A stretch of DNA of 26,147 nucleotides from a virus, in the IMG/VR virus record IMGVR_UViG_3300037234_001068, positions 1 to 26,147 of that record. One strand, given 5' to 3'. A program made the position numbers and the translations under genes. Below the pieces are notes generated by a model, which worked only from the letters and a program-made list of their open reading frames with translations, searched no databases and had not been told where the DNA came from. Positions 1-26,147 of the stretch are shown one piece after another (the first letter of the stretch is position 1; every line of letters begins with the position of its first letter).

Positions 1-96
1 CGTGGAGAGAGGGCAATATCGGGGCTTTTGGTTGCGGCGTTGTCGTTTTACGAAAAGCTGCCGAAGGGCAAAAGACCCGCTAACAGCTTGAGTTAA
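1..96 (+). CDS. 3' end of a cassette protein (partial)
   Basis: An open frame runs in from the left edge and stops at TAA 94-96, giving 31 residues that end PANSLS. A CGCTAAC core box (78-84) lies inside the last codons, which is how cassette genes meet recombination boxes elsewhere in the array. No function can be assigned. The frame is short and open by default at the edge, so the call is tentative. Confidence 0.4.
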   Translation, partial: RGERAISGLLVAALSFYEKLPKGKRPANSLS

Positions 97-158
97 AGGA
101 CTGGCGCAACCAGGCCCCGTTTATGAAGTAACCGCATTTAATAGAATTTGAGTTATAA
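78..158 (-). repeat. Weak attC-like site (site 0)
   Basis: The left box is CGCTAAC (78-84). The only matching right box is GTTATAA (152-158), which overlaps the left box of the next site to make the palindrome GTTATAAC. The inner arms pair poorly and a CTGG/CCAG hairpin lies between them. If real, this is a cassette of about 75 bp consisting only of a recombination site. Confidence 0.3.
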
Positions 159-279
159 CGACCAAGATCAGGGGCTTGCGAGCCACCTGAGACAAAGGAG
201 GAATTAAGACAATGACTGAAGAAGCTGAAAGCCCAGATGGAACGAGTGATAGCGAGTCCCTTGCAGCGGATGGTTCTAA
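153..279 (-). repeat. attC site 1 (carries SD and start codon)
   Basis: The left box is TTATAAC (153-159) and the right box GTTCTAA (273-279). The left arm TCAGGGGCTTGCG pairs with the right arm CGAGTCCCTTGCAG, leaving two unpaired right-arm bases. The central loop holds AAAGGAGG (194-201) and the ATG at 212. Nearly the same sequence recurs as site 5. Confidence 0.88.
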
Positions 280-493
280 GGAGCCTTGGGGGAGAACAAC
301 AACCATAAAAGAAGACTTAGAAGCGGGCATGAAAATGCTCGATGGACCAATCAGACCAGACCCACCTTTGGTTGTAGGGCCTCTACTTTTTGAAATTTTA
401 GAAAAAGAAAATATGCGTGTCACAACTATCACAAAAGGAATTTCATGCGGCCCAACTTGCGCTCAAATGATAGTTCCTACTTATAAGACTTAG
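212..493 (+). CDS. Cassette 1 protein, unknown function, leader type A
   Basis: This 93-residue protein is not recognised. Its first 19 residues (MTEEAESPDGTSDSESLAA) are acidic and low-complexity and are encoded inside attC site 1. They closely match the start of the cassette 5 protein (1501-1764), although the bodies are unrelated. The body, from about residue 22, is soluble-looking, with a Pro-rich stretch near residues 46-54 and CGPTC near the C-terminus. AAAGGAGG ends ten bases before the ATG. The stop TAG lies within the next recombination box (TTAGAAC, 490-496), so the gene fills its cassette. No promoter is evident. Confidence that it is expressed rests on the ribosome binding site and the conserved layout. 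Confidence 0.72.
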   Translation: MTEEAESPDGTSDSESLAADGSKEPWGRTTTIKEDLEAGMKMLDGPIRPDPPLVVGPLLFEILEKENMRVTTITKGISCGPTCAQMIVPTYKT

Positions 494-617
494 AACGATT
501 GACATAACCGGCTGGACAAATAGAAAGCAAGGAGGTCACATGACAGACACAAACGAGAAGGCAAAAGGACAGGACGAGCGAAGCGTTGGACAGTCCGAGT
601 TGATGGACGGGTTATGG
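490..617 (-). repeat. attC site 2 (carries SD and start codon)
   Basis: The left box is TTAGAAC (490-496) and the right box GTTATGG (611-617). The arms CATAACCGGCTGGACA and TGGACAGTCCGAGTTGATG pair with two extra right-arm bases. AAGGAGG and the ATG at 540 lie in the loop. The site is nearly identical to site 9 from AAC inward. Confidence 0.88.
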
Positions 618-844
618 CAGAAGCCCGAAAAGGCAACTGTGGAAGGAGCAACTTTTGCCCACCAAAACCCCGAACTTTTTAAAGAGCATTATAAAAGCAC
701 CCCTCACGGTTGCCCGAGCTGCAATGGGACGGGGAAAGTTTCAAGGCCCCTCATATAGCAGGAGACCAACAACAATGGGTTGATAATAGCGCAGGGCCTT
801 ACGTATGTTCGGCTTGTGGTGGGGCCGGAGTGCTTTGGAGTTGA
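540..844 (+). pseudogene. Cassette 2: frameshifted copy of the CxxC zinc-finger-like protein of cassette 9
   Basis: The open frame ends early at 758 (72 residues), but homology to the intact copy at 3681-3986 continues in another frame to TGA 842-844. The lesion is one missing C: this copy has CCCC at 747-750 where the intact copy has CCCCC at 3888-3892. Restoring it gives ...SRPPHIAGDQQQWV... and a second Cys pair (CSACGGAG), matching the intact protein. The surviving part has the leader MTDTNEKAKGQDERSVGQSE, encoded by attC site 2, and one DnaJ-like CPSCNGTG knuckle. The truncated protein may still be made. A sequencing error in the homopolymer is also possible. Confidence 0.8.
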
Positions 845-846
845 TG

Positions 847-976
847 CCATAACGTTTGACTTAACGGGCTTGCGGGCCTAAAAAGGAGAAGACTGATGAA
901 TAAAAATGACAAGATAAAAGAAGAATGCAAAAACGAACCGAGTGGTAGCGAGTCCGGGTTGAAGGAATTGTTAGCC
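847..976 (-). repeat. attC site 3 (carries SD and start codon)
   Basis: The left box is CCATAAC (847-853) and the right box GTTAGCC (970-976). The arms TTAACGGGCTTGCGG and CGAGTCCGGGTTGAAG pair with extra right-arm bases. AAAGGAG (881-887) and the ATG at 896 are in the loop. Confidence 0.85.
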
Positions 977-1135
977 ACGCTGCAAATTACCTTGGATAGT
1001 CTCAATAAAGGAATGGATCAGGCAAAAGCGATGAAGCAACGAAGCTTAGAAGCATCTTTGTGTAGAGCAAACATTAAACTATTGGAAACAACTGCCCGAC
1101 TGGAGGCCCATATTTGTGATTTGGAGAGGGGCTAA
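896..1135 (+). CDS. Cassette 3 protein, helical, unknown function
   Basis: This 79-residue, strongly helical, charged protein resembles a short coiled coil from about residue 25 (KELLATLQITLDSLNKG) to the end. No family is recognised. Residues 1-25 lie within attC site 3, and the segment PSGSESGLKE resembles leader type A (SGSESLAA) of cassettes 1 and 5. This is because the attC right arm encodes it. An AAAAGGAGAAG motif precedes the ATG. The stop TAA is the middle of the next core box GGCTAAC (1130-1136). Confidence 0.7.
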   Translation: MNKNDKIKEECKNEPSGSESGLKELLATLQITLDSLNKGMDQAKAMKQRSLEASLCRANIKLLETTARLEAHICDLERG

Positions 1136-1218
1136 CGTAAAAGCTAAGGGGGCGGCGCAACCTGCTCACTTAGAAAACAGAAACGCCATTGCCGCTCCCT
1201 TTGAGCGCGTGGTTCTAA
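1130..1218 (-). repeat. attC site 4 (no start codon inside)
   Basis: The left box is GGCTAAC (1130-1136) and the right box GTTCTAA (1212-1218). Arms GCTAAGGGGGCGGC and GCCGCTCCCTTTGAGC pair with two extra bases on the right arm. At 89 bp it is compact, and its gene starts 32 bases beyond it. Confidence 0.88.
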
Positions 1219-1250
1219 GGCGTGCTTATTAATGAGACAAGGAGGAGTAA

Positions 1251-1445
1251 ATGGATTTTTATATTGCGCTATATTGTGTGGGAAGTTTATTGAGTGCTGG
1301 GATCTATTCAGGACAAGCATTCATATTATCAAAAGAAGATCCTTGGTATATAGAGTTGGGATTCATGCTAGGATTCGGTTTACTTAGCTGGTTTGGCGTG
1401 GGCGGCGGGTTGGGTATATTATTGGCTAAATTAGGAAAGCCTTAG
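1251..1445 (+). CDS. Cassette 4: small two-helix membrane protein
   Basis: This 64-residue protein has two hydrophobic stretches, about residues 3-27 (FYIALYCVGSLLSAGIYSGQ) and 36-60 (LGFMLGFGLLSWFGVGGGLG), joined by a short polar turn (SKEDPW). It has no cysteine pair or known motif. The glycine-rich second helix is typical of tightly packed small membrane proteins. Unlike most neighbours, the gene starts outside its attC, with its own GACAAGGAGGAG just upstream. The stop TAG is part of the next core box TTAGAAC. It could be a holin-like, toxin-like or membrane-modulating protein, but nothing in the sequence decides this. Confidence 0.75.
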   Translation: MDFYIALYCVGSLLSAGIYSGQAFILSKEDPWYIELGFMLGFGLLSWFGVGGGLGILLAKLGKP

Positions 1446-1568
1446 AACGATTGAGCTCAGGGGCTTGCGGGCCACCTGAGACAAAGGAGGAACTAAAACA
1501 ATGACTGAAGGAGCAAAAACCCCAGACGAAACGAGTGGTAGCGAGTCCCTTGCAGCGCCTTGTTATGG
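1442..1568 (-). repeat. attC site 5 (carries SD and start codon)
   Basis: The left box is TTAGAAC (1442-1448) and the right box GTTATGG (1562-1568). The arms CTCAGGGGCTTGCGGG and GCGAGTCCCTTGCAG pair with two extra right-arm bases. AAAGGAGG (1483-1490) and the ATG at 1501 lie in the loop. It is a close relative of site 1. Confidence 0.9.
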
Positions 1569-1764
1569 CGAGGGTGGTGTGAGCATAGTGCGCCGAAACC
1601 TGATGGAGAGGGGAGGGTATTCTCCTTATTGCGGAAACATTGATTGCGGAACAACTCCCCGAACAAAATTTGATGTTAATCAATTTGTATGTCTTGAGTG
1701 TGGATGGAAATCTGATTTCCCGAAAACATTCATTGAAGAGTACAAAAAGAAATGGGGCCTATAG
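1501..1764 (+). CDS. Cassette 5: small zinc-ribbon-like protein, leader type A
   Basis: This 87-residue protein has a leader (residues 1-19, MTEGAKTPDETSGSESLAA) encoded within attC site 5 and shared with cassette 1. The body contains two Cys pairs, YCGNIDCG (about residues 43-50) and CLECGW (about 64-69), a spacing suited to one zinc ribbon. It ends in a basic amphipathic tail FIEEYKKKWGL. Many small phage and cassette proteins have such ribbons, which can bind nucleic acid or other proteins. The target is unknown. AAAGGAGG lies upstream, and the stop TAG comes three bases before the next core box CCATAAC. Confidence 0.75.
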   Translation: MTEGAKTPDETSGSESLAAPCYGEGGVSIVRRNLMERGGYSPYCGNIDCGTTPRTKFDVNQFVCLECGWKSDFPKTFIEEYKKKWGL

Positions 1765-1766
1765 AG

Positions 1767-1822
1767 CCATAACATGCGAATTCAGCGGCAGGTTTCCTGT
1801 CCGCTGCAATGATTGGTTAGGT
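1767..1822 (-). repeat. attC site 6 (short, 56 bp)
   Basis: The left box is CCATAAC (1767-1773) and the right box GTTAGGT (1816-1822). The stem CAGCGGCAGG pairs with CCTGTCCGCTG across a TTT loop, with T and C left unpaired on the right arm. This compact class is used only by the two methyltransferase cassettes (see site 11). Confidence 0.92.
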
Positions 1823-1875
1823 TTTGAACCTGCGCTGGCTGCGCAGCAGGCACAATCTTTAAAAAGGAGGGAACA
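1823..1875 (+). promoter_or_regulatory. Palindromic 5' leader shared by both methyltransferase cassettes
   Basis: After the GTTAGGT box the sequence TTTGAACCTGCGCTGGC continues into a perfect 10-bp palindrome, GCTGCGCAGC (1838-1847). Almost the same stretch follows site 11 ahead of the second methyltransferase. AAAAAGGAGGG (1861-1871) supplies the ribosome binding site. Conservation between two unrelated enzymes suggests an RNA hairpin or operator that sets methyltransferase expression. This role is inferred. Confidence 0.5.
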
Positions 1876-2892
1876 TTGAATGAGTTGGCTCTTTTCGCAG
1901 GCGCTGGTGGAGGAATACTCGGAGGGCAATTGCTCGGATGGCGAACCGTCTGTGCAGTTGAGCGTGATGCCTACGCCGCAACTATTCTGGCGCAACGACA
2001 AAATGAAGGACTTCTCGATCTTTTCCCAATTTGGTCTGACATCACAACTTTTGACGGAAGACCGTGGAAAGGAATTGTTGACGTCGTTTCTGGCGGCTTT
2101 CCATGCCAAGATATCTCCGTTGCTGGGAAAGGCGCCGGCATCAATGGAGAGCGCAGCGGACTCTGGGGGGAAATGGAAAGGATCATTGGTGAAGTACGAC
2201 CCCGCTTCGTCTTCGTGGAAAACTCACCAGCACTCACTCTTCGGGGGCTTGGAAGAGTTCTCGGAGACTTGGTCGCGATGGGGTACGATGCGGAATGGGG
2301 AGTGTTGGGCGCTGCCGACGTGGGAGCACCGCACAAACGGGAGAGGATCTGGATTATGGGCTACACCCGCAGCGACGGATGGGACACGCGGCGGGACAAT
2401 CACGGAGAACATGACAGGACAGTCTCTTCCGCAAATGGTCAAGACTCCGGAATATTGGCCGACACCGGTTGCATCGGAAGCACGTCAAGGTCTTCAGATA
2501 AGAAGGGAGGGGAAGAAGGGTTCTCAGCAAAGCTTATCAACGGCAGTGAAGATATGGCCGACGCCCCGTGCCTGCATGACGGGTGCCGTAACACCGGAGA
2601 GGGCAAAAGACAAATTCAACAATCTGGAATCTGTTCTTGCAAGGCAGATGTGGCCGACTCCCACAGCAAGAAGCCATCAGAATCCGGGCCTTCACGGCCA
2701 GGGTGGACAGAATCTTGTGACGGAAGTATATCGGGAGAAAGGACATATTCCCACGACTGGGCAGCTGAACCCGACGTGGGTAGAGTGGCTAATGGGGTGG
2801 CCTTCAGGGTGGACAGACTTAAAGGCCTCGGAAACGGGCAAGTGCCGGAATGCGCAGCTGAAGCATGGATAAGGCTTTTAGCGCGGGTTTAA
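1876..2892 (+). CDS. DNA (cytosine-5) methyltransferase
   Basis: This 338-residue enzyme would transfer methyl from AdoMet to C5 of cytosine in DNA. The motifs are in the usual order: motif I FAGAGGG (7-13), motif IV GGFPCQ (73-78) with catalytic Cys77, motif VI VENS (114-117), motif VIII HKRERIW (153-159) and motif X GLGNGQVP (317-324). The region between VIII and X (about 165-305), where the target recognition domain should be, is hydrophilic and repetitive (ADT, ADA, ADS at about 30-residue steps). The start is TTG 1876, five bases after AGGAGG. An ATG four bases on opens a different frame (1880-2872). No endonuclease partner is visible, so anti-restriction self-protection is the likely role for a phage-borne gene. 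The stop TAA lies just before core box ACCTAAC. Confidence 0.9.
   Translation: MNELALFAGAGGGILGGQLLGWRTVCAVERDAYAATILAQRQNEGLLDLFPIWSDITTFDGRPWKGIVDVVSGGFPCQDISVAGKGAGINGERSGLWGEMERIIGEVRPRFVFVENSPALTLRGLGRVLGDLVAMGYDAEWGVLGAADVGAPHKRERIWIMGYTRSDGWDTRRDNHGEHDRTVSSANGQDSGILADTGCIGSTSRSSDKKGGEEGFSAKLINGSEDMADAPCLHDGCRNTGEGKRQIQQSGICSCKADVADSHSKKPSESGPSRPGWTESCDGSISGERTYSHDWAAEPDVGRVANGVAFRVDRLKGLGNGQVPECAAEAWIRLLARV
1880..2872 (+). CDS. Overlapping-frame protein with WxTP repeats, inside the methyltransferase gene
   Basis: A 330-residue frame, +1 relative to the methyltransferase, runs almost its whole length with an ATG just after the same ribosome binding site. Its translation does not look random. 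W-x-T-P motifs occur at residues 160, 193, 226 and 258 (ATPAAT, PTPVAS, PTPRAC, PTPTAR), 33, 33 and 32 residues apart. It ends with LNPTWVEWLMGWPSGWTDLK. From memory, very similar WPTP-repeat and VEWLMGWP proteins are common in phages and are often annotated near or as cytosine methyltransferases. I cannot search to confirm this. The function is unknown. Either both frames are translated, or this one is a conserved shadow forced by the methyltransferase sequence. Confidence 0.6.
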   Translation: MSWLFSQALVEEYSEGNCSDGEPSVQLSVMPTPQLFWRNDKMKDFSIFSQFGLTSQLLTEDRGKELLTSFLAAFHAKISPLLGKAPASMESAADSGGKWKGSLVKYDPASSSWKTHQHSLFGGLEEFSETWSRWGTMRNGECWALPTWEHRTNGRGSGLWATPAATDGTRGGTITENMTGQSLPQMVKTPEYWPTPVASEARQGLQIRREGKKGSQQSLSTAVKIWPTPRACMTGAVTPERAKDKFNNLESVLARQMWPTPTARSHQNPGLHGQGGQNLVTEVYREKGHIPTTGQLNPTWVEWLMGWPSGWTDLKASETGKCRNAQLKHG

Positions 2893-2894
2893 AG

Positions 2895-3020
2895 ACCTAA
2901 CTTTGAGTTAACCGTGAACGGATAAAGGAGGCAACATGCTGAACGAAAAGAAGACAACCGAAGAGAACCAAGCCCCAAACGAAACAGCTGGTAGTGATAC
3001 GGTTGAACGCCGTGTTATAT
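2895..3020 (-). repeat. attC site 7 (carries SD and start codon)
   Basis: The left box is ACCTAAC (2895-2901) and the right box GTTATAT (3014-3020). The arms GAGTTAACCGTGA and TGATACGGTTGAAC pair with extra right-arm bases. AAAGGAGG (2924-2931) and the ATG at 2936 lie in the loop. It matches site 10 from the C of the left box to the end of the right box. Confidence 0.9.
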
Positions 3021-3283
3021 TTGAAGCTGTAGACCGCACAGATGAAGATATGTATTTCACAGTTGGGTTGTGGCCAACATTGGAAGAGGCGATTAATGCT
3101 TTCGATAATTCCAATGACCCTGATGAATTTTCCAATGATGTATGCCATGAAGAATATTGCATCATAGAAATCAGAGAAAGAAAAATAGGCTGGTCAGATA
3201 CAGGAATCGAAAGAGCAAAGCTTGAATGGGCGAGTAAGTATGATGAAGAAAATGATGAGTATATCTGGGCAAGAAAAATATAA
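2936..3283 (+). CDS. Cassette 7 protein, acidic, unknown function, leader type C
   Basis: This is a 115-residue acidic protein. Residues 1-28 (MLNEKKTTEENQAPNETAGS and onward to VERRVI) come from attC site 7 and nearly match the start of the cassette 10 protein. After that the two are unrelated. The body is rich in Asp, Glu and aromatic residues (DEDMYFTVGLWPTLEEAINA; DEENDEYIWARKI), with a mixed alpha/beta look and no metal or nucleotide motif that I recognise. Net negative charge is a common trait of small phage inhibitors and DNA mimics, but nothing here proves that role. AAAGGAGG is five bases before the ATG. The stop TAA is inside core box ATATAAC. Confidence 0.72.
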   Translation: MLNEKKTTEENQAPNETAGSDTVERRVIFEAVDRTDEDMYFTVGLWPTLEEAINAFDNSNDPDEFSNDVCHEEYCIIEIRERKIGWSDTGIERAKLEWASKYDEENDEYIWARKI

Positions 3284-3478
3284 CATAAAAGCTCAGGGTC
3301 TTCGGACACTGGAGGAGATGGAAAGATGAAGATAGTGAATTGTGAGTGTGGAGAAAGTTTTTGGCTTAACGAAAGAGGGTGGCCAGCAACATGCGATTTA
3401 TGTGGCAAAGAATTAAAGCATGACCTTAAAGCCCAGACAGAACCCGTGGCCGAAGTACCTTGCAGCGACGGGTTAGCC
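3278..3478 (-). repeat. attC site 8 (201 bp, encodes about 49 codons)
   Basis: The left box is ATATAAC (3278-3284) and the right box GTTAGCC (3472-3478). The arms GCTCAGGGTCTTCGG and CGAAGTACCTTGCAGC pair with two extra right-arm bases, as in the other sites. The loop is unusually long and holds the ribosome binding site, the ATG at 3326 and a Cys-pair domain. Confidence 0.78.
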
Positions 3479-3634
3479 TGCCCCACGATGGAAGACTGCC
3501 AATATGTTCAATGGCTGGCTAGTGACAAGCAAATTCTTTCTAGTGCGCTAAAGGAGATTTATAACATAAGAGGTGAGGATGATGATTTAGCCAAGATTAT
3601 TAATGAGGCATTAGATCGTGGATCAGCAGGCTAA
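3326..3634 (+). CDS. Cassette 8: zinc-ribbon N-terminus with helical C-terminal part
   Basis: This 102-residue protein has two N-terminal Cys pairs, CECG (6-9) and CDLCGK (23-28), which look like one small zinc ribbon. They are followed by a polar linker and a C-terminal helical part (DKQILSSALKEIYNIRGEDD). About the first 49 residues, including the whole ribbon, are encoded within attC site 8. A GGAGGAG lies upstream of the ATG. The stop TAA is within core box GGCTAAC (3629-3635). The function is unknown. A ribbon in a short cassette protein suggests nucleic acid or protein binding. Confidence 0.72.
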   Translation: MKIVNCECGESFWLNERGWPATCDLCGKELKHDLKAQTEPVAEVPCSDGLACPTMEDCQYVQWLASDKQILSSALKEIYNIRGEDDDLAKIINEALDRGSAG

Positions 3635-3758
3635 CGATTGACATAACCGGCTGGACAGATAGAAACCGAGGAGGATCAAAATGACCGAGACAAACGAGAA
3701 GGCAAAAGGACAGGACGAGCGAAGCGTTGGACAGTCCGAGTTGATGGACGGGTTATGG
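3629..3758 (-). repeat. attC site 9 (carries SD and start codon)
   Basis: The left box is GGCTAAC (3629-3635) and the right box GTTATGG (3752-3758). The inner arms are as in site 2. A GAGGAGG motif and the ATG at 3681 lie in the loop. The first four bases of the left box differ from site 2 while everything from AAC inward matches, as expected if the crossover lies inside this box. Confidence 0.9.
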
Positions 3759-3986
3759 CAGAAGCCCGAAAAGGCAACAGTGGAAGGAACAACTTTTGCC
3801 TACCAAAACCCTGAACTTTTCAAAGAGCATTGTCAAAGCACCCCGCATGGTTGCCCGAACTGCAAAGGGATGGGAAAGGTTTCAAGGCCCCCACATATTG
3901 CCGGAGACCAGCAACAGTGGGTGAGTAACAGCGCGGGGCCTTATATGTGCCCAACTTGCAGTGGGGCCGATGTAATTTGGGACTGA
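3681..3986 (+). CDS. Cassette 9: paired CxxC zinc-finger-like protein, leader type B
   Basis: This 101-residue protein has leader MTETNEKAKGQDERSVGQSE, encoded in attC site 9. Its body carries two DnaJ-like knuckles, CPNCKGMGK (about 59-67) and CPTCSGAD (about 89-96), which could form one zinc-binding unit. It is the intact twin of the frameshifted copy at 540-844. The copies match across attC and body and diverge exactly at the next core box CCATAAC. CxxCxGxG pairs usually bind zinc and contact proteins or RNA, but the partner is unknown. The duplication suggests that it is useful or simply an abundant cassette. Confidence 0.78.
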   Translation: MTETNEKAKGQDERSVGQSELMDGLWQKPEKATVEGTTFAYQNPELFKEHCQSTPHGCPNCKGMGKVSRPPHIAGDQQQWVSNSAGPYMCPTCSGADVIWD

Positions 3987-3988
3987 TG

Positions 3989-4114
3989 CCATAACTTTGA
4001 GTTAACCGTGAACGGATAAAGGAGGCAACATGCCAAACGAAAAGAAGACAACCGAAGAGAACCAAGCCCCAGGCGAGACAACGGGTAGTGATACGGTTGA
4101 ACGCCGTGTTATAT
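3989..4114 (-). repeat. attC site 10 (carries SD and start codon)
   Basis: The left box is CCATAAC (3989-3995) and the right box GTTATAT (4108-4114). The interior is nearly identical to site 7, with AAAGGAGG (4018-4025) and the ATG at 4030 in the loop. Similarity to site 7 stops exactly at the end of the right box. Confidence 0.9.
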
Positions 4115-4347
4115 GGCGCGATTCTTCATTTGGAGAATATGCCGCCCTCGAAATTCCCGACGATGCCGATATTATTTTGGTGAGTATTGACTTAATGCAG
4201 CATAAACCTCAAACAATATTGTTGCCGCATCAGATGTATCGGAAGAGACTAAAGGCGATGCTGGAAGAAAATCCCGGCATAAGAAGCTTCACTATTCATC
4301 CCTTGCGTAGTAAGGAGAGCATAACCATTGATGCAAAAGCCATATAA
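4030..4347 (+). CDS. Cassette 10 protein, unknown function, leader type C
   Basis: This is a 105-residue protein. The first 28 residues (MPNEKKTTEENQAPGETTGS and onward to VERRVI) come from attC site 10 and almost match cassette 7. The body is distinct: an alpha/beta fold with strands LEIPDDADIILVSIDL and SFTIHPLRSKESITIDAK around a basic helix (MYRKRLKAMLEENP). No catalytic motif is recognised. AAAGGAGG lies five bases before the ATG, and the stop TAA is part of core box ATATAAC (4342-4348). It could be a small regulatory or inhibitor protein, which the sequence alone does not settle. Confidence 0.72.
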   Translation: MPNEKKTTEENQAPGETTGSDTVERRVIWRDSSFGEYAALEIPDDADIILVSIDLMQHKPQTILLPHQMYRKRLKAMLEENPGIRSFTIHPLRSKESITIDAKAI

Positions 4348-4398
4348 CAGCCAAAATCAGCGGCTGGGCACCAGTCCGGCTGCATTGATTGGTTAGGT
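4342..4398 (-). repeat. attC site 11 (short, 57 bp)
   Basis: The left box is ATATAAC (4342-4348) and the right box GTTAGGT (4392-4398). The arms AATCAGCGGCTGG and CCAGTCCGGCTGCATT pair with unpaired T and C on the right arm. It belongs to the same compact class as site 6, and the shared 3' half runs on into the methyltransferase leader. Confidence 0.9.
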
Positions 4399-4440
4399 TT
4401 TGACCCTGCGCTGGCTGCGCAGCAGACATGGAGGTTTTAG
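4399..4440 (+). promoter_or_regulatory. Palindromic 5' leader of the second methyltransferase
   Basis: The leader TTTGACCCTGCGCTGGC plus the palindrome GCTGCGCAGC (4414-4423) repeats that upstream of the cytosine methyltransferase. GGAGG (4430-4434) follows, six bases before the GTG start. Confidence 0.5.
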
Positions 4441-5130
4441 GTGGTTGAATTATTAAATATTGATTGCATGGAATATATGGCGAAACAACCGGACAAATCT
4501 TTTGACCTGGCCATTGTGGATCCACCTTATTTTGATGGGCCAAACAAATTGGGCTTTTACGGGGGGCGCTGCAGTAAAACTGGTGTCGATCGAGGAGGCT
4601 ATAAAAAGATTGGAGTTTGGAAGGTGCCTGACCAAGCCTATTTCGATGAATTATTCAGAGTGTCAAAAGGGCAAATTATATGGGGCTATAATTATTATCC
4701 TGTGGCGAATGCAGGCCCCGGCCGCATTATTTGGGATAAGTGCAACAGCGCTTCTACTTTCAGTGATTGTGAGATAGCTTATTGTTCCTTGATCGACTCT
4801 GTGAGGTTATTCCCTTATATGTGGAATGGGATGCTGCAGGGCTCGATCGGGAATGGCCGGATCATGGAAGGAAATAAAAAACTCAACGAGAAACGGATTC
4901 ATCCGACACAAAAGCCGGTTCATCTTTATAAGTGGCTATTAACTAAATTTGCAGAGAAGGGATCCAGAATCCTCGATACTCATCTTGGATCCGGCAGCAG
5001 CGCCATAGCTTCACATTATTTTGGATGCGACTTTGTGGGGTGTGAAATAGATCAGGAATATTTTGCGGCCGGAAAGAAAAGATTTGAAGAGGAAACGCGC
5101 CAGATAGCGTTTGACCTTGCGCGGGGTTAA
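4441..5130 (+). CDS. Beta-class DNA methyltransferase (N6-adenine or N4-cytosine)
   Basis: This 229-residue AdoMet-dependent DNA methyltransferase has catalytic motif IV DPPY at residues 27-30, ahead of the AdoMet-binding motif I (LDTHLGSGSS, about 178-187). That order defines the beta class. HPTQKP (154-159) is the conserved segment before motif I. DTHLGSGS in place of the usual FxGxG is frequent in phage enzymes. Whether adenine or cytosine is modified cannot be told from DPPY alone. The GTG start is preferred because GGAGG lies six bases upstream and MVELLNIDCMEYM matches the usual N-terminus of the family. No restriction endonuclease is adjacent, so it probably protects phage DNA from host restriction. 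Its 3' end (GCGCGGGGTTAAAGACCTAA) repeats that of the cytosine methyltransferase cassette. Confidence 0.92.
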   Translation: MVELLNIDCMEYMAKQPDKSFDLAIVDPPYFDGPNKLGFYGGRCSKTGVDRGGYKKIGVWKVPDQAYFDELFRVSKGQIIWGYNYYPVANAGPGRIIWDKCNSASTFSDCEIAYCSLIDSVRLFPYMWNGMLQGSIGNGRIMEGNKKLNEKRIHPTQKPVHLYKWLLTKFAEKGSRILDTHLGSGSSAIASHYFGCDFVGCEIDQEYFAAGKKRFEEETRQIAFDLARG

Positions 5131-5132
5131 AG

Positions 5133-5262
5133 ACCTAACGCCCGAACTCAAGGGCTTGCGGATTGTGAGCAACCATTTTGTTGACTTCAACAAGAAGGTA
5201 AAACCTTGAGAGATTAAAACGAAACCAGTAACAGCAAGTCCTTTTGCAGTGACTTGTTATAA
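5133..5262 (-). repeat. attC site 12
   Basis: The left box is ACCTAAC (5133-5139) and the right box GTTATAA (5256-5262). The arms ACTCAAGGGCTTGC and GCAAGTCCTTTTGCAGT pair with two extra right-arm bases. No usable start codon lies in the loop. The gene starts 26 bases beyond. Confidence 0.86.
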
Positions 5263-5288
5263 AACTTTTAACTACAAGGAGAGATCAA

Positions 5289-5468
5289 ATGCAAAAAGTA
5301 AAATATAGCGAAAAAGATTCAAGAGGCCAACTTTATGTTGATTGCATAGAGTGTAACAGGGGTGCGAAAGGCAGTGACCCAGATAAATGTGCAGCCGGAT
5401 ACAAGCACAAGAAAGGGAATAAAGGCGGCTGTTTTCTGGGAACGCTGACAGAGGGGATAGTTTTATAA
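5289..5468 (+). CDS. Cassette 12: small Cys-rich protein
   Basis: This 59-residue, basic protein (MQKVKYSEKDSRGQLYVDCI...) has four cysteines (CIEC, C..AGY, C near GGCF), arranged like one zinc- or disulfide-stabilised knot. AAGGAG is followed six to eight bases later by the ATG. The stop TAA lies inside core box TTATAAC (5463-5469), which is the typical end for genes in this array. No family is recognised. Its cassette position, ribosome binding site and exact fit between two attC sites support it as real despite its length. Confidence 0.68.
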   Translation: MQKVKYSEKDSRGQLYVDCIECNRGAKGSDPDKCAAGYKHKKGNKGGCFLGTLTEGIVL

Positions 5469-5525
5469 CGACCAAGATCACCGGAAGCGGCGTAGCCGAT
5501 TTCCGAGTGCAGCGCATTGTTATGG
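5463..5525 (-). repeat. attC site 13 (63 bp)
   Basis: The left box is TTATAAC (5463-5469) and the right box GTTATGG (5519-5525). The arms ATCACCGGAAGCGG and CGATTTCCGAGTGCAGC pair imperfectly, with the right arm longer. Its first bases, CGACCAAGATCA, repeat those of site 1. Confidence 0.84.
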
Positions 5526-5556
5526 CGCATGAACCTTAAAGAGGCAGGAGAAAGAA

Positions 5557-5745
5557 ATGCGATATGAAGCAAGAGAAGGATCTCAAAGTGGGCATTGTTG
5601 CTTTGAGGCAACGGTGGTGGATGCAACAAAACCGACAGTATACAATGGCGAACAATTTGAAGACCACTGCGAGAGCATTTGTGAATGTTTTTCAATGGAA
5701 GACGCTGAGAAGATAGCCAAGGCACTAAACGAGACTGCGCCATAA
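5557..5745 (+). CDS. Cassette 13: small Cys-containing protein
   Basis: This 62-residue acidic protein has cysteines at CC (about 14-15) and CESICEC (about 38-44), followed by a helix (MEDAEKIAKALNE). The C-terminal MEDAEKIAKALN pattern is seen in many short phage proteins of unknown role. GGCAGGAGAAAG provides the ribosome binding site, and the start lies 32 bases past the attC. The stop TAA is inside core box CCATAAC (5740-5746). Confidence 0.7.
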   Translation: MRYEAREGSQSGHCCFEATVVDATKPTVYNGEQFEDHCESICECFSMEDAEKIAKALNETAP

Positions 5746-5941
5746 CGATTTAAGTCAGGGGGCAAGCCCCTCAAGGAGATTGTAAAATGGACACACCAAA
5801 TAAGATTTATTTAATAAACGGGAAAAATGGAACTCTTTGGGCTGTAAGTGCCGGCGACCCAGGCGGGTTGAATATATAAAAACCTCCCTTATTACTAAAA
5901 CAGAATCCGGGGCGCAGGTCCCTTGCACTGGCGTGTTATCT
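5740..5941 (-). repeat. attC site 14 (202 bp, carries SD and start codon)
   Basis: The left box is CCATAAC (5740-5746) and the right box GTTATCT (5935-5941). The arms AGTCAGGGGGCAAGCCCC and GGGGCGCAGGTCCCTTGCACT pair with two extra right-arm bases. AAGGAG and the ATG at 5787 lie in the long loop. It is the first cassette next to the integrase. Confidence 0.8.
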
Positions 5942-6097
5942 GCCGTAGAGCAAGCGGTGAATGCGTTGGAAAAATTGGCAGATCATCATGAGGCCATCAA
6001 AAAGCTTGATAATGCAAGATCAAATCGAGAATATGTTAAAGTCATTAAAGGGCAATTTATTTGTTATAAGCTTGCTAGCGAAGCTCTAGACAGATAA
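5787..6097 (+). pseudogene. Cassette 14: frame-broken protein, N-terminus in attC
   Basis: From the ATG at 5787, after AAGGAG, a 30-residue frame (MDTPNKIYLINGKNGTLWAV and on) ends at TAA 5877-5879. Another frame carries the rest of the protein to TAA 6095-6097 (body helical: EQAVNALEKLADHHEAIKKL). One extra G in the GGCGGG run near 5862-5867 would join them as ...SAGDPGGVEYIKTSLITK... The break sits inside the attC loop. A downstream TTG (5837) could start the second frame without repair. The stop lies in core box AGATAAC. Function unknown. This is either true decay or a homopolymer sequencing error. Confidence 0.6.
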
Positions 6098-6153
6098 CAA
6101 TAACTAATCGTAAATTTTTCCGGTTATCGCTCAGTGAAAGGAGGTAGAGATAC
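6092..6153 (-). other. Candidate attI site and intI leader
   Basis: AGATAAC (6092-6098) read on the - strand is a GTTATCT core, the array end nearest the integrase. It is perfectly complementary to the right box of site 14. GATAAC (6093-6098) and GTTATC (6123-6128) form an inverted pair around an AT-rich 24-base centre with no good inner arms, so this is not a standard attC. Its place between the last cassette and the 5' end of intI is where attI is expected. AAAGGAGG (6138-6145) is the integrase ribosome binding site. I see no clear LexA box. Confidence 0.55.
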
Positions 6154-7131
6154 ATGAAAAAAATTAAATCACTATTTTTGCGACGTGTATCTGATGCAGT
6201 TAAGGTGAAACATTATGCTGAATCTACCCGGAAAAACTATGTCGGGTGGGCGCGTAAGTTTATTTATTTTCATGGTTTTAACTCTGAAATGGGTATGCTG
6301 GGAAATCCTGAAAACCTCATTACTGATTATCTTACTTACCTTGCTATTTTTCGCAAAGTCTCTGCCTCTACTCAAAACCAGGCGCTGAATGCGCTGGTTT
6401 TTATGTATAAGAATGTTTTTATGATCGAGTTGGATGGCAAGATCGATGCGGTGAGGGCGAAGCGGGCCAAGAAAAAACCGCGCTATCTCTCCATTGATGA
6501 CACTCGCATGCTGCTCGATGCCCTCTTCGGCAATGGCGTAGGACTGATTGTTGAGCTTGCCTACGGTGCAGGACTTCGACCCGGTGAGGTGGTATCTCTT
6601 AGGATGGAGGACATTGATATCGACGGGCACCAGATTAATGTGAGGGACGCTAAAGGAAAGAAAGATCGCGTCACTATTCTTCCGGAAAATCTTATTTCGC
6701 CTCTACAGGTCCAGATGCGAAAGGTGGAGCGGACACACAGGTTCGACGCTTCAAAGGGCTTCGGCCACGTGGAGATCCCCTGGAACAAAGACCATACGAC
6801 AGACAGGCTCGGCCTCCAGTTCCTTTTCCCGTCAAGCAGAATCTCACAGCATCCGGCCACAGGCAAGAAAGGGCGTTTCCATATCTTTGATTCTACCATC
6901 CAGAAGGCGGTAAAAAAGGCAGCAGAGCGTGCCGGTATACTTCAAAGGGTTACGCCCCACATGTTGCGGCATTCCTTCGCTACGCACATGCTGGAAGGCG
7001 GAACGGATATCCGCACCGTCCAAGAACTTCTTGGACACAAAGATGTGCGAACTACGATGGGATATTGTCATGTGACAAAAATAGCGGCGGAGATAAAGAG
7101 TCCGCTCGATAATTTAAGGGGAATATCATGA
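6154..7131 (+). CDS. intI: Integron integrase (IntI-family tyrosine recombinase)
   Basis: This 325-residue recombinase (IntI1 is 337) would cut and join folded single-stranded attC with attI. The N-terminal core-binding domain has YAESTRKNYVGWARKFIYFH (21-40) and the integron signature SASTQNQALNAL (70-81). Catalytic residues are Arg142 (GLRPGE), a Lys near 169-170, His269 and Arg272 (PHMLRHSF), His295 (LLGHKD) and Tyr304. Between patches II and III lies the IntI-specific insertion (about 195-245, including GFGHVEIPW and FPSSRIS), which separates IntI from XerC/D. A strong AAAGGAGG precedes the ATG. The gene is co-oriented with all cassette genes and overlaps the next gene by ATGA, so it is probably co-translated with it. 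The protein appears intact. Confidence 0.96.
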   Translation: MKKIKSLFLRRVSDAVKVKHYAESTRKNYVGWARKFIYFHGFNSEMGMLGNPENLITDYLTYLAIFRKVSASTQNQALNALVFMYKNVFMIELDGKIDAVRAKRAKKKPRYLSIDDTRMLLDALFGNGVGLIVELAYGAGLRPGEVVSLRMEDIDIDGHQINVRDAKGKKDRVTILPENLISPLQVQMRKVERTHRFDASKGFGHVEIPWNKDHTTDRLGLQFLFPSSRISQHPATGKKGRFHIFDSTIQKAVKKAAERAGILQRVTPHMLRHSFATHMLEGGTDIRTVQELLGHKDVRTTMGYCHVTKIAAEIKSPLDNLRGIS

Positions 7132-7877
7132 TAAAAGCGATCTATGAACCGAAAGGTAAGGCGAAAGAATATTGCGATCTTGCAGTCAATATTTACCGGG
7201 GCTGCGGGCATGGTTGCTCATATTGTTATGCGCCCGGCATACTTCATATAGACAGACAAGAATTCACGGATTCAGCGACGGCCCGCAACGGCTTGATCGA
7301 TGTTCTAACGAAAGAAGCCCCAAAATATAACGGAAAAGAAATTTTTCTTTGTTTTTCTTGTGACCCATATGCCCCGATCGATGAAGAATTGCAGATTACC
7401 CGGCAGGCAATCAGAATCCTGAAAGAAAACAACATGACTGTTCGCATCCTGACAAAAGGCGGCTGGCGGGCCACAAGAGATTTCGACTTATTAGAAAAGG
7501 GCCGTGACTGGTTCGGCACTACGATGACATTCTGGTCTGAGGAAAAAAGCAGGACATGGGAACCATTTGCTGCGACACCGAAAGAAAGGTATGATGTCCT
7601 TAAAATTGCAAAACTGAAAGGTTTTAAGACCTGGGTCAGCCTTGAACCTGTAATCTACCCGGATCAGACCCTTGAAATAATATATAAAACCCATGAATTT
7701 GTCGATGAATATAGAATAGGCAAATGGAATTATGACAAAAGGGCCAAAACAATCAACTGGAAAGATTTTCTACACCAGGCAATCGGGCTTTTGAAGTCAT
7801 ATGGGAAGGAATATAAGATCAAAGAAGACTTGAAAATCTATCTGAAGCATAATCATAATATTAAATATAACCGATGA
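7128..7877 (+). CDS. Radical SAM protein, SplB / COG1533-like
   Basis: This 249-residue protein has the CxxxCxxC cluster of radical SAM enzymes at Cys26, Cys30 and Cys33 (RGCGHGCSYCYA), which would hold a [4Fe-4S] cluster for AdoMet cleavage. The surrounding NIYRGCGHGCSYCY pattern and FSCDPYAPIDEELQITR match the group that includes spore photoproduct lyase-like proteins and the uncharacterised Rv2578c type. The substrate cannot be told from the sequence. A nucleic acid lesion or base is plausible but inferred. The start ATG overlaps the intI stop (ATGA), and the end overlaps the next gene, so the three form one operon. The protein seems complete for a short family member. Confidence 0.88.
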   Translation: MIKAIYEPKGKAKEYCDLAVNIYRGCGHGCSYCYAPGILHIDRQEFTDSATARNGLIDVLTKEAPKYNGKEIFLCFSCDPYAPIDEELQITRQAIRILKENNMTVRILTKGGWRATRDFDLLEKGRDWFGTTMTFWSEEKSRTWEPFAATPKERYDVLKIAKLKGFKTWVSLEPVIYPDQTLEIIYKTHEFVDEYRIGKWNYDKRAKTINWKDFLHQAIGLLKSYGKEYKIKEDLKIYLKHNHNIKYNR

Positions 7878-7891
7878 TAAAGGGGGCGGAA

Positions 7892-8356
7892 ATGACAGAA
7901 AAAATCGACAAGAAATATCTGGGGAAAGCTGCCAAAAACCTGAAAGGAATATATAAAAAACTAGGCTATAGCCCGACTTCAGCCGAATATGACGGGATCG
8001 CAGAAACACAATTTAAACTGCGGGTCCTGAAAATTAATAATATCAAACTGGATAAACTGAAAGAAGTTGCAGGCATACCGAAACGAAAACCAGGCTTCAG
8101 CGCTGGGCAATATAAAGGAAGTGGAAGGGCATATATTTTCTGCGAAGCATATAACGGCAAGATTGCATCTACAGAATGCATGCCAGGATACAGAGAAAAG
8201 ATCTGCAGGAACTGTAAATCAAAACAAAAGAACAATACAAAGGCGCTCCCGGATATTCCCGAAGAAATAGAACGATCATCGAAATATGATCTATCCTGCG
8301 GAAATAAACATATGAACGGAAATGATATCTATTTGACCGATATCAGTGCGATATAA
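7892..8356 (+). CDS. Putative HNH-associated-repeat protein with Cys motif
   Basis: This protein has about 154 residues from the ATG at 7892, which has a G-rich AAGGGGG site upstream. An ATG at 7874 overlapping the previous stop is the alternative (160 residues). The N-terminal segment AAKNLKGIYKKLGYSPTSAE resembles the short helix-turn-helix repeats found beside HNH homing nucleases (LG-xSPT-xEY). A later stretch (CMPGYREKICRNCKSK) has a Cys pattern suited to zinc. No HNH nuclease core is present. It may be a DNA-binding protein. It is probably co-translated with the radical SAM protein. Its stop codon abuts the stop codon of the opposing gene at 8357. Confidence 0.65.
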   Translation: MTEKIDKKYLGKAAKNLKGIYKKLGYSPTSAEYDGIAETQFKLRVLKINNIKLDKLKEVAGIPKRKPGFSAGQYKGSGRAYIFCEAYNGKIASTECMPGYREKICRNCKSKQKNNTKALPDIPEEIERSSKYDLSCGNKHMNGNDIYLTDISAI

Positions 8357-8773
8357 TTAAAAATTAATTTTAAGACCGAATTTTTGATTATTATGTATAG
8401 TATATATTTCCAGTATAGATACGAAGTACAAAAAAAACTTCCTCTTTTTTTTAGGCAAATAATGCGCTATAGTCAATGTTGATGCAATTGCAAGCGGCAT
8501 ATATGTATCAACTTTTCCGATCGTTGGATAATTGCCCAGTAAATAATTAGTTTCACGATGAGGCAATCGGCTAATCCATTGACCATCTATATAGCCGCGG
8601 GTAAGACCTGTCTTTTCATTGATTTTTACCATATCACGGGTCTGCCCCCAGTCAATTACAGTTGTTGCTGTAAATATAGAAGCCAGAATTAAATCTTCCT
8701 TATCCCATTTATCAGCAGAATAGGCCACATTAATTGATATGAAAAATATTAAAAGTGTTGTTATTTTTATCAT
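8357..8773 (-). CDS. Small secreted or membrane protein at the end of the tail module
   Basis: A 138-residue protein starts at 8773, where its ATG overlaps the tail fibre stop (ATGA). An in-frame ATG at 8797 is less likely. The N-terminus (MIKITTLLIFFISINVAYSA) is a signal peptide with likely cleavage after AYSA. A second hydrophobic segment lies near residues 95-125 (LAIASTLTIAHYL; FFLYFVSILEIYTI). A conserved-looking middle, TTVIDWGQTRDM and NYLLGNYPT, recalls small phage proteins of unknown function with DWGQTR and LG-x-P motifs. Its role could be in lysis or host-envelope modification, but this is not shown. Confidence 0.7.
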   Translation of the reverse strand: MIKITTLLIFFISINVAYSADKWDKEDLILASIFTATTVIDWGQTRDMVKINEKTGLTRGYIDGQWISRLPHRETNYLLGNYPTIGKVDTYMPLAIASTLTIAHYLPKKKRKFFLYFVSILEIYTIHNNQKFGLKINF

Positions 8774-10044
8774 GCTATATAAGATATTGTTATCCATCCA
8801 CGATTATTTCCCGGTATAGAATCATAAAAAGTGTCATCAAAAAATCCGTTTAGTTTTCTTGACATAATAATATCTGAATTATCCCATGAGTGCCCCTGTT
8901 CCCCCGTTCCAGTACTGTCATCATAATTCAAATCAACTACATCTGATTCGTTATCGGCCCTAATCGATACCGATACCTTGCGAATATTGGCCCCCGTTAA
9001 CCCATGTGCAACCAATTTTGTAGTATCTGCATTCATATCCCAAGTGCCAATGTCTATACTTCTGGTTGCTAAACCGTTTACCGATACTACGCCATTTAAT
9101 CTGACCTTATCAATCGTTGTCCCGGTCCTATCTATCACCATTACATCAGTAAATGTATCGCCAGCATCATTGAGCATGCTAAGTAATAGTTGTTCCCCGA
9201 CTGCTCTAATCTGCCACCTCTTATTATCGGCTGTCACATCTGTTTCAAATATCTCCAATAATGGAGAACCATTCTTAATAATTGGACTATCGGTAAATGT
9301 TTTAATCCCTCCAATAGTTTGTACTGACATTCGATCAACAAAAACTGTAGATATAACAATATTGTTTGGTTCGTCGATAATAATTAACAAATTTGAATCT
9401 TCTGTTGAATTATCAACAATGGTATTTGTCAATGCGCCGCCACCAGTATTTTGAGCAAAACCATCTGTTCGATTTCCTGTTTTGTTCGCATTGATATGAT
9501 AAGCCGTCGTCAGTGTTCCCGTTGATGCATTTTCAATATTAATTTTTCCGACAACATTGTCACCGTCAAATTCGACACTTTTTGCGGTCGTGCCGGTCTG
9601 CGATAAAACAAGATTCAGAACACCTTCAATAATAATATCAGAACCGAACTTGATGACCGAATTTGCTTCAAGCGTCGATCTGGTGAAATTCACGCCGTCA
9701 AGTATGCGCAATGTAATACCGTCAGGAATAATCATCTGCGCCGTCAATACCTGTGTTTCCTTGACAAGCACCTTGTCACCAGCAGCAGGGGAATCAGCTA
9801 TATAAGCAGCAAGCGTGTCATAATCTTTTTCATTTGTATTGGTGGAATCAATGACAATCCATTCCTGCGATTGCCCTGAAAAATAGTGTGTCCACCTTGA
9901 AAGCCTGTTCCACATCCAGTTGAAAAATTGTCTTGCAGGCTTTTCGACTATCCAACCGGCATTCTGCTTTGTCTGGCTGGGCACGTTGATGCCGGTGCTA
10001 TCGTCAGGCACCCAGTCTAAATCTCTCGGTGGTCTTTGTGACAT
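8770..10044 (-). CDS. Tail fibre / receptor-binding protein
   Basis: This is a 424-residue protein. The N-terminal 60 residues (PRDLDWVPDDSTGINVPSQT, then WMWNRLSRWTHYFSG) are a typical attachment segment of phage fibres. The middle (about 70-200) is rich in short beta repeats (VLVKETQVLTAQMIIPDGIT; SVIKFGSDIIIEGVL), consistent with a right-handed beta-helix. The C-terminal part (about 325-424; IGTWDMNADTTKLVAHGLTG) is the globular tip type seen on other fibres. It would bind the host surface. AAAGGAG precedes the ATG. It follows gp48, where Mu-like phages carry their fibre. I see no separate chaperone gene. Confidence 0.85.
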   Translation of the reverse strand: MSQRPPRDLDWVPDDSTGINVPSQTKQNAGWIVEKPARQFFNWMWNRLSRWTHYFSGQSQEWIVIDSTNTNEKDYDTLAAYIADSPAAGDKVLVKETQVLTAQMIIPDGITLRILDGVNFTRSTLEANSVIKFGSDIIIEGVLNLVLSQTGTTAKSVEFDGDNVVGKINIENASTGTLTTAYHINANKTGNRTDGFAQNTGGGALTNTIVDNSTEDSNLLIIIDEPNNIVISTVFVDRMSVQTIGGIKTFTDSPIIKNGSPLLEIFETDVTADNKRWQIRAVGEQLLLSMLNDAGDTFTDVMVIDRTGTTIDKVRLNGVVSVNGLATRSIDIGTWDMNADTTKLVAHGLTGANIRKVSVSIRADNESDVVDLNYDDSTGTGEQGHSWDNSDIIMSRKLNGFFDDTFYDSIPGNNRGWITISYIA

Positions 10045-10057
10045 AATATTTCTCCTT

Positions 10058-10768
10058 TTAAACTATTTCTGAAAATAAGCCGCCCACGTCCGGGTCAGCA
10101 AGGTCGCCGAAGGTGTTCGCATCTGGATCATCATCGAAGCCAAAATAATTTGATTTAAACCCGATAACCTTGACCCCTGCCCATGCATGCATCGGGATAA
10201 TAGCCTTCAAAATTCTTTTGAAAACAGGCACGCTGTCAATATTAATAAAACCATACTGCAGGTCAGTTATCTCACCGCCGCCGCCGAGCGTTGCATCACC
10301 GCCGACAAAAAACACAAAGGGCCAGTCATCACTGATCAAATCGGCAGAAAGGTTGTTGCTATGACCTGCCGCCGAATACTCTTCAGAATCGAGCAGAAGA
10401 CCAGGGTCAACAGGCTGGGTATTTTCATGAACCTGCACATCAAAACCTGCCGTTATCAATGCATTCTGCAGAAAATCCCTGTCGCCATTGCCACCTTTTG
10501 AAAATTTGACCGCCGCAATCTGCGCCCTTCTTTCATCATCACTGCTGTTTTCATTTTTTACGATGCCGAATTCTTTTTCAAGATCATCAAGCAGCGTTGT
10601 CTTTGAAGGCCTGCGAATATTCGCAAGGTCGGCAAGAAATGTTCTGACAACCTCTGAATTCTCTGCCATGCCGTCAAGTAGCTGGTCGAACTCTTTTTCT
10701 TCTTCAGGGGTCCAGACAGAACCTGGCGGCATAACTGCATCATAAACCGCACGCATCAGATCAGACAT
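10058..10768 (-). CDS. Baseplate/tail-fibre connector protein, Mu gp48-like (DUF2313)
   Basis: A 236-residue protein starts at ATG 10768 (MSDLMRAVYDAVMPPGSVWT). A longer frame from 10795 is possible, but the 10768 start overlaps the upstream stop by eight bases and has GGGGG upstream. The early LPPG/MPPGxxW-type segment and the FSKGGNGDRDFLQNALITAG region are typical of the Mu gp48/YmfQ family, which lies between baseplate J and the tail fibre. The position after the gp47-like gene supports the call. Its precise contacts in the virion are known only for relatives. Confidence 0.82.
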   Translation of the reverse strand: MSDLMRAVYDAVMPPGSVWTPEEEKEFDQLLDGMAENSEVVRTFLADLANIRRPSKTTLLDDLEKEFGIVKNENSSDDERRAQIAAVKFSKGGNGDRDFLQNALITAGFDVQVHENTQPVDPGLLLDSEEYSAAGHSNNLSADLISDDWPFVFFVGGDATLGGGGEITDLQYGFINIDSVPVFKRILKAIIPMHAWAGVKVIGFKSNYFGFDDDPDANTFGDLADPDVGGLFSEIV

Positions 10769-12356
10769 AGACAACCCCCAGATCACCAGATTCAATTCTG
10801 ATCGTGTCTTCAGTGGGCGGCGTTGTGACAGTGTTTTCTGTTCTTTGAATTCTTACATAAAATCTTGAAACACTATTCACAGAAACCGCTGCCCAGTCAA
10901 GCGGCACGGTGATTTCAATGTCACCACTTTGAACAAACCCGTTCGTTCCATCAATGACAGTCAATACTGTCCATGCCGAACCGTTCCAATATTCGAAAAC
11001 GGCGGCAATATCGTCACTTGATACGATCGACAACACAACTTCAATACCTTCGAAGGTTGAATCATAACCAACATATATATAATCATCGTCGGCGGCGAAT
11101 ATCTGCACATCAGATGCATCGCTGCCGAATTCAGTTGTCACATCTGTATAGGCCGGACCAGTCTCTTCAATCCAGCTTTGTGTTGAATTTGTTATCGTGC
11201 CCAGCTTTGCTTTTTCTCCGGGGTCCAGGGTGACAGGCGTCGAAAGATAAGACCCAAAGGCTGAACCGAACGCAATGCTTGTCGCAGAACCACTTCTTGC
11301 AGAAAGAATATCCTGAATGATATCTGAAATGGTCAGCTGCGTGATTACATCATTTTTGTCACCCAGAAAATCAAGACCGGCAACGAAAGGGTTCAATGAA
11401 ATAAAATAGTTTGTCACTGCCGTTTCAATTTCTGCCTTTGTCTCTGTTTCGATAGCAGAATCAATCACAAGACCTGTGACTTCAATGAAAAATTCAGACC
11501 TGATTATTGATTCGACCCATAGTGTTGAATCGGTCAAACCCAGCGGCTGACGGGTGAAACCTGTCAACGGGTCTGTCGTGATACTATCCCTGACATCATC
11601 CAGCAGTGCCTGCGGTGCAATTCCGTCAAGGTCGATTGTCGTGTCAGCTTCAACAAAAACAGTTCTGTCTGGCGGGGTTCCTACGACAGTGGGTTGTCCA
11701 GCATAAGGGAAAGCCCTTGCAACCCCTGAAACTTCCTGTGCCCAGTTTCTATAATCAAAAGAATTACCGCCGCCGCCTTCTGATCTTGTCGCGTCCAGAC
11801 CCCTGATCCTATAGGCATCATCTGTTTCGCGTTCCGTTCCCACGGTATCAACAACCGTCACAGATGCGACAGTTTCTGCACCGGCGATCTGCGTGCCTAT
11901 CGATAAAGTATCGCCGACCTGCAGGTTGCCAGAAATGCCAGCTTCTTCGGCTGTCACTGTCATCGTTGCGAAACCAGCGATCACCGTTGCAGATGAATCT
12001 GGAAAATACCTGACACCGTTTGAATCACCAATGAAATCAACTGTTGCCGGTATGATCGTGCCGTTCGTTCCGGGCAGCTGTATTGTCAACACTGCTACTA
12101 CTGCAGCCTTTCTGGGAACATTATATTCAACTCCCAGTAGGTCAAGATCATCGCCCGTTGCCGTTATCCATAAATTTTGACGGGCCCTTTCTGCGGCGAA
12201 CTTATAAAGCGGGGTGGCAACGCCCAGCGCTTCCATTGCCGCCAGAACCCGCAAAAACGCCTTATCAGCCAGCGGCGAAGATTGCGACAGCTGCCCTTCA
12301 AGATTCGCAAGATTCGTGTCTTTTGATTCCTGTGTTGTAGGTAGGCTCAAACTCAT
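10761..12356 (-). CDS. Baseplate J-like protein (Mu gp47)
   Basis: This 531-residue protein belongs to the baseplate wedge J family. The N-terminal region carries the characteristic ALGVATPLYKFAAERARQNL and DDLDLLGVEYNVPRK segments, followed by TRSEGGGGNSFDYRNWAQEV (about 195-215), the central motif of the family. The C-terminal third (about 385-531; SDASDVQIFAADDDYIYVGY) looks like an added beta-sandwich, making it longer than Mu gp47 (about 380). Such additions may hold fibres. The start ATG follows a GGGAGAAG site inside the end of the gp46-like gene. Confidence 0.92.
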   Translation of the reverse strand: MSLSLPTTQESKDTNLANLEGQLSQSSPLADKAFLRVLAAMEALGVATPLYKFAAERARQNLWITATGDDLDLLGVEYNVPRKAAVVAVLTIQLPGTNGTIIPATVDFIGDSNGVRYFPDSSATVIAGFATMTVTAEEAGISGNLQVGDTLSIGTQIAGAETVASVTVVDTVGTERETDDAYRIRGLDATRSEGGGGNSFDYRNWAQEVSGVARAFPYAGQPTVVGTPPDRTVFVEADTTIDLDGIAPQALLDDVRDSITTDPLTGFTRQPLGLTDSTLWVESIIRSEFFIEVTGLVIDSAIETETKAEIETAVTNYFISLNPFVAGLDFLGDKNDVITQLTISDIIQDILSARSGSATSIAFGSAFGSYLSTPVTLDPGEKAKLGTITNSTQSWIEETGPAYTDVTTEFGSDASDVQIFAADDDYIYVGYDSTFEGIEVVLSIVSSDDIAAVFEYWNGSAWTVLTVIDGTNGFVQSGDIEITVPLDWAAVSVNSVSRFYVRIQRTENTVTTPPTEDTIRIESGDLGVVYV

Positions 12357-12357
12357 T

Positions 12358-12795
12358 TTATCTTCTCCCTTCAGCTGGTTCTATTTTCTGGGCAATCCAA
12401 TTGTCACCGTTTCTACTTAATATCAAGGCCCTACTATCCTGACCAGGCGGTTCAATCAGTACAGTCACATTCAACCTGTTGCTGCTGGGGTTCTCAACTG
12501 TCACAACTACATTGCCGAAAGCAGGGTTGTCAAGTGCCTTTTCTGCAGCCTGCGCAAGATCATTCAGCATTGAAAGCGTGATGGGCTGCTTCGCGGCCTC
12601 TTCAAAATCACTGCCGATCTGCTGATTGATATCAGAAAAAAGGATATTCCCGACCCAGCCCCGACTTGTAAAAAGAGAGATAATGGCAAGATTTTCAAGG
12701 CCCCTGTCCATGACAGGCTGTCCACCTTTAAAAATCAGCCTTGAACCGTTTTCAGATAAAAAAAGCCGCGGGTCGCCAGAAAAAATATCAGTCAT
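12358..12795 (-). CDS. Baseplate protein, Mu gp46-like
   Basis: This 145-residue protein matches the GP46 family, the Mu counterpart of the T4 gp25 wedge protein. LTSRGWVGN-type motifs (SLFTSRGWVGNILFSD, about 40-55) and LNDLAQAAEKALD (about 80-93) stand out, followed by a beta-rich end (VVVTVENPSSNRLNVTVLIE). It would connect the inner baseplate to the sheath. It starts eight bases inside the preceding gene and ends two bases before the baseplate J gene, in the standard gp45-46-47 order. Confidence 0.9.
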   Translation of the reverse strand: MTDIFSGDPRLFLSENGSRLIFKGGQPVMDRGLENLAIISLFTSRGWVGNILFSDINQQIGSDFEEAAKQPITLSMLNDLAQAAEKALDNPAFGNVVVTVENPSSNRLNVTVLIEPPGQDSRALILSRNGDNWIAQKIEPAEGRR

Positions 12796-12985
12796 TTTTA
12801 TCCTTTTTGCAATAGTGACATTTGCTGATATTATTTATCAACGCATCCTGTGGTGATATTATTCCGAAATATATTTGCAAAATATTTATTGCCGCCTCTG
12901 TCAATTCCGGCCCACAATAAAAAGCAATTGATTCATCTTTACATTTCGCGATCTTTCCCTGTGCATCATATATAATTGCGCTCAT
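12788..12985 (-). CDS. Small Cys-containing protein between gp45 and gp46
   Basis: This is a 65-residue protein (MSAIIYDAQGKIAKCKDESI...). Its ATG overlaps the stop of the gp45-like gene by four bases, and its end overlaps the gp46-like gene, so it is translated in a chain with them. Four cysteines include a terminal CHYC, a possible half metal site. Mu has no gene at this spot. It may be a minor baseplate part or an accessory protein. I recognise no family. Confidence 0.68.
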   Translation of the reverse strand: MSAIIYDAQGKIAKCKDESIAFYCGPELTEAAINILQIYFGIISPQDALINNISKCHYCKKDKND

Positions 12986-13512
12986 GGTAGCTTTACCTCA
13001 TTGACTTTCGCAGCAGAAATATCTGCCGTAGTCTGCACACCAGGAACTGCAGGTATTTGCGCAACTCCGCCTGAAACTACCTGCGTATGAGCATTAAAAA
13101 TAGTCACAAAATTATTGAAATCAGTCCTAAATTGGTTGAACCCCGTTTCAAGCTCATTGAACCTGACAGCAAAATCATTGTTGCCGTTGATTTCTACAAT
13201 ACCACTTTGCAGGAAATTTATAAAGGCTGCAATGGTCCCGCTAGAAATTGAATATAATTTCTTTTCACCTTCTGCCATAGATGGCGAAATATTATCATCT
13301 GCCGCGATCGCAACTTTGTATGCACGACCGACATCGACGATCAAGACCTTTGTCCCGTTGGGGGGGTTGCTGTCTTCACCGGGCGGCGACATATATTCGA
13401 CGGTGTGAATGTCGTCGGCATCAGTGATCTGCACCTGCAACAGAAGACGGTCATTTCCAGAATCCCTGTTTTTCTTCAATTCCCTGCCTGTTACAATTCC
13501 AGTTCTGATCAT
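12982..13512 (-). CDS. Baseplate assembly / central spike protein, Mu gp45-like
   Basis: A 176-residue protein starts at ATG 13512, overlapping the gpP-like stop (ATGA). A GTG six bases upstream is possible. The N-terminal OB-like region (MIRTGIVTGRELKKNRDSGN; LLLQVQITDADDIHTVEYMS; GTKVLIVDVGRAYKVAIA) matches the gpV/gp45 family, whose trimer caps the tail tube and punctures the outer membrane. The C-terminal half (LETGFNQFRTDFNNFVTIFN) is a short helical stalk with a Pro/Gly-rich end. Position after gpP is standard. Confidence 0.86.
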   Translation of the reverse strand: MIRTGIVTGRELKKNRDSGNDRLLLQVQITDADDIHTVEYMSPPGEDSNPPNGTKVLIVDVGRAYKVAIAADDNISPSMAEGEKKLYSISSGTIAAFINFLQSGIVEINGNNDFAVRFNELETGFNQFRTDFNNFVTIFNAHTQVVSGGVAQIPAVPGVQTTADISAAKVNEVKLP

Positions 13513-14762
13513 ACCCACGGTTCCTTCAATTCTTCGCCAGTGTATACTTGCGGCGGGACCAGGTTCAATATTGCAGTCTTTCCCGCAATATCGTCTATAT
13601 ATTCAACTGAACGTATTAGAAAATTAAACCCATCAGGCACATGAATGGTCGGGCTGATGACTGTCACGATTGTATTTTCACGCCATAATTCACCATCAGG
13701 CCTATACCAACTATCTGTCGGAAATGGAATTGTCAAGGCATCAGCCAGCTGCTTTGACCGTCGCCATTGCGCAGCTTTATCGATATCACCGCTGATCGTT
13801 TCATTTGCCTGAAATGTCAGGAATCTTGATCTGGGAACCTTGTTATCTTTCGCCAGTCCGACCTTGTTGCCGCCAGGAGAATTACCGATGGCACGATATA
13901 CGTTGAACCGTTTTCGACCGTCATATCTTGCAGTCAAACTGATTGCCCCCTGACTGCCTTCCTGGAGAGTTGCAACAGGTTTACCAGATGCGGCCCGCGT
14001 GACCAACAGATCGCCATTGACAGTTGAACTGATCAAGGCACTTCTCTGCATCGCGAGGCCTGCCAAATGCTGAAATAATGTGTCATTTTCGTTAGCCGTT
14101 ACCCTGTCGAAAGCGCCTCCTTCTTCTATATCAAAAACAACATCAATTCCCATAGGCTTGACAATCTCTTCAGCCCGCTGCTTCAAAGTGACATTGTTCT
14201 TTTCATAAGGCGGTTTCATTGTAGAATCAACAACATCAGCCGTGAATGAAGCCCCTTCAAGTCTTTTAATGCTTTGGGTAGGGCTCAAATCTGATTCTGT
14301 TGTATAAAGAATACCATTGACCACCAACTTGCCGCCTATATAAACAGCTGCAGGCGGGTATGCATAAGGCCTGACCCTTTTGTCTATATCAGGCCTGACA
14401 CCAGGTTGCCATTCTATAGAGGCCGACCACGCATCTGCTGCAGTGTCCATCGTTCTGACAACTCTTGAACTCATGCTTTTTATTTCAAGACTATCGATGA
14501 TGATAGTCATATCATCTTTATCTTTTCCAGGAATAACTGGGTCAGTCACTGCCGTTTTCAACTTTTGTCTTTCAGGCAGAACAGGTATTGAAATGACTTC
14601 GCCGGGAAATATCAGGTCAGGGTCGCCGCTGCGCAGAATAAATTGATTTGCCGACCATATTCTGGGCCATAGCTTTTCATCACCATATGCGCGGGCAGCT
14701 ATCTGCGAAAGGCTGTTTTCATCTTGAATTGTATATTGTTTTCCGGGTATAGGTTTCGCCAC
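13509..14762 (-). CDS. Baseplate hub protein, Mu gpP (gp44)-like, with N-terminal LysM
   Basis: This is a 417-residue protein. Residues about 6-65 form a LysM-like module (YTIQDENSLSQIAARAYGDE; NPDLIFPGE-type end DPDLIFPGEVISIPV), which commonly binds peptidoglycan. From about residue 85 on it matches the Mu gpP/T4 gp27-type hub: VRPYAYPPAAVYIGGKLVVN, EEIVKPMGIDV and AMQRSALISSTVNGDLLVTR. In many phages LysM is a separate small gene (gpX), so the fusion is notable. The start is GTG 14762 with AAGGGG upstream inside the preceding mini-gene. Confidence 0.9.
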   Translation of the reverse strand: MAKPIPGKQYTIQDENSLSQIAARAYGDEKLWPRIWSANQFILRSGDPDLIFPGEVISIPVLPERQKLKTAVTDPVIPGKDKDDMTIIIDSLEIKSMSSRVVRTMDTAADAWSASIEWQPGVRPDIDKRVRPYAYPPAAVYIGGKLVVNGILYTTESDLSPTQSIKRLEGASFTADVVDSTMKPPYEKNNVTLKQRAEEIVKPMGIDVVFDIEEGGAFDRVTANENDTLFQHLAGLAMQRSALISSTVNGDLLVTRAASGKPVATLQEGSQGAISLTARYDGRKRFNVYRAIGNSPGGNKVGLAKDNKVPRSRFLTFQANETISGDIDKAAQWRRSKQLADALTIPFPTDSWYRPDGELWRENTIVTVISPTIHVPDGFNFLIRSVEYIDDIAGKTAILNLVPPQVYTGEELKEPWV

Positions 14763-14765
14763 TGT

Positions 14766-14837
14766 CTACCCCTTGACCAACATGAAAAGATCTCCTGACG
14801 GGCAAATTTGAAGGTCGTTTTTTAAATATTTAAACAT
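14766..14837 (-). CDS. Possible 23-residue mini-gene between gpN-like and gpP-like genes
   Basis: ATG 14837 overlaps the stop of the gpN-like gene (ATGTTTAA). The frame encodes MFKYLKNDLQICPSGDLFML plus VKG and ends at TAG 14768-14766. It spans the only gap in this part of the operon, and its last codons contain the AAGGGG site of the next gene. It may therefore serve mainly as a translational coupler. The peptide reads like a real protein start (DLQICPSGDLFMLVKG), but no family is known to me. Confidence 0.4.
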   Translation of the reverse strand: MFKYLKNDLQICPSGDLFMLVKG

Positions 14838-16092
14838 AAACAAGCACTTCCCTGCCTTCAGGCAATATCAATATTTCATTACCCTTCAGGCTGTTTGATT
14901 CAATAAAAAGTGCGAAGTTCAGATCATCTTCACCAAGATCGCCATATTCCTTGATCGTGATTTCTATCGGGGCCCGCATTTTTTCAAGAACGAATCTTTT
15001 TTCGATGGAAAGGTCAAAGGCTGACCGCAAGAGATATGCGATAGTCTGCGAAATCATCAACAGTGCGTCTGAATAGCTTTCAGACTGTGAAAAATATTGA
15101 TCATCAATGATTTCATCTTTAAACAGGTCCTGTGTTGCATCCAGCGTGTCAGTGATATTTTTGAAAAGTTCAGTGTTTAAATTGATCAATTCTATCGCCT
15201 GCAGGCGGCTGGCAAGTTCGCCCGTTGACGACACGAAACTGATCGAGGCAAGACCCGATGTCAATGCCAGTTCCTGAACAGCCACGATATTCCTGTCTTT
15301 TGTTTTGGCAGTATCTGGTGAAAAATCCAGTGCTGCAGAAATGAAATTTTCATATGCGTCAATCCTTGAATTGACATCTGCAATTGCAAGTGCTGGCAGC
15401 TGAACAAGCGCCTGAACTTGACCCGCTATCGATACAATATCAAGAACAGGTGCAGACAGCAGTGAATTGATACCCCTTTTGATGCTCAAAATCTGCGAAT
15501 TTATTTCTGCCTGAAGTTCATAAACAGGGGCAAGAAACTTTTCGACAGCGGCAACAACAGCATTGACTGTCGATTCGAAGGCTGCTATCTGTGCAGCAGT
15601 TCGCTGCAGAACATTGCTATTGACCTGGTCAGAAGCGGTTGAATTGATTTCATCGATCTGGCTGTCGATAGTCGATCTTTGTTGAAACAGGGAAGGCACT
15701 TCACTGTCTTTCAGTGGTTCTATCCATTCCATATCGAACTGCGTCACATTACCAGATTCAACAGGTTCAATATTTTCTTTGACCGATATCAACTGAAGAT
15801 CAAGCGACCCCTTGACAGGGTGAATGATGTTCCAGACCCCCCTTTCGCTGCATGCCTTGAAAAACCTGTCGGACTCCTGATCATTATTTTCACCGTCAAA
15901 GAAGATCGTCAGCGGATATCTGGCAGAACCGATGTCAAGGTCCTGAACTTTTGTGCCTTTTACTTTCGGAAATTCAAAAAGGCCCAGTTTCTTGTTCATG
16001 CTTCTTGAATTGCCTTTCCATTTACCTTCAAAGATATTCCCTTCAGGCGATGTCAGTGTGATGAGCTGCCTCAACCTGTCGCGCCAGCTCAT
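14830..16092 (-). CDS. DNA circularisation / tail protein, Mu gpN-like
   Basis: This is a 420-residue protein. The first 110 residues (MSWRDRLRQLITLTSPEGNI; GNSRSMNKKLGLFEFPKVKG; IGSARYPLTIFFDGENND; WNIIHPVKGSLDLQLISVKE) match the N-terminal domain of the Mu gpN family. The family is named for DNA circularisation but is a structural hub component of the tail end. The remainder is mainly helical and less conserved. It overlaps the tape measure stop by four bases (ATGA), and gpP follows after the mini-gene, the Mu order. Confidence 0.9.
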   Translation of the reverse strand: MSWRDRLRQLITLTSPEGNIFEGKWKGNSRSMNKKLGLFEFPKVKGTKVQDLDIGSARYPLTIFFDGENNDQESDRFFKACSERGVWNIIHPVKGSLDLQLISVKENIEPVESGNVTQFDMEWIEPLKDSEVPSLFQQRSTIDSQIDEINSTASDQVNSNVLQRTAAQIAAFESTVNAVVAAVEKFLAPVYELQAEINSQILSIKRGINSLLSAPVLDIVSIAGQVQALVQLPALAIADVNSRIDAYENFISAALDFSPDTAKTKDRNIVAVQELALTSGLASISFVSSTGELASRLQAIELINLNTELFKNITDTLDATQDLFKDEIIDDQYFSQSESYSDALLMISQTIAYLLRSAFDLSIEKRFVLEKMRAPIEITIKEYGDLGEDDLNFALFIESNSLKGNEILILPEGREVLVYV

Positions 16093-17840
16093 GGATTGAC
16101 TCCCAGAAGGTTCATATCGATTGCCGGGGCACCCGTTGTCGCGCCTTGAACAGTTGAACCTGCAGGGGCACCGGAAATATCCAGCTGGCCCTTAAAGGCA
16201 ATTCGCTGCGCCGCGGCCTCTTCCTTATTCGGCGCGACCGGGGCCGCCCCAACTCCCGCAGCAGTCTCTTCATTTTTTCCGAATCCTGGTATAAAAAACT
16301 TCCCAAGCGCTTGCCCGATCTTAGTAAAAACCTTGAACTTTTTTTCCAACAGTACTATAGCAGCAACTAACGCGGTGACACCGAAAATGATTGCCCCGAT
16401 CGGATTTGCAATCATAACAGCGTTTAAAATACCCATTACTGCAGCTGTAGATTTTAATACTGAGAATAATTTAATAAAACCTATAACAGCCTCACCTATT
16501 GCCAAACCTTTCATAACTACGCCATAGGCTAGAAATCCTCCCGTTATAACAAGCAATTCAGGGCCGAAAAATTTTATAATATTAAAGAGACTGGTTACCG
16601 ACTTAATAGCAAGATTTAAGCCATCTATAAGAAACTGAGGGTCAAAATTCCTGATCGCTTCTGTCATCTTATCAATCGCACCAGCACCCCGTTTTTCAAA
16701 TGCAGTGAATATCTTGAAACCGAATTCAATGGCTGCAGATGACATCGACTTGAGTCTATTACCAAGCGACGTCCTCATAATATCAGCCATCTTCTGCGAT
16801 GCACCGCCAGCATTCAAAAGTTCATCCCTGAAACTTCTAATTTTTCCAGAACCTTCTGTCAGTAAAATATTGATACTGCCGACCGCCCTTGCCCCGAAAA
16901 TGGTAGACAATGCAGCTGTTTTCTGAACTTCCCCCATCTTTTTCGTGCCTTTTTCAACATCAGCAAGAATATCAACTATATCCCTAAAATTGCCGCTGGC
17001 ATCTGCAGTTTTTATCCCTATTGCATTTATGGCCTTCTGTGCCTCTTTTGTAGGACTAGCCAGTCGAAGCATAATATTTCTTAATGCCGTTCCAGCTTCA
17101 GAACCTTTTTTTCCTGAATTAGCCATCACGCCCAGAAGGGCATTAAATGATTCAAGGCTTTGCCCCGCCTTTGTAAAATCGGGGGCACCCTTCTTGACCG
17201 CTTCGAACATATCTTCCATGTTCGTATTCGTGCGACTCATAGTCAGCGCCATGACGTCATTGACTCTTGTGAAATTTTTCTGAAGTTGTGTTGTGTCTTC
17301 AGTCATCAGACCGAATGCACCGAGCGAATCACTGGCGATGTCAGTTGCCCTTGACAGATCGACATTCGCAACGGTGGCAAGATTGACGACACCGGGAAGT
17401 GCCGCCATTGCCTGCGTAGCATTAAAACCTGCCATTGCAAGGAAATCAAGACCACTTGCAGCCTGACCGGCGCTGAACTGGGTTGCCGCCCCGGTCTCGC
17501 GGGCGGCTTTTTTTAGTTCAAGCAGCCGTTTTTGACCTTCTGCCGTGGCAAGATTTACATCTTTGAACTTTGCCGCAGCCGATATAATGGCACCATCAAA
17601 ACCGATGAATTCAGTCGTGACAGCTGAAAGGCCCTGTCTTAACCCTCCCAAAACCTTTGAAATACCAGCTGCAGCCAGAATGCCTTTCGTGATATCCCTG
17701 AAGCGCGACGCAGAACGGTTCGCCTTCTTGAATGCCTTTGACGACTTATTGCCGAACCTATCAGCATTTTTCCCCATCCTCGCAAAGGTCTTTGAAATCA
17801 AATCCCTGCCAGTGAATTTTGTACTTACTGCAAAGCCCAT
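16089..17840 (-). CDS. Tail tape measure protein (TP901 type)
   Basis: This 583-residue protein sets tail length and passes through the tube. The core (about 55-330) has AATQFSAGQAASGLDFLAMA, LATVANVDLSRATDIASDSL and EAGTALRNIMLRLASPTKEA, typical of the TP901 tape measure family. Hydrophobic helices lie at about 425-500 (LLVITGGFLAYGVVM; IANPIGAIIFGVTALVAAIV). They would insert into the inner membrane during DNA entry. A basic N-terminus (KSSKAFKKANRSASRFRD) precedes them. The ATG at 17840 overlaps the end of the chaperone extension (TGATG). A TTG three bases upstream is the alternative. Its length suggests a short contractile tail. Confidence 0.92.
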   Translation of the reverse strand: MGFAVSTKFTGRDLISKTFARMGKNADRFGNKSSKAFKKANRSASRFRDITKGILAAAGISKVLGGLRQGLSAVTTEFIGFDGAIISAAAKFKDVNLATAEGQKRLLELKKAARETGAATQFSAGQAASGLDFLAMAGFNATQAMAALPGVVNLATVANVDLSRATDIASDSLGAFGLMTEDTTQLQKNFTRVNDVMALTMSRTNTNMEDMFEAVKKGAPDFTKAGQSLESFNALLGVMANSGKKGSEAGTALRNIMLRLASPTKEAQKAINAIGIKTADASGNFRDIVDILADVEKGTKKMGEVQKTAALSTIFGARAVGSINILLTEGSGKIRSFRDELLNAGGASQKMADIMRTSLGNRLKSMSSAAIEFGFKIFTAFEKRGAGAIDKMTEAIRNFDPQFLIDGLNLAIKSVTSLFNIIKFFGPELLVITGGFLAYGVVMKGLAIGEAVIGFIKLFSVLKSTAAVMGILNAVMIANPIGAIIFGVTALVAAIVLLEKKFKVFTKIGQALGKFFIPGFGKNEETAAGVGAAPVAPNKEEAAAQRIAFKGQLDISGAPAGSTVQGATTGAPAIDMNLLGVNP

Positions 17841-18426
17841 CAACCGTCACCCGCATCCTTGTTTGCTTGCGCAATTAATTCATGCCATTCATTCCAATAT
17901 TTCAGGTCATGATATTCCATCGAGGTAATTTCTGAAGGTGCAACACCCCTGAAAAACAGGTTCCCGGACCACTGATGAACACGGGATGTCACACCATAGA
18001 AAAAAGCGTTGCCAGCCTGTTCATAGTGCCCATATCTTTACCGACCAGACTACTGACACCCTGCACGCCCAGGCCTGAAAGACTGCCCATGAAGGCACAC
18101 ATTCTTTCCTGCTCTTTCGTGCTCTTGACTCTATCCATTGCCAGCCTTGCCTTCTGGCCCACAATATTATAGTCAATAGTTTCAATGTCGCCGGGCGGGT
18201 GTTTCAGGTGTTGCGTGACGATCAACTTTTGATCAGAATCAACCTTGATTTCAAGCCTGCCGTTCCTGATCGCCCTAACAAGGCCGTTCATCAATGTCTG
18301 AACAGCTTCCGGCCCCTCTTCATTTTCAAGATCATTCTTGTCAATATCATAATAATCCATCAGAATTTCAAGCTGTTCAGCTGCAGAATCTTCCGATATT
18401 AAAGTCTTTTCTTTTTTTACAGTCAT
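17840..18426 (-). CDS. Tail assembly chaperone, -1 frameshift product (long form)
   Basis: The short chaperone (17989-18426) contains a six-T run (18005-18000 on the coding strand, ...ACG CTT TTT TCT ATG...). A -1 slip after TTT continues in frame as FYGVTSRVHQWSGNLFFRGV and on to NKDAGDG. This adds 53 residues and ends at TGA 17842-17840, directly at the tape measure start. The total is about 195 residues. The extension contains the aromatic HDLKYWNEWHELI pattern seen in the second half of such chaperones. Programmed -1 slips just before the tape measure gene are known in lambda (G/GT) and Mu (gp41/42). The slip site is a T run rather than a perfect heptamer. Confidence 0.75.
17989..18426 (-). 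CDS. Tail assembly chaperone, short form (Mu gp41-like)
   Basis: This is a 145-residue, mostly acidic protein. It begins with a charged stretch (MTVKKEKTLISEDSAAEQLE) and contains beta-rich RNGRLEIKVDSDQKLIVTQH with the helical VKSTKEQERMCAFMGSLSG end. It lies between the tail tube and tape measure genes, where all long-tailed phages encode a chaperone that coats the tape measure during tail assembly. AAAGGGG precedes the ATG. Ribosomes that do not slip stop at TGA 17991-17989. Confidence 0.82.
   Translation of the reverse strand: MTVKKEKTLISEDSAAEQLEILMDYYDIDKNDLENEEGPEAVQTLMNGLVRAIRNGRLEIKVDSDQKLIVTQHLKHPPGDIETIDYNIVGQKARLAMDRVKSTKEQERMCAFMGSLSGLGVQGVSSLVGKDMGTMNRLATLFSMV
17998..18010 (-). 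promoter_or_regulatory. -1 frameshift site in the tail chaperone gene
   Basis: The coding strand reads ACG CTT TTT TCT in the 0 frame, with six T's at 18005-18000. Moving back one base after TTT gives TTC TAT GGT and opens the 53-residue extension. Either ribosomal slipping or polymerase slippage on the run would work. Confidence 0.65.
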
Positions 18427-18437
18427 AGATCACCCCT

Positions 18438-18824
18438 TTATGCAGAAAACAGTTCCCAGGCACCGATTGCCCTGTCAGGCATAATCTTGACAGTTGACCT
18501 GTTTTCCTGTGTTTCTACATTCTCGAAATTAATATTACCTGTCGTTCTCCAAACAGACCCGTCTGCCAGTTCTACCGATATAGGAAAGGCTTGAAGCCTT
18601 CCAGCCATATCGCGCAACGTTTCCTGTTCAATCGGATTTGTTATCAGGACAACACCTTCTGCATCTGGTGACCGCAATGTCTTTTTGGGAACTGACAACC
18701 CGGTTGTAGGGATATTCTCATTCTCATATTCCGACAAATTCATCGTGACATTGATGTCAGCCGGCACCCTTAGCGTCAGCCCGTCAAAGACCACGCCCCG
18801 TAGTGTTCCACTCGCTTCTCCCAT
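18438..18824 (-). CDS. Tail tube protein, Mu gpM-like
   Basis: This is a 128-residue protein. The sequence GEASGTLRGVVFDGLTLRVP, NIPTTGLSVPKKTLRSPDAE and GRLQAFPISVELADGSVWRT fits the Mu-type tail tube family, whose hexameric rings form the inner conduit of contractile tails. Length and all-beta look agree. AGGGAGG sits upstream of the ATG. It lies right after the sheath gene, as in Mu (L-M). Confidence 0.9.
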   Translation of the reverse strand: MGEASGTLRGVVFDGLTLRVPADINVTMNLSEYENENIPTTGLSVPKKTLRSPDAEGVVLITNPIEQETLRDMAGRLQAFPISVELADGSVWRTTGNINFENVETQENRSTVKIMPDRAIGAWELFSA

Positions 18825-18839
18825 AACTTTATACCTCCC

Positions 18840-20402
18840 TTAAGATGTCAACACAGCAATACTTGTGTCGAATTGTGTAACCGTGTCAAGAATTCCACCT
18901 TCGCCTGAAAGAATGATTGAAAGCGTATTATTGAAGCCCGTTCCACCAGACCTGACAGTCACGGCCCCTGTCACTTTCAGCTTATTGATAGTGAATGCAG
19001 CTTCGAATATCCATGCCTTCGATTCGAAGTCTTTTGCAAGTGCAATCAGATCATCGATGACAGCGCCAACATCGCGCGCCTTTCCCCTGTCAAGGGTGTT
19101 TCCGACCTTCGCGACTGAATTGACAATCGATATGCCTTGCCATTTCGCCCTTTCAAAATTCGTTCTGATATTATCAAGGATATTCTGAAGAATAGAGATA
19201 TTCCGCATTGAACGATATCCGTTCGAAGAAACCGGCACACTGTCAGGCCGATAGAATGTCATCACGTTTTGCATGAATACGCTGCTTGATTTCACACGGG
19301 TCGGGCTGATTCCACCCTTGACCGCGATATCCCTGTTGTCATATTCAGATGTCCACCTATCTGGCTTTGCACCGGGCCAGATACCTGAAAGCAGAATATC
19401 AATATAATGCTGCGCTGCACGTTCCTGATTGATTCTTGCCATATTACCTATTGCAAGCGCGGCTATCTCTGAAGGATGATTCGGCGAACCAGGCACAGCG
19501 ATCACACCATTCGCCCGGTCAAGTTTTCTTGCGTCTGCTATCGCCTGCAAGGCGGTCAGACCGGCTGAATCTGCCACAACATCACCGGTCAAGACCCTGA
19601 AAGGCCTTGAAACTGTCTTCGAATAGAGGCCGACAAAATCGTTCCCTTCACCGACATATGTGCTGATTGCATTCAGCGTTGTGCTGTCCTGACCATAACC
19701 CTGAACGACATCGGTGTAGAAATCTTCATTTGCATCGTCGCCGGTGCCTAGACCATCGAGGGCGTCTTGAATATCAGGAAGCCCAGTACCGCTTGCCATA
19801 TCAGTGACCGCCGCAACCACGCCGACAGGCAGAGTCTGACCGATTCCCAGGTTAAACTTGATTGATATATCGTTGCCCCACGGACCCTTCGATTTTGCAG
19901 TGGTAACAACTTCAAATGTGACTGCCGTCTTTGTTGCAGTGATGGGCAGATCCTTGTCTGCAGTTATCGCGGCAACAGTTGCATCGGCGAGTTGCTCAGG
20001 CGTCGCTGCATCAGGCACAGTGACAGGCACTGAAAGGCCTGCAATATAAAGGGGCATTGTTCCTGCCAGCACACCAGTTGAACCTGTGAAGTCGATTTCA
20101 CCTTCTGCGACAACAGCGCCGCCTGCCTCTGACTGTGGCTGAATAAATGTTTCAATACCTGATGACCCCTTGAACGCCTGTACTGCAAGCCTGTGGGCCA
20201 TAAAACCGAACCCGAATTGGTCGCCTGCATCTTCCGGGCTTAATACCTGAACCGGCACTTCATCAACAACCGCCGTCTTTAGCGGGTCATATGTTGCTAT
20301 GATTAAAATCTTGCGCGGTACGTTCTTCGCTTCGACCGCGAACTGGACATTTTCGACTGATGACCCGACCGCTGCGGCCTGTGAATTTACATTTAATGAC
20401 AT
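18840..20402 (-). CDS. Tail sheath protein, Mu gpL-like
   Basis: This 520-residue protein forms the contractile outer tail layer. It has the sheath features PRKILIIATYDPLKTAVVDE near the N-terminus, DAGDQFGFGFMAHRLAVQAF (about 57-76), and a C-terminal domain with DRWTSEYDNRDIAVKGGISP and NVMTFYRPDSVP. The last is the interlocking region of gpL-type sheaths. AAAGGAGG precedes the ATG. Its presence fixes the phage as contractile-tailed. Confidence 0.94.
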   Translation of the reverse strand: MSLNVNSQAAAVGSSVENVQFAVEAKNVPRKILIIATYDPLKTAVVDEVPVQVLSPEDAGDQFGFGFMAHRLAVQAFKGSSGIETFIQPQSEAGGAVVAEGEIDFTGSTGVLAGTMPLYIAGLSVPVTVPDAATPEQLADATVAAITADKDLPITATKTAVTFEVVTTAKSKGPWGNDISIKFNLGIGQTLPVGVVAAVTDMASGTGLPDIQDALDGLGTGDDANEDFYTDVVQGYGQDSTTLNAISTYVGEGNDFVGLYSKTVSRPFRVLTGDVVADSAGLTALQAIADARKLDRANGVIAVPGSPNHPSEIAALAIGNMARINQERAAQHYIDILLSGIWPGAKPDRWTSEYDNRDIAVKGGISPTRVKSSSVFMQNVMTFYRPDSVPVSSNGYRSMRNISILQNILDNIRTNFERAKWQGISIVNSVAKVGNTLDRGKARDVGAVIDDLIALAKDFESKAWIFEAAFTINKLKVTGAVTVRSGGTGFNNTLSIILSGEGGILDTVTQFDTSIAVLTS

Positions 20403-20416
20403 GTTTCAAACCTCCT

Positions 20417-21058
20417 TTATTCAGTTGTAGTGACTTTGACGCCACCTTTTTCAACATCATCGTCTTCAAGATCGACTGTCGTGTCAATTATGGCTGCACC
20501 CGTGACTCCGGGGTCGCCATTTGCCGCTTCAGATGTGCTGCAGGTCAGCATCATTGCACCTGTCAGCATGACAAACTCGCCTGTCGGTTCAGGTTCATCT
20601 TTCCTGATCTGACCGACCCATCGGTCTGATACATCACCGACAGGCAGACCCAGATCAATATTCCTTGCATCCATAAGGACCTGAAAAACTATTTCTGCCA
20701 GTTCATCGAAACTGTCATCTGCCGCATCGCCAGCTTCAATGAAACTTTTCCATGCCTTTTCACGGTCGGCATCTGTCGCATTTTCGTCTTTTAATGCAGC
20801 AAGATTGACTGCCGAATCTTCAGCAACAGCAAGTTCAATTCTATATGAAATTTCATGCTTGAAAGGCCCCTGCAGGCCTGATGCATTTTTCGGAAAATCA
20901 CTACTTGAAAAGAACACCTGAACCGTTCGGTTCTTGCCCAGAACATCTTCAACATCTGTGTTCTGCTTCTGATATCCGATCGTTCTATATCTGCCCCCTT
21001 CTGCTGGGCCCAGAACATTGCCGGTGATACTAAGCTTGATTTTTCTGAAATTCATCAT
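20417..21058 (-). CDS. Phage tail or connector protein, unassigned
   Basis: A 213-residue protein starts at ATG 21058, overlapping the previous stop (ATGA). A much longer frame to 21193 would run over the upstream gene and is unlikely. The first part (MMNFRKIKLSITGNVLGPAE; RYRTIGYQKQNTDVEDVLGK) looks beta-rich. A helical middle (SFIEAGDAADDSFDELAEIV) and a C-terminus ending in acidic VDLEDDDVEKGGVKV follow. It lies between head-completion candidates and the sheath, where tail terminator or neck proteins are encoded. I do not recognise the family, so the role is positional inference. Confidence 0.7.
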   Translation of the reverse strand: MMNFRKIKLSITGNVLGPAEGGRYRTIGYQKQNTDVEDVLGKNRTVQVFFSSSDFPKNASGLQGPFKHEISYRIELAVAEDSAVNLAALKDENATDADREKAWKSFIEAGDAADDSFDELAEIVFQVLMDARNIDLGLPVGDVSDRWVGQIRKDEPEPTGEFVMLTGAMMLTCSTSEAANGDPGVTGAAIIDTTVDLEDDDVEKGGVKVTTTE

Positions 21059-21438
21059 TTCTGTCGCACCCTTTTCGGATAAAGTCTTATGAAGCCGATC
21101 GATCTGCCGCCTTCGATCGCCCTTGACGGGTCGAGGACAAAATCTGCTTTTTCTGCACTGGCAACTGGTGACACCGGCATACTGATATGCCACTTTTCAT
21201 TCGGCGATGCAGGTGCAGGGTTCAGGCTTGAATATCTCAAGACAACAACAGGTTCATTCACGATCACAGGCTGACCCGTTGCCGGGTTCTGCTCCGTTCG
21301 GTCATACAGAACCTGCGCCTTCAGGCCCAGCTGTTTTTTGCCGTCTGGACCTATCAGGTCAACTTCGATCGCCCATGCACCTTCAAGCGTGACGGAAAGA
21401 TGACTTTCTGCCAATGCCCGAAGATTCGCAAGGGCCAT
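21055..21438 (-). CDS. Probable head-tail completion protein
   Basis: This is a 127-residue protein (MALANLRALAESHLSVTLEG...). A short N-terminal helix is followed by beta strands (WAIEVDLIGPDGKKQLGLKA; PVVVLRYSSLNPAP; WHISMPVSPVA), like small neck or stopper proteins. The start overlaps the upstream stop (TGATG), and the end overlaps the next gene by four bases. The location between capsid and sheath supports a head-tail joining role. A specific family is not claimed. Confidence 0.7.
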   Translation of the reverse strand: MALANLRALAESHLSVTLEGAWAIEVDLIGPDGKKQLGLKAQVLYDRTEQNPATGQPVIVNEPVVVLRYSSLNPAPASPNEKWHISMPVSPVASAEKADFVLDPSRAIEGGRSIGFIRLYPKRVRQK

Positions 21439-21617
21439 CAGTCAGCCTTTTCGCCAGATTTGCCTGCGGTCGAACGCTTCTTTATTTCAATCGGCTTACG
21501 CAGCTTATGTTCTACAACAAGTAACCTTTCAGGGCATTCACCCTGAAAGGTCCTTCCACCTATTGTCACAGAAACATTTTTCGGCAATTTGACTGCGCTG
21601 TCACTATGACCGCCCAT
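21438..21617 (-). CDS. Small basic structural-module protein
   Basis: A 59-residue protein starts at ATG 21617 inside the stop of the coiled-coil gene (TGATG). A GTG three bases earlier is possible. The middle (KLPKNVSVTIGGRTFQGECP) suggests a small beta unit, and the C-terminus is Lys-rich. Its function is unknown. Tight coupling on both sides shows that it belongs to the operon. Confidence 0.68.
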   Translation of the reverse strand: MGGHSDSAVKLPKNVSVTIGGRTFQGECPERLLVVEHKLRKPIEIKKRSTAGKSGEKAD

Positions 21618-22081
21618 CACTTGCCACCTTTTTTCGAAGCATCTTTCAGGCTTGTCACTTCAGCTTCAAGGTTCTTTTTGTCTTCTTCAAGCGATGTGAC
21701 CTCTTCTTCAAAGGCCTTATTCATGCCTTCAAGCTCGCCGATCTTAGCTTCAAAATCTTTGATCTTGTCAGCTGCATCTACAGAAAGCCCGGCACCTTCA
21801 GTCAATTCCTTATTAGCCTTTTCAAGCTCTTTGACCTCTGCTTCAAGCGTCTTGATCTTGCCAGCGGCATTTGCAACAGGCACCACACCGGCAGCAGCCT
21901 GCTGCTTTGTGAATGCACTTTCGCTGCAAATCTTACCACGCTTTTCAAGCTGTTTTATTCTATCACTTGAAACAAAACCCTTCGGGATTTCATGACCAGG
22001 CTGAACGACTTTTTCCCCTTTAAAATCGGGCACGGCGCGAAGAACGCCGGGCCCGATCCATATTTTGCTATTTTGTGCCAT
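21617..22081 (-). CDS. Coiled-coil protein following the major capsid gene
   Basis: This is a 154-residue protein. The N-terminal 65 residues (WIGPGVLRAVPDFKGEKVVQ; GHEIPKGFVSSDRIKQLEKR) form a small globular part. Residues about 75-148 are an almost uninterrupted coiled coil (GKIKTLEAEVKELEKANKEL; EGMNKAFEEEVTSLEEDKKN) ending in a Lys/Gly tail. The location just after the capsid gene fits a head-joining or minor head protein. Similar first halves occur in small phage proteins at this position. No enzymatic motif is seen. AAGGGGG precedes the ATG. Confidence 0.72.
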   Translation of the reverse strand: MAQNSKIWIGPGVLRAVPDFKGEKVVQPGHEIPKGFVSSDRIKQLEKRGKICSESAFTKQQAAAGVVPVANAAGKIKTLEAEVKELEKANKELTEGAGLSVDAADKIKDFEAKIGELEGMNKAFEEEVTSLEEDKKNLEAEVTSLKDASKKGGK

Positions 22082-22095
22082 TATACATTACCCCC

Positions 22096-23301
22096 TTATG
22101 TCAGCAAGTCAGTGATGACAACAATTGCATCGGTCTGAGTGGTTGCAAATATCGGTGCAGCCTGCGACCTGATTGTCACTGCCTTGCCATTCGTTGAAGG
22201 ATATCCGTCAAAATAGAACATTGCAGGTGACACAATATCTGACACACCCTTGATGTTCGGCGGTATCATGCCGGTCGAATTAAACCCGAATGTTTCCATG
22301 AACCAGGCTTCACGCGCAGCATTCATCGGCATAGTTTCTGAAGGTCCGAAGTATCTGTCAAACCTTGCAGTTGACGATAAAAAGACGATCTTATCATCAG
22401 GCATATATTTCTGCATTGCTCCTGCGCCGTCTTCATAAACTTCATTATAGGTGAACAACCAGACTTCATATCCCTGTGGCGTGCGAATCCTTCCCCTTGC
22501 AAGAAAACCACCTTCGATGAATCTGTTGAATCTTGCAGGCACAGGATTCGTGTCTGAAACTTCTATCAGATTAATGCCCCTGTTGTCTGCCTGACTTTTG
22601 AAAAGGGTATCATTGACAATTGCATCCATCGCACCGCCGCCGACAATAGCCATGTCAATATTGACATGCCCCTGCTCACGACCCTGCTGACAAGCCGTGT
22701 CGAAATCTTCAAGAATCTTCGGGCTTCCAGCATCCCAGACTGCAGGCGCTGCAAATGTGTTCCCTGCATCCCTGCCGAAGTCATAGATCAGATCAGTGTT
22801 CGTTGTGCCGATCTTAGCTGGCATCAAACCTGTCAAAATAGATTGACTGGCAAGAAATTCCATCGTTCTGACCATACGCCTGACATGCTCCTGATGATGA
22901 CCCATTGCCAGCAACTGCATTCTTGATTCTTTGCTGATGCCTGAATATGGGCCTTCACCTACAACGCGTTGATTCAACTGCGCAGCTGTGATGTCGCCTT
23001 CTTCCTCAATAAGAGGATAAACCCTTGATTTATTGGTGAACTTCTGGTCATTCGTATTCTTCTGACCAGTGATTGATCTGCCGTCGCTGCCCCTTAATAT
23101 GGTTGCAGCAAGCTTTTCATTGCCGCGCAGAATATCGATATCAACAACCGATGCATCAGCAGAAAAAAGCGTCTTTGCCGCTGAAGCTGGGTTGCCGAAA
23201 AGAGACTGAAACCCTGTCGGCACGCTGATGATTGCCCTTTCATCAAAGGCATCGACCATCTGGCGCGGATATGTGTCAACCGCCTGTGGTGTATTAAACA
23301 T
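22096..23301 (-). CDS. Major capsid protein, lambda gpE-like
   Basis: This 401-residue protein is of the lambda E superfamily. It shows PRQMVDAFDERAIISVPTGF-type N-terminal sequence, YPLIEEEGDITAAQLNQRVV (about 92-111), a helical GHHQEHVRRMVRTMEFLASQ, and the C-terminal WFMETFGFNSTGMIPPNIKG. In relatives it forms the HK97-fold shell. AAAGGGGG precedes the ATG. The protease-decoration-capsid order (C-D-E of lambda) supports the call. Confidence 0.92.
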   Translation of the reverse strand: MFNTPQAVDTYPRQMVDAFDERAIISVPTGFQSLFGNPASAAKTLFSADASVVDIDILRGNEKLAATILRGSDGRSITGQKNTNDQKFTNKSRVYPLIEEEGDITAAQLNQRVVGEGPYSGISKESRMQLLAMGHHQEHVRRMVRTMEFLASQSILTGLMPAKIGTTNTDLIYDFGRDAGNTFAAPAVWDAGSPKILEDFDTACQQGREQGHVNIDMAIVGGGAMDAIVNDTLFKSQADNRGINLIEVSDTNPVPARFNRFIEGGFLARGRIRTPQGYEVWLFTYNEVYEDGAGAMQKYMPDDKIVFLSSTARFDRYFGPSETMPMNAAREAWFMETFGFNSTGMIPPNIKGVSDIVSPAMFYFDGYPSTNGKAVTIRSQAAPIFATTQTDAIVVITDLLT

Positions 23302-23320
23302 TTTTATTTACCCCCTTTAA

Positions 23321-23782
23321 TTAAGCCTGAAATCCTGAAATGTCCGTGGTATCTTCAGCGAACAACCCTTTGTCTGCCAGATAATCCCTGACGGTCTTGA
23401 TGTTGATATTATCAGCACCACCAGTCGCATTGATGACCGTGTCCAGCGTCTTGCTGTTTTCGATCACAAGCTGATTAAGATCAAAAAGCGCAGCACCGAC
23501 AAGAATCTGATTGTCAACGACATCACCGGCGACCAGGTCTGCAGCGGCGATATCAGGGCCGACATAAATGCCCTGCGGTAAAGCAGTGCCGTCTGTGGCG
23601 GTTTCATCGGTGAAGGGCTCCCACTTCTGGGTTGCCGCTATCTTTGCCATCAGCGTCTTTGACGCTAGAACTGTCGTCCTTCCAGCGTCCTGTGAAAGAA
23701 CAGCCTCTTCATCGATGACCGCAGGGTTCGCGAATCTGATGAAAGGAACTGAATTATTGTTTTGCTCTGCCTGCACACTCAT
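23321..23782 (-). CDS. Head decoration protein, lambda gpD-like
   Basis: This is a 153-residue protein. The middle (FTDETATDGTALPQGIYVGP; DIAAADLVAGDVVDNQILVG) is the typical core of gpD-type head-stabilising trimers. It starts with ATG overlapping the protease stop (ATGA), between the protease and capsid genes. At 153 residues it is longer than lambda gpD (110), with an added C-terminal stretch (LDTVINATGGADNINIKTVR). Confidence 0.88.
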   Translation of the reverse strand: MSVQAEQNNNSVPFIRFANPAVIDEEAVLSQDAGRTTVLASKTLMAKIAATQKWEPFTDETATDGTALPQGIYVGPDIAAADLVAGDVVDNQILVGAALFDLNQLVIENSKTLDTVINATGGADNINIKTVRDYLADKGLFAEDTTDISGFQA

Positions 23783-24204
23783 GATGCACCCCCTGTATTA
23801 AGCGGGGCCATGCCTTGCAGATGGCGAAGATTATTGACAGATGCACTATAATCTTCGATTGTCTCGACCTTCCCCTTTTTGTCTTCATGATTAGCCTGCG
23901 CCGTGGGCGCTGTTTCTGGCTGTTTAGTCACTTCATCCTGCACAGTTGCAGATGTAGTACCTTCTTTCGCAGCATCTACAGCCGCAACAGCTGCAATCAG
24001 TGCGACAGCATCAGTGTCACCCTTGATCGTTTTAAGGGCAAGTGTTTTGATTGCTGCCGGATAACTATCCGATTCAATAAACGGTGCAGCAGCTGTGATC
24101 ACTGCCCTGACTGATTCAGCCCCTTTTTCCCTTTCAGCAGCAAGCGAAGCGTCATGTTCCGCTTTTGCATCAGGGTTTTTTTCCAGCAATTCACTCAATT
24201 TCAT
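23779..24204 (-). CDS. Internal-start scaffold protein (Nu3-like)
   Basis: Within the protease gene an in-frame ATG (24204-24202; residue 322) is preceded by GGGAGGGA (24218-24211) at a six-base spacing. This is a strong ribosome binding site that serves no other frame. The product, MKLSELLEKNPDAKAEHDAS and on, would be 141 residues and mostly helical, matching the lambda C/Nu3 arrangement where the scaffold is made from an internal start. Seen: site and frame. Inferred: its use. Confidence 0.72.
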   Translation of the reverse strand: MKLSELLEKNPDAKAEHDASLAAEREKGAESVRAVITAAAPFIESDSYPAAIKTLALKTIKGDTDAVALIAAVAAVDAAKEGTTSATVQDEVTKQPETAPTAQANHEDKKGKVETIEDYSASVNNLRHLQGMAPLNTGGAS

Positions 24205-25167
24205 GCTTTTTCCCTCCCTATTATTTTTGCTTTCATTCTCTTCATTCTCCTTTTCAATTTTTAATTTATTTTTATCAACTGATGCCTGACTTTTCTGCTT
24301 AACTGAATCAGAAACACCAGAACCTTCTGAACCGGCGCTTGACACATCTTCGATTGAATCTGTCAGGCCGACTTCAATGGCCTTCTGCGCAATAAGAACA
24401 CGACCCTTCAGACCATTGATGTCATCCCTGCTGATCTTTTTTGCACCTGCAGCTAAAGCCCGCTGCCTGCCCTGAAGAACCCTGTCAACAAAAACATCAT
24501 GAATTGCATTCAGTTCTTCGATGACAATTTCCTTGCCTTTTTCTGTCTTCAGATCAGGTATCTTGTCAGCACTTTCAAAATTCGTGATGACGATTTCTTC
24601 TATGCCCATATTTTCCAGCATGCCGGTGAAATCGAAGGTGTTCAAAACAACACCAATTGAACCCTGCATTGCGACAGGCGTCTTTGCGATAACCCGATGA
24701 CCAGCAGAAGCCAGCCATTCACCAGCAGAAGCGATCAGGCCCATGTTGTGAATTTCAACATCGTGGGTCTGACTAAGCTGCCATATCGCTTGAAAAGTTG
24801 CATCACAACCGTCAACCGTGCCGCCAGGTGTGTTCATCCTGAATATAACCTTGCCCCGTGTCGGGTCAAAATCGCTTTGTATTTGTGATATAGAATCTTG
24901 AATGCTTAGATATGAGCAACCACCGATGCCGTCGTATAAATCCCAGATATCAGGCCCTTCAATACTTAATGGCCCAGATATACTGACAATTGCATCAACG
25001 CCTTCAAAGGTCAATATTTTTCTTGACCTTTGCATTGCCTGTTCGAACCTGTTCGCGGCAAAATCCTGATATGCAGGTGAATTGATATTCTTTTGCGCAC
25101 CGAATCGCCGTGCGGCGTATTCTTTCAAAAAACCTGATTTTATAAGTAGATATTCGCCTTTCAGCAT
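23779..25167 (-). CDS. Prohead protease (S49 family) fused to scaffold domain
   Basis: This 462-residue protein parallels lambda gpC. Residues about 55-270 are an S49 serine protease domain with ISGPLSIEG, RMNTPGGTVDG (110-120), Ser147 in the IASAGEWLAS nucleophile loop, and a candidate general base Lys202 (SADKIPD). The rest, after a Lys/Glu/Asn-rich linker, is helical scaffold (from about residue 322, KLSELLEKNPDAKAEHDASL). It would mature the capsid after assembly. AAGGAG precedes the ATG. A second in-frame start at 24204 probably makes the scaffold alone. Confidence 0.92.
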   Translation of the reverse strand: MLKGEYLLIKSGFLKEYAARRFGAQKNINSPAYQDFAANRFEQAMQRSRKILTFEGVDAIVSISGPLSIEGPDIWDLYDGIGGCSYLSIQDSISQIQSDFDPTRGKVIFRMNTPGGTVDGCDATFQAIWQLSQTHDVEIHNMGLIASAGEWLASAGHRVIAKTPVAMQGSIGVVLNTFDFTGMLENMGIEEIVITNFESADKIPDLKTEKGKEIVIEELNAIHDVFVDRVLQGRQRALAAGAKKISRDDINGLKGRVLIAQKAIEVGLTDSIEDVSSAGSEGSGVSDSVKQKSQASVDKNKLKIEKENEENESKNNREGKSMKLSELLEKNPDAKAEHDASLAAEREKGAESVRAVITAAAPFIESDSYPAAIKTLALKTIKGDTDAVALIAAVAAVDAAKEGTTSATVQDEVTKQPETAPTAQANHEDKKGKVETIEDYSASVNNLRHLQGMAPLNTGGAS

Positions 25168-25222
25168 GTTTTGTTCTCCTTATTGCCCACATCATATATG
25201 CTGCAATAAAATTTATAAAGTA

Positions 25223-25645
25223 TTATTTTTTCTTGTATTTATCAATAGCACCCTGCACGCCATAATATCCAAAATAGAAAATTACTACAGCAAAGAACGC
25301 TGCACCCACCTTCAGGGCCATGTTCAACTTCAAAAGGAATTCGGCCCACTCTTTATTGATCAACCATGCCGTGCCGATGACAAAAAGCTGCAGCAGCTGT
25401 GCCTGAACGATCAGCCATGCGATATCACGACGGGCCTTGCTTCTTTCAGAATTCTGTTCCATGTTCAGCTTCTGAAATTCAAGAAATTGGTCCATACCTT
25501 TCTGACTATATTGAATCTTTTCTTCTTTAGTCAATATCAGGACATCGATTGCGCTTCTGATGTCGGCAACAGTATCGACTGCAGCGCCAATGCCTTTATC
25601 ACCAGCCTTGAACCATGTTGCCGGATTGTACCATTTCATTGACAT
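25223..25645 (-). CDS. Holin-like membrane protein
   Basis: A 140-residue protein starts at ATG 25645 (MSMKWYNPATWFKAGDKGIG). The longer frame to 25744 overlaps the upstream gene and is unlikely. A helical soluble part (about 20-80; KEEKIQYSQKGMDQFLEFQK) is followed by two hydrophobic helices (WLIVQAQLLQLFVIGTAWLI; VGAAFFAVVIFYFGYYGVQG) and a lysine-rich tail. The layout is that of the GTA/phage holin type with an N-terminal cytoplasmic part. It would form lesions in the inner membrane at lysis. A G-rich site precedes the ATG. Confidence 0.75.
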   Translation of the reverse strand: MSMKWYNPATWFKAGDKGIGAAVDTVADIRSAIDVLILTKEEKIQYSQKGMDQFLEFQKLNMEQNSERSKARRDIAWLIVQAQLLQLFVIGTAWLINKEWAEFLLKLNMALKVGAAFFAVVIFYFGYYGVQGAIDKYKKK

Positions 25646-25646
25646 A

Positions 25647-25859
25647 TCACACCCCCATCTTCTGTTCGGCAAATTTTTGAAGCACCTTCGGGCAGAAGGC
25701 CCCGACCAGATATGCCGTGAATATATAGATACCATTGCTGGCATCTGCCGGGTTCTTATATACGATATAACACCCAGTCACGATTGCAGCTATCAGACAA
25801 GTAAAACTCATGACCCGCAGACTGGAAATATTGCCGTTGTCTTCCTTGAACATGATCAT
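25647..25859 (-). CDS. Small two-helix membrane protein, lysis-type
   Basis: This is a 70-residue protein. The hydrophobic segments are about 17-36 (MSFTCLIAAIVTGCYIVY) and 43-58 (GIYIFTAYLVGAF), with a charged N-terminus (MIMFKEDNGN) and a basic C-terminus (LQKFAEQKMGV). The ATG overlaps the stop of the upstream gene (ATGA), and a holin-like gene follows at once. This suggests a holin partner or antiholin. Confidence 0.7.
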   Translation of the reverse strand: MIMFKEDNGNISSLRVMSFTCLIAAIVTGCYIVYKNPADASNGIYIFTAYLVGAFCPKVLQKFAEQKMGV

Positions 25860-26145
25860 CCCCCTTCACCGTTCATATTTTTCAGTTCGATTTCAGCATC
25901 CCTGCAGAACTTTGCAGTGAATGCATCAGGCGCCGCCGAATAGTCGGGGCCATACAATTTCTTGCATTCGAAAACCGTCTTCATCAGTTCTCTTTTTTCC
26001 GCAGCTTTTTCGTTGAATATGACCCTTGCTTCCAGGCTGTCAAGATCAGACTGTTTGCCAGAACAGTGACCCCTGTCAGCACACTGCCGGTCAGCGTGAA
26101 AAGCAGCAGCAACGATGCTGCATTCTCTTTCAGTTTTTTAATCAT
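25856..26145 (-). pseudogene. Spanin-like or lysis accessory gene, apparently frame-broken
   Basis: From ATG 26145 one frame gives a charged start and a hydrophobic helix (ENAASLLLLFTLTGSVLTGV) but ends at TGA 25986-25984 after 53 residues with an unconvincing tail. A second frame, -1 to the first, carries SDLDSLEARVIFNEKAAEKR and on to MNGEGG. It ends at TGA 25858-25856, overlapping the next ATG. Joining them near 26050-26060 would give a membrane-anchored periplasmic protein, the shape of an i-spanin. As an alternative, the second part can restart at ATG 25990 (TGATG). The break could be sequencing error, decay or real slippage. The gene may start beyond the window edge. Confidence 0.5.
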
Positions 26146-26147
26146 CT

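Follow-up and report, generated by a model that had tools for sequence, protein, structure and literature searches.

What is encoded by a stretch of viral DNA in which a cytosine methyltransferase gene is covered, over nearly its whole length, by a second long frame on the same strand? The question is raised by the IMG/VR record IMGVR_UViG_3300037234_001068, and the whole stretch of 26,147 nt that was analysed is referred to here as the window. Two same-strand frames overlap in it by about 990 nt. Frame 0 (1876-2892, +) starts with TTG, ends with the TAA at 2892 and encodes 338 amino acids, proposed here to be the alpha chain of a cytosine-C5 DNA methyltransferase. The +1 frame (1880-2872, +) starts with ATG, ends with the TAA at 2872 and encodes 330 amino acids, the proposed beta chain. 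The ATG lies 4 nt downstream of the TTG and has an in-frame TGA immediately 5' to it. A Shine-Dalgarno-like AGGAGGG (1865-1871, +), read from the sequence, precedes both starts, with a spacing of 4 nt to the TTG and 8 nt to the ATG.

An earlier note on this DNA had described the two frames at these positions, with one ribosome binding site for both starts, and the overlap is confirmed on both points. The end of the +1 protein had been given 16 residues short; the real end, past 'WTDL', is KASETGKCRNAQLKHG. The two products had also been regarded as independent, and here the evidence described below points elsewhere, to complementary halves of one enzyme, with sequences homologous to motif IX and to a recognition region lying in the +1 frame. 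The locus very probably encodes a two-subunit C5-methyltransferase in overlapping frames, with a catalytic alpha chain and a beta chain responsible for recognition and for motif IX.

Stop and start codons bear on whether the +1 frame is a gene at all or a by-product of composition and of the conservation of the methyltransferase. For this gene alone, a +1 frame free of stops has a probability of about 0.01 under synonymous codon shuffling. A first set of 87 sequences has 9 stops in the +1 frame, where shuffling of synonymous codons inside each gene leads one to expect 406, and the +2 frame of this set has no depletion, with 1486 stops against 1251 expected. The majority of these sequences had been picked by +1 similarity, and a second sample was therefore drawn by frame-0 alignment only. 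In this frame-0-first sample the +1 frame is stop-free in 58 of the 59 loci absent from the first set. Over codons 2-250 of the whole sample (n=76) a single internal +1 stop is observed and 317 are expected; the observed and expected numbers are 0 and 36 for codons 2-45, 0 and 66 for codons 45-95, 1 and 122 for codons 95-150, and 0 and 93 for codons 150-250. ATG is found as the +1 codon at offset 4 in 72 of the 76, and the second codon of frame 0 is AAT in 69 and AAC in none, the AAT:AAC counts elsewhere in the genes being 330:497. The depletion of stops together with the conservation of the ATG and the AAT indicates that the +1 start and the first 95 codons are maintained.

A by-product would be in keeping with the pairwise similarity test, in which the +1 frame lies above the shuffles but the +2 and antisense frames do so as well, making it weak evidence. 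It would also fit the substitution ratios of the +1 frame over beta residues 1-95 (NN/NS 0.74-0.81), which equal those of simulations with selection on frame 0 only. Such an origin is already refuted by the frame-0-first sample, the choice of which did not depend on the +1 frame and in which a single stop stands where 317 would be expected, and it is further contradicted by the lack of depletion in the +2 frame, by the retention of the +1 start codon and by the strong constraint on the +1 frame where frame 0 is relaxed. We give it practically no credence.

The frame under constraint changes along the pair. Substitutions in 255 pairs were classed by their effect in each frame, in in-phase nucleotide blocks, and were read against simulations, in which selection on frame 0 only gives a +1 NN/NS of about 0.6-0.9 and selection on the +1 frame only gives a frame-0 NN/SN of about 0.6-1.05. 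Over beta residues 1-45 the +1 NN/NS is 0.74 and the frame-0 NN/SN 0.15, and over residues 45-95 they are 0.81 and 0.16; by NN/NS, residues 1-95 are kept open with little amino-acid constraint. The corresponding values are 0.55 (0.52-0.59) and 0.25 for residues 95-150, 0.24 and 0.46 for the modules, 0.11 and 0.76 for the motif IX segment, and 0.63 and 0.18 after motif IX, in the region of motif X. Compared with the simulations, these rates place the constraint of frame 0 over motifs I-VIII and X, and that of the +1 frame over the modules and motif IX and, moderately, over residues 95-150. An earlier four-class estimate on the frame-0 alignment has the same direction. The SN/SS ratios, with few SS sites that are mostly first positions of Leu and Arg, were not relied on.

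Two other estimates have been set aside. A first NN/SN of 1.06, by which frame 0 appeared 'fully neutral' in the modules, was replaced by the 0.46 of the in-phase blocks, and the wording by 'relaxed'. For the catalytic region, a +1 NN/NS of 0.71 was rejected as a sign of constraint, since the frame-0-only simulation gives about 0.6-0.9.

The locus is thus a same-strand overlapping gene pair with both frames under protein-level selection. The earlier note had held that +1 stops or only neutral change in homologues would speak against the second frame, and overall neither is seen. The constraint it looked for by codon-position analysis is present in the modules, in motif IX and moderately in residues 95-150, with little of it in residues 1-95. 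Its view of a near-complete overlap conserved over the long term, with relatives in phages, is supported.

Frame 0 matches the Pfam family DNA_methylase (3.5e-33), covering only positions 4-169 of the 324 of the profile, and phrog_363 (1.6e-69). Its AF2 model matches M.HhaI in Foldseek (1e-12) over about 177 columns only. Residues 1-170 of alpha (1876-2385, +) comprise the catalytic domain with motifs I-VIII (GGFPCQD, ENS, GAPHKRERIW) and are modelled with AF2 block means mostly of 81-97. Residues 181-319 (2416-2832, +) are a low-confidence linker opposite the beta modules, with AF2 pLDDT below 50 throughout. The chain closes with motif X (RLKGLGNGQVP, near 2815-2847) and a C-terminal helix (together 2815-2889, +), with AF2 block means of 79-95 at the C-terminus. 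No motif IX is seen in the frame-0 sequence 1876-2892.

By its Pfam and Foldseek matches, frame 0 has the catalytic part of a cytosine-C5 methyltransferase, including motifs I-VIII, the PCQ and ENV/ENS signatures and the fold. It does not have the TRD, motif IX and motif X together of a complete one-chain enzyme, and we do not regard it as one, since it is without motif IX, is disordered in the AF2 model over residues 181-319 and is near neutral at the motif IX segment. The earlier note had placed all the catalytic motifs in this frame; motifs I-VIII and X are there, and the match to the Pfam profile ends about half way.

The +1 protein matches phrog_1008 (8e-44), which has the PHROGs label 'DNA methyltransferase'. 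Searches of the protein against Pfam and NCBIfam gave no match, and a profile search against the PDB gave the chance-level 3nng as the sole match, with no solved methyltransferase. The AF2 model of the +1 protein alone is poor (mean pLDDT 54, pTM 0.24), and a VIA-align structure search with the beta model gave no match at Z >=2.

Several parts can be recognised along the beta chain. Residues 95-150 (2162-2329, +; GGKWKGSLVKYDPASSSWKT...WGTMRNGECWALPT), a stretch with moderate +1 constraint, have G96, T115, G135 and G140 invariant in A2. They are followed by four modules delimited by alignment, of which module 1 (2357-2455, +; WATPAATDGTRGG...) was also delimited by the module survey. Module 2 (2456-2554, +; WPTPVASEARQGLQIRREGKKGSQQSLSTAVKI) has a relative (WPTPVHSEARQGLQIRREGKKGTQTSLSTAVLT) clustered in six other proteins in this survey. 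Module 3 (2555-2650, +; WPTPRACMTGAVTPERAKDKFNNLESVLARQM) and module 4 (2651-2764, +; WPTPTARSHQNPGLHGQGGQNLVTEVY...) lead to a motif IX-like segment, LNPTWVEWLMGWPSGWTDL (2765-2821, +), with the pattern LNPxWVEWLMGWP, which is aligned with LxPxFxEWMMGWPAGW of single-chain enzymes.

Beta proteins in general have 1-5 units that open with WPTP, with a median length of 36 amino acids, from about residue 155 to motif IX. The module survey comprised 425 units from 183 beta proteins and revealed 44 shared families, often at varying positions, and 142 distinct orders. Like the multispecific C5-methyltransferases, this locus therefore has a series of exchangeable units in the interval from motif VIII to motif IX. 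Shuffling of this kind is the behaviour that would be expected of exchangeable recognition units, and the modules may contact DNA and set the specificity.

Relatives in which the whole enzyme is one chain locate the beta chain within the canonical order of motifs. ShiLan gp70 (L101), L109 and others have motifs I-VIII, LPTP modules, LxPxFxEWMMGWP and motif X all in one frame. Among the 78 related phage loci of that search, 17 are single-chain and 51 are split with a +1 overlap, motif X being in the beta chain in 24 of the split loci and not in the other 27. The single-chain L110 and the split L125 have 94% identity in their alpha portions and 59% in their beta portions. A profile of the beta family aligns by hhalign with mainly single-chain C-terminal halves at a probability of 99.4 (E 5e-21), and phrog_1008 also matches the single-chain L109 over residues 185-377 (5.4e-58). 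On the basis of this homology the C-terminal half of beta is placed at the position of the TRD and motif IX. Compared by sequence with M.HhaI, the single-chain phage enzymes are aligned through motif VIII only and the step to motif IX is not significant, so that the equivalence to motif IX of M.HhaI rests on order and pattern. Both frames, then, are coding and conserved, with constraint falling on complementary segments, and the C-terminal half of beta is homologous to the VIII-X region of the single-chain relatives.

These observations also bear on the suggestion that alpha is by itself a complete enzyme with a recognition region in frame 0, and beta an accessory such as a regulator, an inhibitor or a counter-restriction factor. 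Frame 0 is indeed open across the modules and has some constraint there (NN/SN 0.46), but it has no motif IX, its model is of low confidence over residues 181-319 and it is near neutral (0.76) at the IX segment, and it is the C-terminal half of beta that has homology to the TRD-IX region of the single-chain enzymes. We consider such a division of roles improbable.

One polypeptide could also be made from the locus through two programmed frameshifts, reading frame 0 for motifs I-VIII, the +1 frame for the modules and motif IX and frame 0 again for motif X. The constrained segments alternate between the frames in exactly that order and single-chain relatives exist. A +1 frame that is stop-free over codons 2-95 (0 stops against about 102 expected) and a conserved ATG of beta would, however, be unneeded if the frame were entered by frameshift, and relatives such as gp39/gp40 of Arthrobacter phage Eesa look like two separate chains. 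Double frameshifting is accordingly thought unlikely.

The two-subunit enzyme is hence the reading we prefer, and we infer that its chains, with starts 4 nt apart that share one ribosome-binding site, would then assemble. Alpha is predicted to bind AdoMet and to flip and methylate the cytosine by means of motifs I-VIII and X. Beta would read the DNA target through its exchangeable module array, of four modules here, and supply motif IX, and the two chains together would rebuild the canonical order of I-VIII, TRD, IX and X. The protection of phage DNA from host restriction is the most likely role of such an enzyme.

Hundreds of phages and prophages have this arrangement, in a gene that is usually annotated as one complete enzyme. 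Searches by tblastn with the +1 protein matched 149 phage records, at least 595 IMG/VR stretches and 361 stretches in GTDB (one-per-species bacterial and archaeal genomes); like the match to phrog_1008, these bear out the mention in the earlier note of similar proteins in phage databases. The matches in the genome set include Pseudomonas, Acinetobacter, Burkholderia, Verrucomicrobia, Spirochaetes and MAGs that bear the labels of Patescibacteria and of an archaeon. In this set 73 of the 80 loci kept were scored as a methyltransferase frame overlapped in +1 by a frame with motif IX, the motif calls being regular expressions by which divergent forms are missed. Both frames have been annotated by depositors in some phages of Paenibacillus larvae and in Xanthomonas phage PhiXhv-28.

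Some individual loci differ from this general picture. In the prophage of E. coli PCP07014 (L094) stops only a few bases apart, at about 1863-1869, break both the alpha and the +1 frames, and the gene is annotated as a pseudogene with an internal stop; in E. coli PT62 alpha is annotated and uninterrupted. The loci of Cronobacter JC01 (L103, 805-1776) and Xanthomonas PhiXhv-28 (L104, 772-1698) belong to another methyltransferase group with a catalytic GEQVA and not ENS, and their +1 frames of 309-324 amino acids end in LNPxHSRWLMGYPxAW, which suggests that the overlap spans distant methyltransferase subfamilies. Mycobacterium phage Bipolar gp69 (L106, 1117-1731) is a +1 ORF with KYDPxxSSWKT-like and NPTWLAWLMGFP motifs that is annotated as a hypothetical protein, the frame-0 methyltransferase being without annotation. 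In Rhodococcus phage ReT1v-1 (L096) the match is in two annotated pieces and the motif scan listed no intact alpha frame; this is possibly a decayed or divergent copy.

On balance it is probable that a large share of the phage and prophage cytosine methyltransferases annotated as complete are alpha chains only, with the modular specificity half, beta, in the +1 frame, such that recombination of modules shifts specificity in one frame and touches only a tolerant linker in the other. If so, a near-complete overlap on one strand would be both old and widespread, with products that are halves of one enzyme and with selection alternating between the frames along the gene. It would explain the many phage methyltransferase genes without a recognisable target-recognition region, and cloning of the annotated ORF without the native second start could yield an inactive enzyme. 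It would also be predicted that fusion of the frames gives rise to the single-chain relatives, or that the split forms come from the opposite event. Such loci could serve as a natural test case for the evolution of overlapping frames, and for the use of modules to predict the methylation specificity of a phage.

The neighbourhood of the pair in the window has further features. Near-identical small ORFs (MT[DE]TNEKAKGQDERSVGQSELMDGLWQKPEKATVEG...) at 540-758 and 3681-3986 (+) represent an internal duplication in the early region, and the ORFs at 2936-3283 and 4030-4347 have an N-terminus in common (NEKKTTEENQAP...). A second DNA methyltransferase, this one of the N4/N6 class, is encoded a short distance downstream of the two frames, at 4441-5130 (+) (Pfam N6_N4_Mtase, 1.2e-13; phrog_23224, 9e-50). 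The genes of a tyrosine integrase (6154-7131, +) and, next after it, a radical SAM protein (7128-7877, +; Pfam 4.4e-14) share 4 nt.

In the open-access papers that our search covered, no earlier description of this wider class was found, and several known systems resemble the locus in part. The ShiLan domain is a hidden HNH endonuclease encoded by an out-of-frame ORF, a discrete mobile insertion in a mycobacteriophage methylase (PMC11855218), and the +1 ORF of the window is likewise out-of-frame inside a phage methylase gene. The +1 frame could by analogy be a selfish insertion, an idea we regard as exceedingly unlikely. Nothing significant, HNH included, was found when 28 +1 proteins were searched against Pfam. 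The +1 frame covers the whole gene with its catalytic motifs and is not a discrete insertion, and it is present in nearly all the sampled relatives and is not patchy. The ShiLan domain, in contrast, lies in another gene of ShiLan, encodes an endonuclease and had no homology to the +1 protein in any test made.

In ShiLan gp70 and enzymes of the L109 type, the LPTP modules and LxPxFxEWMMGWP, with motif X after them, are homologous to the C-terminal half of beta; these enzymes differ in carrying all the motifs in one polypeptide, whereas those of the window are split over two frames. The multispecific phage C5-methyltransferases of the SPR, phi3T and H2 type carry, after motif VIII and before motif IX, several recognition units that can be exchanged (cited in PMC8936443). 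The window locus shares with them the array of units at this position; they are single chains in one frame, unlike the modules of the window, which are in the overlapping +1 frame and have a putative DNA-binding role.

M.AquI is a split C5-methyltransferase of two chains divided after motif VIII, in which the small chain has the distal TRD and motif IX (PMC3404938). The smaller chain of the window similarly has the proposed recognition region and motif IX. Motif X is in the small chain of M.AquI and in alpha of the window, and an M.AquI-like location of motif X in beta is found in the relatives Eesa (L099) and Geodirt (L100).

In M.EcoHK31I the small-chain gene lies inside the large-chain gene in another frame. 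This enzyme (YGGCCR) is described as a natural two-polypeptide C5-methyltransferase, active as a pair, whose large chain has motifs I-VIII and X and whose small chain has motif IX (PMC3404938, PMC3439449), and its predicted TRD is assigned to the larger chain (PMC3404938). The window locus has the same distribution of motifs between its large and small chains. It differs in that its VIII-X region is constrained mainly in the +1 chain (0.24, against 0.46 for frame 0), so that the recognition region is not placed in the large chain, and in that its beta chain is 330 amino acids long, begins 4 nt after alpha and bears the module array. As the location of the TRD differs, and as the comparison is with the published description, the locus is likened to M.EcoHK31I and not filed as a member. 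The best reading is that the window locus would work like M.EcoHK31I, to which it is similar in layout.
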